IMG/VR virus record: IMGVR_UViG_3300008107_000436
Coordinates: 1 to 52,314 of that record
Source of the DNA: a virus
DNA length: 52,314 nucleotides
Reading direction: 5' to 3' (one strand)
In this document: positions 1-52,314 of the stretch, piece by piece
Numbering within the stretch: the first letter of the stretch is position 1
How the letters are laid out: each line of letters starts with the position of its first letter
Made by a program: the position numbers and the translations under genes
Notes under the pieces: model-generated
Told to the model about the DNA's origin: nothing
Databases searched by the model: none
What the model saw: the letters and a program-made list of their open reading frames with translations, nothing else

Positions 1-230
1 GCTAGTTCCTGAAGAACCTGAAGTGCCAGATGTTCCTGATGAGCCACTTGTTCCTGATGTACCATCTGTACCGCTAGTTCCTGAAGAACCTGAAGTGCCA
101 GATGTTCCTGATGAACCACTTGTTCCTGAAGTACCATCTGTACCGCTAGTTCCTGAAGAACCTGAAGTGCCAGATGTTCCTGATGAACCACTTGTTCCCG
201 AAGAACCTGATGTACCTGAAGTACCAGATG
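1..230 (-). repeat. Second collagen (Gly-X-Y) block, cut by window edge
   Basis: At least 25 G-T-S/G-S-S triplets continue past the left edge. This block includes a near-perfect direct repeat of about 100 bp, in which the segment around positions 1-75 recurs around 76-180. It belongs to the same reading frame as the large block and is separated from it by the globular insert at 241-742. Confidence 0.8.
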
Positions 231-3200
231 GTGCCGCTAATGTGGTTACTAAATATGAATAATATACACCTTCTGAATAGAATATTACTGTTCTGTTTGC
301 ATTATCATTGTTATTGATATAGATATCAACGATAATTCTGTCTGAAGGTACTAAAACCGCTGTTGTTGGTAGACCGTTTACCTTTATCTCAACAGGGTTT
401 GTGTTACTTCCAGCCCAACCTATGTCGGTTGTATCTGATGTAAATAAAGTTGTCTTTGTTCCACCTGTAGTATAACTTGAAACAACATAATATACATCCA
501 AATCATCATTTTCTGCAGCTTTGGTGAAGTAAAGATATGCGTGCCATAAACCGTTTGGAATTACGACTACATTCGGTACTCCTGGGTCTGTGATAAACCC
601 ACTATTAACCAAAACCCCTTGTTGATTTGCGGTTAAATTAACCGTAATTGTGCTACCTGAGAATAAATCTGTAAATTCACCCAACTCTTTATATGGACTT
701 ACATCTTGGGAAACTGATTGGTTGAAGAAGAAGTTTTGTCCTCCTGATATACCGTCTTGTCCTGATGTACCTGAAGAGCCAGATGTTCCAGATGTACCGC
801 TTGAGCCAGATGTTCCACTAGTTCCTGAAGAACCACTCGTACCCGATGTACCTGATGAACCACTTGTTCCTGATGTACCACTTGTACCGTCAGTTCCTGA
901 AGAACCACTTGTACCTGATGTACCACTTGTACCAGAAGTACCTGATGTTCCATTAGTTCCTGATGTACCACTTGTACCAGATGTACCAGATGTGCCAGAA
1001 GTTCCTGATGAACCACTTGTTCCTGAAGTTCCTGAAGTTCCACTTGTCCCTGAAGTTCCACTTGTACCTGAAGTTCCACTTGTTCCTGAAGTTCCACTAG
1101 TACCTGATGTTCCAGAAGAACCACTTGTACCAGAAGTCCCTGATGTTCCGCTTGTTCCTGAAGAACCATCTGTTCCAGAAGTACCACTTGTACCTGAAGA
1201 ACCACTGGTTCCTGATGTTCCACTAGTACCTGATGTACCTGAAGAACCGCTTGTTCCTGAAGTTCCGCTTGTCCCTGATGTACCAGAAGTTCCATTAGTA
1301 CCCGAAGAACCACTAGTACCTGATGTTCCTGAAGAACCGCTAGTTCCTGAAGTACCTGATGTACCACTTGTTCCTGAAGTACCTGATGTACCACTTATTC
1401 CAGAAGTTCCAGAAGTGCCACTTGTTCCTGAAATTCCACTAGTACCTGATGTTCCTGAAGTACCACTAATACCTGAAGTACCGCTAGTACCTGATGTTCC
1501 ACTAGTTCCTGATGAACCACTTATACCTGATGTACCACTTGTTCCTGAAGAACCGCTAGTTCCCGAAGAACCGCTAGTTCCTGATGTTCCTGATGTTCCA
1601 GATGTACCACTTATACCTGAAGTACCGCTAGTTCCTGAAGAACCGCTAGTACCTGATGTTCCACTAGTTCCCGAAGAACCGCTAGTACCTGATGTTCCAC
1701 TAGTTCCTGATGTACCACTTATACCTGAAGTACCGCTAGTCCCTGAAGAACCACTAGTACCTGATGTTCCTGAAGAACCACTAGTACCTGATGTTCCTGA
1801 AGTACCTGATGTACCACTTATACCTGAAGTACCACTTGTTCCTGAAGAACCACTAGTTCCTGATGTTCCAGATGTACCTGATGTACCACTAATTCCTGAA
1901 GTTCCAGATGTACCACTTGAACCTGAAGTTCCTGATGTACCACTAGTACCTGATGTTCCTGAAGTACCGCTAGTACCGTTTGTTCCTGAAGTTCCAGATG
2001 TACCGCTAGTTCCTGAAGAACCACTCGTTCCTGAAGAACCACTCGTTCCTGAAGTTCCACTTGTTCCCGAAGATCCACTTGAACCTGAGGTTCCACTTGT
2101 ACCTGAGGTTCCACTTGTACCTGAAGTCCCGCTTGTTCCCGAAGAACCACTCAAACCACTTGTCCCTGATGATCCATTAGTTCCATTTACACCAGAAAGA
2201 CCTGAAGAACCACTTGTTCCACTTGAACCTGAGGATCCGCTAGTTCCACTCGATCCCGAAGAACCACTAGTCCCCGAGGACCCACTTGACCCACTGGTTC
2301 CTGATGTACCGCTAATTCCACTAGTTCCTGAGGTTCCATTTGTCCCTGATGTGCCAGAAGTTCCATTCGTACCCGAGGATCCACTTGTACCTGATGTTCC
2401 ACTAGTTCCTGATGTACCACTAGTACCTGATGTTCCGTTTGTACCTGATGTACCGCTTGTACCTGATGTGCCAGAAGTTCCATTCGTACCCGAAGAACCA
2501 CTTGTTCCTGAAGTTCCACTAGTTCCCGAAGTCCCGTTAGTTCCTGAGGACCCACTTGTGCCTGAAGTACCACTAGTACCTGATGTACCATTAGTTCCAC
2601 TTGAACCTGATGTACCGCTAGTACCTGAAGTACCGCTAGTTCCTGAAGTTCCACTAGTTCCTGAAGACCCACTTGTACCTGATGTACCGCTTGTCCCTGA
2701 AGTTCCATCAATTCCACTTGAACCTGATGTCCCGCTAGTACCTGAAGTACCGTTAATACCGCTAGTGCCTGATGTACCATCGATTCCACTTGACCCTGAT
2801 GTACCACTAGTACCTGAAGTACCATTTATTCCACTAGTTCCTGAGGTCCCAGATATTCCACTGGTCCCTGAAGTACCATTTATTCCACTTGTTCCTGAGG
2901 TTCCAGATATTCCACTGGTCCCTGAGGTTCCATCTATTCCACTTGTTCCTGAAGTACCACTTATTCCACTAGTTCCTGATGTACCATTAGTTCCACTTGA
3001 ACCTGATGTACCACTAGTACCTGATGTACCATTTATACCACTAGTACCTGAAGTTCCAGATATTCCACTAGTCCCTGAAGTTCCAGATATTCCACTAGTC
3101 CCTGAAGTTCCGTTTATTCCACTTGTTCCTGAAGTACCACTAATACCACTAGTCCCTGAGGTTCCAGATATTCCACTAGTCCCTGAAGTACCGCTTATAC

Positions 3201-4221
3201 CACTTGTTCCTGATGTTCCAGATATTCCGCTCGTTCCTGAAGTACCGCTTATCCCACTTGTTCCTGAGGTTCCAGATATTCCACTAGTCCCTGAGGTTCC
3301 AGATATTCCACTGGTTCCTGAGGTTCCAGATATTCCACTGGTTCCTGAGGTTCCAGATATTCCACTAGTTCCTGAGGTTCCGTTTATACCACTAGTTCCT
3401 GAAGTGCCATTTATACCGCTAGTCCCCGATGTACCATCTATACCACTTGTTCCTGAGGTTCCAGATATTCCACTTGTCCCTGAAGTTCCATCAATTCCAC
3501 TTGAACCTGAAGTACCACTAGTACCTGAAGTACCGTTAATACCGCTAGTTCCCGATGTACCATCTACACCACTTGTTCCTGATGTACCAGATATACCACT
3601 AGTCCCTGAGGTTCCAGATATTCCGCTAGTTCCCGAGGTGCCATTAATTCCACTAGTTCCCGAGGTGCCATTGATTCCACTTGTCCCTGAAGTTCCGTCA
3701 ATTCCACTAGTCCCCGACGTACCATCTATACCACTTGTCCCTGAAGTTCCTGATATTCCACTAGTACCTGAAGTTCCTGATAGTCCACTTGTACCAGAGG
3801 TTCCATTGATTCCACTTGTTCCTGAAGTACCGTTTGTACCTGAAGTTCCATTGATTCCACTTGTACCCGAAGTTCCAGATATTCCACTTGTACCCGAAGT
3901 TCCAGATATTCCGCTAGTTCCCGAAGTTCCAGATATTCCACTTGTTCCTGAAGTGCCATCAATACCACTAGTACCTGAAGTTCCAGATACTCCACTTGTT
4001 CCTGATGTACCATCAATACCGCTAGTCCCTGAAGTTCCGTCGATTCCACTTGTACCTGATGATCCACTTGTAGATCCTGTGATACTTGCTGTGAGGGATG
4101 AAAATGCGATCTGACCTGAAGTACCCGAGGTTCCTCCAGTGAAGTCAGTGACTATGTATAATATATCGTCAGGGGCGGCCGATAATACTATTGGTAAGTC
4201 CGTTATTCTAGTGTTTGACAT
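1..4221 (-). CDS. Collagen-like tail fibre/appendage protein (C-terminus beyond window)
   Basis: Reading from ATG at 4221, the minus frame is open to the window edge (1407 codons) without a stop. It starts MSNTRITDLPIV and has about 50 non-repetitive residues. Then come about 370 uninterrupted Gly-X-Y triplets (743-4066), mostly G-T-S, G-S-S and G-I-S/D/N. A globular beta-rich segment of about 167 residues (241-742) follows, and a second Gly-X-Y block runs off the left edge. Collagen-like Gly-X-Y stretches are known in phage fibres, where they form trimeric triple helices. Almost no proline and few charged residues occur, so stability would rest on Thr/Ser. It closes the second structural module and is probably a long fibre or whisker-like adhesin; its exact attachment is unknown. 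The TATTTAT motif lies just upstream. The collagen reading is clear; the tail-fibre role is inferred from position. Confidence 0.85.
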   Translation of the reverse strand, partial: MSNTRITDLPIVLSAAPDDILYIVTDFTGGTSGTSGQIAFSSLTASITGSTSGSSGTSGIDGTSGTSGIDGTSGTSGVSGTSGTSGIDGTSGTSGISGTSGTSGISGTSGTSGISGTSGTSGINGTSGTNGTSGTSGINGTSGTSGLSGTSGTSGISGTSGTSGIDGTSGTSGIDGTSGTSGINGTSGTSGINGTSGTSGISGTSGTSGISGTSGTSGVDGTSGTSGINGTSGTSGTSGSSGIDGTSGTSGISGTSGTSGIDGTSGTSGINGTSGTSGINGTSGTSGISGTSGTSGISGTSGTSGISGTSGTSGISGTSGTSGISGTSGTSGISGTSGTSGISGTSGTSGISGTSGTSGISGTSGTSGINGTSGTSGISGTSGTSGISGTSGTSGINGTSGTSGTSGSSGTNGTSGTSGISGTSGTSGIDGTSGTSGISGTSGTSGINGTSGTSGISGTSGTSGINGTSGTSGTSGSSGIDGTSGTSGINGTSGTSGTSGSSGIDGTSGTSGTSGTSGSSGTSGTSGTSGTSGTSGTSGSSGTNGTSGTSGTSGTSGSSGTNGTSGTSGTSGTSGSSGTNGTSGTSGTSGTSGTNGTSGTSGTSGTSGTSGTSGSSGTNGTSGTSGTNGTSGTSGISGTSGTSGSSGSSGTSGSSGSSGTSGSSGSSGTSGSSGLSGVNGTNGSSGTSGLSGSSGTSGTSGTSGTSGTSGTSGSSGSSGTSGTSGTSGSSGTSGSSGTSGTSGTSGTNGTSGTSGTSGTSGTSGTSGSSGTSGTSGISGTSGTSGTSGTSGSSGTSGTSGISGTSGTSGTSGTSGSSGTSGTSGSSGTSGTSGISGTSGTSGTSGTSGSSGTSGTSGTSGSSGTSGTSGISGTSGTSGTSGTSGSSGTSGSSGTSGTSGISGSSGTSGTSGTSGTSGISGTSGTSGTSGISGTSGTSGTSGISGTSGTSGTSGTSGTSGTSGSSGTSGTSGSSGTNGTSGTSGTSGTSGTSGSSGTSGTSGTSGTSGSSGTSGTSGTDGSSGTSGTSGTSGTSGSSGTSGTSGTSGTSGTSGTSGTSGTSGTSGTSGTSGSSGTSGTSGTSGTSGTSGTNGTSGTSGTSGTSGTSGSSGTDGTSGTSGTSGSSGTSGTSGSSGTSGTSGSSGTSGTSGSSGTSGQDGISGGQNFFFNQSVSQDVSPYKELGEFTDLFSGSTITVNLTANQQGVLVNSGFITDPGVPNVVVIPNGLWHAYLYFTKAAENDDLDVYYVVSSYTTGGTKTTLFTSDTTDIGWAGSNTNPVEIKVNGLPTTAVLVPSDRIIVDIYINNNDNANRTVIFYSEGVYYSYLVTTLAAPSGTSGTSGSSGTSGSSGTSGTSGSSGTSGTDGTSGTSGSSGTSGTSGSSGTSGTDGTSGTSGSSGTSGTSGSSGTS
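743..4066 (-). repeat. Collagen (Gly-X-Y) repeat block, about 370 triplets
   Basis: The peptide period is 9 bp throughout. Two sub-patterns are visible. From about 743 to 2700 the triplets are mainly G-T-S and G-S-S, and synonymous codons tend to alternate (GGT ACA TCA then GGA ACA AGT), giving an 18-bp super-period. From about 2700 to 4066 an isoleucine triplet (G-I-S, G-I-D or G-I-N) recurs roughly every third triplet, giving a 27-bp period. No interruption of the Gly register was found. Confidence 0.85.
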
Positions 4222-4226
4222 AGATT

Positions 4227-4233
4227 ATAAATA
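4227..4233 (-). promoter_or_regulatory. TATTTAT late-type motif before collagen-like gene
   Basis: Coding-strand ATATTTATAATC, only 5 nt before the ATG, preceded by A-runs. If it is a promoter the transcript would be nearly leaderless. Confidence 0.4.
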
Positions 4234-4270
4234 TTTTTTAATTTTTTTTTATTCAGTTATTCGTTGAAAT

Positions 4271-4753
4271 TTATGATGGTGGTATTTCCTCTTGTAATAT
4301 TAAAGGATTACCATCTTGTGTAATCAAATCGAAACCATCTTGAGTTATAATTTGAATTTCGAAAACAAGTGGAGTACTACTTGGTGTTGGAGTATTTGTT
4401 GGAGTTGTAGTGTTTGTAGGTGTCAGTGATGGAGTCGCAGTATTGGTAGGTGTAATTGATGGAGTCGGTGTATTAGTAGGTGTAATTGATGGCGTTGGTG
4501 TTATGGTTGGTGTTGGAGTTGGTGTCGGAGTCGTGCATTGTATATTAACAACAACACCATTAAGCATGTCATTTCTGGTGACCGCAGAATAATAAATGTC
4601 ATTGTCAACATAAACATTGAATGGTCCTAAAGCATTGGAATTCGAGGTTAGTCTGACAATATACGTGGTACACCCAGTTACATTAACTTGTTGTTCGATC
4701 TCATTATTACAACCAGGTGCAATATTTGTAACTAAAATAGTGTAAAGACTCAT
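4271..4753 (-). CDS. Small structural protein with Pro/Thr-rich linker
   Basis: 160 aa, ATG start at 4753, preceded at 16 nt by the TATTTAT motif. Residues 1-73 form a compact beta-rich-looking domain with three cysteines (PGCNN, TGCTT, IQC). Residues 74-128 are a Pro/Thr/Ser linker with a roughly 10-residue repeat (TPTNTPTPSI). The C-terminal 32 residues contain two near-copies of ITQDG (FEIQIITQDGFDL, then LITQDGNPLIL), a style often seen at the ends of phage tail proteins. It lies between the 111-aa protein and the collagen-like fibre, so a fibre-linked or decoration role is plausible but not shown. No specific family was recognised. Confidence 0.75.
   Translation of the reverse strand: MSLYTILVTNIAPGCNNEIEQQVNVTGCTTYIVRLTSNSNALGPFNVYVDNDIYYSAVTRNDMLNGVVVNIQCTTPTPTPTPTITPTPSITPTNTPTPSITPTNTATPSLTPTNTTTPTNTPTPSSTPLVFEIQIITQDGFDLITQDGNPLILQEEIPPS
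4370..4534 (-). repeat. Pro/Thr/Ser linker repeat (about 30-bp unit)
   Basis: Tandem imperfect copies of a roughly 30-bp unit encode TPTNTPTPS(I/L). Such linkers are usually extended and flexible. A short related Pro/Thr/Ser linker appears in the giant hub-like protein near residue 2190. Confidence 0.75.
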
Positions 4754-4769
4754 CTAATAGTTTTATTAA

Positions 4770-4776
4770 ATAAATA
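4770..4776 (-). promoter_or_regulatory. TATTTAT late-type motif before 160-aa gene
   Basis: Coding-strand GTATTTATTTAA, 16 nt before the ATG, in a 105-nt gap. Confidence 0.5.
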
Positions 4777-4858
4777 CTACGAGAAATCTATTTGAGTTCT
4801 TTACTATTCAAAAATATAAAATGAATATTTTTCGGGTGTCTCTGAAAAAATAATCCCG

Positions 4859-5194
4859 TTACAAAGGTTCACAAATTGAGAACAGACAACTTGATTGTTG
4901 AATGTTAATGTTGACCACACAAGACGCTAATTCGATAGTAATTTCGAATGCACAACCAAAAGTACAAGTCAATAATTTTATGACTTCACAATTGTTCGCA
5001 TCAACCAATTTCAACATAATTTCAGGGGCAGTTGAAAATATAGATGGAATTACGCTGTTGTATTGAACAACAGGAGGTACAGGACCTGAAGATATTGTTC
5101 CTAAAAGAGTTTGATTGTTTCCATATACATCAGCAATGAATACACTTATTGGAAAAGTTCCTCCTGAAATTTCGGTTATTCTTATCTGTGTCAT
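4859..5194 (-). CDS. Small Cys-containing structural protein, SprB-repeat-like
   Basis: 111 aa from ATG at 5194 (MTQIRITEISGG). The start overlaps the stop of the upstream gene as ATGA, which decides this start over one three codons earlier. The sequence has a GGTFPISVFI...LKLVDANNCEV pattern reminiscent of one SprB repeat (GG..P(Y/I)..., then ...D.NGC). It is followed by a Cys-rich end with six cysteines in all. Translational coupling and pattern similarity tie it to the SprB-repeat protein upstream. It probably belongs to the same appendage; function unknown. Confidence 0.7.
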   Translation of the reverse strand: MTQIRITEISGGTFPISVFIADVYGNNQTLLGTISSGPVPPVVQYNSVIPSIFSTAPEIMLKLVDANNCEVIKLLTCTFGCAFEITIELASCVVNINIQQSSCLFSICEPL

Positions 5195-7326
5195 GACAAA
5201 CAAATTATATCATATCCAATAATCAAATCGATTACAATTTCTTGTCCTTCCAAAGAAGTATTGTTCTTGCTAGTTTCGATTGTTATTTGATTATTTGTTG
5301 AGTCTATTGTGACTCCACCAATACCAGGAACTCCGAGTAAAAGAGTACGTATTGTATCATACCAATTATTATCCGTTGGTACTTGAACTAATGAAGTTGA
5401 TGTGAAGAAACTTTGTGAAGCGACAATTCCTGATGGATTCACAGAAACTTTTGCTGTAAAGGTTGCACTTATTAATTCACATGCTGTATTACCTGAAGTT
5501 AAATCGAAGTATCCCTCGTTCAACATTTGAAGTAATCCGAATTTAGTTGGAGACTCTATGTTAAAAATCTCAGCTCCCATCACATAAGTTTGATAAGAAG
5601 CGTAATTTGAATTACAACTGATAGTCGTATTTCTTGTTAAAGAACACCCATTTACATCAACCACCGTAAGTGAATAAGTCCCAGCGGTAAGACCACTTAC
5701 TTGTATTTGTTGTGGTTCATTTGGTACATTGTCAGACCAATTGAATGAGAATGGTGGTTCTCCCGAAGTTATGAATGCGGTAATTTTACCACTGTTTCCA
5801 CTTCCACAAGACGTACTTATTAATGAATAGTTTAGAGGTTGGCTTGAAGGAACTAATATATTTGTTGTTTGAACACAACCACTAGCGTCAGTCACTGTAA
5901 TAATATGAGTGCCTGAAGAAAGGTTGTTGAATGTCACCGCACTTAAGTTTGTATCAATAACATTTTGTATTCCATCTACAGAATAATCCAAAGGTAATGT
6001 TGCCCCTGATGTAGTGTAAATTGTTACACTACCATTATTCTGTCCACATTTAGTTCCACCAACTTGAGTTGAAATTGTAAATTTATTCACAGTTAAGAGA
6101 TTGACCTCTTCAACAAATGAACATCCACTATTATCCGAAACTGCAACTGTATAGGTCCCTCCACTAAGGTTTTGGAAAATTTGTGTACTTTGGGAATTTG
6201 TTATGTTGAGTTGATTACCTGTAGGATAAATTAAAGTATATGTGTATGGAGTCGTTCCCCCAACTAAATTGACTGTAATTGAACCATTGTTTGTTGAACA
6301 AGTTGAATTCTGCCCTTGTACTGTAATACTTGACAAACCTCCTGGTGTTTCAAGAGTTATACCCGCTGTCATTTGACATAAACCAGCGTCTGTTACAAGA
6401 AAATTATATTGACCTGCCGATAAACCTGAAATACTGAAAGTTCTTGAGTAAGACACCGCAACATCTCCCGTTGAAGCAGAATAATAGAATGGAGCAGTTC
6501 CCCCAGTCACGGTCATATTTATTACACCATTTGATTGAAGACAAGTTGGTGCAGTCGAAGTAAATAAGCCAAGACCAATTGGACTAACATCAGTTACAGT
6601 TCCTGATTTTGATAAAGTACAACCATATGCGTCAGTCACTGCAACAGAATATACACCAGATGTAAGTCCCGTAATCGTACTTCCTGTCTGACCGTTGTTC
6701 CAAAGGTATGAATATGGTGCCAATCCTGTTTGACCCGTGACAAAAATCTTTCCTATTGGGGTTCCACCACAACTTGAGTTTGGCACAACGTACAAACCAA
6801 AATCCAAAGGTTCGGAATCCTCAACTATAAACGTTTGTGTGAATGCAGTACATCCACCTAAGTCTGTTATTCCCAAATAATAAGTTCCAGCACTAAGTCC
6901 TCCGAAAACTACGGCATCTGTATTGGTTGTTGCAGATGAAAGGTAGTTGTTATTAACATCAAAAAGAGAGAAGTTAGTTGAAGAATACAATGAAGTCGAT
7001 GATCCCGTCACGGACCCATTGTCCAATCCACAAGTTGTATTTTGAACCGCTGAAACTGACCCACATACACCACTTGAAATTGGTATGTTTATAAAAAACT
7101 CACTATTAACAGGTAAAGTACTATCGTTTACTCTTAATTCATAAACTCTACTAGCCAATCCCACCAATGAAGCGGGTTGAGCAACAATAGTTTGTGGCGC
7201 ATATACAGGATTAACAAATTGTACTGTGTATGGCGGGGTTCCTCCACTTACATACAGATTAAATGCTCCCGAATTGTTATTGGAACAATCACCTGTTACT
7301 GCTATGTTATAATCTAAAACCGCCAT
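5191..7326 (-). CDS. Tail protein with SprB-type repeats
   Basis: 711 aa. About seven repeats of roughly 80 residues fill residues 1-580. Each has a Cys near its start followed by N-G/S-(S/K)-(I/V), a GG-x-x-PY motif, then GL(S/T)AGTY...V(T/S)D..GC. This is the pattern of the SprB repeat found in Bacteroidetes gliding adhesins and other surface proteins; Ig-like beta folds are expected. The last ~100 residues are different and share a pattern with the C-terminus of the neighbouring 500-aa protein (VPT(D/N)N.W..., then ...ITI..., ending in two beta-strand-like segments). The start overlaps the upstream stop as TAATG. Most likely a tail-fibre or baseplate-peripheral adhesin; the exact role is inferred. 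Confidence 0.8.
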   Translation of the reverse strand: MAVLDYNIAVTGDCSNNNSGAFNLYVSGGTPPYTVQFVNPVYAPQTIVAQPASLVGLASRVYELRVNDSTLPVNSEFFINIPISSGVCGSVSAVQNTTCGLDNGSVTGSSTSLYSSTNFSLFDVNNNYLSSATTNTDAVVFGGLSAGTYYLGITDLGGCTAFTQTFIVEDSEPLDFGLYVVPNSSCGGTPIGKIFVTGQTGLAPYSYLWNNGQTGSTITGLTSGVYSVAVTDAYGCTLSKSGTVTDVSPIGLGLFTSTAPTCLQSNGVINMTVTGGTAPFYYSASTGDVAVSYSRTFSISGLSAGQYNFLVTDAGLCQMTAGITLETPGGLSSITVQGQNSTCSTNNGSITVNLVGGTTPYTYTLIYPTGNQLNITNSQSTQIFQNLSGGTYTVAVSDNSGCSFVEEVNLLTVNKFTISTQVGGTKCGQNNGSVTIYTTSGATLPLDYSVDGIQNVIDTNLSAVTFNNLSSGTHIITVTDASGCVQTTNILVPSSQPLNYSLISTSCGSGNSGKITAFITSGEPPFSFNWSDNVPNEPQQIQVSGLTAGTYSLTVVDVNGCSLTRNTTISCNSNYASYQTYVMGAEIFNIESPTKFGLLQMLNEGYFDLTSGNTACELISATFTAKVSVNPSGIVASQSFFTSTSLVQVPTDNNWYDTIRTLLLGVPGIGGVTIDSTNNQITIETSKNNTSLEGQEIVIDLIIGYDIICLS
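5587..7326 (-). repeat. Seven SprB-like protein repeats
   Basis: Recognisable repeat ends include GLSAGTYYLGITDLGGC, GLTSGVYSVAVTDAYGC, NLSGGTYTVAVSDNSGC, NLSSGTHIITVTDASGC and GLTAGTYSLTVVDVNGC. Repeats are diverged at DNA level, so the array looks old rather than recently expanded. Confidence 0.75.
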
Positions 7327-8828
7327 TAGCTTTCAAGACAATTAATACTTATATTTATTCCCGAATTCAAAGAGAGAACTTCGTTGAAATTTCTTTCCGT
7401 ACAAGTTAGACTTGTAATAGTCAATTCGTTTCCATTTAGGAAGAATGTAAAACCATAATCATATAGTTGTGGAAGATATTCAATAAGAGCATTTCTCCAC
7501 ATTGTATTTGTTGGTACATCAGTTAGTCCATACCCCTCATAGAATTGTTCTTGGATTATAATATCCCCACCAATTCTTAAATCAACGTACCAACTACTTT
7601 GTACCGAATTTGTAATACAATCATTTAATGTCAAACCACTTTGTGCCAACATTTTATTGACTCTATTTGACAATATACTACTGAAGTTACTTACATCTAC
7701 ATCCCCATTCAACCACGGAAATATATTAAAGTCAGTGTACTCAGTTGTACAGTTATAATCAAAAATATTTGATATTATAAAACAAGGTTCAACAGGTACA
7801 GGAAGGAATTGACAACCTCTTTGTCTTCTATATACAAATTTCTGTCTTTGGAAAATTGAGTTTTCCATTCTGACACCTGTATTCCAAATTGTTGTTGCTG
7901 GAAACATCTGTTCAACCAATGTCATCCAATATGGATTGATTCCATTAACGTAATCAATCAATTTCTGATAGGTATATTTGTTATTTGGTATTCCTACGGT
8001 ACTTTCAGACTCAATATATTTCCAAAATATTGATTGTAGAGTTGGATAGCCTCCCGTTTTACCATCTGTAATATATTGACGGTTTCTTACATTAATCATG
8101 TTCTCCCAAAAAGTCTGAGAAAACTCGAAGAATGTTTTTTTCTTTGGCTGAGGATTAACAAAGGTACTATCAACCCCACCTGGCACAGGATAGCCGACTG
8201 TCAAACCTGACTCAGGAATTGGATAATCATATCTTCTTGATTGGTCCCACACATCATAAACTAAACCTTGAGATGGGTTCAAAAACAAATCAACATTCTT
8301 TACATTGAGAACTAACTTCTCATTATCCACAAAGTAGTACGCATTGTAGTCAGCGTTTGTCGATACTCTGATTTTTGAATCATCTTCTAGCCAAGATTTA
8401 TTATTGTCAACAACTTTTTTCAATTTGAATCCCTCATTCATATAAGGAAAATCTCTAAATCTATTCAAATATAATTGCCCGTAAGTGAATGGTTGTAATT
8501 GAGTTTGAATATCAAAGTTTTGACCTGTATATATTTGCCCCGTGACAGTTACTTGGTCAGGACTTCTATGAGTTGGGGTAGATTCATACCACCCTGCTCC
8601 CAATTGAAAGAAATAGGTTTCAGTGTTTACGGGAGCTTTTGGGAAACCTTCAGTATCAACGGGGTAATCAACGAGTCTCGTATTAACATCTTGATAAGTT
8701 GCAGTCGAAGTGAACGCACTGAATGTTTGTCCTTTAATTTTATATGTTAAACCTGGTATAAAACTCGGAGTATTCTGAACATAAGTACCTCCCGAAATGG
8801 ATGCCCATTGAGTGGTAAACTGTTCCAT
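7326..8828 (-). CDS. Unknown baseplate/fibre-module structural protein
   Basis: 500 aa, ATG at 8828, 13 nt after the upstream stop; its stop overlaps the next start as TAATG. No family recognised. It is rich in aromatic residues and Asn, lacks a signal peptide or membrane segment, and looks like a beta-rich structural protein. The last ~95 residues (from about 405) have the pattern VPTNTMW..., then ...GFTFFLNGNELTITS, ending in an SGINISINC segment. This matches the layout of the C-terminus of the next gene, suggesting a shared docking or capping domain. The position among baseplate-peripheral genes suggests a wedge-associated or fibre-connector role. Confidence 0.7.
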   Translation of the reverse strand: MEQFTTQWASISGGTYVQNTPSFIPGLTYKIKGQTFSAFTSTATYQDVNTRLVDYPVDTEGFPKAPVNTETYFFQLGAGWYESTPTHRSPDQVTVTGQIYTGQNFDIQTQLQPFTYGQLYLNRFRDFPYMNEGFKLKKVVDNNKSWLEDDSKIRVSTNADYNAYYFVDNEKLVLNVKNVDLFLNPSQGLVYDVWDQSRRYDYPIPESGLTVGYPVPGGVDSTFVNPQPKKKTFFEFSQTFWENMINVRNRQYITDGKTGGYPTLQSIFWKYIESESTVGIPNNKYTYQKLIDYVNGINPYWMTLVEQMFPATTIWNTGVRMENSIFQRQKFVYRRQRGCQFLPVPVEPCFIISNIFDYNCTTEYTDFNIFPWLNGDVDVSNFSSILSNRVNKMLAQSGLTLNDCITNSVQSSWYVDLRIGGDIIIQEQFYEGYGLTDVPTNTMWRNALIEYLPQLYDYGFTFFLNGNELTITSLTCTERNFNEVLSLNSGINISINCLES

Positions 8829-8841
8829 ATTAATTTTTTGG

Positions 8842-10137
8842 TCAGCTAAAAGTTGGAGTCGAGGTATTTCCGAAAACCGAACTCAAGAAATCTTCATTCG
8901 TTATTGGAGAGAAGTTGGAAGTCCATCCCAATGTTTGTGCTAAATTCACTAACAACTGAGACGGAATATCGTTCGATGGATTATAATTGACTGAGTTCAT
9001 AAATGCTAATGCATCTATAAATTGTTTGATTTGGTCAAAACTTCTTCCGTAAATTTGGAATATCTTTTCTACCTTTCGACCCAAAGTATCGAATTCTTTC
9101 AGGGAATCTGAAACTAAAAATCTAGAAACCAAGTTGGTTTTAAAAGTATCTAAATTAACTGCAATTGATTCCAACTGAGTCAAGTAGTCCTCGAAAAGAA
9201 AAGATTTAATATCCAAGTTCCAAGGCCCCTCTTTCGGCCACGTCACTTGTTGATAATTTGTGAAAAACTGACCTGCTTCATTTTGTTGGGGCACTTGGAA
9301 TACTGCAGTATATTCAGGCCTAACAAGTCTATTCAATAAAAACTTTTGAACTTCGTCAAAATTTTCTGCGAATATCCTATCTACAACAATATCATTAGGT
9401 CTTACTTGAAAATTTTCAAATATTGTGGTTGCGGTTTTCCCAAATGGTGCTCCTGAAACTATAAATTCGATATAACCTGATGAAAGTGTTGGAGATGGAA
9501 TAAATGATACAACATTATATATGTTGTCATTTATTGAAATACAATAATCCAAGTAAGTATTATACAAATTTCTATATGGTGAAACCAATATCTCTCTCAC
9601 AGAGAGATTAGTTGTTGCACTGAGTGAATAATCAATATCAAAGGGATTGTTAATTCTACTTGTATCGATTCTGAACGTAGTTTCGTCTGCAGTATTATTG
9701 TAAGATATATTATAGGCTGTTGCACCAGTCACGAAGTCTTCATTGTTGAATTGAATATTCAAAGATGCTGGAAATCTATGAATAATTTCTGTGACTGATA
9801 CTTGGAATCTCTTGCTCAAAGACCCATACATTGAGAAATTTAGTACTTGCGAAACATCATAGTTTGGATAAACCCTAAATTGTGTTGCAATAATCCTACG
9901 ACTCTCTTCTAAATTACTAATATCTAATCCATCCAAACCGATTGGGTCAGAGAAGGCTCCTATGTTGAAATCTCTGGTAGTTCTTTCTGTTACAGATGTT
10001 GTGAACTCAAAGTTTCCTTGCGTAAGTCCTCCACCTTCCACTGTTTGTAATCCAACAATGTTGTCAGAGAAAGTTGCCGCCCCACTACCTGGCCTTGGCG
10101 GATAGAAAAATTTAGTAGTCCTTTGAGTAGTAGCCAT
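8842..10137 (-). CDS. Baseplate-associated tail protein, P2 gpI-like C-terminus (tentative)
   Basis: 431 aa, ATG at 10137 overlapping the upstream stop as TAATG. The first ~290 residues are beta-rich without a recognised family. The last ~120 residues are helical: KEFDTLGRKVEKIFQIYGRS, then a F.DA..F.N..NY stretch, and PSQLLVNLAQTLGW. That pattern resembles the helical part of P2 gpI-type baseplate proteins (LP..LL..LA..LGW). The similarity is by eye and weak. Placement downstream of gp25 and gp6 fits a baseplate component linking wedges to fibres. Confidence 0.65.
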   Translation of the reverse strand: MATTQRTTKFFYPPRPGSGAATFSDNIVGLQTVEGGGLTQGNFEFTTSVTERTTRDFNIGAFSDPIGLDGLDISNLEESRRIIATQFRVYPNYDVSQVLNFSMYGSLSKRFQVSVTEIIHRFPASLNIQFNNEDFVTGATAYNISYNNTADETTFRIDTSRINNPFDIDYSLSATTNLSVREILVSPYRNLYNTYLDYCISINDNIYNVVSFIPSPTLSSGYIEFIVSGAPFGKTATTIFENFQVRPNDIVVDRIFAENFDEVQKFLLNRLVRPEYTAVFQVPQQNEAGQFFTNYQQVTWPKEGPWNLDIKSFLFEDYLTQLESIAVNLDTFKTNLVSRFLVSDSLKEFDTLGRKVEKIFQIYGRSFDQIKQFIDALAFMNSVNYNPSNDIPSQLLVNLAQTLGWTSNFSPITNEDFLSSVFGNTSTPTFS

Positions 10138-11045
10138 TAATTAGTGATATTTGTAAAGTTTTTACTGAAATCAATATTGTTTCCTCTACTTTGTCTAACC
10201 TCATAAAGAAGAGCATTAAATTGGTCTCTAATTTCGTAAAGGTTGTATTGTCTGTATATGTTGTTATTCGCATCGTAGATGGTGTAAATTCCATCATCAA
10301 TTGATTTAGTTTGATTACCATAAAGAGCAATTGCAAGAGACGAAATATCATATTCAACCATTTCAATCTCCACAGAAACAGGATTGAAAAATGTATTAGT
10401 TATGACAATATCTTGATCTGGCTGTCCAATGTATGGAGTTGAATTTGGTTTGTTTGTTGGTGATGAAGATGGTGAAAGAGTCAAGAAAATTAAATTCGAA
10501 TCTCCCTCCACATACCTGTATCTTATAGCCTTTTGAGTAGTATTGACTTCGTTTGTTACGACAGGCTCGCAAAAGAAACTTGATGTTACAACTCGGAAAA
10601 AGTTGGGAATTCTCGACCCGTCAGGATTCAAATATTCTACTCTGAATCCAACTAATCCTTGTTGAACAAATTTATTTTGATATTGGGTTGGTACATCAGT
10701 AACATCAATTACAATTCCTTTCACATTTGGTAGTGCACTTAACACACCACAATCAGTTATTACAGTTCTTATTTCCGCAGGTCTTATATATAAGGTGTAA
10801 ATTCCCAACGCATTAAATTGGTTTGCAGGAAGAGTCAAATTATAAAGTCCACCCAAAACTTCCACACCAGGAGTTCCACCAGTCTCAGTGTTTGCGAAGT
10901 AAGGTCGTAATATAGTCTGTGCGTCCAACTTAGTTAATACAAATTGGTCTGTCACATCCCTTGTAGGAGTATAGTTCATAATAATTTCTACATCCGCTGG
11001 TGAAACATCTGAAGGTCTTATTGTACCGTATGAGCCGATTGCCAT
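10137..11045 (-). CDS. Unknown baseplate-module structural protein
   Basis: 302 aa, starting MAIGSYGTIRPSDVSPADVE with ATG at 11045. A TATTTAT motif 17 nt upstream suggests a new transcript begins here. No known family was recognised. The sequence looks beta-rich, with only a few cysteines, and no signal peptide or membrane segment. A Ser/Pro/Thr-rich stretch (LSPSSSPTNKPNSTP, near residue 190) may be a linker between two domains. It is followed by a TAATG-coupled gene. A structural role is inferred from context only. Confidence 0.65.
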   Translation of the reverse strand: MAIGSYGTIRPSDVSPADVEIIMNYTPTRDVTDQFVLTKLDAQTILRPYFANTETGGTPGVEVLGGLYNLTLPANQFNALGIYTLYIRPAEIRTVITDCGVLSALPNVKGIVIDVTDVPTQYQNKFVQQGLVGFRVEYLNPDGSRIPNFFRVVTSSFFCEPVVTNEVNTTQKAIRYRYVEGDSNLIFLTLSPSSSPTNKPNSTPYIGQPDQDIVITNTFFNPVSVEIEMVEYDISSLAIALYGNQTKSIDDGIYTIYDANNNIYRQYNLYEIRDQFNALLYEVRQSRGNNIDFSKNFTNITN

Positions 11046-11062
11046 ATTTTCTTATTTAATTT

Positions 11063-11069
11063 ATAAATA
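11063..11069 (-). promoter_or_regulatory. TATTTAT late-type motif before 302-aa gene
   Basis: Coding-strand CTATTTATAAAT, 17 nt before the ATG, in a 39-nt gap. Confidence 0.5.
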
Positions 11070-11084
11070 GTTTAGTTCTTTTTT

Positions 11085-12179
11085 TCAATTGGTACTTTCT
11101 TTATTAACCACATTAAAAAATCCATACCCATAGTTAATCATATCTCCCAAATTATCTACCTCACCTAATCTCAAAACTCGTTCATAGGCACTATTTTTTC
11201 CCCTTTCCACAAAAACATTAGTTTGAATCTGTGGTTGGTCAATGACTTTGAGAAGTACCTCATCTTTCGTAATTGGTACTGCTGTAAGATTATTCGAGGT
11301 AAATCCCGATGATTGTTGGAAAAATATTGTAGTCCCGTCTTTATAATCATAATAATTGACACCTGTTATTGTGTAAGCAGTATATACAGGATTTATATCA
11401 GATACTGCCCCCCATATTTGTCCATTACTTATTACAGGAACTCCAACTCTGAATTTCGGGCTACCATAGAACGCCAATTCATTTATTCTTGATTTAGTAT
11501 TTCCTGAGACAGTGAATGGTACTGTTACATAATTGTTCGATGTTTGTGCCGAAACTTCATTCACCGCATCTCCTGAGAAAATATAATTGTATGACACAGG
11601 TGTTCCAATCCAATTTCCAGTCGCGGGAGCAAAGAATGACTCACCTTGAGGATTGAATATTACAACATCTGAAAACGGAACATTTATAGTTTTGGAAACC
11701 CTTGTTATTCCCCATGGATTTGTTTGCTCCAACGTGATGGTATATTGTCTTGTTGCGGTGGGATAAGTGTGAGTTATTGAATTTGGAGCATAGTTGGTAA
11801 TTGTTTGTTTCGGACTTCCATCTCCCCAATCAACTCTATAAACTGATAATTCCAAAAACTTTTGAAATTCGTCCGATGTATTATACACATTCCAAACATA
11901 AGGTTGGCTTGTTGTGGATGAAAATAAAAAGTTTGTCACCACATCTTTTTGTAACACTGCCCCATCGAAAGGACTATAATATCCCGCATCAACCGCAGTT
12001 TGTCTCAACAAAATGTTTACAGATAAACCAGTCAATATTGAAGTCCCACTTGGCCCCGAACTAGCCACTTGAGTCATTGCAGAGTAAACCCCAACAGGAG
12101 TACCCTTATAATCCACAACAGATAAATCTCCTCTGATATTCTCGGGTGAAACTATGAATCTATAAGTATCCTGTGACAT
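11085..12179 (-). CDS. PKD-like-domain structural protein
   Basis: 364 aa, ATG at 12179 overlapping the upstream stop as TAATG. Residues about 112-155 read VYRVDWGDGSPKQ, then THTYPTATRQYTITLEQTNP, which is the WGDGS...HTY...Y.V.L signature of PKD-type Ig-like domains. The rest is beta-rich with no recognised family. PKD-like domains are common in phage tail and virion surface proteins, where they help binding or spacing. Location in the second structural module suggests a baseplate-peripheral or fibre-connector protein. The PKD-like assignment is fairly secure; the exact role is not. Confidence 0.7.
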   Translation of the reverse strand: MSQDTYRFIVSPENIRGDLSVVDYKGTPVGVYSAMTQVASSGPSGTSILTGLSVNILLRQTAVDAGYYSPFDGAVLQKDVVTNFLFSSTTSQPYVWNVYNTSDEFQKFLELSVYRVDWGDGSPKQTITNYAPNSITHTYPTATRQYTITLEQTNPWGITRVSKTINVPFSDVVIFNPQGESFFAPATGNWIGTPVSYNYIFSGDAVNEVSAQTSNNYVTVPFTVSGNTKSRINELAFYGSPKFRVGVPVISNGQIWGAVSDINPVYTAYTITGVNYYDYKDGTTIFFQQSSGFTSNNLTAVPITKDEVLLKVIDQPQIQTNVFVERGKNSAYERVLRLGEVDNLGDMINYGYGFFNVVNKESTN

Positions 12180-13009
12180 TACTGTGGTGGATTAACGTAC
12201 TCATACCATTTTATGGGAATATTTGTTCCCAACCTTTGACCAGTTGTATTCAATACTTCGTAAGTTTGTTTTTCATAATTCAACTTTACCGTGTAATAAA
12301 AGTATTGTGTGTTATCAAAAGCATATTTGTTTCCAACCAAAAGAGCTTGTGGTCCATTTGTCAAATCAACTTGACTTGCACCTCTACCCGTCATCATTTT
12401 AGTAAACTGACCTGTTTTTGCGTTGAAAAACTTTGCTGTCATATAGAATGTATCGATGTCTAAAAAGTTTCTTTTTTTCAACCAATAAAAAAAGAACCCT
12501 TCTTTGTCCCCAACATAATCTAAAACATACTTAGGTTTTCTAATATTGACCAAAGTTCTTTGCATTTGAGTTTCCATAAACAATCCCTGTTGAGTTGGAA
12601 GAATTACAGTTACATAATTCTTTTGTTGTTTTTCATCAGGGGTGTCATAAAAATCTAACTTGAAGAAAGAGTTTGAAAAATTATTTTCATAATAATAAAC
12701 CTCCTGAGGAGTGAACCCCTCACTCAAATAATTGATTCTCCAATTGGCCAAATCATTCAATGAACCTCCAGAGTAAAAATAAAATTCATAATTGATTGCT
12801 GTAGCATCAGTCGTTCCTGTTGCAGGAGAGTGAGCAAACCTCGAAACTTCAAAGTCTCTACCTTTACCTATGACATCTTCAATTATTTTGGTTTCATACT
12901 CGTCAATTGCCAAGTCTAAACCCAAGTAATCCCATTTGAGTTCTACAGGAATGTTGATTTGTTTATCAACAATCGCATCTTGTCTAATCACGAATTTATT
13001 CACACTCAT
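12179..13009 (-). CDS. Unknown baseplate-module structural protein
   Basis: 276 aa from ATG at 13009 (MSVNKFVIRQDAIVDKQINI). A TTG one codon upstream is possible, but ATG is preferred. The gene overlaps the upstream gene by 14 nt. No family recognised. Charged, aromatic-rich sequence without membrane segments or signal peptide. Tight overlaps on both sides place it in a translationally coupled chain of structural genes. Confidence 0.65.
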   Translation of the reverse strand: MSVNKFVIRQDAIVDKQINIPVELKWDYLGLDLAIDEYETKIIEDVIGKGRDFEVSRFAHSPATGTTDATAINYEFYFYSGGSLNDLANWRINYLSEGFTPQEVYYYENNFSNSFFKLDFYDTPDEKQQKNYVTVILPTQQGLFMETQMQRTLVNIRKPKYVLDYVGDKEGFFFYWLKKRNFLDIDTFYMTAKFFNAKTGQFTKMMTGRGASQVDLTNGPQALLVGNKYAFDNTQYFYYTVKLNYEKQTYEVLNTTGQRLGTNIPIKWYEYVNPPQ

Positions 13010-14693
13010 CAATCAACGGTTTAAGAGCAAAATCAAATCCTTCAAGATTATCATTGTAATTTATTCCTTCAGGAATCAATCTGAATATTACCTGAGTATA
13101 AGGATAATGGGCTGAATTCAAATATGGATAATCAACTCCACGTCCTAAGTTGTCAATAAATCCATAGGTATAAATATCCCTCCATCTGAACTGTTGGTCA
13201 GCATTAGAATAAAACGCCCAACTCGGTACATTGTCAATCTGCCCCAAATTAGCGGTTTCAATATAATCTGAGAATACTTTCAGTACCATTGGGTTATGAG
13301 GGTTATAATAATAACCTGGTGAATTGGTTGAAAAATTGTTCGTAGTTTGGAATACGTCTTGATTGAATTTTACTTTGTGATAATATTTTGCGACAACCCT
13401 CTCGGTTTGTTCATAATCATTCCACTCACAGAAATCACCATCCATCGCATCACCAGCTTTCAAATCCAAATTGTAATAGAAAGTTTTTCTCACTCCATTT
13501 GATAGAGTATATGCCGACACAGGAATTGTTGTATTTGACTTTTCATTATTTAAATCCCACCATGGATTTGTATTTTTAGATAAATTGAATTCCCATCCTT
13601 GTTTTAATCCAACCCCTCTGAATGGCTGATTGAAATACCCTGAATATCCTTTATTGATTATTGTCAAACTTATTTCATTCAATGGTCTTTTTTGGTTGTC
13701 TCGTAATCCAGCAAAGTCCAAGTCATAATTTGATGTTATGTCATAAGCATTCGAACTCGATCTCTGTGAGACCCTAGTAACATTATTTGGTGTTATGGAA
13801 CTATATTCCAATTTTTTTTCTTCATCGAAAACATTTTTTTCAAATCCAGCCTTTGTGATGGCTAAGTCAGTTAGATTTGTTATGATTTTATATTTTTTTA
13901 CATAGTATTTCGATTTTGTTTCAGTCAAATTACTTGGGTTTATTACCCTTCTAAAAGTTCCAATAGTTCCACTATTAAAAGTCGATCCAGTAAATCCAAT
14001 GTTAAATAAATTAAAAATGTATTCTCTACTACCAAATAATCCATTACCCAATGAGAATACCTGAAAAATATTACTTCCTCTATAACTAAAAGAAAGTTCA
14101 ACATACTCCCCTATAGTTAATCCATGAGGAGCAATACATACGAACGAAACCAAACCATTACCGTTTCGGGTTGTACTCGTAATCGAAAAAGGAATTCCAC
14201 TCGAAGCAATCCAATTCACATCGTTATTTGTTCTCGAATAATATGTAAGTTGCTTGTTTCCATCATTCTCATGTGGATATGTCAAGTAATACATCCAATT
14301 ATATGTGTAAGCACTTTTCGCTTTATATTGAAAATGGTTGTCCGATACATCAGGTCTGTAAAAATCAAACTCATAATATTGTGGGAACCCTCTCCAAATT
14401 CCACTTTCTTTTGAAGAAGATGGATTAGTATAGTATAAATTATATTGGAATGGAAGATAGTTTGTTGAACCCGTATAAGTGTTGTCGTACAAATATGTAA
14501 TCTTAAATGTTGGTCTGAATATAGTATTCGCTTGTCTTTCATCATCATAAACTTGCGCTAAGTTCAATGTTGATGTACGATCATACTCAGTAATCTCCTG
14601 ACTTTGCTGTTGGAGTGTTATTGACACTTCCTCATCTAAAGATGGAGCTCCCTTATATCTTTGACCACTAGGTATTATTGTATACTTATTCAT
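12996..14693 (-). CDS. Unknown baseplate-module structural protein
   Basis: 565 aa, ATG at 14693, overlapping the end of the 1613-aa gene by 8 nt. Very rich in Tyr, Asn, Ser and Phe, as in beta-rich virion proteins. A CIAPHGLTIGEYVELSF segment near residue 190 resembles phage tail/fibre beta-domains in which 'HGL..G..V.(I/L)' recurs. It is only a pattern resemblance. No catalytic motifs were seen. It probably interacts with the large protein encoded just upstream. Confidence 0.65.
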   Translation of the reverse strand: MNKYTIIPSGQRYKGAPSLDEEVSITLQQQSQEITEYDRTSTLNLAQVYDDERQANTIFRPTFKITYLYDNTYTGSTNYLPFQYNLYYTNPSSSKESGIWRGFPQYYEFDFYRPDVSDNHFQYKAKSAYTYNWMYYLTYPHENDGNKQLTYYSRTNNDVNWIASSGIPFSITSTTRNGNGLVSFVCIAPHGLTIGEYVELSFSYRGSNIFQVFSLGNGLFGSREYIFNLFNIGFTGSTFNSGTIGTFRRVINPSNLTETKSKYYVKKYKIITNLTDLAITKAGFEKNVFDEEKKLEYSSITPNNVTRVSQRSSSNAYDITSNYDLDFAGLRDNQKRPLNEISLTIINKGYSGYFNQPFRGVGLKQGWEFNLSKNTNPWWDLNNEKSNTTIPVSAYTLSNGVRKTFYYNLDLKAGDAMDGDFCEWNDYEQTERVVAKYYHKVKFNQDVFQTTNNFSTNSPGYYYNPHNPMVLKVFSDYIETANLGQIDNVPSWAFYSNADQQFRWRDIYTYGFIDNLGRGVDYPYLNSAHYPYTQVIFRLIPEGINYNDNLEGFDFALKPLIDECE

Positions 14694-17600
14694 CTACAGA
14701 ATATTTCCTTTTGAATTTATCTAAAGCTGTCTCTCCTAAAACGGTTCCGAAATAGAATTGGAATGGTGCCCCAACAACAAATTTTTGTTTTAAAGCTCCA
14801 GTCGCAGAATACGTTCCATCTCCAACTGTTCCGTTTACATTGAATATGTATCCACGTGCATTCAAATCGTTCGACTCAGAGTTGTTACTCCAAAAATATG
14901 GTGTGTCTGGAGAATATCTGTCCAATGATTGGAATCTCGAGTTTTGAACAATATCAGAAAATGAAGTTGCCCAGTCATTATACTGATTACCAAATATTAG
15001 ATTAGTATTATTCAATTTCCATTGATAAAATGGTACAATTTGAGATTTGATTCCATATGGATATGGATAATATCCTACATCATCTGTCCCTCTGAAATTG
15101 ATTCTTCCTGGAGTCAAATAATCTTTGGTTTGCAAATCCTCAGTTGTTGAAGAAAACCATACAGCAATTGTTGGATTACTTGCGGTTCCTAATATTTGTG
15201 TAGGTTGGTTGGTCGCACCAGAGACACTATCATAATATTCTGGAGAATAGTTGATATTTCCGATTTCACTATTGATAGACATAAGTTGAGCAAGGTCACC
15301 ATCAATTCTTTTTTGGCGTCTTGAGAATAACTGATTTATTCCATTGTCTCCCGAAGAAATTAAATCCCTCAAAAATTTATCATCCGTTATTCTCGAAATC
15401 ACAAATAAGTTCACCAAATCTGACGTGTCACCATAACTAGTTGGATTGATGTTAGGGATAATGTAACCTCTTGTTGATGTATCAAAAGTAATTTCAGAAT
15501 AAAAATAATCTTTCATCCCCATGTTTATTACTGTTGTAGGGAACAATAAGTTCACAGTGTTAAGAGAATTAACGTTGTTTGTCAACTTCCCGACAAATTT
15601 GTTTGTTGTAAGATTATACGGACTACTTCTATAATAAAAATTGTTACTATCTCTATTATAATAAACTACATCTTCACAAAACCTTACTTGACTTATTTGA
15701 TTTTGTTTGTTGTAAAAAGTGTCTACTTGTATTGGGAAGAAATATAATGAACCATTAATCCAATTATTCATGAAAGACTGAGATAAGACTCCTCTACACA
15801 ATCCATAGAAAAATCTGAATCTGTATGCCCACTCATTAAAATTACTTATATCTTTTGATAAGTCAGTTCCAGGTTTTCGAAGGAACATATAACATCCCTC
15901 TTCAACCGCATCTTTGGTTGTACATTCTTGGTTTATTTCGAAATCACTTCCAAACCCTGTATAACAACTTAACCCTACCATGTTTTCACAATTGAAAGAA
16001 GACAAAACTGTCAAATAATTTGGTTGACCTTCAATGTCTGGAGTCACTATTTCAGCCCCCGTGCTATATGACGCTAAATCAATTGGTTGGTCAGCATCAA
16101 TAATCTGATAGAATGTAAAATTATTATTTTGTTGTAACAATGCGGGGTTTGTTTGCCATGAACTTCCATTTAGACTATCCGATGATGGTAATCTATCAGT
16201 TCTCATGACATTTATAACTTTTGATGAAATCGACATAGGATTTGCCGATAAAGAAGGATACGCATTCGGAGTGGCATATTGATAGATTACATCTCGATAA
16301 TTGAAATTAACTGCTAGTAATGTTGCAATCAACGCTCCAACTGCAAAAATACCAACAACAAATGGGAATAAAAATGGAATTGCCGCCAATGGTAATATTG
16401 AAGCAGAAGACCCCAAAATTACCGCTGACAATGGATTCAATGAAAATGCAGTTATATTTGAAAAAATATAAGACGCACCAGATACATCCTCGGATTCATC
16501 GTATTTTGCAGAGTTTTGATTTGGTGAATAGAAATCATTATTTGTCCTACTCACTACACCAGTCACTCCACCTATATTTTTATCGTTCAATCCTCTAACT
16601 CCACTAGTATTTGCATCTAAGCTTCCATAATAACCGACAGTTGAAGTTGTGAATCCAGAAAAGTTGTCACCTGGAGTAAAAAAGTATGAAGGATAAAACA
16701 TACCATTCTGATTAAATGGTTGCACAGAAATATTGGTCTGTGTCAATTTTTGAATAGGAATATTCAATCTAGTTTGAGCAGTAATTGTTAAACTTGAATC
16801 GTCTATGTTTTTTCCGAAAATTCTACCTAATGAATACTGATTGGTGTACTTAGGTGAATACGGGTCAACTCCTCGTTGGAGTATAAGAATATATTGGTTT
16901 TCAATGTCAGTGAAAGCATCCAAAGGACTGATAAGAAAATCTTTATCATTTCTACTATATCCTCTTACCGCTCTTTTTCTAGCTAAAATTAATCTTGAAG
17001 GAGCTGCGATTACATTTGGAAAACATTCCAAAGTTTCTACGTTCCATATTTTTATTGCATCCGCTACAGTAATTGCCGTAATTACTTGGAAGTATTCTCT
17101 ATCTTGCGGATATATTTGTCTTGTTATAGTACTACCAGTTGGTAATGTATATAATACAGTTTGGTCAGTTGTTTGGGTTACAGCATAATCAACATTTATT
17201 GTTGTAGCTTGTTGTATTGTAGTACCTGTTATTCCATTCACAACCCCGTTGACAGTTTCAGCAGTATATAAAAAATTTCTATCTGTCGTAGTTGCAGGAT
17301 TGACAGATGTCAACAATTGTCCCGACTCATAAAATTGATTCGAAAGAACCGTAATCGTATTATCATAGTGAAACTTTCCGAAATTGGAATTTTGTGCAAA
17401 AGTGACTTTTATTTTATTAAGGTTGTCAAAATAAGTGTTTCTTGTATTGAACACGTTAATACGTTCACCTAAAGTAAGACTTTCAGAAAATGCAAAATGT
17501 TTTCTCTCATCAGATTCCTCTGATAAGAATCTAACAACAGATGACTTTGGTGTTTTGAATAATGAAAGGTCTGACACGGAATCATTATTTCCTGCCAACG

Positions 17601-19527
17601 CTTGTGCAAAAATTGAAGATTTTATTTGAACATCTTCGGACGGTGTTCCATCTTGTCCAAAAATTGTTTCGAATCCTTCAAAATAACTTGGAGGAAATGA
17701 AACATAAGACAGTACACCCCTTGTTCCTCCTAATAATGCCTGAGAATCAATTTTGGTCTCAGCACATGAACAAGATTGACATTCAGGGTAAGTAATCATT
17801 GGAAGTCTAATAGTGAAGTTTTTGGTCTCACACCGTAAACCAGTTTCGTTACAAATAAAACCAAAAGGTCTTACCTTAATAACGGGGATTTCAACACCAC
17901 AAAGAAAACACAATGCTTGTATTACTATTGTATAGATAAACAAAAGTAAATGTGAGACAATAAGTAATACTAACCCCACAAATTGTAAAACTGTGAATAT
18001 AATTGAAAATAGAAAAAATAACAAATCGAAATTTTTGAAGCCATCGTTGACTGGAAATTTATTTGTTGTACTATCACAACTGTTGTCATCTATCTCTTTA
18101 ATCCCAATGAATCTACCCGTACCTCCTTTTTTATATTGGTCAATCAATGATGATATAGTATAAACTCTGTTGAATTGAAATTCGTAGAAAGTGTCCTCAC
18201 AATCAATTATTTCATTGAGTCTATCTATTCGTTCCGTTCCAGTAAATCCATTTGTATATCCTGTCCATGCCAATCCGAAGTAATACGAACTTTCTTGTAA
18301 GTCTCTCGCAGTTTGACTTGAATTTGTTGGGTCTAAAGTTGAACTCTGCCAACCATATTCTTTCACATTCGGAATCAAATAATTTGGTCTTCTTGTTTGA
18401 GCAGTCAAATCTCTCGACTGAGTCCATTTTACTTTGAACCTATATTTTGCTTTGGTGGGTATTCCCAACGTTGCATCATTGGACAATACTCTCTCACCAA
18501 ATTCATTAGTGATTATATAGTCCAAATTCATTGGTAATTCGGTCAACCACGTACCATCCCCATCAATTACGTTTCCCGCTTGTTCTAACTCATAAACCTC
18601 CAATACAGGATTTCCATCCTCATCTTGTTGTATAGTTTGTCGAATTGCTAATATTTGTCCAGGTCCTGATGTTAAACCACAAAGGTTTCCCATGTTGTCT
18701 TTAGGTCTACAATTTCTTCTTATCCTGACATTATCAGGAGAAGAAAACATTGAACCCATGAAAACAGCTGTCGGTTGAATGTCTACATTTGCATCATCTC
18801 TCAAGTCAAAATCCAACCTGTTGATGGATATTTGACAAATCTCAGGGTCCCCCCATAAAGGAGATACTTCGAGAGTTTTTGTCAAGTTTATAATTTGAGG
18901 AAGGGAATTCAAATCAGTTGAACTTCTGAATTTATTTCCTGCAACTTGAGCTTCCGTGGCTAATCCAATTCTAACTAAATCTTGTGGAGTAAGAGAAAAT
19001 TCTCCTATGTCTGACAAGTCCACATCCATCACAACTGTTTGAGTTCCGAGAGGAACCCCCATAATCATGTAATCACCACTATCATTAGTTTTGGATGTAA
19101 ATCTGTAATATTTGTCATAAATTTCAACAGTAGTACTTCCTGTCAATACATCAGGACGAGATGGTAAAGTACCTGTTGCAGCATGTTTGGAGTATGAAGG
19201 TGTGTATGGAAGTAGATTATATCTATATCCGTCTTCATTTTTATCGGTTGGAGATTTGTAGGGATATATAGATGTAATTAATGGATTAGATTCATCGACT
19301 TGTTCAATCGGAATAAAAATAGAAACCCTTGCATTCGGTAATCCAAATCCATTGTTTGCCGTTACTCTACCAACTAACACACCATAGTCTGCACAACTTC
19401 TTGTGTAGATGTCTGTTTGTTGTATTTTGAGAGATAAAATTTCTAAGAACTCAAACTCTTGGTCTAACTGTACGTTGATTGATTTGTTTATACCAAGTTC
19501 GGTCTTAATTCTATATGAATCACCCAT
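14686..19527 (-). CDS. Giant baseplate-module protein with membrane-like segments (gp7-position)
   Basis: 1613 aa, ATG at 19527, TATTTAT motif 16 nt upstream. Residues about 48-170 look like a carboxypeptidase-regulatory/Ig-like domain (GVLVGRVTANNGFGLPNARV, then TNDSGDYMIMGVPLGTQTVV). Residues about 497-541 form a long, very hydrophobic stretch fitting two membrane helices. It runs into a segment with seven cysteines (about 537-585, ending PECQSCSC). A further hydrophobic stretch lies at about 1043-1073. The gene follows gp25 and gp6 as T4 gene 7 follows 6, and is large like gp7 (about 1030 aa in T4). I could not see sequence similarity to gp7, so equivalence is positional only. Membrane-type segments are unusual for a wedge protein. 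Confidence 0.7.
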   Translation of the reverse strand: MGDSYRIKTELGINKSINVQLDQEFEFLEILSLKIQQTDIYTRSCADYGVLVGRVTANNGFGLPNARVSIFIPIEQVDESNPLITSIYPYKSPTDKNEDGYRYNLLPYTPSYSKHAATGTLPSRPDVLTGSTTVEIYDKYYRFTSKTNDSGDYMIMGVPLGTQTVVMDVDLSDIGEFSLTPQDLVRIGLATEAQVAGNKFRSSTDLNSLPQIINLTKTLEVSPLWGDPEICQISINRLDFDLRDDANVDIQPTAVFMGSMFSSPDNVRIRRNCRPKDNMGNLCGLTSGPGQILAIRQTIQQDEDGNPVLEVYELEQAGNVIDGDGTWLTELPMNLDYIITNEFGERVLSNDATLGIPTKAKYRFKVKWTQSRDLTAQTRRPNYLIPNVKEYGWQSSTLDPTNSSQTARDLQESSYYFGLAWTGYTNGFTGTERIDRLNEIIDCEDTFYEFQFNRVYTISSLIDQYKKGGTGRFIGIKEIDDNSCDSTTNKFPVNDGFKNFDLLFFLFSIIFTVLQFVGLVLLIVSHLLLFIYTIVIQALCFLCGVEIPVIKVRPFGFICNETGLRCETKNFTIRLPMITYPECQSCSCAETKIDSQALLGGTRGVLSYVSFPPSYFEGFETIFGQDGTPSEDVQIKSSIFAQALAGNNDSVSDLSLFKTPKSSVVRFLSEESDERKHFAFSESLTLGERINVFNTRNTYFDNLNKIKVTFAQNSNFGKFHYDNTITVLSNQFYESGQLLTSVNPATTTDRNFLYTAETVNGVVNGITGTTIQQATTINVDYAVTQTTDQTVLYTLPTGSTITRQIYPQDREYFQVITAITVADAIKIWNVETLECFPNVIAAPSRLILARKRAVRGYSRNDKDFLISPLDAFTDIENQYILILQRGVDPYSPKYTNQYSLGRIFGKNIDDSSLTITAQTRLNIPIQKLTQTNISVQPFNQNGMFYPSYFFTPGDNFSGFTTSTVGYYGSLDANTSGVRGLNDKNIGGVTGVVSRTNNDFYSPNQNSAKYDESEDVSGASYIFSNITAFSLNPLSAVILGSSASILPLAAIPFLFPFVVGIFAVGALIATLLAVNFNYRDVIYQYATPNAYPSLSANPMSISSKVINVMRTDRLPSSDSLNGSSWQTNPALLQQNNNFTFYQIIDADQPIDLASYSTGAEIVTPDIEGQPNYLTVLSSFNCENMVGLSCYTGFGSDFEINQECTTKDAVEEGCYMFLRKPGTDLSKDISNFNEWAYRFRFFYGLCRGVLSQSFMNNWINGSLYFFPIQVDTFYNKQNQISQVRFCEDVVYYNRDSNNFYYRSSPYNLTTNKFVGKLTNNVNSLNTVNLLFPTTVINMGMKDYFYSEITFDTSTRGYIIPNINPTSYGDTSDLVNLFVISRITDDKFLRDLISSGDNGINQLFSRRQKRIDGDLAQLMSINSEIGNINYSPEYYDSVSGATNQPTQILGTASNPTIAVWFSSTTEDLQTKDYLTPGRINFRGTDDVGYYPYPYGIKSQIVPFYQWKLNNTNLIFGNQYNDWATSFSDIVQNSRFQSLDRYSPDTPYFWSNNSESNDLNARGYIFNVNGTVGDGTYSATGALKQKFVVGAPFQFYFGTVLGETALDKFKRKYSVDE

Positions 19528-19543
19528 CTATTGTCTTTAGTTT

Positions 19544-19550
19544 ATAAATA
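19544..19550 (-). promoter_or_regulatory. TATTTAT late-type motif before 1613-aa gene
   Basis: Coding-strand GTATTTATAAAC, 16 nt before the ATG, in a 123-nt gap after the gp6-like gene. Confidence 0.5.
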
Positions 19551-19650
19551 CTTTATGTGTAATTTTTCAAAGTATGAATACACACATCATAAATTATAGA
19601 CCAAACTGATAGATAATAAACCTATTACGATAATGTTGTAGATTGGTAAT

Positions 19651-21360
19651 TTATAACCGAAACTTTAATGAAGTTTCTGCTGATGAATATTGCCCACCAA
19701 CATTATTGAAAATCTTAATCGAAGACACACTCAATACCCCATTTTGATTTTGAACAATACTTTGTATTTCAGACAGATATACATTTTGTCCCAGTTCTCT
19801 TACTTGAGGGTTAAAATATGTAGAAATTCTGTCAACTATGTCAGCAATTACTTGCCCCGAGTTTTGTGCTGCTGTTAAGACAACTTGAACTTCGACACTC
19901 AAATCAATTACTTCAGCTGTGAAAATTGATATATAATCATTCATCATTCTGTAGTTGGATAGATATGTTGCAATATTCTGTCTCAAAGTATTTGAAACGA
20001 TATTTGTCAACTTACCCGAAGTATCGTAAGATAATAACTGAATCAATATTTTATTATTGTTTTCAGTCACAGATACTTTTGCAGGTGCTCCAAACTCTGA
20101 AGGCATGTTTCTAATAATTGACTCATAATCTTGTACTGTCACGGCTCTCTTCTGTGCTGAGAAGTTGAACGAAACATAATTTCTTATTTCTTCAAGTGAC
20201 GGTAATCCCGCTCCACCGATTGCCGCAGTAACGTTGTTACATCTCAAAGAATTGACAACTGAAGAGTTTGTAAGTTCAGATGGTCCATTAACAAAGAATG
20301 ATACTGTTCCAATTTGTGTAATAACGTTAGTCCCCAAGTTTGTTCCTAATCCTCCACCAACTCTATATTGAACAAATAGTGTAGAGTTAGGACTCAAAGC
20401 TGAACCCAAAGATAAATTATTAGAATACCTTTGAAGGTCTATGGTTGCTCCTACAGTTGTGAATTGGTCCAATGCATCCTGAGCGGTGTTCGTTCCTCCT
20501 CCAAATGTTAGTTTCTTAAATCCCTCAGGAGTATATTCACTAATGAATCTGTTTGATGTTTGGATATATCTTCCTACCTTAATACCAGGTTGGTCTGAAA
20601 CTTTTGTCGGGTCCTCAATGAAAACTCTGTCTTCAGCTAAGGCGTCCACTTCATACCATTTGTTAGGTGAACCCAAAAATTCTGCGACAGTTGGTATATT
20701 TGTATATTCCGTTCCACTCTTTAATAAAACACTTGTAATACCCAGAACATTTTTTTCAGGTAAAAACAATTCGAAGAATGGCTTCACATCATTAGGAGTG
20801 ATTACTCTCTTGAATACTTTGGTAATTCCATTTACAACAAGTTCTCTTTTTGTGATTGTGTAATTGATAATCACGTTGTTGGCGTTTCGATTTGGAATCT
20901 TCAATCTATTCGGAAAACCTTGTGCGTTATATGGTGAAGAAAAATCAACATCATATATGTTTTCAAACACAATACCCGCACCTGAGACTTGTGAACCTCT
21001 TGCTAAAACTCCCAAGTATCTTTCATCTTCTTTATCACCAAATACAGGAACAGTAATCGAAAAATCTACTAAGGCTACGGATGGTCTTTGACCAGGTAAT
21101 TTTAATCCATAAGTTCTTGCAATGTTATAAATTGAAGACCTTTGTTGTGCGTATTGTAATACAGTTTCTTGAATACTTCTATCAATATGATAGTGTAAGT
21201 TGTCTGCAACAGCAGCATTCAAATCCAAAAACACTGAAAATACAGATGCATCATTAAAATCCTGTATAAGTTCAGGATAATAAGTTCTTACATAGTTGAG
21301 TAACTCAGTTCTTATTCCCTGATAGTCTCTGGTGGTATATGAAATTTTACGATTTGCCAT
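19651..21360 (-). CDS. 6: Baseplate wedge protein gp6-like (Baseplate_J family)
   Basis: 569 aa, starting MANRKISYTTRDYQGIRTEL, a typical gp6/Baseplate_J opening. The next residues (YYPELIQDFNDASVFSVFLD, then DNLHYHIDRSIQE) match the family's conserved N-terminal helices. YTTRDY and GAP.KV-type segments in the last third (VQDYESIIRNMPSEFGAPAK) match the conserved C-terminal part. T4 gp6 is about 660 aa. In T4, gp6 dimers form the ring that holds baseplate wedges together around the hub. The gene starts 5 nt after the gp25-like gene's stop, as expected for this conserved gene pair. Confidence 0.88.
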   Translation of the reverse strand: MANRKISYTTRDYQGIRTELLNYVRTYYPELIQDFNDASVFSVFLDLNAAVADNLHYHIDRSIQETVLQYAQQRSSIYNIARTYGLKLPGQRPSVALVDFSITVPVFGDKEDERYLGVLARGSQVSGAGIVFENIYDVDFSSPYNAQGFPNRLKIPNRNANNVIINYTITKRELVVNGITKVFKRVITPNDVKPFFELFLPEKNVLGITSVLLKSGTEYTNIPTVAEFLGSPNKWYEVDALAEDRVFIEDPTKVSDQPGIKVGRYIQTSNRFISEYTPEGFKKLTFGGGTNTAQDALDQFTTVGATIDLQRYSNNLSLGSALSPNSTLFVQYRVGGGLGTNLGTNVITQIGTVSFFVNGPSELTNSSVVNSLRCNNVTAAIGGAGLPSLEEIRNYVSFNFSAQKRAVTVQDYESIIRNMPSEFGAPAKVSVTENNNKILIQLLSYDTSGKLTNIVSNTLRQNIATYLSNYRMMNDYISIFTAEVIDLSVEVQVVLTAAQNSGQVIADIVDRISTYFNPQVRELGQNVYLSEIQSIVQNQNGVLSVSSIKIFNNVGGQYSSAETSLKFRL

Positions 21361-21365
21361 CTATA

Positions 21366-21836
21366 TTAAATATTGATAATAACAAAATCATTTTGAGCGA
21401 AAGTCGATCTGTTATTTGAATAATCTATTCTAATTTTTGCAGTGTATTCGGATGTCCCTTTACCTGGTAATCTGTATATTGGAGATTCACTTGTTCCAAT
21501 AGTATTCTCACCCAACATAGTATCAACTTCTAACTCAGGGTCTGCTGGAGTTATTGAAATCTGATTCAAGAGTAGATTTGGCATGAATGTTTGAACCGCT
21601 TCTCTAATATCAGATTGTATTGCGTCGAATGTCAATCCATCGAAAGGTTCAAATAAGAATTCATATAATCTTGTACCAAATGTTGGTAAATAATATCTAC
21701 TTCCTTTTCTCGTTAAAAGAAGGTGAATCAGATCAGATTTTATCTGTTGGGATTCCAACTGAGTAAGCTCCAAGTAATCTCCTCGTCTAGAATCTCTGAA
21801 TGGAAAATTAATACCGTATGTAACTCCGTTTGCCAT
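21366..21836 (-). CDS. 25: Baseplate wedge protein gp25-like (GPW/gp25 family)
   Basis: 156 aa, somewhat longer than T4 gp25 (132 aa). Characteristic features are LTQLESQQIKSDLIHLLLTR and the motif RKGSRYYLPTFGTRLYEFLF followed by EP, the family's hallmark. In T4, gp25 sits at the base of the sheath and nucleates sheath assembly, bound to gp6. Here it heads the second structural module, 46 nt past the nrdA terminator, with a TATTTAT motif 31 nt upstream and a second copy 4 nt upstream. Confidence 0.9.
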   Translation of the reverse strand: MANGVTYGINFPFRDSRRGDYLELTQLESQQIKSDLIHLLLTRKGSRYYLPTFGTRLYEFLFEPFDGLTFDAIQSDIREAVQTFMPNLLLNQISITPADPELEVDTMLGENTIGTSESPIYRLPGKGTSEYTAKIRIDYSNNRSTFAQNDFVIINI

Positions 21837-21840
21837 AAAG

Positions 21841-21847
21841 ATAAATA
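21841..21847 (-). promoter_or_regulatory. Second TATTTAT copy before gp25-like gene
   Basis: Coding-strand ATATTTATCTTT, only 4 nt from the ATG. Probably too close to act as a promoter for this start; it may be chance or a leader feature. Confidence 0.25.
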
Positions 21848-21867
21848 TAAGTCCCTTGTTTTTCCTT

Positions 21868-21874
21868 ATAAATA
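21868..21874 (-). promoter_or_regulatory. TATTTAT late-type motif before gp25-like gene
   Basis: Coding-strand CTATTTATAAGG, 31 nt before the ATG and right behind the nrdA terminator. A second copy lies at 21841-21847, 4 nt before the ATG. Confidence 0.55.
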
Positions 21875-21882
21875 GCCCAAAA

Positions 21883-21907
21883 TAAAAAATCCCGAATTAC
21901 TCGGGAT
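21883..21907 (-). terminator. Terminator after nrdA, closing the replication block
   Basis: Stem ATCCCGA/TCGGGAT (21889-21895 with 21901-21907), 5-nt loop, then TTTTTT on the minus strand. It separates the nucleotide/replication block from the second structural module, whose first TATTTAT motif lies 9 nt further on. Confidence 0.8.
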
Positions 21908-21918
21908 TAATTATTTAA

Positions 21919-24345
21919 TTAAGAAGAACAACCGAAACATTCAATTTCAATTCCTTCAGGTTTGGGTGGTAAATTCATACTACTATAATCAACCTTCGGA
22001 ACTTCTACAACAGGTTTAGGTTTTTGAACTTTAGATACATCCAAAGCTAAATGTTTAGCACCCGTTGAAATTGCTTTTGTTCTAACATAGTAACAAAGAG
22101 TCTTCAAACCTTTTTCCCACGAATGGAAGTGAGATGAAGTAATCTTAGACAATGTAGGGTTAGACATATAGATATTCATAGATTGAGATTGGTCTATAAA
22201 TGGTGCTCTGTCCGCCGCCATATTGATAAGTTCTCTTTGTGAAATTTCCCAAATGGTTTTGTACTTTGGAATAAGATGTTCAATCCTTTTAACTTTTTTA
22301 TTGTAGTTCTTGTCTTCAATATCAAGATACTGATTGAAATTAATGTTTTGAATTGAACCTTCATTCAATATAATTTCATTTTTCAAATCTTCACACCAAA
22401 TACCAATCTTCTCAAAATCATTGATTAAGTATTTGTTTACAATCATAATCTCACCACCTACAACTCTTCGGTTAAATAACGCTGAGTGTGCTGGTTCTGT
22501 CATTTCGAATGAACCAGTGATTTTTGCTGAGGAAGCTACTGGCATCTGAGCGGTGAACAATGAGTTACAAACTCCATATTCCTGAACATCTTTCTTCAAC
22601 GGTTCCCAATCCAAAAACAAATCAGAATCTTTGATTCCCCACATGTCAAATTGGAAAATACCTTTTGACATCGGAGACCCTTTGAAGAACTCATAAGGTT
22701 TTCTAACTCCTCTCTTACATAAATCATTACTTTCTGTAATCGCTGCGAAATAAATTGCTTCGAAGATATTCTTATTTAATGATTGTGCTTCTTCTGAAGT
22801 AAAGATGTAATCCATAAGACAGAAAACATCAGCAAGTCCTTGAACTCCAATACCAATTGCTCTTTGTTCAAGACCACCTTTCAATCCTTTGGAGGTTGAA
22901 TAGTTGTTTTTGTCAATAACATTGTTCAAAGCTCTTACTGCCTTTCTTACTTCTTGGATAAGAAGAGAGTAATCGAATTTACCATCGACAACAAAGTTCT
23001 TCAAAACAATTGATGAAAGAGTACAAATCGCCGTGGTTTGTTCGTCAGTGTATTGATAGATTTCATTACAAAGATTGGATTGTTTAATTACTCCAATGTT
23101 TTGATGATTTGATTTCTTGTTCGCACTGTCCTTAGCACATAGATAAGGAACACCCGTCTCAACTTGAGATTCAATTACTTTGGTCCAAATCTCTTGAGCT
23201 TTAACTTTTCTTCCAAGACCAGCGTCGACAGCCATTTGGTAATTTTTCTCATATTCGTCACCAAAACATTCTTGAAGAGGTTTAATTCCCGCTTTGATAA
23301 TATCGTTAGGACAGAACAAATACCAATCCTCATTGTTCTTCACCGCTCTCATAAAATTGTCAGGAATCCACAAAGCGGTAAATAAATCTCTCGCTCTCAA
23401 TTCTTCTGCGCCTGTATTCTTTTTGATGTCTAACAAATCAAAAATGTCTTTATGCCATGGTTCCAAATAAATCGCCGCACTACCAGGTCTTCTACCTTGT
23501 TGATTGAAAAATCTCAAAGACTCATTTACGATTTTCAAGTATTTTAATAATCCACCCGCAAATCCACCAGATGATTTAATTCTACTTTCTTTACTTCGGA
23601 TGTTTGACATACACAATCCAATACCAGCGGCATCAGATGAATAAGTTGATATATCATTCAAAGTTTTCAAAAGTCCATCTCTTGAATCTGAATTATTATA
23701 ATGTAAAACACAAGACGCTAATTGAGGAACTTTGGTTCCTGAATTAATCATGATTGGTGTTGCCTTCGAAATACGTTGACTTGAAAGGGAATCATAATAT
23801 TCCACAGCCTCTTCGAATGAATTAGTAACCCACAAAGCAACTCTCATGTACATGTGTTGTGGTCTTTCGACCACTTTACCTTGAGGTGTTTTTAACAAAT
23901 ACATTTCCTGTAAAGATCTCCAAGCAAAATAATCAAAGTTATAATCATTCTCATGATTGATTACATCATCAATTTTTTGTGGGCCATATCTTTCAATAAT
24001 CTCAATCAACTCATCGTGAACTACTCCATCAACATGTAATGAATGCATCACATTTGAGAAACTTGGGTCACTATCTTTGTGATAGGATGAAATAGCGACG
24101 GACGCTGCAAGTCTTGAATAATCATAGTGACTTCCTGTATAAGAAGCCGCAATTTCATAAACAAGTTTATCTAACTCCTTTGTAGTAATGTTTCCTTCAG
24201 TTGGTACAGATGTAATAACTTTGATGAAAATTTCATCAGAGTTCACGGTCAGACCTTTCGAAGCTCTTTTAATTCTATTGTAAATTTTTTGGGGATTGAA
24301 AGACACATCTTCCCCACCTCTTTTTTTAATTTTTAACGACATCAT
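21919..24345 (-). CDS. nrdA: Ribonucleotide reductase class Ia, large subunit
   Basis: 808 aa; ATGATG at 24345 offers two equivalent starts. An N-terminal ATP-cone (KIKKRGGEDVSFNPQKIYNRI, about residues 4-25 onward) is followed by the catalytic barrel. CVLHYNNSDSRDG near residue 210 supplies the first redox Cys, and SNLCNEI near residue 424 the active-site Cys. GSFEMTEPAHSALFNRRVVG is a conserved late segment. The C-terminus ends ECFGCSS, the mobile CxxC pair that passes electrons to the active site. It reduces ribonucleoside diphosphates to dNTPs for phage DNA synthesis together with NrdB, encoded 16 nt upstream. All key residues appear present, so it should be active. A strong terminator follows. 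Confidence 0.96.
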   Translation of the reverse strand: MMSLKIKKRGGEDVSFNPQKIYNRIKRASKGLTVNSDEIFIKVITSVPTEGNITTKELDKLVYEIAASYTGSHYDYSRLAASVAISSYHKDSDPSFSNVMHSLHVDGVVHDELIEIIERYGPQKIDDVINHENDYNFDYFAWRSLQEMYLLKTPQGKVVERPQHMYMRVALWVTNSFEEAVEYYDSLSSQRISKATPIMINSGTKVPQLASCVLHYNNSDSRDGLLKTLNDISTYSSDAAGIGLCMSNIRSKESRIKSSGGFAGGLLKYLKIVNESLRFFNQQGRRPGSAAIYLEPWHKDIFDLLDIKKNTGAEELRARDLFTALWIPDNFMRAVKNNEDWYLFCPNDIIKAGIKPLQECFGDEYEKNYQMAVDAGLGRKVKAQEIWTKVIESQVETGVPYLCAKDSANKKSNHQNIGVIKQSNLCNEIYQYTDEQTTAICTLSSIVLKNFVVDGKFDYSLLIQEVRKAVRALNNVIDKNNYSTSKGLKGGLEQRAIGIGVQGLADVFCLMDYIFTSEEAQSLNKNIFEAIYFAAITESNDLCKRGVRKPYEFFKGSPMSKGIFQFDMWGIKDSDLFLDWEPLKKDVQEYGVCNSLFTAQMPVASSAKITGSFEMTEPAHSALFNRRVVGGEIMIVNKYLINDFEKIGIWCEDLKNEIILNEGSIQNINFNQYLDIEDKNYNKKVKRIEHLIPKYKTIWEISQRELINMAADRAPFIDQSQSMNIYMSNPTLSKITSSHFHSWEKGLKTLCYYVRTKAISTGAKHLALDVSKVQKPKPVVEVPKVDYSSMNLPPKPEGIEIECFGCSS

Positions 24346-24361
24346 ATATATTAACCCTTTA

Positions 24362-25309
24362 TTAAAAGTCAGAATCGAATGTTAATGCTTCATTTAATTT
24401 AGCCTTTTGATACTCCATAGTTCTTGATTCAAAAAAGTTTCCTTTAGTTTCAACAGCAATCTGTTCCATAAACTTGAAAGGTTGTTCAACATTGAATTCT
24501 TTTTTACAACCAAATTTAACTAAAAGTTGGTCAGTAATAAATTCCAAATATTGTTTCATGAGGTTGGAGTTCATACCAATAAGTGAAACTGGTAATGATT
24601 CGGTAATAAATTCTTTTTCAATCTCCAAAGCTGATAATAGAATTTCTTTAATTCTTTTTTCAGATGGTTTGTTTTCCAAATGGTTGTTCACCAAATGAAT
24701 TGCAAAGTCACAATGTAAGTTTTCATCTTTGAAAATTAAACTATTTGCATTGCACAGACCTTGCATAATACCTCTCGACTTTAACCAAAAAATCGAACAG
24801 AATGACCCTGAGAAAAATATACCTTCAACTGCCGCAAAAGCAATAAGTCTCTCTTGGAAGGTAGAATTTTTAATCCAATCCAACGCCCATGCTGCTTTTT
24901 TCTGTACTGCAGGTAGATTATCCAAAGCGGTGAAACATAATTGTTTTTCTTTCTCATTAGAGATGTAAGTATCAATTAACAATGAATACATCAAACTGTG
25001 AATGTTCTCCATCATAAGTTGAAATCCATAGAAAAACTTTGCCTCAGGATACTGAACTTCTTTTACAAAGTTTTCTGCAAGGTTTTCATTGACAATACCA
25101 TCAGAAGCCGCAAAGAATGAAAGAATATTTTTGATAAAATATTGTTCGTTCTCGGTGAGGTTATTCCAATCTCTAATATCATTTGTTAAATCGACTTCTT
25201 CTGCGGTCCAAAACGCTGCTTGATGGGCTTTATAAAATTCCCAAATATCATTGTGTTCAATAGGAAATATTACAAACCTATTAGGATTCTCTACTAAAAT
25301 TTTTTCCAT
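24362..25309 (-). CDS. nrdB: Ribonucleotide reductase class Ia, small (R2) subunit
   Basis: 315 aa, ATG at 25309. It carries the di-iron and tyrosyl-radical site typical of R2. Ligands are seen in WTAEEVDL (first acid), [11 protein letters not shown] (Glu), [18 protein letters not shown] (Glu, His and radical Tyr) and a late EGIFFSGSF...ENLHCDFA segment (Glu, Glu, His). The MYSLLIDTY wording matches eukaryote/Bacteroidetes-type R2 better than the enterobacterial type. It generates the radical used by NrdA. The two genes lie together as an operon; the helicase gene lies 14 nt upstream. Confidence 0.95.
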
Positions 25310-25323
25310 AATTAAATTGTGTT

Positions 25324-26700
25324 TTATAATTGTTGTTGTTCTTTCTGTTTTCTTTTTTCCATCAACTCTTTGACTCTGTCTCTCTTCTTCTCTTCTTGTT
25401 GTTCTTCAAATCCTAAGAACGTAACTGAACTCTCAGTGTCGATTTCAAGTAGTTCGTTATTGAATTTACAATTCTCAAAGACTACTCCGTCTTTACCGAG
25501 ACGAGACTTTGTAATCGCGATGGTCGCCAAGTTCATTTCTTTCTGTTGAAGAGTCTTAGCTACTGTGATAATCACATGACCAACTTGAGCCTTTTTGATT
25601 GACCCACCCATTTGATCTGTGGTTACAACTTCAGATGAAATTGAACTTCTGTTTCCTTGAGTTGCGGTCCATCCAACCAAATTAAGTTCATGACACATAG
25701 CCTCGAATCCTCTCATTACAGACCCTTCCGCTTTCCACTCATCTTTGGAAGAAGACTCAGGTAGTACACAATCGATATAATCTAACATAATCATATCAAT
25801 CTTAGTACCGTCAGCAATCAATTTTCTTACTTGACCTTTGATTTGATTCATTGTCATAGTATCAGATGCCAACTTCTTCAATACAAGTTTGTTTTTCATC
25901 GTTTCTTGTATTTCAGTTATTTTTGACATAACATCTTCCTTATGTTGAGCCAATTCATCAGGTGCGATTCCTGTCCAAATTGTGAAATGTTTTCTTTGAA
26001 CAATCTTCGGATTGTCTTCGAAAAATATTTGGAGAACATTGTACCCCAAATTGAATGCAGTATTTGCAATCTTAGTCAGAATAGTTGTCTTACCAACCCC
26101 TGTTGGAGCCAATATCACACCTATCTCCCCTTTAGCTAAACCACCCTTAAGTAACTTGTCAATACCTGAAATTCCCATAGGAATTGGATGTCTATAATCT
26201 TCTTCCAACACTGTTTCCAAGTCTGAGAAAATGTCTGATTGACCTTTCTCTATTTCACCAACTTGTAAGGCTTCTCTAACCAACCCTTCTACCTTGTCAT
26301 AAGATTCAAAATCACCTTGAGTGATTATTTTCTGAGCCTTGTCCATAGCCTTTTGAAGTTCCTGTTGTTTACAGAATTTCAAGGCTTTTTCCTGAACAAA
26401 CTGAGTTCCTTCGAATGGAGCATCTTTTACTTGTTTTAGAGTATCCAAAACAATTTTTGCAACCAACTCTTGGGAAACTTCGGATTTGATTATTTGTTCG
26501 AGAGTTTCAAAGTTAGGGGTGGATTCATACTTTTTGTAGTATTCCTTAATCATCTGTAAGATGATTTTGAAATACTTGTTATCGAAATAATTAGATTCAA
26601 TAACATCGAGAATAGATGATGAAAAATCTTTATCTACCACTATTTGATTCAGTAACTGAATCTGAAAAGTGTTCCCTAAGTAATCGAAATTTTTATTCAT
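25324..26700 (-). CDS. 41: Replicative DNA helicase, DnaB/gp41-like
   Basis: 458 aa, ATG at 26700. The N-terminal ~150 residues are helical, as in DnaB-type primase-interacting domains. The RecA-fold C-terminal domain has Walker [10 protein letters not shown] (near residue 200), Walker [11 protein letters not shown], and a TATQGNR segment acting as sensor/H3-type motif. The last ~25 residues are a charged Lys/Glu/Gln tail. T4 gp41 is 475 aa. It should unwind DNA ahead of the phage polymerase as a hexamer. No separate primase or helicase loader is recognisable in the window. Confidence 0.92.
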
Positions 26701-26735
26701 AAATTGTTATATCTCCCCTGTGTATTATTAAATAC

Positions 26736-27188
26736 TCACTTACTTAAATCAAAATCCAAATATTGAAAACTTAATCTTTGTTCTGAAAAAATGTCAGTCA
26801 AATCTCTTAAAATATTTTTCAAAAATGGTCTTACGTCCACGGTATAACGAACTTTCGGTGGAAAATATTTTCCATCAAAAATTCTATGACAAATTGTCGT
26901 GTCTCCAACTTTTACATAAATGTTGAAGATTTCAGGCCCTTCAGTATATGAAGTATCCATAATCGATGGGTCATGCATGATTGACTCACTATTGTCAGTC
27001 ATGTAAATTACAGTTTTCATTTTTAGGTGATACTGTAATTCGTCTTTAACCTCATTAATTAGGTTATAAAATTCTATTGAGTTTTTTGCTTTTGGATTGT
27101 AACCCCTAACATTGAAGTATCTCTGAACGACAATATTGTCATTGAGGGTTAGGAGGAATTCCATTTTGGTGCTTTCTTGCTCTTTCAT
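26736..27188 (-). CDS. Unknown protein in replication cluster
   Basis: 150 aa from ATG at 27188; an internal ATG eight codons on (MEFLLTLNDNIVVQRYFNVR) is an alternative start. Mixed alpha/beta sequence with no catalytic motif, cysteine cluster or membrane segment. It sits 9 nt after the 5'-nuclease gene and 35 nt before the helicase gene. A replication-linked role, such as a loader or regulator, is possible from position. It does not visibly resemble T4 gp59 or gp61. Confidence 0.75.
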   Translation of the reverse strand: MKEQESTKMEFLLTLNDNIVVQRYFNVRGYNPKAKNSIEFYNLINEVKDELQYHLKMKTVIYMTDNSESIMHDPSIMDTSYTEGPEIFNIYVKVGDTTICHRIFDGKYFPPKVRYTVDVRPFLKNILRDLTDIFSEQRLSFQYLDFDLSK

Positions 27189-27197
27189 AAAGTGTTT

Positions 27198-28199
27198 TTA
27201 ATTTTTGTTTGTGTTTCTTTTTTCTTTTCTGGTAAGTTTCATAAATGGTCGGAGGAAATTTACCCACGCTTCATCGTTTTTGGGTAGATACTTGAAAAGG
27301 CCGTCCTCCATCATCATCCTCATCAAGTTTTTGTGACCACGGTCAGTTGGGTCGATTGTGTCTGTAATCATTTGCTCTACAAGTACCTTACCCTCTTCAG
27401 TGATTAAAGGGTTGTGTAAATCGACTATTTTTTTGTTTGTTTCGAAGAATTGTTCTCCAAATGTACCATTTTTAGTTTTACCAATCAAAATATTCACCAA
27501 TGCCTTTGGTTTTTTCTTTTGCTCAATATTTCGTGCATTATCTAATATTTCCTCGATAGTGCATGATTTTTCCAACATTTGAGGAAATAACTTAACCAAA
27601 GTTTTTTCTCCCAACATTTCAATACCATCTATGTTGTCGGACTTATCTCCAGTCAAAATTTTGGTTAATAAAACATTTTGGTGGGGTATGTTGACCTTGT
27701 TGATTGTAATCATGTCTCCATACCTATAATATTGTTTGGAGGTCGGAGAATAGATTGTAACTCGTTCTGATATGAGTTGTGTTAAATCCTTGTCAGCAGA
27801 AAATATTATTACATTCTCATTGACTGAAATTTTGGTATAATACGCAATAAGATCGTCAGCTTCATTGTTTGTCATTTCTACCTGACGAACAAATATTTCT
27901 TCGAGATATTGTTTAACTCTCGATTTCTGTTGCAGATATGACTCGTACTTAAACTCGTTCATATCTTGCCTACGATTTGATTTGTATTGGGGATAAATTG
28001 ATTTTCGTACCGAGGAATTGGAAGAACCATCCCAAAACACAACAACCTTGTCGTGATTGTGTTCTTCCAAAAACTTTCTTAAGATATTAATAAAGTGATA
28101 GATTCCACCTAAGTGGTCTCCATCACTATAAAAATCTTTTACTCCGTGAAATCCAATTTTGAACAGATTGTCTCCGTCAACTAATAACGTTTTAATCAC
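27198..28199 (-). CDS. rnh: 5'-3' exonuclease/flap endonuclease, T4 RNase H-like
   Basis: 333 aa (T4 RNase H 305 aa), GTG start at 28199. N-terminal LLVDGDNLFKIGFHG carries the first metal-binding Asp. VVVFWDGSSNSSVRKSIYPQ and YKSNRR match the conserved FEN/PIN segment. EADDLIAYY and IFSADKDLTQLI provide the acidic metal ligands, and LTGDKSDNIDGI is the helix-hairpin-helix-like motif with two further Asp. It likely removes RNA primers and 5' flaps during lagging-strand synthesis. It lies between UvsX and the unknown 150-aa gene. All catalytic acids are visible, so activity is expected. Confidence 0.92.
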   Translation of the reverse strand: MIKTLLVDGDNLFKIGFHGVKDFYSDGDHLGGIYHFINILRKFLEEHNHDKVVVFWDGSSNSSVRKSIYPQYKSNRRQDMNEFKYESYLQQKSRVKQYLEEIFVRQVEMTNNEADDLIAYYTKISVNENVIIFSADKDLTQLISERVTIYSPTSKQYYRYGDMITINKVNIPHQNVLLTKILTGDKSDNIDGIEMLGEKTLVKLFPQMLEKSCTIEEILDNARNIEQKKKPKALVNILIGKTKNGTFGEQFFETNKKIVDLHNPLITEEGKVLVEQMITDTIDPTDRGHKNLMRMMMEDGLFKYLPKNDEAWVNFLRPFMKLTRKEKRNTNKN

Positions 28200-28228
28200 A
28201 ACTCGTGATTTAAGTGTGGAACAATAAA

Positions 28229-29230
28229 CTAATCTTCTTTTTCTTCTCTTAAGGTGAAGTCACCATCTGCACCGATTATGTCTTTCCAATAATCAGCGTA
28301 TTCTTTTTTATAAGCTTCAATGGATGTCTTTTCTTCTGAAGCTTCTTTACCCGCTAAGAATCCATGAGGTGTTACAATGATTTTACCATCCTCATATCCC
28401 AAACCATTGATGTGGTTTTTTAACACCGATACTTTCGTTCTTGTTGCAAATTTCACACTTCGTTTGTCTTTTGTTGCGGTAATTTTATTGGTTCCCGCAC
28501 CTTTTTGATTTCCAAACAAAAATACTAATGATGAGTTCAACCATATTGCTTCACCACCCTTAGCTTTAATTTTTGGTTGACCGAATGGATTATCAGGTAA
28601 TTCAACCCATGGTTGATTAACTATCACTAAAGTGTTTTCATACTTCGAATCAGCTTTACGAGAACCTGAAATACGTTGATTTATTCCCATTCCGATTTTG
28701 TCTGCTAAAGTTGATGCATTGTGTTGTTTACCACCCTTTCCTTCAAAGGTCATTTTGCAAGGGACAGAACCAACTGAATCCCACAAAAACAACAAACTAT
28801 AGTCTAACTCACCCTTTTCTTGAGCATCCAACAAACTATTGATGTAATCTGTAATCTGTTCAATGTAATCAAAATTATTATTGAAGATGTAAAACCCATC
28901 CCAATCCAACTCACCTGTTTCCTCATCTACAACTTCTTCGCATTGGAAACCCATAAGTTTGGCATGTTCGAAACTCCACTTTTGTTCTGTGATTATGAAC
29001 ACAGGAAGTATACCCTTCTTTTGAGCATCTACCGCAGTTTTTACCAAAGCTGTAGTTTTACCAGTATCTGAATGACCTAAGAACATGTTAAGATGTCCAA
29101 CTGCGGGGCCAGGAAGTCCAACTGCATCTAAAAAATCAGGTCCTAAATCAAAGAATCTTTGAGGTTTATATTTTGCTGAAGTTGAAAATTTTTTCTTCAG
29201 AGTTTCGAAATCATTTTTTTTGATTGCCAT
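28229..29230 (-). CDS. uvsX: UvsX/RecA-like recombinase
   Basis: 333 aa (T4 UvsX 391 aa), ATG at 29230. Walker A is GHSDTGKTTALV (near residue 52), Walker B LLFLWDSVGSVP, and the L2-region equivalent lies around GGEAIWLNSSLVF. FFDLGPDFLDAVGLPGPAVG is the usual lead-in of UvsX. It forms filaments on single-stranded DNA and drives strand exchange in recombination-dependent replication. It works with gp32, encoded directly upstream. The C-terminus is acidic (FTLREEKED). Confidence 0.93.
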   Translation of the reverse strand: MAIKKNDFETLKKKFSTSAKYKPQRFFDLGPDFLDAVGLPGPAVGHLNMFLGHSDTGKTTALVKTAVDAQKKGILPVFIITEQKWSFEHAKLMGFQCEEVVDEETGELDWDGFYIFNNNFDYIEQITDYINSLLDAQEKGELDYSLLFLWDSVGSVPCKMTFEGKGGKQHNASTLADKIGMGINQRISGSRKADSKYENTLVIVNQPWVELPDNPFGQPKIKAKGGEAIWLNSSLVFLFGNQKGAGTNKITATKDKRSVKFATRTKVSVLKNHINGLGYEDGKIIVTPHGFLAGKEASEEKTSIEAYKKEYADYWKDIIGADGDFTLREEKED

Positions 29231-29242
29231 AAAAGATTTGTA

Positions 29243-29272
29243 TAAAACTCGGATACGAAACGTACCCGAGTT
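29243..29272 (-). terminator. Terminator after gp32-like gene
   Basis: Stem AACTCGG/CCGAGTT (29246-29252 with 29266-29272), continued after one mismatch by TACG/CGTA with a 3-nt loop, followed by a short T-run on the minus strand. It lies 10 nt after the gp32 stop and 12 nt before the uvsX start. Confidence 0.65.
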
Positions 29273-29282
29273 GAGTTAATAA

Positions 29283-30113
29283 TTAGAAAGGTAAATCTCC
29301 ATCAGGTTCGTCACCTGCTTGAGGATCTACGTAAGAAGATGATTTCTTACTTCCTCCTCCGATGAATGTTTCTTCAACAGAACTATCACCATAGACATAT
29401 CCACCTTTGTCAGAGTCCCACTTAGGAGTTTCTCCTCTTGCGATTGCTTCAAGATATTCGACAGGTTTTTTGGAATATACATCCAACCATGTCAATTCAT
29501 CTTCCATCCAAGCTTTTGCTTGTTGTGTATCTTCATGTACAGGACTTGGGTCATCGTACATAATAGTGGAAACTGTAGTATATTCTTTACCTTTTGGAGT
29601 CTTTGCCTTGGCAAGTTCAATAATCAAATCTCTACCTTTTGTTGGGTCAGTGATGTCTCCTTTGTTTCTCCAAATCGGAATAATTTTGTCAAGAATACCA
29701 TCGTTTTTGAAGTTATGTTTGAATCTCCAAAATTTTGGTCCATCCTCTTCGTGGTCTCTATCAATAACTTTTACAATGTAAAACTTACGAGACTTATATT
29801 GTTTTGCCAACTCTTTGTCAGATTCTTTACCAGTTGACATCAATTCTTCATAAACCTCATTTAGAGGTGATCTTTCATTGTCATTTTTTCCTGGATCGTA
29901 GAATTTCTGCCATTGTCCTCCAACTTGGATTTCGTGATACCAAGCTTCCTTGAAAGGAGAAGACCCATCTGTTGTAGGGAGAATTCTCACTTTTCTTTGT
30001 CCTGATTTCTCTTTATCTCCTAAGATTAAAGCGAAATACTTTTTCATTCTTTCGTCTTGCGACATTTTCGATTGGGCCCCGCCCCCTTGCTGATTTTTTT
30101 CGTACTGTGCCAA
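29283..30113 (-). CDS. 32: Single-stranded DNA-binding protein, gp32-like
   Basis: 276 aa from TTG at 30113; ATG at 30065 (MSQDERMKKYFALI, 260 aa) is an equally credible start. The core (QRKVRILPTTDGSSPFKEAW, then RKFYIVKVIDRDHEEDGPKF) has the gp32 OB-fold layout. A flexible Gly/Ser region leads to the acidic tail ending DGDLPF, which typically recruits partner proteins. The protein has no cysteine at all, so the zinc site of T4 gp32 (His plus three Cys) is absent. Its mRNA ends in a strong hairpin (29243-29272), and the upstream gene's terminator ends at its start, suggesting its own promoter nearby or inside that hairpin region. Confidence 0.85.
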   Translation of the reverse strand: MAQYEKNQQGGGAQSKMSQDERMKKYFALILGDKEKSGQRKVRILPTTDGSSPFKEAWYHEIQVGGQWQKFYDPGKNDNERSPLNEVYEELMSTGKESDKELAKQYKSRKFYIVKVIDRDHEEDGPKFWRFKHNFKNDGILDKIIPIWRNKGDITDPTKGRDLIIELAKAKTPKGKEYTTVSTIMYDDPSPVHEDTQQAKAWMEDELTWLDVYSKKPVEYLEAIARGETPKWDSDKGGYVYGDSSVEETFIGGGSKKSSSYVDPQAGDEPDGDLPF

Positions 30114-30139
30114 TAAAAAAGGAACCCTGAGGTTCCTTT
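30112..30139 (-). terminator. Terminator after 221-aa gene, abutting gp32 start
   Basis: Stem AAAGGAACC/GGTTCCTTT (30118-30126 with 30131-30139), 4-nt loop, then T-run on the minus strand. The T-run runs into the TTG start of the gp32-like gene. Confidence 0.75.
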
Positions 30140-30158
30140 CAAATTGGTTGGTTTAGAA

Positions 30159-30824
30159 TTATCTGAATGATGTCTTATATACATCTCTCTCTAAACCTCC
30201 GTTTGGTTGGAATGAGTTTTTGATATCATTAACATTAATATCAGTCACCTCGTCGGCAGTCAAAACATAATCATTTTTTCCTGTTAATTCCATTTCTTCT
30301 TGTTTGTCGTCAAAAAATTGTGAAAGTTTTTGACTGAAAGGATATGAATCATATGTTCTCAATTCCAATTTCTCTTGTGGAGTTTTTTCTCTGTACTGTT
30401 CGATTTTATTCTCAAGTGAATTAAGTTTGTTCATAATGTTGTCCATTTCTCCCAACTTAGATTGTAAATCATTAAGTTGATTGAAAAGGTTGTTGAAGTA
30501 CTCTTCTTGTTTTGTCTCAATATTTTTTTGTGAATCAACTAAGTCTGTTATTTCTAATTCCTCAGTTCCTGATTCTGTTTCTTGCGATTCTCCCTCATCA
30601 TCAATTTTTTCAACATCTGGATCGGAATCAACATCTATTGGTTGAGGTTCAGTTGTTGGTGCTGGTGGAGGTGTAGCATCAGATGGTGCTGGTGCAGGTG
30701 CCGCAGCAGGTTCAGGTGTTAAAGCCGCTAAAGCATCCTCTTCAGCTCCAGCTTGTTCCAAAATATATCGATTAATTTTGTTGTGTCTCTCGATTTCCCT
30801 GAGAATTTTTTTATCTAAACTCAT
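30159..30824 (-). CDS. Unknown protein: Ala/Pro linker plus coiled coil
   Basis: 221 aa, ATG at 30824, 3 nt after the upstream stop. A short charged helix (residues 1-35) is followed by an Ala/Pro-rich stretch (about 36-62) and a strongly acidic stretch (about 63-95). A likely coiled coil comes next (about 97-150, with heptad-like NLFNQLNDLQSKLGEM). The rest is a charged C-terminal region ending DVYKTSFR. No family recognised. It could be a scaffold-like or assembly protein, or part of the baseplate hub region by position. A terminator follows. Confidence 0.7.
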   Translation of the reverse strand: MSLDKKILREIERHNKINRYILEQAGAEEDALAALTPEPAAAPAPAPSDATPPPAPTTEPQPIDVDSDPDVEKIDDEGESQETESGTEELEITDLVDSQKNIETKQEEYFNNLFNQLNDLQSKLGEMDNIMNKLNSLENKIEQYREKTPQEKLELRTYDSYPFSQKLSQFFDDKQEEMELTGKNDYVLTADEVTDINVNDIKNSFQPNGGLERDVYKTSFR

Positions 30825-30827
30825 TTT

Positions 30828-31052
30828 TTATCCGTTTAATAATGTTTTTATTCCGTTTGCAGTCTCAACTCTAACTCGTCTGTTGGCTGTGGTTTGATGA
30901 CCAGCTCTTTCAATGAGACCATCTCTTTCTCGAACTGTATAACAATCACCTGTGTCCAAATCACAAACTTGTTTTGTTCCATCTCCGTTGTCTTCCTGAG
31001 AAAATCTTACTGATTTACCAAGATAATTATCTAATGCTGATTTAATGTTCAT
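30828..31052 (-). CDS. Small unknown protein
   Basis: 74 aa from ATG at 31052 (MNIKSALDNYLGKSVRFSQE). The frame stays open further upstream into the end of the giant gene, but this ATG is preferred. It lies 31 nt after that gene's stop and 14 nt after a TATTTAT motif. The middle reads QVCDLDTGDCYTVRERDGLI, with two Cys that could form a small loop. Basic C-terminal half. Function unknown. Confidence 0.7.
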   Translation of the reverse strand: MNIKSALDNYLGKSVRFSQEDNGDGTKQVCDLDTGDCYTVRERDGLIERAGHQTTANRRVRVETANGIKTLLNG

Positions 31053-31066
31053 AAGAATCTTTTTAT

Positions 31067-31073
31067 ATAAATA
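31067..31073 (-). promoter_or_regulatory. TATTTAT late-type motif before 74-aa gene
   Basis: Coding-strand ATATTTATATAA, 14 nt before the ATG at 31052. It supports that start over an upstream one inside the giant gene. Confidence 0.45.
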
Positions 31074-31083
31074 TGTTGTTATG

Positions 31084-34000
31084 CTATAAAGTGAATGAAT
31101 TACTTGTAGCGGTAAACGTACCATTATTGTTTGCATTTACATAAACAACCGATAAAACAAGTCGTTGAGTAGAATTGACATCAATCACGTTAGTGTATTT
31201 TGTGTCCGAATTATTTGTTATGGTTATGTTTAATGGAGTAGTTTGGTTCGTTGAAGTGGCAACAAAAACTTTAGAAATTATACAACGTGGGCAATTGAAT
31301 CTGAAAGTAACAAACCCACCATCAGGTTTTCTAATATTATAATACAGCGGACCTTGGTAAGGTGGTAATGCAACATCGTTACTTCTCTGAATAAATGATA
31401 ATGAACCTTCGGGTTGTACACCCGTTTCAGAAGATGGAATTATAATTCTGAATCTTTCTGATTTATAACTATTTTTAGGATTCTTTATTTTATCCTCAGG
31501 TATTGCCGTCAGAAGAATTGAGGCGTTCATTTCTAATCTCTTTCCTTTTTCCATTTCGATTAAGTCCTTGAACTCCGCATCAATGAATTGTTGTCTTGTG
31601 ATAGAAAAAGTTTGACCGTCAGACGATACAAATCCTAAAAGTTGGGAAGATTGAGAACTTTCAATCGAGCTTCGAGTAACTGTATTATTTGAGCCCACTT
31701 CAATTGAATCAAAAGTATAAGTGTATTCGACTTGAGGGTTTATTTTCCATACCCCACCTACATAATCATTCTGGTCAATTTTTACAGTTAAAATTTCAGT
31801 GCCGAGCTCATTATTAATTTTTTCAGAAACAAACATAGGTGGGTTAAGCATCGTATCTTGGAGGTTTGAACTTCCTCCAATTTTCTCTTGTTCTGAAATT
31901 GGTACAACCTCCGTTTTACCAACATTTTCGTTTCCACCTGCAGATGATACAGTAACATTTTTTAATGTCGGATTGAATGTAAAATCAACCAAACTTTCAA
32001 ATGTCCCATATTCAGTTGTCACACTTATTCTTCCTGTAGCAACATCTTGCCCTTCAGGTATTTCGATATTAGGTAAGTTGAATCTTAAAGTTTCAGAATT
32101 GAATACTGTAATATCTTTCAGTTCTACGTCTTTATTAATCACTCTGACAGATTTTACTGATTCAAAGTTTCTTCCGTTGACTTGAACAATGGTTCCTGTA
32201 TATCCAGCTGCAGGTGAGAATGTTGATACAACTGGTGGTGGGCAAGTCTGACCAACTTCAGGTGGAATCGGAGATGGTGTAGGTGTCACGGATGGTGAAC
32301 TGGTTTCGGTGTCAGATTCTTTGTTTGTTTTGTCTAACTCAATTGATTTATTTTTACTTATCAATCCAATTTGAGTTGCTGACGCTAAAGCTTTAGTGAA
32401 TGTATCTCTAGTTTGTTTGAACTCAGAGTAATTTGTGTTGTAATATTCTTCGGAAATATTATTTTTCGGCCAAAAACAAACATAGTATTTTGCTAATCCG
32501 AGTCTAATTATCCTCTCTTTATTACTTAACAATCTTCCACGCATGAAATTTATGTAAGAATCTAAAGAGTCAAAATGAGCAATAGGTTCTGATGAAGTTG
32601 TTGATGGATTAGTTCTAATATTTACGCAAGTGTAATTTCTATTTTTTGAGAATTCACTAACTGATTCCGACCAATCTATACTTAAAGATATATTTGCTAA
32701 ATTATTGTTCACCGCATAAAAATTACCAAGCCCTGAGTTTGAGTCTTGTTGGTATGTTCTGATATAAGAAATACAATAAATGATAGTTTGTAAATCAACG
32801 TCATTTGGAAGAATCCTTCTTAACGCATTGGCAAAATCAGTTGGTGTGACCCCACTAAATTGTGAAGTAACAGGAACATAACCAGGAGATGCGTTAAGGT
32901 AAACTTCACTTGTAATTTTGAGAGTACACGAGTTAGTTGTGTCCAAAGTGTTCTCAGCTTTTTGCACGACTTCTGTGGATTTTATATTATTAGTTGTACC
33001 TGATTTTGACGGTTCATCTTTGTTAATCAGGAGCAATTCTTCCAATTGAGTAATTAAATTTTGGTTAATACTTTGTAGGAAACTATCAATAGCAGGTAAG
33101 TCATAAATTCCTTGTCTTACCCCATCGAATGTAGTTTGGAAAGTTCCTGGTTGAATTGAATGACTTACGTCAGTAATCATGTAAGGACCATTGAACATCG
33201 GAACGTGTCTCAAATTAAAATACATTGTTGGTTGTAAAAGTGCATTACCCAAACTAACAACAGATGCTTTGTAAGACCTTTGTTTATAAAGATTATATAA
33301 ACTCACATTTTGGGTTGCAACTGCACGTCCTGAACTTTGGTCAACCATATTCAGAGTTGTATTAATTACTTCTGAAGTCGCAACTCCATTATCTTGTGAA
33401 ACTGTGAAAGAATAAAATATATTTTGATTTCTCAGTCCAATGTCGACATTGAATCCAACAACTTTGTTTGATAAAGCCCAATCTTTTTTCCCTTGAATAT
33501 TTTCAATCAATGGGCTCTCCGAAGCTCTCCTTAGGTCAAATCCATCATCTCTGAATTTGAAATTTCCTTTAGGTAAATCCAAATATTGAGATGGTTTTCC
33601 AACATAGAAACATACCAATTTCGGTGAAGCATTTCTATAATCAACATCTAAAAATGTTCCCCAAAGATTATTTGCGAATTCTAACGAACCTTCAGGTTTC
33701 GGGGTTGTAACTCCAGTAACATCTTGAGCATTGTAAAAATTCACATAAGCTGGTAGTGGCATTACCGTGAAATTATTTTTGATTAATATTCCACTAATAA
33801 ATGTAAAAACACTCATCGCTTGATTCAATGAGTTTTTATTGAACATATCTTGTAAATCGAAAATGTCTATCAAGATAGTTTCACCAATATTTCGTGAAGC
33901 CCTATCCAAAAATAAAAAGTCTTCAAATAATGTTTTTGTTTTGTAATCTCCTCCAGCAATCCACTTATCATTCAACGCTTTGAAAACCTCATATATTTCA

Positions 34001-37000
34001 ACTTTACCCTGTTCCCCAGTTGTGACACTATTAATTGTTCTTTCGGGTAATTGTTGTTGCTCGGGTAATCCAATCGGTGGAGGTTGTCTTAAACCTGTAA
34101 GAACTCCGTTCAAGAAGTTGTTTTGTAAATCTGTTTCTCGTCTCAAATAATTCTCGAGTTGATTTTGGAATTGTAGTGCCGACAAATTTGGATTGTTCAA
34201 CTTTTGAGTTGCATACATTTTGATAATCGGAGCAAGTAATGTCACATTTTGGCTTGTAAATTCTATATTATTATCAACAAAGAAATCTGTGATATACGAA
34301 CCAAACTGACTATATCTAACATTACGAATGGTTGAAAACCCAACCTCAGTCTCTAAAGCAGTCCATGCAGTTGGATTTGCCGCTTGAGATTCAGCCAAAG
34401 TTACGTTTCCATTCAATGTTGGTAAAGTACCAGGTGCATAAGGTCTGAACGTGATAGGATCTACAACTTGTAGAGTATTATTATATGACAAGTAAGAATC
34501 GAAAATTCTTCTTTGATAAAATGATGGATTTCCAAATTTAAAAATTACATCATATTCCATAAAGGCTTTGATTCCACTTTGAAAAATTGTGTATTGATTA
34601 CCAATTGTATTGAAAAAATACGAATCCTCAGTTTCTCCTTCTTGTTTTCTTGGAACCGTCATCAAACTTCTGAATAATGATTGGAAATTTTTGAAATTGG
34701 AATTCACATCTACAGGTGACTGTCCAATAGCATTTGTTTGTCTTGTGAAAACATTGCCAATCGATTTACAGAAATTCAAAAATTCCAATTCAAAAGAATC
34801 CAATATTTTCTTTTCAAAAACTGAAAATACTTCTTCAATTTTTGTGTAGTTGTCTTGTGAAAGGAAGAACAAAGGAGTTTGTGTGTTTCCTGTATTGATA
34901 AAGTTGATGTAAGAATCTGGTTGGGGAAATGCAATTTGATTAGAATCAAAGTATCCATAGTTCGGTGCCGCCCATAAACATCGTACAGAACCATTGAATA
35001 CACTTGGATTATCCGTCAAGTCAACTATAGTTTCGGGAATAGTTGTTTGACCTGTGACACAAGCAATGCTTGCTTGGTTATAAGGTGTTCCAAATGAAGG
35101 TAAAACAAAATAATCAGCACCTACTGTATTATCTTCAGGCGCACACTCAATTGGAGCACTCGGAGTAACATTAGGTAATAATAACGACCAAGTTGTGAAT
35201 CTAAGATTTTTACCTTGTTGTTTTACATCAACTAAATTTGAAGAACTAAAGTTATGAATTTTTAGTCCTCCATTGAAACTATCTTGAATTTCTTTATTGG
35301 TATAATCTACATACAAATCGTATCCATTATAAAATACGTTAAAATCATTAATTAACTTCGGATAAAATCCGAGTTCCATATTTATTGATGCAACCCCTTC
35401 ACTCTGTAACTGCGTGCTTCTTGGAGCATCATCATATCTGAAATAGTATATTTGGGTTGTAGAACTTGTTGGAGGATAATAATTTCCAGCATAGTCAAAA
35501 TTTTTCCATGCCGTTTGTAAAATATCTACACTCGTTTCCTTATACTTTTTATATCTGTGCCAAATCGATCCATACTTCAAAATCCATGCATAAGGAAGTT
35601 TATGTATTGCACCAAACTTTTTTAACGATGATGATATATAATCCAAATCAGTTGTTACTCCATTTGAATATGATTTGTATTTTTCTCTTAAAGTTGCGAG
35701 TGGTAAAGAATTCAAGAACAAATATGCCGCTTGGATATAAGGGTAGGTGTTTCCAGAGATTCGAGAATTATATACACCGTTTTGTATTGCATTTATAAAG
35801 TATGGGGTGTTCAACATCGAAGTTGTACTTCGAAAATTTATCGCCCCTGTCGGAGTTACTCCCTGAACATATCCTTCAGTTGGGGCGAACTCATTCGGTG
35901 TTCTTGATAAGTAAAAGGCATTCAATCCAACAGGTCCATATGTCACGTTTGATGACAACCCTAACAAATCCAAATTTTGTGATGGATTTTGATTCAAAAG
36001 ATATGAAAAGTTGGTTACAGGTCTGTTGAAAGTATAATTGTAAACATCATTGAAATTAGAAATTATCTTCCTTGGTTCAAAAATTGTTAATGACCTTTTT
36101 GTATCGTAAACTTGATTACCAACTGCAGAATTACTTTGACTCAGATTATCCAAACACCAAGTTTGGTTCGTATAAGGTAGGGTGTCGACAATTAACGGGT
36201 CATTTGCCGCGTTCGAAATTAACTTTCGTAAAGCTTCAGACTTAGCAGTAGTTTGGGGTATTCTTCCCAATTCTAAAGTGTTCAAAATCGCAAAAGAATT
36301 TTCAGTTATTACTTTGATATACGGAGTAACAAAAAAATCTCTTATGTAATCTTGATATGCACGACCCGTTCCACTGTTAGAAATATTTCTGAGAAAATCG
36401 TTGTAGTTCGAAGAATTTAAATTGAAGTTTTTAAGTTTTAATGACAAGTATGGTGAACTGATTCCCAACTTGTTTTTTATGTTATTAACTTCGGTTTCAA
36501 TGTTCAACTTAATTAGTTCATCTATTTGATTACTATTTGCTCTTACAAGCCCTGAGTAATGTGAAGTTAGAAATTGTCTTTCCCATATTTCATAGAAAAA
36601 TTTTATTTCCTCTTTGTTAGAATACGCTAAACCATTTGATGGAAACTCGATTGCATTTATGTTGATTATATTCGTATCACTTTCATTATCTAAAGGGGGA
36701 GGTGCGGTCGGGTTTTGGAATTTTTGTGTCAACCCCCTCATATACTCTTCCACAAACTCAACTTCAGGCCATTTGTCATACAAATAACCTTGTGTCAAAT
36801 CTACAACCGAAGGGTCTCCAATATATTTAAGTTGAAATCTACCTTTTTTATCTTCTGGTGTTTCAACAAAGAATTGAGGCCATGGATAGACTGGAATTTG
36901 TGAGTTCTCAGCATTCACATCTAACTCGTTTTCCCCAAACAAAGAAAGTGGGTCTCTTACAACTTGTCCTACATTTTCAGTATTTGGTGCTGATGTAGTA

Positions 37001-38835
37001 TTATCTAGAATTGCATTTTTCCTAACAGGATCATATTTTACGTCCCAAGCTGTGGTATGTACATCATCCATAAGACGTATGAATCCTTCAGCAGATGCCA
37101 TGATGACCGCAATCATGTTTCTTACTGTAGGTTTGAATCCTATTCCAGTTGCAGTGTCTTCAATTTTTCTCAACAATGAAGCTGTAATCTGACTCTCATA
37201 TTCTGATAGTTTTTTATTCGCTTGTGTTTCTAACGTGGAAATCTCTTTGTCAAATCTTGCTTCACCTTCGAATATAAAGAAATCTAATGGGATTGGATTC
37301 AACAAAGCTCCAATTGTTTGTCCAATGACCCCAAATGGTGAAGCCGTAATTTCGAATTCTTTAGGAATGAGAAGATTTGTGAATCTAGATATAATCTTGT
37401 TTTTATCTTCTTCTGTCGGATTAACTATACCTGTTTGAATACGTGTGGTTGCCTCCCAATCAATTGAATTTATTGTTGGAGACTCGTACCTAACCAAATC
37501 ATATTTTATCGGGTTAGGTATGGGAGTTGGACCATTTGTTCCCAAAGTTGGATTGTTTGCTAATCCATCATTTGACTCAGTAATGATTTTTTGTAATTCA
37601 GATATTGCAGTGTCTTTAATCTCTCTAGATAGTTCTTTGAAGACATAAAGTTTCTGTTGATTATCCAATAAAATTATTGGTTTCGGGTCAAGAAATCTAT
37701 TGAACCATGAATTTGCCGCTCCTCGTACTGCACTAAAATATTGAACTAATGATTGTTTGTAGTTTCTAATGTTAGTCAGAGGTTCAACTTCCGCTTTTGG
37801 AAAAGATTGTGTGATAGTGGTTTCGAATTGTTGCAACTTATTCATAAGTTGTACTAATGTCAATTCAGGAAAATCTGGTGGAATTAAACCTTTAGCTTTG
37901 TATTCACTGTAAACCTCAACTATTTTTTGATATCCCCTTTCCGCAACAATTTGGGTGACTACCGCTTGATTTGACCCAAGATTATTAGCACCTCGTTCTG
38001 CTTGTGTGCTTGCTTGTGATTCTGTAGCTTTATTTGGTTGTTGAGGTCCTTCGGGTGTTTGAGTTATGTCGAACCTTTGGCTGTACATGTGTGGTGCCGC
38101 CAATAAATGACCCATAGAAATTTCATTGAGAATATTAAACTTATATCCTATGAACACAAGTCGTATCTGATAATTTCCACTGAATCCGTTGAAGGAAGCA
38201 TTAAACGTTTTTAAATTTAATTGATATCTAATAGCTTGACCATAATAACCTTTGAGTGTTAAATAAAATTGAGGGTAAGGCATGTTGAAGAAAGCGGCGT
38301 AAGGAGAATTATTCCCTAATTGGAAAAGTGCCTTCCCTTGAACATCTTCTAACAACATTTCTACAGTTGGAATGAAACTTGTATTAGTTTTAATGTTAAT
38401 CGAAGTAATTCCTAATAACCCATTATCCAAAACGCTTGTCTCATCAACTACAGAATTGATGAGGTATGGTTTGTCTCCGTTTCTTGGTATTTGTCCTATT
38501 TCAGACGGTTGGTTTTGTGCATTATACTTTGTAGAATTCTCTCCCGTAAGTTCATCGTAGTACCCTGATCCCAAAAAAGAATTTTTGGTTGGTTTGAGAA
38601 AGTTCATTTTAGCAACTGAAATAGTACCCACAGGTGCTCCCACAGCTAATTTCGTTCTTGGTAGAACGTCACACTCCAAGTTGGCATACATGACAAGATT
38701 CTCGTGGTCCACGAGTCTATCTTTGATATTTCCAAAATTATCAACCGTTTTGTTTGGGTCGACTACGATAATATTATTGTAATCAAACTCTACTAAAATA
38801 TTACCACTAGTGTCTGCTTGTATATTACCTGCCAT
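31084..38835 (-). CDS. Giant baseplate hub-like protein (gp27/gpD-like core) with IPT/TIG domain
   Basis: 2583 aa, ATG at 38835, overlapping the gp53-like gene by 11 nt. Residues about 184-229 (YPQFYLTLKGYYGQAIRYQL and following) and about 1865-1907 (TMYFNLRHVPMFNGPYMITD, then VSHSIQPGTFQTTFDGV) resemble hub proteins of the gp27/gpD type. Residues about 1962-2157 include FYAVNNNLANISLS, then AHFDSLDSYINFMRGRL, a layout reminiscent of glucosaminidase/lysozyme-type folds; this is uncertain. A Pro/Thr/Ser linker (near 2190) precedes an IPT/TIG Ig-like domain (about 2202-2292, VVSTFSPAAGYTGTIVQVNG). Further beta domains follow. T4 splits hub and lysozyme between gp27 and gp5 (about 390 and 575 aa), so this is far larger. 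The hub assignment is moderate. Confidence 0.7.
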   Translation of the reverse strand: MAGNIQADTSGNILVEFDYNNIIVVDPNKTVDNFGNIKDRLVDHENLVMYANLECDVLPRTKLAVGAPVGTISVAKMNFLKPTKNSFLGSGYYDELTGENSTKYNAQNQPSEIGQIPRNGDKPYLINSVVDETSVLDNGLLGITSINIKTNTSFIPTVEMLLEDVQGKALFQLGNNSPYAAFFNMPYPQFYLTLKGYYGQAIRYQLNLKTFNASFNGFSGNYQIRLVFIGYKFNILNEISMGHLLAAPHMYSQRFDITQTPEGPQQPNKATESQASTQAERGANNLGSNQAVVTQIVAERGYQKIVEVYSEYKAKGLIPPDFPELTLVQLMNKLQQFETTITQSFPKAEVEPLTNIRNYKQSLVQYFSAVRGAANSWFNRFLDPKPIILLDNQQKLYVFKELSREIKDTAISELQKIITESNDGLANNPTLGTNGPTPIPNPIKYDLVRYESPTINSIDWEATTRIQTGIVNPTEEDKNKIISRFTNLLIPKEFEITASPFGVIGQTIGALLNPIPLDFFIFEGEARFDKEISTLETQANKKLSEYESQITASLLRKIEDTATGIGFKPTVRNMIAVIMASAEGFIRLMDDVHTTAWDVKYDPVRKNAILDNTTSAPNTENVGQVVRDPLSLFGENELDVNAENSQIPVYPWPQFFVETPEDKKGRFQLKYIGDPSVVDLTQGYLYDKWPEVEFVEEYMRGLTQKFQNPTAPPPLDNESDTNIININAIEFPSNGLAYSNKEEIKFFYEIWERQFLTSHYSGLVRANSNQIDELIKLNIETEVNNIKNKLGISSPYLSLKLKNFNLNSSNYNDFLRNISNSGTGRAYQDYIRDFFVTPYIKVITENSFAILNTLELGRIPQTTAKSEALRKLISNAANDPLIVDTLPYTNQTWCLDNLSQSNSAVGNQVYDTKRSLTIFEPRKIISNFNDVYNYTFNRPVTNFSYLLNQNPSQNLDLLGLSSNVTYGPVGLNAFYLSRTPNEFAPTEGYVQGVTPTGAINFRSTTSMLNTPYFINAIQNGVYNSRISGNTYPYIQAAYLFLNSLPLATLREKYKSYSNGVTTDLDYISSSLKKFGAIHKLPYAWILKYGSIWHRYKKYKETSVDILQTAWKNFDYAGNYYPPTSSTTQIYYFRYDDAPRSTQLQSEGVASINMELGFYPKLINDFNVFYNGYDLYVDYTNKEIQDSFNGGLKIHNFSSSNLVDVKQQGKNLRFTTWSLLLPNVTPSAPIECAPEDNTVGADYFVLPSFGTPYNQASIACVTGQTTIPETIVDLTDNPSVFNGSVRCLWAAPNYGYFDSNQIAFPQPDSYINFINTGNTQTPLFFLSQDNYTKIEEVFSVFEKKILDSFELEFLNFCKSIGNVFTRQTNAIGQSPVDVNSNFKNFQSLFRSLMTVPRKQEGETEDSYFFNTIGNQYTIFQSGIKAFMEYDVIFKFGNPSFYQRRIFDSYLSYNNTLQVVDPITFRPYAPGTLPTLNGNVTLAESQAANPTAWTALETEVGFSTIRNVRYSQFGSYITDFFVDNNIEFTSQNVTLLAPIIKMYATQKLNNPNLSALQFQNQLENYLRRETDLQNNFLNGVLTGLRQPPPIGLPEQQQLPERTINSVTTGEQGKVEIYEVFKALNDKWIAGGDYKTKTLFEDFLFLDRASRNIGETILIDIFDLQDMFNKNSLNQAMSVFTFISGILIKNNFTVMPLPAYVNFYNAQDVTGVTTPKPEGSLEFANNLWGTFLDVDYRNASPKLVCFYVGKPSQYLDLPKGNFKFRDDGFDLRRASESPLIENIQGKKDWALSNKVVGFNVDIGLRNQNIFYSFTVSQDNGVATSEVINTTLNMVDQSSGRAVATQNVSLYNLYKQRSYKASVVSLGNALLQPTMYFNLRHVPMFNGPYMITDVSHSIQPGTFQTTFDGVRQGIYDLPAIDSFLQSINQNLITQLEELLLINKDEPSKSGTTNNIKSTEVVQKAENTLDTTNSCTLKITSEVYLNASPGYVPVTSQFSGVTPTDFANALRRILPNDVDLQTIIYCISYIRTYQQDSNSGLGNFYAVNNNLANISLSIDWSESVSEFSKNRNYTCVNIRTNPSTTSSEPIAHFDSLDSYINFMRGRLLSNKERIIRLGLAKYYVCFWPKNNISEEYYNTNYSEFKQTRDTFTKALASATQIGLISKNKSIELDKTNKESDTETSSPSVTPTPSPIPPEVGQTCPPPVVSTFSPAAGYTGTIVQVNGRNFESVKSVRVINKDVELKDITVFNSETLRFNLPNIEIPEGQDVATGRISVTTEYGTFESLVDFTFNPTLKNVTVSSAGGNENVGKTEVVPISEQEKIGGSSNLQDTMLNPPMFVSEKINNELGTEILTVKIDQNDYVGGVWKINPQVEYTYTFDSIEVGSNNTVTRSSIESSQSSQLLGFVSSDGQTFSITRQQFIDAEFKDLIEMEKGKRLEMNASILLTAIPEDKIKNPKNSYKSERFRIIIPSSETGVQPEGSLSFIQRSNDVALPPYQGPLYYNIRKPDGGFVTFRFNCPRCIISKVFVATSTNQTTPLNITITNNSDTKYTNVIDVNSTQRLVLSVVYVNANNNGTFTATSNSFTL

Positions 38836-39148
38836 AATAATAAAAATGATTTTCTAATGCTGCCTTATAATCCTGTAATGATGGTATTAAAGGAAAAGGA
38901 ATAATCAATATAGCTCCATCATATATATTATTTTCCAATCCTCCGAACTGAGGATTTGCCTGTAAAATTAACCACCCAAAGACAGGTGAATTATAAAATT
39001 CTTGAGAAACCTTATCTAATCTACTTTTAGCAACTTTATAAATAAAAACTTTATCTGTAGGTTTTCCTGGCAGATTCACAAAGGGAACAACTGTTTGTTC
39101 CCCATTGATAATAAAATCACTATATCTATTCCAATATTGACTCGCCAT
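38825..39148 (-). CDS. 53: Baseplate wedge protein gp53-like (LysM-type)
   Basis: 107 aa, ATG at 39148 overlapping the upstream stop as TAATG. It reads FIYKVAKSRLDKVSQEFYNS, then PVFGWLILQANPQFGGLENN, then DGAILIIPFPL. That is the arrangement of LysM-type folds in gp53 and similar tail proteins: Y.V..gd.ld.IA...y.....W..l...N......l..G..L.IP. In T4, gp53 joins wedges in the baseplate. T4 gp53 is longer (196 aa), so this may be only the core domain or another LysM-type tail protein. Confidence 0.7.
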   Translation of the reverse strand: MASQYWNRYSDFIINGEQTVVPFVNLPGKPTDKVFIYKVAKSRLDKVSQEFYNSPVFGWLILQANPQFGGLENNIYDGAILIIPFPLIPSLQDYKAALENHFYYYGR

Positions 39149-42100
39149 TAGTTAAGTTTCGCTTTTGATATATAAGTTTTCGGAATATCATTACCATTTA
39201 CATCGTTCCAAGTCATCACATTTGTGTTCTGATTTGTCGTATTCGCCAAACCTTTTATTAAACTTTCTTTCGAACTTTTTTGACTTGGTCCCGCGTTGTC
39301 TACTGTGGTAAAAGTAAAATTCCTTTGTTTGTTTTTATCGAATGGTGTATAAATTAAATAATCTTTCAAATCGTTTTTTTCCAAATTATCAATAAATGAT
39401 TTGGTAATATTATTTTCTTCTAAAAACACAGGTTTAGCAATAGAAATCCAATATGAATCAAATATTTTTTCCAAGTCAGGTGTTGGTGTCGAACTTGACA
39501 AAACATTTCCAATCATTTGTTGTTTGAAGGTTTCATATTTTTTTTCATCTACCACATCTTCTGATACAATCATATACACTCTTCTGAATGAGTCATCACC
39601 AAATAAAGAATTTTTACTGAATGGATTGAAAACTTTTTGTACTGTAACAGAATCAGATTTTCCGTTTGTTACTTTAGGTACTAAAACACCTTCATAACTG
39701 ACCCCATTATAAGAGAATGTCTTAGGACTTTGTATTTTCAGATTGAATTCTTGAATATTTTGTTGTACTTTCAAAGTATCCGCTTTCAATTCCAAAAAGG
39801 TGTTTGCAGCTGTAGATGTTGTGTGTACATCGGGTGTACCTGATGTCACATAAATTAACACGGGACCATTTTTAGCTTGAAGTCCATCAGTACCTGAATT
39901 GGCATTATCAGGGTCAAAAAGAATTGTGTTTAATCTACCCCAAGTTTGAAGATAAGTTTGTTCTTCATTAACCAAACCTTGAGTAATAGTTGAAATTGCA
40001 TTTTGAAATGACCCTCGTTTTCTTGAAACAAAATTGTAATAATTTTCTTTCAATACCCTTATTATAGCTGGAGATAAATTTTTTGAAGGTTGAGAAATAA
40101 ACTTAATGTATCCTTCGGTGTCATCCTTTATATTTTTGTCCAATTCCGCAAAAATTTCGTCAAACCTCTTCTCAAAATTATTTGGTTTTCCAAATAGAAT
40201 TATTTCTCCATTGTCAATTGTAGAATTACCTTTGGTATAATTTCTTTCTAACATCCACTGCTGTCTCACAGCGTTGTTATATTGGTTTACACTTTCCTTG
40301 GTTTTATTGATTACGTTTGTAAAATAGTTCTGAGTGTCATCGATTACTTTGGTCATAAATCCATTGTAACTGATTACTCCCGTTGTTGTTCCTCCTGAAT
40401 TAGTAACCGAACTTATTACTGTTCCAATAGTATTATTATTATCTTGACCATTGTTTGGAGGGGCACTATTGACTCCAGGTATTGGTGGTGGTTGAACGTC
40501 TCCAAAAAATTCATCGAATAATGTTTTCAAAGAATCAATGTCCGTAGCATCGGCCCTATCATCATAGATTTCCGTGTTTGCATAATAGTTGAATGTCAAT
40601 GCATTTTGCAGTTTATCGATGGATTCTTTCAATCCACTACCACCAACAAAGTCGAAACTTAAAGTTACATTTGCAATCATTGGTTGTACACCAATACCTT
40701 CAGGATTAATATCCAATCCTTCGTAATTTATTTGTAAACTTCTTGGAATAATTTTGGTGTTATAGAAATCCCCAACTCTCAATACTAATACAGGAGGTGC
40801 ACCAAATGTTGTATTTACCGCATTGTTATATTGTAATTGGACAGGACTATCTGGTGTTGCTTGTTTTTTGGTTGGAATAGTATCTCCTGGTCTCATACAT
40901 TGTTGTAAGAATGTCAATCTCGAGTTCAAACCTTCAGGTGTCATTGAATGGAATGAAGGCTGAAAGTATTTCAATTTTTCTCTGAGGTTGTCGTATACCA
41001 TTGGAGTTTGTTCTTTTATTGTTTCAAAGTAATCACATTCGGTCAATAGAGCTCTAACAACCTTCACGGTTATATTATCTTTTCTTACCCATTCTTGAGT
41101 AATTACTGGTTCAGGTACAGTTGTAGTTATTACATCTCCAACAACTACTGGAATTGGTCCTCCTCCCGTGGTTGGATTTGTTTGACTTCCAGGTCCATTG
41201 TTCGGCCCTGTTTGAGTTTGTGGTACATTTAAAGTTGAAACAATTTCAGAAATATATGATCTTCTACATGCCATCGCACCGATTGTGAATACCTCTTTAG
41301 CACCAACTTGAATGTCCCCACCTACATTAGCAGTATCAGTACAACCAAAAGTTTTTCCATTTGGTTCGAAATTTGCAGGAACGAATGGACCATCCGTTTT
41401 ATCATCTTTTATTTTTTTTGGATTTGAAACTGCAACTTCTCCCAAAGCTCCTGTTTGTCTATTTCTATCCAAAGGGGCTTCTTTAATTAAAAGTCTTTGT
41501 TGATTTACGAAAGTTTTAGTTGCATTATTTTCTGCAAAGAATTTAGTTGTCGCAACAACTCTTCTTTTTGCCAATTCATCATTATATGATGAGGTTTGTG
41601 GGGCGGAACAACTCGAACTAATATAAACTGTTACGGTTCCTTCCGTGTTGGTGGTAAGTTGTTTTCCTAATTCAATAGCAAAGTTATTCATTGCTTGATA
41701 GTTAGGAGTTACAACTGTATCAAAAAAAGTTCTTGTTTCTGCAGAATTAGGCTTCGTAAGATATAAATTTTTGTCTTCTGTTGTGTACCTGTTATATTCG
41801 GTAGTATAATTTATAGTTGTGTTGGGTTTTGGGTAATCATTTCCGAAATAAAATCCAAGTTGATAATAGTCTTTAAAAAGATCATTTGTGTTTCCTCCAT
41901 TACCTGATTGAGATATTGGTTGAGTTGTTGAACCTGGATCATCATTACCACTTTGAATTGTTCCTTTTATATAAACAAGTTGTTCTCTCGTTACTTCTTT
42001 CGAGGAAATAGCTTGTTGTAACTCAAACAAATCATTCGGATTTATTGTTGTGTAAGTTTGTGCTAATTGATAAATGTCAAATTTTCTACATCCTGCAAAG

Positions 42101-44253
42101 AATGAGTCCAATATACTATTGATTCTATTGTTGTCGTTCTCACCTTTCAACACTTTATTTACAATTACATTAAGCACAGACGGATGATCTACAACAATTT
42201 TCCATTGTAAAGTTCCACCTCTCGATGTATTTTTGTAAGTATAAATTGGTTCGGGTCTACCTAAGAAATCATTTGAATTCCAATTTGCTGTCACACTTTC
42301 ATTAAATGTTAATCCATAAGGAGGAAACCACATAACTCTACCTCCATTTGGACCTCTTTCACATACAGGTAAGTCTGCAGTTGAAAAACCTGGTGTACTC
42401 GACGTTCTCCATGCCAAATTTTCCAACGAAAACATGTATTTTTTTGCAACGGCATTATCAACTGTTCCAATTAAGTTGGTTGAATCTTGGCCACCCTCCT
42501 GTTTATTCGGAACAATATTTAAGTTATAAGTTTTATCCAAAACGGAATTTGCAAATCTTCTTCCCTCAGTAGTAATACCATCTGTTTTTTGTAAATCATT
42601 ATATTGTAAGTAAGGAACATCTTTAGCAAAAACTCTACAATATTCCGTTCCAGTTTCTCTACCGTCATCGTCAAACAAATATCTCAACACTCTCGACCCT
42701 TTTGTCATTTCTTTATATCCATCATTGAAAACTTTACTGACTTGGTCTATTGCATTTCCTACGTGTTGGAGACGTCTCCCTCCTTGTGGTTGACTATCAA
42801 TAAGTCTTTGTGTGTTGTCAAGTATAGAGTTTGGTCTAAACTCATTATTGACTGACTCTGTGTTTACATAAGATGAAGGTCTAAAATCTTCATCTGGTTC
42901 TGAAACTTCTCCACCTATACCTACTTTTTTTCCAGCATTCCCTTTATATTTTGGAGAGACCCATGTAAAACCCCCCTCAATACCACCTCCGTCACTATAG
43001 GTTGGTCCATTTGCACCCAACTTAATTGATTGACTTGGTCCTTCATAAAGTTGTGCCAACTCAGAAGGTCCATATACTGGAGATTGTTGTTCGATTCCGA
43101 ATTGATTTACAGGAACATCTCCTGCTGGTGAAAATACTTGAGATGGATTGGAGTTAATATTTCCAACATAAAAGTTACTGTTGTCAGAAACTGTACCCAA
43201 CAAAGTTCCACCCAATCTTTGGAAAAAGTTCCTTGGAAAATTCGGTTTGTATCGGTTGAAATCTATGTTTTTGAACAATCGAGACCTTTGACCTGCTCCC
43301 ATGTTATTAAACATGATTTGAGATCCAGTCTCTCCTCCACCCATTAAACGGTTAAAAAATTTCCCAACACCACTTCGTCTAAAAGCATTTGATAGTTGTT
43401 GGATAGTTGTAGGTTGACCTAAAGTGATATTTTTGTCAAAGTATGAACCAGGAATTGGAGATACAGGTAGAATACTTCCTCCAAGTCTCAAAGCAAAATT
43501 AGTTGCCGCAAGAATCGGATTAGCCGTAACAGTGATTGTGTAATTGGGTTCTATGATTGGTACAACCCCTGTAAGTATATTTACAATGTCAGTACCACTT
43601 GATACGTTCAAAATATTTGCTCTTCCGAGTGTATCTTGTCGTATTTGGGCTGCAATTCTATCCTCAAACTCTTTTCTTAAAGTTTGAGCACCGAGTCTTG
43701 CAATAAATGAGTCTTGACTCAACAATCCATTACTACCGCTTGGATCGGGAGAAAGTAAAATAGATAGAGGACTATAGGTCGATGATACAAATGTCGTTGG
43801 ATATGGTTGATTGTTAGAGGTATTTGTCGTCAACGGACGTGACAATGAATCGAAAAATTCTGCACTGTCTAATACAGTTTCACTACCATTTGAAAAAACA
43901 TTCAGTGGTTTCCACCTAAGTGATTCCTCACTACCTTGTTGTACTATGTTCGCATCTTGATAATTGTAAATACCTTCGTTTGATTTGGTATTTAACAACT
44001 GACCTGGATCGGGTACTTGTTCATATCCACCAGGATTACCGTATTGATTTAGAGGGAATAATTTATTTGCAAAAGAAGGCTCGTCAATCAATTTGTCAGG
44101 ACTATCTTGTACTGAAGAATCTGATTGGATATATTCCGTATCTATTGGTTGAGTTGGTCTATTTGGTGCTTTAGCATAAGGAGTCAAATTCCTTGTCAAA
44201 AGTTTTTTTCTAAACCCTTCAGTATTTGCTAAATCTAATAACGGACTTGCCAT
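39148..44253 (-). CDS. Giant baseplate/tube-cap candidate with OmpA-like domain
   Basis: 1701 aa, ATG at 44253, TATTTAT motif 14 nt upstream. It lies directly after the tape measure, where T4 carries genes 48 and 54 (tail-tube initiators). Residues about 638-690 (MWFPPYGLTFNESVTANWNS, then a LGRPEPIYTYKNTSRGGTL stretch) have a baseplate tube-like pattern. A second such segment is at about 1124-1236. Residues about 795-935 look like an OmpA-type peptidoglycan-binding fold: a beta strand with YFGNDYPKP, a helix, VTVYISSSCSAPQ, YNDELAKRRVVATTKFF, then a final strand. T4 gp48 and gp54 are about 320-365 aa, so this would be a much enlarged or fused protein. Role inferred. Confidence 0.7.
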   Translation of the reverse strand: MASPLLDLANTEGFRKKLLTRNLTPYAKAPNRPTQPIDTEYIQSDSSVQDSPDKLIDEPSFANKLFPLNQYGNPGGYEQVPDPGQLLNTKSNEGIYNYQDANIVQQGSEESLRWKPLNVFSNGSETVLDSAEFFDSLSRPLTTNTSNNQPYPTTFVSSTYSPLSILLSPDPSGSNGLLSQDSFIARLGAQTLRKEFEDRIAAQIRQDTLGRANILNVSSGTDIVNILTGVVPIIEPNYTITVTANPILAATNFALRLGGSILPVSPIPGSYFDKNITLGQPTTIQQLSNAFRRSGVGKFFNRLMGGGETGSQIMFNNMGAGQRSRLFKNIDFNRYKPNFPRNFFQRLGGTLLGTVSDNSNFYVGNINSNPSQVFSPAGDVPVNQFGIEQQSPVYGPSELAQLYEGPSQSIKLGANGPTYSDGGGIEGGFTWVSPKYKGNAGKKVGIGGEVSEPDEDFRPSSYVNTESVNNEFRPNSILDNTQRLIDSQPQGGRRLQHVGNAIDQVSKVFNDGYKEMTKGSRVLRYLFDDDGRETGTEYCRVFAKDVPYLQYNDLQKTDGITTEGRRFANSVLDKTYNLNIVPNKQEGGQDSTNLIGTVDNAVAKKYMFSLENLAWRTSSTPGFSTADLPVCERGPNGGRVMWFPPYGLTFNESVTANWNSNDFLGRPEPIYTYKNTSRGGTLQWKIVVDHPSVLNVIVNKVLKGENDNNRINSILDSFFAGCRKFDIYQLAQTYTTINPNDLFELQQAISSKEVTREQLVYIKGTIQSGNDDPGSTTQPISQSGNGGNTNDLFKDYYQLGFYFGNDYPKPNTTINYTTEYNRYTTEDKNLYLTKPNSAETRTFFDTVVTPNYQAMNNFAIELGKQLTTNTEGTVTVYISSSCSAPQTSSYNDELAKRRVVATTKFFAENNATKTFVNQQRLLIKEAPLDRNRQTGALGEVAVSNPKKIKDDKTDGPFVPANFEPNGKTFGCTDTANVGGDIQVGAKEVFTIGAMACRRSYISEIVSTLNVPQTQTGPNNGPGSQTNPTTGGGPIPVVVGDVITTTVPEPVITQEWVRKDNITVKVVRALLTECDYFETIKEQTPMVYDNLREKLKYFQPSFHSMTPEGLNSRLTFLQQCMRPGDTIPTKKQATPDSPVQLQYNNAVNTTFGAPPVLVLRVGDFYNTKIIPRSLQINYEGLDINPEGIGVQPMIANVTLSFDFVGGSGLKESIDKLQNALTFNYYANTEIYDDRADATDIDSLKTLFDEFFGDVQPPPIPGVNSAPPNNGQDNNNTIGTVISSVTNSGGTTTGVISYNGFMTKVIDDTQNYFTNVINKTKESVNQYNNAVRQQWMLERNYTKGNSTIDNGEIILFGKPNNFEKRFDEIFAELDKNIKDDTEGYIKFISQPSKNLSPAIIRVLKENYYNFVSRKRGSFQNAISTITQGLVNEEQTYLQTWGRLNTILFDPDNANSGTDGLQAKNGPVLIYVTSGTPDVHTTSTAANTFLELKADTLKVQQNIQEFNLKIQSPKTFSYNGVSYEGVLVPKVTNGKSDSVTVQKVFNPFSKNSLFGDDSFRRVYMIVSEDVVDEKKYETFKQQMIGNVLSSSTPTPDLEKIFDSYWISIAKPVFLEENNITKSFIDNLEKNDLKDYLIYTPFDKNKQRNFTFTTVDNAGPSQKSSKESLIKGLANTTNQNTNVMTWNDVNGNDIPKTYISKAKLN

Positions 44254-44267
44254 TTATATTTTTCTTA

Positions 44268-44274
44268 ATAAATA
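44268..44274 (-). promoter_or_regulatory. TATTTAT late-type motif before 1701-aa gene
   Basis: Coding-strand CTATTTATTAAG, 14 nt before the ATG. Confidence 0.5.
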
Positions 44275-44295
44275 GAATCTTAATGTTTTTTATTA

Positions 44296-46167
44296 TCAAC
44301 TTGAGTAAGGTGATGCAGTTGGCTTCAATGGATTTTCTGAATCACTTATATCCATGATATAATTTCTGAAACTTTGTTCATTTACAACTTGTTGGAATAT
44401 TTTCATCCAATTCTCTTTTTCTTGTGGTGTTGTATTAGCTGGTGGGTTAGTAAAATTGTGATTAATATTTAAATTTCCATTAACAGAAACATTCGAGTTT
44501 TGTTGTACGTTTTGTCTAACAGTTTTGGTCAATGATTCGTCGCCTGCCGAGATTCCTCCGACTGTGACATTAGTTCCAGTTTGACTTTGTGTTGCGTTCT
44601 GAGATTTATTTTCTATAGGTTGAATGTTTTGGTTCATTAATTTACCAGCTAAACTGTCTAAAAGTGGCCCTAAATTATCAGAAATTGCACGTCCTGTGTC
44701 CGTTGAAACATTTTTCCCAAGTTCTGCAGATATATCTCCAGCAGCTTGTTTAATGGTTCCCAAAGAAGATGATTGTAATTCACCGAAAATACCTTCAGCA
44801 TTTGAAATCAATAAGTTTTCGATATCAGTTGCACTTGCACCCGAAGCAATTTTTTCGGCTAAACCTTGTTTCAAATCTGCAGCGGATCGGTCTGTCATGT
44901 CTCTTACCTCCTCAGCTGTGACTGCTTGACCACCAACTCTACCTATTACTTCAGCAGTTTCACGAATACCCTCACTCACATCCTGAAAAGTATCACTGGT
45001 CAATGCACCACCTACGAGAACCCCTAATATAGCTGCAACATCATTTGCGATTATTTCATCAGTCCTAAGTTGTTCTCTTCCAATTTCCTCTAAAGTTTTT
45101 GGTCCCTCTTTCTGTTCCTGAATGAGTTTGTCAAATTCAGGTTGTGATAATTCTGACAATTCTTTTTTCGTTCCATCTTCCAAAGTAACTTTATAAGTTC
45201 CTCCCTCCATTTTAGCAATATTAGCCAAATATTGTTTGTCCTCTTCATTTACTATGGATAGACCCGCGGCGTCTATTGCAGATAAACGTTTATCTGCTTC
45301 AGCCGCCGCCAAACCAAGTTTAGTCATCTCACTTGCCGAAACTCCTGTTTGGTTTTGTAACTCTCTAAGTGTTAAAACCCCTTGTGGATTTATCTTAAAG
45401 GTTTTAGTTTTTTCATCGAAATATGTAAATTGTTTTGCAACTTCAACCAAACTGTCTTGTAAACCTGAAGGGTCATTGATTGATTGATTCATCAATTGAA
45501 ATGGGTCAACTAAATTTCCAGCTGAAACTCCTAATCTTTGGAATGCTGCTGCGGTTTCAATAGCACCTTCTGGTGTTAAAACTTTGTCAGCTAATCTAAA
45601 AGTTTCACCCATGTCAAATCTCAACATAGATGCTTGTGCCGCCATTTTAGTTAATCCTCTTACTCCATCTTCGAACTGAAAACGGTTCATTTGGTCCATG
45701 TTTTTTGAAACATCACCAAAAACCTGTTTAGCATTTCCCCCTATGCTTTGTACATATTGCATAGATTCTTCGAGTGCCTTTGGTATGGATTCTATACCAA
45801 TACCAACATCAAGAAAACTATTAGCTAAAGATTCTGCACTTGTACCTAAAACTTTCGATGCCGCATATAATTTTTCAACTTCTTCTGAAGTTGCAACAAC
45901 GTTCCTCCTTGAAGCTTGAGCTACATCACTTATTATTGCTGATACATCTTTTAAGTCACCACCAAGTCTTCTAACATTTGGCAGAGCATCGACTAACGAT
46001 TTTTGTAACTCAAAAATCCTTTCTCTCCCTTGAGTAAAAGTTCTTAAAATATCATTACTGAATTCGGAGAGTGCCTTCTGTGATTCTAATAAATCAATTT
46101 TTTTTGCTCCCAAAGCATCTCCCGATACTCCCCCCGCCGCAGGTGTTGTTGGTGTATTTTGAAACAT
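44296..46167 (-). CDS. 29: Tail tape measure protein (gp29-like)
   Basis: 623 aa, close to T4 gp29 (590 aa). Mostly helical with repeated Ala/Gly-rich amphipathic segments: LGTSAESLANSFLDVGIG, VRGLTKMAAQASMLRFDM, AAAFQRLGVSAGNLVDPF, QNQTGVSASEMTKLGLAAAE. This is a typical tape measure pattern. A hydrophobic stretch NDVAAILGVLVGGALTS (near residue 375) may insert in a membrane at infection. Length implies a tail around 90-100 nm by analogy with T4. It sits between the gp26-like gene and the tube-cap candidate, the usual order. Motif TATTTAT lies 17 nt upstream, just after the terminator of the preceding gene. Confidence 0.85.
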   Translation of the reverse strand: MFQNTPTTPAAGGVSGDALGAKKIDLLESQKALSEFSNDILRTFTQGRERIFELQKSLVDALPNVRRLGGDLKDVSAIISDVAQASRRNVVATSEEVEKLYAASKVLGTSAESLANSFLDVGIGIESIPKALEESMQYVQSIGGNAKQVFGDVSKNMDQMNRFQFEDGVRGLTKMAAQASMLRFDMGETFRLADKVLTPEGAIETAAAFQRLGVSAGNLVDPFQLMNQSINDPSGLQDSLVEVAKQFTYFDEKTKTFKINPQGVLTLRELQNQTGVSASEMTKLGLAAAEADKRLSAIDAAGLSIVNEEDKQYLANIAKMEGGTYKVTLEDGTKKELSELSQPEFDKLIQEQKEGPKTLEEIGREQLRTDEIIANDVAAILGVLVGGALTSDTFQDVSEGIRETAEVIGRVGGQAVTAEEVRDMTDRSAADLKQGLAEKIASGASATDIENLLISNAEGIFGELQSSSLGTIKQAAGDISAELGKNVSTDTGRAISDNLGPLLDSLAGKLMNQNIQPIENKSQNATQSQTGTNVTVGGISAGDESLTKTVRQNVQQNSNVSVNGNLNINHNFTNPPANTTPQEKENWMKIFQQVVNEQSFRNYIMDISDSENPLKPTASPYSS

Positions 46168-46184
46168 AATTTTTAACTATACAT

Positions 46185-46191
46185 ATAAATA
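46185..46191 (-). promoter_or_regulatory. TATTTAT late-type motif before tape measure gene
   Basis: Coding-strand GTATTTATATGT, 17 nt before the ATG, directly behind the terminator of the preceding gene. Confidence 0.5.
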
Positions 46192-46192
46192 C

Positions 46193-46219
46193 AAAAGGAC
46201 TGAATTTTCAGTCCTTTTT
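46193..46219 (-). terminator. Terminator after gp26-like gene
   Basis: Stem with core GGACTGA/TCAGTCC (46197-46203 with 46208-46214), flanked by A- and T-runs on both sides, so it could act in both directions. The TATTTAT motif for the tape measure gene follows at once. Confidence 0.7.
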
Positions 46220-46346
46220 GTTTAACTCCATCCATTTATTCAACAAATACTTTCTTATAAAGATGGGCATTATTAAGAAATCAGAATAAGATACATTCAA
46301 AAGAGTCTTCAAAAAATAGAATTCATCTATTTGTCCTTTTCTATAA

Positions 46347-47090
46347 TCAGAAGAAAGGACGAAAAAAGTCAACCCCGAACCCAACATTTACTGTTAGTTT
46401 TTCTCCTGACGGGGTTGTGACTGTTTTCTTTAAATCTAACTTCGGTTCATTATCATCCAAGAATTTTCGGATAAATTTAGAATCTGCAATCGGCATCTGA
46501 TCTATAAATTTTGCTATTTCTCCTCTGTCCGTAATTCCGTTTACTTCAACAATTTGTTTGTTCAACCTCCATGTTACTTTCGGAGCGGTTCTTCCTTCGG
46601 GATACGTTGAAGACATACGTTGAATTTCCAAAATTTCTCCATATGACATAGGTTTTAATTTAACTGTACTTTGGGATTTGGGTAATATTGTTGTAAAAGT
46701 TCCGTCTTCTGAAGGTTGTTGACCTTTGATAATATCCAACTCATCCAACAATACGGTTGTTTTAAAAGGTTTTCTTGTTACTGTATCAACTAAATTGAGT
46801 TCCATTTCGGGTCCGAAAGCAGTATTCCTTAAAAAAATCAAAATTGCTTCAACGTCACCTTCTAACAAATCTTCAACTCTTATTTCGGGTTCATAAATTT
46901 TGGAACGTAATAAAGTTTGAGTCATGTCATTACCTGCCGCCATTAAAATGTTTTCATCATTGGCTGTCAAGTATCCCACTTTTAATGATTTTTTCTTATT
47001 TTTATAAAAAAAACCTTGAGATGGTAAAGGCACTACGTCATGTGGTAGTGAAAAATTTGATTGTCCGTATTCTTTTGCTTGATTGTCCAT
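46347..47090 (-). CDS. 26: Baseplate hub assembly protein, gp26-like (T4_baseplate family)
   Basis: 247 aa (T4 gp26 about 208 aa), ATG at 47090. VVPLPSQGFFYKNKKKSLKV is the hallmark N-terminal 'LPS.G.fY' motif of this family. It is followed by YLTANDENILMAAGNDMTQT and LLEGDVEAILIFLRNTAFG, both usual family segments. The C-terminus ends FFRPFF. In T4, gp26 takes part in hub assembly. A hairpin with a U-tract ends only a few bases before the start codon, so translation or transcription of this gene may be limited relative to the tube gene. Confidence 0.72.
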   Translation of the reverse strand: MDNQAKEYGQSNFSLPHDVVPLPSQGFFYKNKKKSLKVGYLTANDENILMAAGNDMTQTLLRSKIYEPEIRVEDLLEGDVEAILIFLRNTAFGPEMELNLVDTVTRKPFKTTVLLDELDIIKGQQPSEDGTFTTILPKSQSTVKLKPMSYGEILEIQRMSSTYPEGRTAPKVTWRLNKQIVEVNGITDRGEIAKFIDQMPIADSKFIRKFLDDNEPKLDLKKTVTTPSGEKLTVNVGFGVDFFRPFF

Positions 47091-47092
47091 AT

Positions 47093-47130
47093 AAAAATTT
47101 AACCGTAAAGTTTATTTCTTTACGGTTAAA
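47093..47130 (-). terminator. Terminator/leader hairpin between tube and gp26-like genes
   Basis: A 13-bp perfect stem (47098-47110 with 47118-47130; core AACCGTAAAG/CTTTACGGTT), 7-nt loop, then TTTTT on the minus strand. It lies 32 nt after the tube stop, and its U-tract ends 2 nt before the next start codon. Confidence 0.75.
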
Positions 47131-47151
47131 TATAAATCAAAAATGTTTTTA

Positions 47152-47158
47152 ATAAATA
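47152..47158 (-). promoter_or_regulatory. TATTTAT late-type motif before gp26-like gene
   Basis: Coding-strand CTATTTATTAAA, 61 nt before the ATG. The tube terminator hairpin lies between the motif and the start codon, so transcripts starting here would meet it at once. Confidence 0.45.
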
Positions 47159-47162
47159 GAAT

Positions 47163-47651
47163 TTAGTAAACAAGAACACATCTATCCATTCTTAGGGTAG
47201 TGTTGATTGTTGCCAATCCGTCTTGTCCGTAATTCAAAGTGTTGAAATTGACATCGGTTAGGAAAGTTCCGTACAATATCCATTTTTCAACGACAACACC
47301 TGTTGGGTCCAACATTTCTAAGTCGACATCTTTTTTGTAACCCGCTGCATAACCCATACGACCAGTCACAGATTCAGCATGAAGTCTAACCCACTCCATC
47401 AAAGCTTGTGCCGCAGATGGTCCAATTGGATCTCTAAATACTGCTGGTATTGTTTGCCATTCGAATCTACCAGCTACATAAGTAGATGTGTTCAAAAAAG
47501 GAATCGGAGTAGATACTATTTGTATGTGTGGTCTTGCTGATGACTCAACAAACCACTCATTTATACCAAGTGAGGAAGGAAACCTTAAGATAAAACGGTT
47601 TTGTCGTTTTGGTTCATAAGGAATCGGCATTTTCATTAATAAATCAGCCAT
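47163..47651 (-). CDS. 19: Tail tube protein gp19-like
   Basis: 162 aa, almost the same length as T4 gp19 (163 aa). KRQNRFILRFPSSLGINEWF, then RFEWQTIPAVFRDPIGPSAA, then LMEWVRLHAESVTGRMGYAA and TLNYGQDGLATINTTLRMDR are all in line with tail-tube proteins of T4-like phages. Subunits stack as hexamer rings to form the channel through which DNA passes. Its own TATTTAT motif lies 35 nt upstream and a strong hairpin terminator follows, as expected for a highly expressed gene. Confidence 0.93.
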   Translation of the reverse strand: MADLLMKMPIPYEPKRQNRFILRFPSSLGINEWFVESSARPHIQIVSTPIPFLNTSTYVAGRFEWQTIPAVFRDPIGPSAAQALMEWVRLHAESVTGRMGYAAGYKKDVDLEMLDPTGVVVEKWILYGTFLTDVNFNTLNYGQDGLATINTTLRMDRCVLVY

Positions 47652-47686
47652 GTGTTTAAATTTTTTTTGTTTTTGTTATTTTATTG

Positions 47687-47693
47687 ATAAATA
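47687..47693 (-). promoter_or_regulatory. TATTTAT late-type motif before tail tube gene
   Basis: Coding-strand ATATTTATCAAT, 35 nt before the ATG: the same spacing and the same CA after the core as in front of the sheath gene. Confidence 0.5.
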
Positions 47694-47744
47694 TATCCAA
47701 CCTCAAAAATTTTTCTATTTACTTTTTTTTTGGTGGAATTATCC

Positions 47745-48575
47745 TTATTTAACTTCTCGCTTTAATCCTCCAGCAGTAGAATAAGTTTTTACTATATTAT
47801 CTGGTTTATTTTCAAAATGTTTTTTCATTACTTCTATGTTTTTAGGATCATCATCACTAAAACCTATAGATAATTTATGTGGATTAAATTTATTAGCAAT
47901 ATCTTTCTTGAGAAATGCTTTTTTGTTTAATACTGCGGCCATTCCTTTGATGTAGTTGACAAAATTTTCCATCGCTTCTACTTTTGCTTCTTCAGGGTTG
48001 ACCGCTCCTTGTTCATCCCCAAAAGATACGGGGTGATATTTGTTAAGTTCTAAATATGACTTTATTAATTCCTCGTCAGACATATCCCCTTCACCAGCAA
48101 AAGATCGATATTTTCTTAAGTTTTTGACAAGTTCATCTTTATCTATTCCACCGAATCCCTCTATAATATAATTATAAATTGCTTGTTTTATTGTTTCTGG
48201 ATTGTGACCTCTAGCAGTTATAATTGCAAAAATGGACCCATTGTTAATAGCTTCTCTGAAATCATCGAAAGCTGGTCCTGTTCTTGCTCTCATAGCATCC
48301 ACTAAAAAATCTTTATCTCCTTGAGTTCTGAAATTTCTGAACGGTTCTTCAGCGTAATCTACTATTGTAGTACCTTCGTAACCAAAAGGTTCTCTACCTA
48401 TTATGTGTCTGAACTCGGCAAAATCATCCGTGGACATACCTACCTCTCTTCCATTAACATCTTTGAGTAATATTTTTGTAGGCATATGTACTATATTATC
48501 GTCCCAATCAAACGCATAATATTTTAGGTCAGGTGATCCCTCCTTTACAAACCCCTCTGTAAACAATCTTTTCAT
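47745..48575 (-). CDS. HAD-superfamily phosphatase-like protein
   Basis: 276 aa, ATG at 48575. HAD motif I is AFDWDDNIVHMPT with Asp23 and Asp25. Motif II is IFAIITARGHN with the Thr. Motif IV is IGFSDDDPKNIEVM with consecutive Asp. The set looks complete, so a Mg-dependent phosphatase is likely. The substrate is unknown; nucleotide or polynucleotide 3'-phosphates are possible, as with T4 polynucleotide kinase/phosphatase, but no kinase domain is present. It sits between sheath and tube genes, directly behind the sheath terminator, so expression probably depends on read-through. Its role in a structural operon is unexplained. Confidence 0.8.
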   Translation of the reverse strand: MKRLFTEGFVKEGSPDLKYYAFDWDDNIVHMPTKILLKDVNGREVGMSTDDFAEFRHIIGREPFGYEGTTIVDYAEEPFRNFRTQGDKDFLVDAMRARTGPAFDDFREAINNGSIFAIITARGHNPETIKQAIYNYIIEGFGGIDKDELVKNLRKYRSFAGEGDMSDEELIKSYLELNKYHPVSFGDEQGAVNPEEAKVEAMENFVNYIKGMAAVLNKKAFLKKDIANKFNPHKLSIGFSDDDPKNIEVMKKHFENKPDNIVKTYSTAGGLKREVK

Positions 48576-48580
48576 TTGGC

Positions 48581-48604
48581 TAAAAGGGGGACAATGTCCC
48601 CCTT
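48581..48604 (-). terminator. Terminator after tail sheath gene
   Basis: Stem AAGGGGGAC/GTCCCCCTT (48584-48592 with 48596-48604), 3-nt loop, then TTTTA on the minus strand. It begins 9 nt after the sheath stop and ends 5 nt before the start codon of the phosphatase-like gene. Confidence 0.75.
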
Positions 48605-48613
48605 ATTTTTAAT

Positions 48614-51600
48614 TTAGATATTTTCGAACGAAGCACCTGTTGGTGTGATGAAGAATTCAATATCAATGAATTCCAAAGCTTTCGTAGGTTTCAAGTATAT
48701 CTTTCCTGTTAATGTGTTTCTATCTAAGTCTTCAGGAGAAGAAGACACTGTTACTCTGAAGTCATAAAGACCTCTGTCTCTTCTAATTGAATCTAAAATA
48801 GGATTAACGCTATCTAAGAATTGTTGTCTAACTATTTGGTCATTTTGTTCAAACAACAATCTTACCGCTACAGCTGAAATCAACTTTCGTGCTTGAAGTA
48901 ACAATCTTCTAACGTTTAATCTGTTGAGTGCAGTATCTGCGACCTGAAGAGTTTTATTACCCCAAATTACAGTTCCCACATCAGCAAAAGTTGCAATTGG
49001 GTTGATTCTTCCTTGGTATAAAGTATCTCTATCTTCTTGAGTGAGTTTCACTCTTGCTTTGATGGAGTTCACAAGACCTCTTGTGTAACCCGCTGATGCG
49101 AACCAAGGGAATGCAATATTGTCTGTCAAAGCCAAGTTTCTACAAACTTCACCAGTTGGTGGTATGTAAATTTGTGTATTGTTTACAGTATCTCTTGTTA
49201 ATATCCATGGATAGTAAGTCGCTGTGTAGTTAGAATCAATTCCAGTGTTGTCCAAATTATCAACCGCTTCTTGAGGATAGATTATATCCAAAGAATTTGT
49301 TGCGTCAGGAGTATACATTTGATAGTCAGGTGTTGTTGCAATGTACACTGAGTCAGCTCTTGAGAATTGAACCATGTCAATTGCCTCTTCAACAAGGTTA
49401 GAGTTATTTACATAATCTATACTCGAAGTTGCAAACACGTTAATGTTTGTAGATTCAGGATTTGCAAATGTGAGAATACCTAGTAAGTATGCGTAGTAAT
49501 CAGTGTTTGCAAAATCTTGAGTATTGTTTTGAACAACTATTCTCTTGAATAAACCATCTCCTGTTGCATTTGGATATCTCTGAGAAGCTGACGCTCCCGC
49601 TAAGAATCCTGTTGCACCTAATTGGAATCTATCTTGGTTGGTTCTGAACTCTCTATAAATGTCCCATCCATCGAATCCACCAGCAAAACATACTGTATAC
49701 TTTCTAGAGTAGATAAAGTAGTAAGGGTTTTCTTGAGTTTCAGGGTCACTGGTAAAATCAGCCACACCACATTCGAAAGCTGTCTGACCTGAGGTCAAAT
49801 AAGAATTCGATATTGTAACAACTGTAGCGCCTGAGTCCATATGGAAACCTTTACTAACATAGTTCCATGGTTGACCATCAACAGGTACAATTGATGTAAC
49901 CCAATTCAAAGGATTTTGAGTTCCTTTGTACTGTAAGAATGATTCGTCTATTCCGAATTGAGTTGAGAAACCTAAGTAACTTCTTCTTACAATATCTCCA
50001 GCAGATTCTGTTGTGTTTGCAATTCCACCAAAAGGAGGATTGTAAATTACTTCACCAGGAAAATAGTATTTAGTTTTGAAAATTGGAACTGGTGAAGGGT
50101 TCAGAACTGATGCGTATTCTCTTTGAGTATACCCGTTGAAACCACAAGGTAATGCGTCTATTGGAGCTTCGTCAGCCATTTCAACCATAATGTATCTCGA
50201 AATCAAAGCGTATTCACCATCACTCGAACCGATTTTCTTCGCAACAAAGTTGTTCGAATTTGGGTCCATGTTACAGTTTGTAAACTTCTCAATCACAATT
50301 GGATTAGCATCTGTGTCGAAGAAATTTCTAACCAACACATCAAATGTCATGTTATTGAACGACAAGTTTGAAACTGATACTTTAACCTCAACGTTTGCTG
50401 CGTTTCCATCAGAGATTGAAATAAATTTAAATAAGTTGTAAACTTTATTTCCTCTTAATTCAGAAACCAAATAAGGAGTACTTGGAGATTTATATTGTGT
50501 AACATTGTAAGCGATTGACTGAGGGTCTTGAGTTCTAGCACTAGGTAATGCAATCAAATCACAACTTAATCCTCTGATGTATCCTTGATTGTAAGCGTAA
50601 GCTAAAGTATTTCCATAAACTTCCTCAACATATACAGGTACTTCGTTTCTTGATTTACCAAAATTGTCTACCCCCAAAACTTTTGTGATGTATTTTGAAG
50701 ATGATGGTAATAAAGAAGTTTCAAATGAGAAATTATCTGCATCTTTAGTAATACCTGAAATTAAGAAAGTCTCGAAAGGAGATTGAGTAACTCCTGAGTA
50801 TTGATTAGTACATACTAAAGTCAAGTCAGTCAAACCACTTACCTCATAAATTGGTCCGTGGTCATCACTTGTAGCACTGTTCGTGAATAAAGAAATACCT
50901 CTTGAACGAAGAGTTGCAACAACCATATTGTTATATTCAGGATAAGCTGTACCTGAGTAATTATAAGTCCTACCTGTTATTGTACCTGTGAAAGTTGAAG
51001 ATGCTCCTGATGTTAAAGAAGTAACATAATAATAGAATGAATATCCTGTGTAAACATTACCTGATGTATTATCAAAGTTTGCGTAATACCAAGGGTCATT
51101 CAAGTCAGAAGATAAATCATTTGTAGCTAAATTAACACTGTCACTTGCGAATTGGTTTATAACATTTGAATAAGTTGCAGTAATATCATAATAGTCACTC
51201 TCAGGAATTGCTCCATAAACAACAACGGTGTTTGCTGACAATGAAGGAGTATCCATTACATCATCAAGATTATTAGTAAAATCCAAGGACAATGTAGATG
51301 TACTTCCATCTGACATTCTATATTGTGTGTTAAAATTAGCAAGTACTTGTGGAGGTAATGCGCCACCTGTAAATGTTACGGTGTTTCCTGAAGATGAACC
51401 TGAAAATGTTGCAGTCCAAGGAGTACCTGATGTTGGATTTAAACCAATTGTAAGAGGATCAACATTTGCAGTAACTTTGATGCTCCATGATGGCCCCGCA
51501 TCATATCCTGACAATCCTAAAATTCTTGTAACGAAAAGTTGATTGGATTGTTGTAAATACGATTTCGCAATGTATGCCGCTTCATACTTTGGGATTTGTG

Positions 51601-51823
51601 TGTTTATAAATTTTGTGGGTTCAGTGCCCCCAAAATATGCTTGAAACTCATCGTAGTTTGTGATGAAGATAGGTTCGAATGCGGGACCTTTAATTGTTTC
51701 CCCGACTAAACCTAACGTAGTCACACCTACACTTTGAGCCACAAATGATAAGTCAGTTTCAGACGTATATACTCCAGGCGATACGTATACCTTTTGATTT
51801 ACTTGTGTTGCTTGAAAAAACAT
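48614..51823 (-). CDS. 18: Tail sheath protein gp18-like
   Basis: 1069 aa, ATG at 51823. The N-terminus (YVSPGVYTSETDLSFVAQSV, then GLVGETIKGPAFEPIFITNY and FQAYFGGTEP) is a classic contractile sheath opening. The C-terminus carries the sheath core (ARVKLTQEDRDTLYQGRINP, then VIWGNKTLQVADTALNRLNV, and FRVTVSSSPEDLDRNTLTGK). T4 gp18 is 659 aa, so about 400 extra residues occur, apparently as beta-rich insertions in residues about 110-700. Such insertions usually decorate the outside of the sheath. Motif TATTTAT lies 35 nt upstream and a strong hairpin terminator follows. Confidence 0.95.
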   Translation of the reverse strand: MFFQATQVNQKVYVSPGVYTSETDLSFVAQSVGVTTLGLVGETIKGPAFEPIFITNYDEFQAYFGGTEPTKFINTQIPKYEAAYIAKSYLQQSNQLFVTRILGLSGYDAGPSWSIKVTANVDPLTIGLNPTSGTPWTATFSGSSSGNTVTFTGGALPPQVLANFNTQYRMSDGSTSTLSLDFTNNLDDVMDTPSLSANTVVVYGAIPESDYYDITATYSNVINQFASDSVNLATNDLSSDLNDPWYYANFDNTSGNVYTGYSFYYYVTSLTSGASSTFTGTITGRTYNYSGTAYPEYNNMVVATLRSRGISLFTNSATSDDHGPIYEVSGLTDLTLVCTNQYSGVTQSPFETFLISGITKDADNFSFETSLLPSSSKYITKVLGVDNFGKSRNEVPVYVEEVYGNTLAYAYNQGYIRGLSCDLIALPSARTQDPQSIAYNVTQYKSPSTPYLVSELRGNKVYNLFKFISISDGNAANVEVKVSVSNLSFNNMTFDVLVRNFFDTDANPIVIEKFTNCNMDPNSNNFVAKKIGSSDGEYALISRYIMVEMADEAPIDALPCGFNGYTQREYASVLNPSPVPIFKTKYYFPGEVIYNPPFGGIANTTESAGDIVRRSYLGFSTQFGIDESFLQYKGTQNPLNWVTSIVPVDGQPWNYVSKGFHMDSGATVVTISNSYLTSGQTAFECGVADFTSDPETQENPYYFIYSRKYTVCFAGGFDGWDIYREFRTNQDRFQLGATGFLAGASASQRYPNATGDGLFKRIVVQNNTQDFANTDYYAYLLGILTFANPESTNINVFATSSIDYVNNSNLVEEAIDMVQFSRADSVYIATTPDYQMYTPDATNSLDIIYPQEAVDNLDNTGIDSNYTATYYPWILTRDTVNNTQIYIPPTGEVCRNLALTDNIAFPWFASAGYTRGLVNSIKARVKLTQEDRDTLYQGRINPIATFADVGTVIWGNKTLQVADTALNRLNVRRLLLQARKLISAVAVRLLFEQNDQIVRQQFLDSVNPILDSIRRDRGLYDFRVTVSSSPEDLDRNTLTGKIYLKPTKALEFIDIEFFITPTGASFENI

Positions 51824-51858
51824 AGTTCAAAATTATTGTTTGCAAATTTATTTTAATG

Positions 51859-51865
51859 ATAAATA
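51859..51865 (-). promoter_or_regulatory. TATTTAT late-type motif before sheath gene
   Basis: Coding-strand AATATTTATCATT, 35 nt before the sheath ATG. Same element as the other gap copies. Confidence 0.5.
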
Positions 51866-51950
51866 TTCATATCTAAGTGAAAAAACTTGACTTTTGAATA
51901 TCTATTTGTAAGGAGTATGATTTTATTCTACCTTTTTTCTGCCTATAAAA

Positions 51951-52106
51951 ATGACCAAAGAAATTAAAAACATCAAAATATCGCCTGAAGCTCATGAAAC
52001 CCTAAAAAAGTACTGTGAGAAGAAAGGGATTAAAATTTATAAGTTTTTAGAAAATCTTATTTTTGAGAAGTGTAAAGAGAAAAAAGATATATATGGAGAG
52101 GATTAG
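51951..52106 (+). CDS. Small ribbon-helix-helix-like protein
   Basis: 51 aa, the only plus-strand gene accepted. It reads MTKEIKNIKISPEAHETLKK, then YCEKKGIKIYKFLENLIFEK. That gives a short beta strand (IKNIKIS), helix, turn with Gly, and second helix, as in Arc/MetJ-type ribbon-helix-helix DNA-binding proteins. It is divergent from the sheath gene (127 nt apart) and overlaps the tail-to-tail neighbour by 4 nt. No Shine-Dalgarno is at the right distance. A regulator is possible; the assignment rests on pattern only. Confidence 0.6.
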   Translation: MTKEIKNIKISPEAHETLKKYCEKKGIKIYKFLENLIFEKCKEKKDIYGED

Positions 52107-52314
52107 ACAAGTTTTGAATCAAACTTGATTGTTGATTCCAATGAGTTGTTTGTTTTAACAACATCGATTCTTAAAATGTCATTGGTTGAAATCTGAATCT
52201 CATTTACATCAGTTCCAAAATAATATCCGTTTATATAAACATCAAAACTATCTACGTTGGTTGACCCAATCAAAGACATATTTGCTCTGAATTCGACTAT
52301 TTCACTCAAAGTGT
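52103..52314 (-). CDS. Unknown protein, N-terminus beyond window
   Basis: The frame is open to the right edge, so at least 69 residues of a longer gene are present. The sequence includes FRANMSLIGSTNVDSFDVYI, then YYFGTDVNEIQISTNDILRI, ending STIKFDSKLV. Beta-rich, with no recognised family. A TTG near the edge could start it, but a start further upstream is equally likely. Upstream of the sheath gene in T4-like phages one often finds head or neck genes; nothing here decides this. Confidence 0.6.
   Translation of the reverse strand, partial: TLSEIVEFRANMSLIGSTNVDSFDVYINGYYFGTDVNEIQISTNDILRIDVVKTNNSLESTIKFDSKLV

Follow-up and report, generated by a model that had tools for sequence, protein, structure and literature searches.

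A fixed array of seven SprB-type modules in a protein encoded among the tail genes of a T4-like phage

The window analysed here, a 52,314-base stretch of virus DNA (IMG/VR record IMGVR_UViG_3300008107_000436), encodes a 711-residue protein, p711, in which seven modules of the SprB family are followed by a C-terminal domain of another kind, and comparison of related sequences indicates that this architecture is fixed and highly constrained. The virus is confirmed to be a T4-like phage by genes for the tail sheath, the tail tube, gp6- and gp25-like baseplate proteins, ribonucleotide reductase, DnaB helicase and UvsX, which are accompanied by a gene for a single-strand binding protein. A sequence-only reading had called p711 a phage tail protein; the word phage stands on these structural and replication genes, and the tail position is deduced from gene order and synteny. 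Carriers of the p711 family are large T4-like freshwater phages; a 326-kb relative carries twelve tRNA genes (L216:6623-13150). The p711 gene, its parts and its neighbors are listed in Table 1.

Table 1. Positions in the window of p711, its parts and the neighboring genes
Feature	Position	Strand	Basis or remark
Collagen-like TSG-repeat fibre protein, open at window edge	1..4221	-	Translation; most loci have a gene of this type downstream
160-aa protein with Thr/Pro linker (TPTPTNTPT)	4271..4753	-	Genes of this kind come after p711 in most loci
Small Cys-rich protein, 114-aa ORF overlapping p711 end	4859..5203	-	Not matched by SprB profile
p711, SprB-repeat protein, 711 aa	5191..7326	-	Pfam SprB E=3.2e-22; seven modules by bacterial-only profile; AlphaFold mean pLDDT 77
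Alpha/beta domain at C-terminus (residues 585-711), putative virion anchor	5194..5574	-	Model pLDDT 82, pTM 0.78; weak similarity to upstream tail protein C-terminus
SprB module 7, residues 500-571, most conserved	5614..5829	-	Profile domain; identity over 34 representatives
SprB module 6, residues 418-492	5851..6075	-	Profile domain
SprB module 5, residues 335-410	6097..6324	-	Profile domain
SprB module 4, residues 253-326	6349..6570	-	Profile domain
SprB module 3, residues 176-246, nearest to bacterial modules (51% identity)	6589..6801	-	Profile domain; identity comparison
SprB module 2, residues 93-169	6820..7050	-	Profile domain
SprB module 1, residues 5-82, least conserved	7081..7314	-	Profile domain; 55% mean pairwise identity among 34 representatives
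Upstream tail protein, 3' part	7326..8828	-	Shares 1 nt with p711 start codon; directly upstream in 80/80 loci
Upstream tail protein, 5' part, cut off by small deletion	8842..10137	-	Comparison with other loci

SprB modules and the C-terminal domain

The Pfam SprB family (PF13573) matches p711 in six stretches at 78.3 bits (cut-off 28; E=3.2e-22), and in the same search no Ig family rises above its own cut-off. To avoid circularity, a second profile was built from 250 bacterial modules and no phage ones. This bacterial-only profile finds seven domains in p711 (251.8 bits in total, E=1e-77), scoring, in order along the protein, 25.0, 13.3, 65.2, 51.7, 41.9, 31.9 and 54.8 bits, and the best of 1000 shuffles of p711 reaches 7.0 bits. 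p711 has several tandem copies over the cut-off and matches SprB better than it does unrelated Ig families, and so belongs to the SprB family. The sequence-only reading had claimed SprB-type repeats, seven in number, and had proposed a family profile search and a comparison with unrelated Ig-like families; the searches above bear out both the family and the count. The repeat pattern that it wrote down fits modules 1 and 2 less well, and the span that it gave, 5587-7326, corresponds to residues 1-580 and so misses the roughly 130 non-repeat residues at the C-terminal end of the open reading frame.

An AlphaFold model of p711 (mean pLDDT 77) takes the form of a string of beta beads, followed from around residue 585 by a mixed alpha/beta domain. 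The best match of the bead string among solved structures is the grappling-hook adhesin GhpA of Aureispira (PDB 9flp and others; E=3e-18), with 15% identity and TM-scores that are low (about 0.2) because the relative positions of the beads are not predicted. A PDB sequence search with p711 returned nothing meaningful, and GhpA was not matched by sequence; the similarity is one of fold type and not a specific one. SprB itself is a substrate of the type IX secretion system, T9SS (PMC9127263). No T9SS sorting domain was found in p711 above cut-off: TIGR04131 and CHU_C are absent, and TIGR04183 scores 15.6 bits against a cut-off of 23, inside a module and away from the C-terminus. This argues that p711, though built from SprB modules, is not an SprB-type gliding adhesin.

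Modelled alone, the C-terminal domain gives a pLDDT of 82 and a pTM of 0.78, and a search of the PDB yielded no fold match for it below E=0.001. Matches to the family profile are numerous in nine genomes with bacterial SprB loci, and none of the matches listed extends past residue 570, so the domain appears to be phage-specific. Its sequence weakly resembles the C-terminus of the tail protein encoded directly upstream: with the larger sequence set, hhalign aligned the two over 51 columns with E=4e-4 and a probability of 35%, compared with 0.016 for the best of 30 column shuffles; with a first, smaller set the E-value was 0.075, which is not significant.

Conservation and origin of the array

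The first relatives of p711 found in IMG/VR are 46-100% identical to it, and the complete copies among them have 708-712 residues and seven modules. A second scan, for which only the C-terminal domain served as the query, found 338 relatives, and all 80 of the viral loci kept from it encode exactly seven modules. On these comparisons, the array does not behave as one that expands and contracts. Over 34 representatives, 17 cysteines are invariant or altered in one sequence only. In the most distant representative (L038), C507, C561 and C571 of module 7 have all been lost together, a single event that would fit pairing among them. Mean identity over the same representatives is lowest in module 1 (55%) and reaches 74% in module 7, and the C-terminal domain, with 69%, is among the most conserved parts; the gradient is a shallow one, and weaker constraint could be all that sets module 1 apart.

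A phylogeny of the repeats had been proposed as a check on their acquisition from the host. A tree of 130 modules groups each of the positions R1-R7 into a single clade over all five sampled phages, with support of 90-100, which indicates that the seven-module array was already complete in the common ancestor of those phages; long inheritance of the seven modules together, within this group of phages, appears to be the best explanation. The phage modules lie among bacterial ones, and in most cases the nearest module that is not an orthologue comes from bacteria (with up to 51% identity for the modules of the window), although such counts favor bacteria partly because bacterial modules outnumber the others in the set. 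The free tree contains five phage/bacteria changes, and the AU test does not reject a tree with all phage modules in one clade (p=0.31). The check thus places the modules but fixes neither the number of transfers nor their direction. Since the SprB repeat is so common in Bacteroidota, the natural reading would be that the modules were recruited from the SprB repertoire of that phylum. By their titles, the 80 bacterial loci retained all come from Bacteroidota; the sample was drawn with a made-up SprB consensus as bait, which biases the choice of loci. A scan of a genome collection with the phage alignment confirmed no bacterial relative from its two patterns.

Gene neighborhood and host

Directly upstream of p711, all 80 loci have the same tail-protein gene. 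In the other loci that were read it forms one uninterrupted frame (about 996 residues in L006), and in the window it lacks about 180 bases and contains a frame break at 8820-8870 on the minus strand, which is either an assembly fault or a variant. The whole upstream protein has no Pfam family and shows a weak blastp match to proteins of Microcystis phage Mel-JY01 and Flavobacterium phage immuto; a 500-residue part of it had no match in named phages. Downstream, genes for proteins with Thr/Pro linkers and for collagen-like TSG repeats are found in most loci, and the adhesin-like genes there vary from locus to locus. A long, proline-rich open reading frame on the plus strand (650-4114) was rejected as a gene, because it runs antisense to the collagen-like TSG repeats. 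Because the gene order is fixed within a tail cluster, we infer that p711 is a tail-associated virion protein.

In related phages, a second protein carries one or two SprB-like modules, in some cases together with Thr/Pro linkers (L121:1711-4200, L122:2389-4878 and L123:5305-8610). A 1444-residue phage protein with DUF285 repeats (L123:10267-14601; E=2e-141) adjoins a p711 orthologue.

The repeats had also been read as support for the host assignment, and this part of the sequence-only reading is weakened. A Pfam SprB hit alone is not host-diagnostic, because the cut-off is also exceeded in T4-like phages of enterobacteria: Ig-type whisker/decoration proteins from Klebsiella and Enterobacter phages reach 35.9 and 34.0 bits (L128:1168-2229 and L129:1-1959). 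Their Ig_3 scores are above their SprB scores, and with the bacterial-only profile they obtain 54.5 and 43.3 bits, versus the 251.8 of p711. An SprB match in a viral contig should accordingly be treated with caution, as it assigns no host by itself. The nearest named relatives by baseplate are immuto and Mel-JY01, which are equally similar; neither has a p711-like protein among the tail genes compared. Shine-Dalgarno enrichment is little or none in the window and in the 326-kb relative, as it is in the comparison set, which consisted of Bacteroidota loci and immuto. The missing motifs suggest, as separate and modest backing, a Bacteroidota host.

Proposed role and comparison with known systems

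We consider it fairly probable that p711 is a structural protein forming a fixed-length fibre or whisker on the tail or baseplate, for reversible contact with the host. Location in the virion, orientation and surface contact are all points that we infer. The seven Ig-like modules would form the bead string, and the C-terminal domain would fix the protein to the virion, probably beside the upstream tail protein that it weakly resembles at its C-terminus. Module 1, the least conserved, would point outward and make reversible contact with the host surface, before other fibres carry out committed receptor binding. A fixed-length tail fibre is favored because the layout resembles that of T4 Hoc, an Ig-like string with a C-terminal anchor, and because the evolutionary pattern resembles that of the BACON arrays of crAss-like phages.

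The likeness to Hoc, in which a string of Ig domains ends in a capsid-binding C-terminal domain (PMC10385173), also speaks for a decoration on the head or neck, adhering weakly and generally to polysaccharide-rich surfaces with no specific host recognition. A PHROG Hoc-like family matches modules 4-5 with E=4e-8, and SprB-like Ig modules are present in the whisker/decoration proteins of Straboviridae. However, the PHROG match is confined to the modules and does not cover the anchor, and every one of the 80 loci has the p711 gene fixed among the tail genes, with a C-terminal domain that weakly recalls that of the upstream tail gene. We regard a head or neck decoration as rather unlikely. Hoc differs from p711 in sitting on the head, and the Straboviridae modules differ in scoring best with Ig_3/I-set.

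In comparison, the SprB adhesins of Bacteroidota share with p711 an Ig-like module of about 75 residues with two cysteines, the best bacterial module being 51% identical to module 3, but they often have thousands of residues and many repeats. p711 has 711 residues, seven modules in each complete copy read, a C-terminal domain so far seen only in phages and no T9SS sorting domain above cut-off. GhpA, a Bacteroidota adhesin with a comparable bead-string fold, differs likewise as a bacterial appendage of thousands of residues. The sequence-only reading had suggested binding of the same polysaccharides, interaction with the adhesin track or mimicry of a host surface protein, and none of the results speaks specifically for any of the three. 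Homology of the modules would allow p711 to engage the mobile adhesins of SprB type, or the ligands of these, and the phage would then travel along the cell or be disguised as a host surface protein. A paper on Flavobacterium columnare describes the receptors of its phages as unknown but likely to belong to the gliding machinery, in line with a proposal for F. johnsoniae (PMC7345892), which keeps such a link alive while giving it no specific support. SprB-repeat proteins are, however, widespread in Bacteroidota and not specific to gliding, and both binding between SprB modules and gliding of the host remain hypothetical. We hold this link to be very improbable, and give equally little credence to its stronger form, in which host-derived modules engage the moving adhesin layer of the host and tail contact is made with, or carried by, the gliding machinery.

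A full-length relative of p711 is already labelled in a database: A0A6J5LD72, of 714 residues, is a full-length structural match with 34% identity, evidently of the same family, and UniProt (via BFVD) names it 'SprB repeat [uncultured Caudovirales phage]', as a database label only. In the literature searched, which was not exhaustive, we found no description of SprB repeats in phages. A 642-kb uncultured phage record (LR756502.1; L127:13246-18258) encodes a 1670-residue protein in which 13 SprB repeats are combined with a PKD domain and a T9SS sorting domain of type B; this protein may be a phage-encoded adhesin exported by the host, or the record may be misassembled or misclassified.

The closest parallel to the tail-associated fibre proposed here is offered by the BACON repeats of crAss-like phages, which also form a tail-associated Ig-like array of a domain shared with Bacteroidetes surface proteins, with a stable number of copies and position-specific clades (PMC6949934); in both, the array adjoins tail genes and the domain order is conserved. 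A BACON structure from bacteria has been interpreted as a linker (PMC6949934), in keeping with an alternative in which the p711 modules set only distance and stiffness in the tail and binding is left to the Thr/Pro-linker and collagen-like fibre proteins encoded downstream. The invariant module number, the nearly invariant cysteines and the variable adhesin-like genes downstream agree with such a passive part; host-range determinants do not typically have a fixed length and as modest a variability as module 1 shows, which leaves room for a structural or spacer role. Yet divergence is greatest in module 1, and the modules retain SprB-type features instead of forming a generic Ig string, and we think a purely passive role unlikely. 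BACON belongs to another domain family and forms arrays of 5, 6 or 8 in crAss-like phages (PMC6949934), whereas p711 always has seven modules and occurs in large T4-like phages. After BACON, SprB is a second Bacteroidota surface module in tail-associated phage arrays, here in large T4-like freshwater phages, as an object of fixed length with a phage-specific anchor domain of no assigned fold, and it opens the simple question of whether phages use host-type adhesin modules for surface contact.
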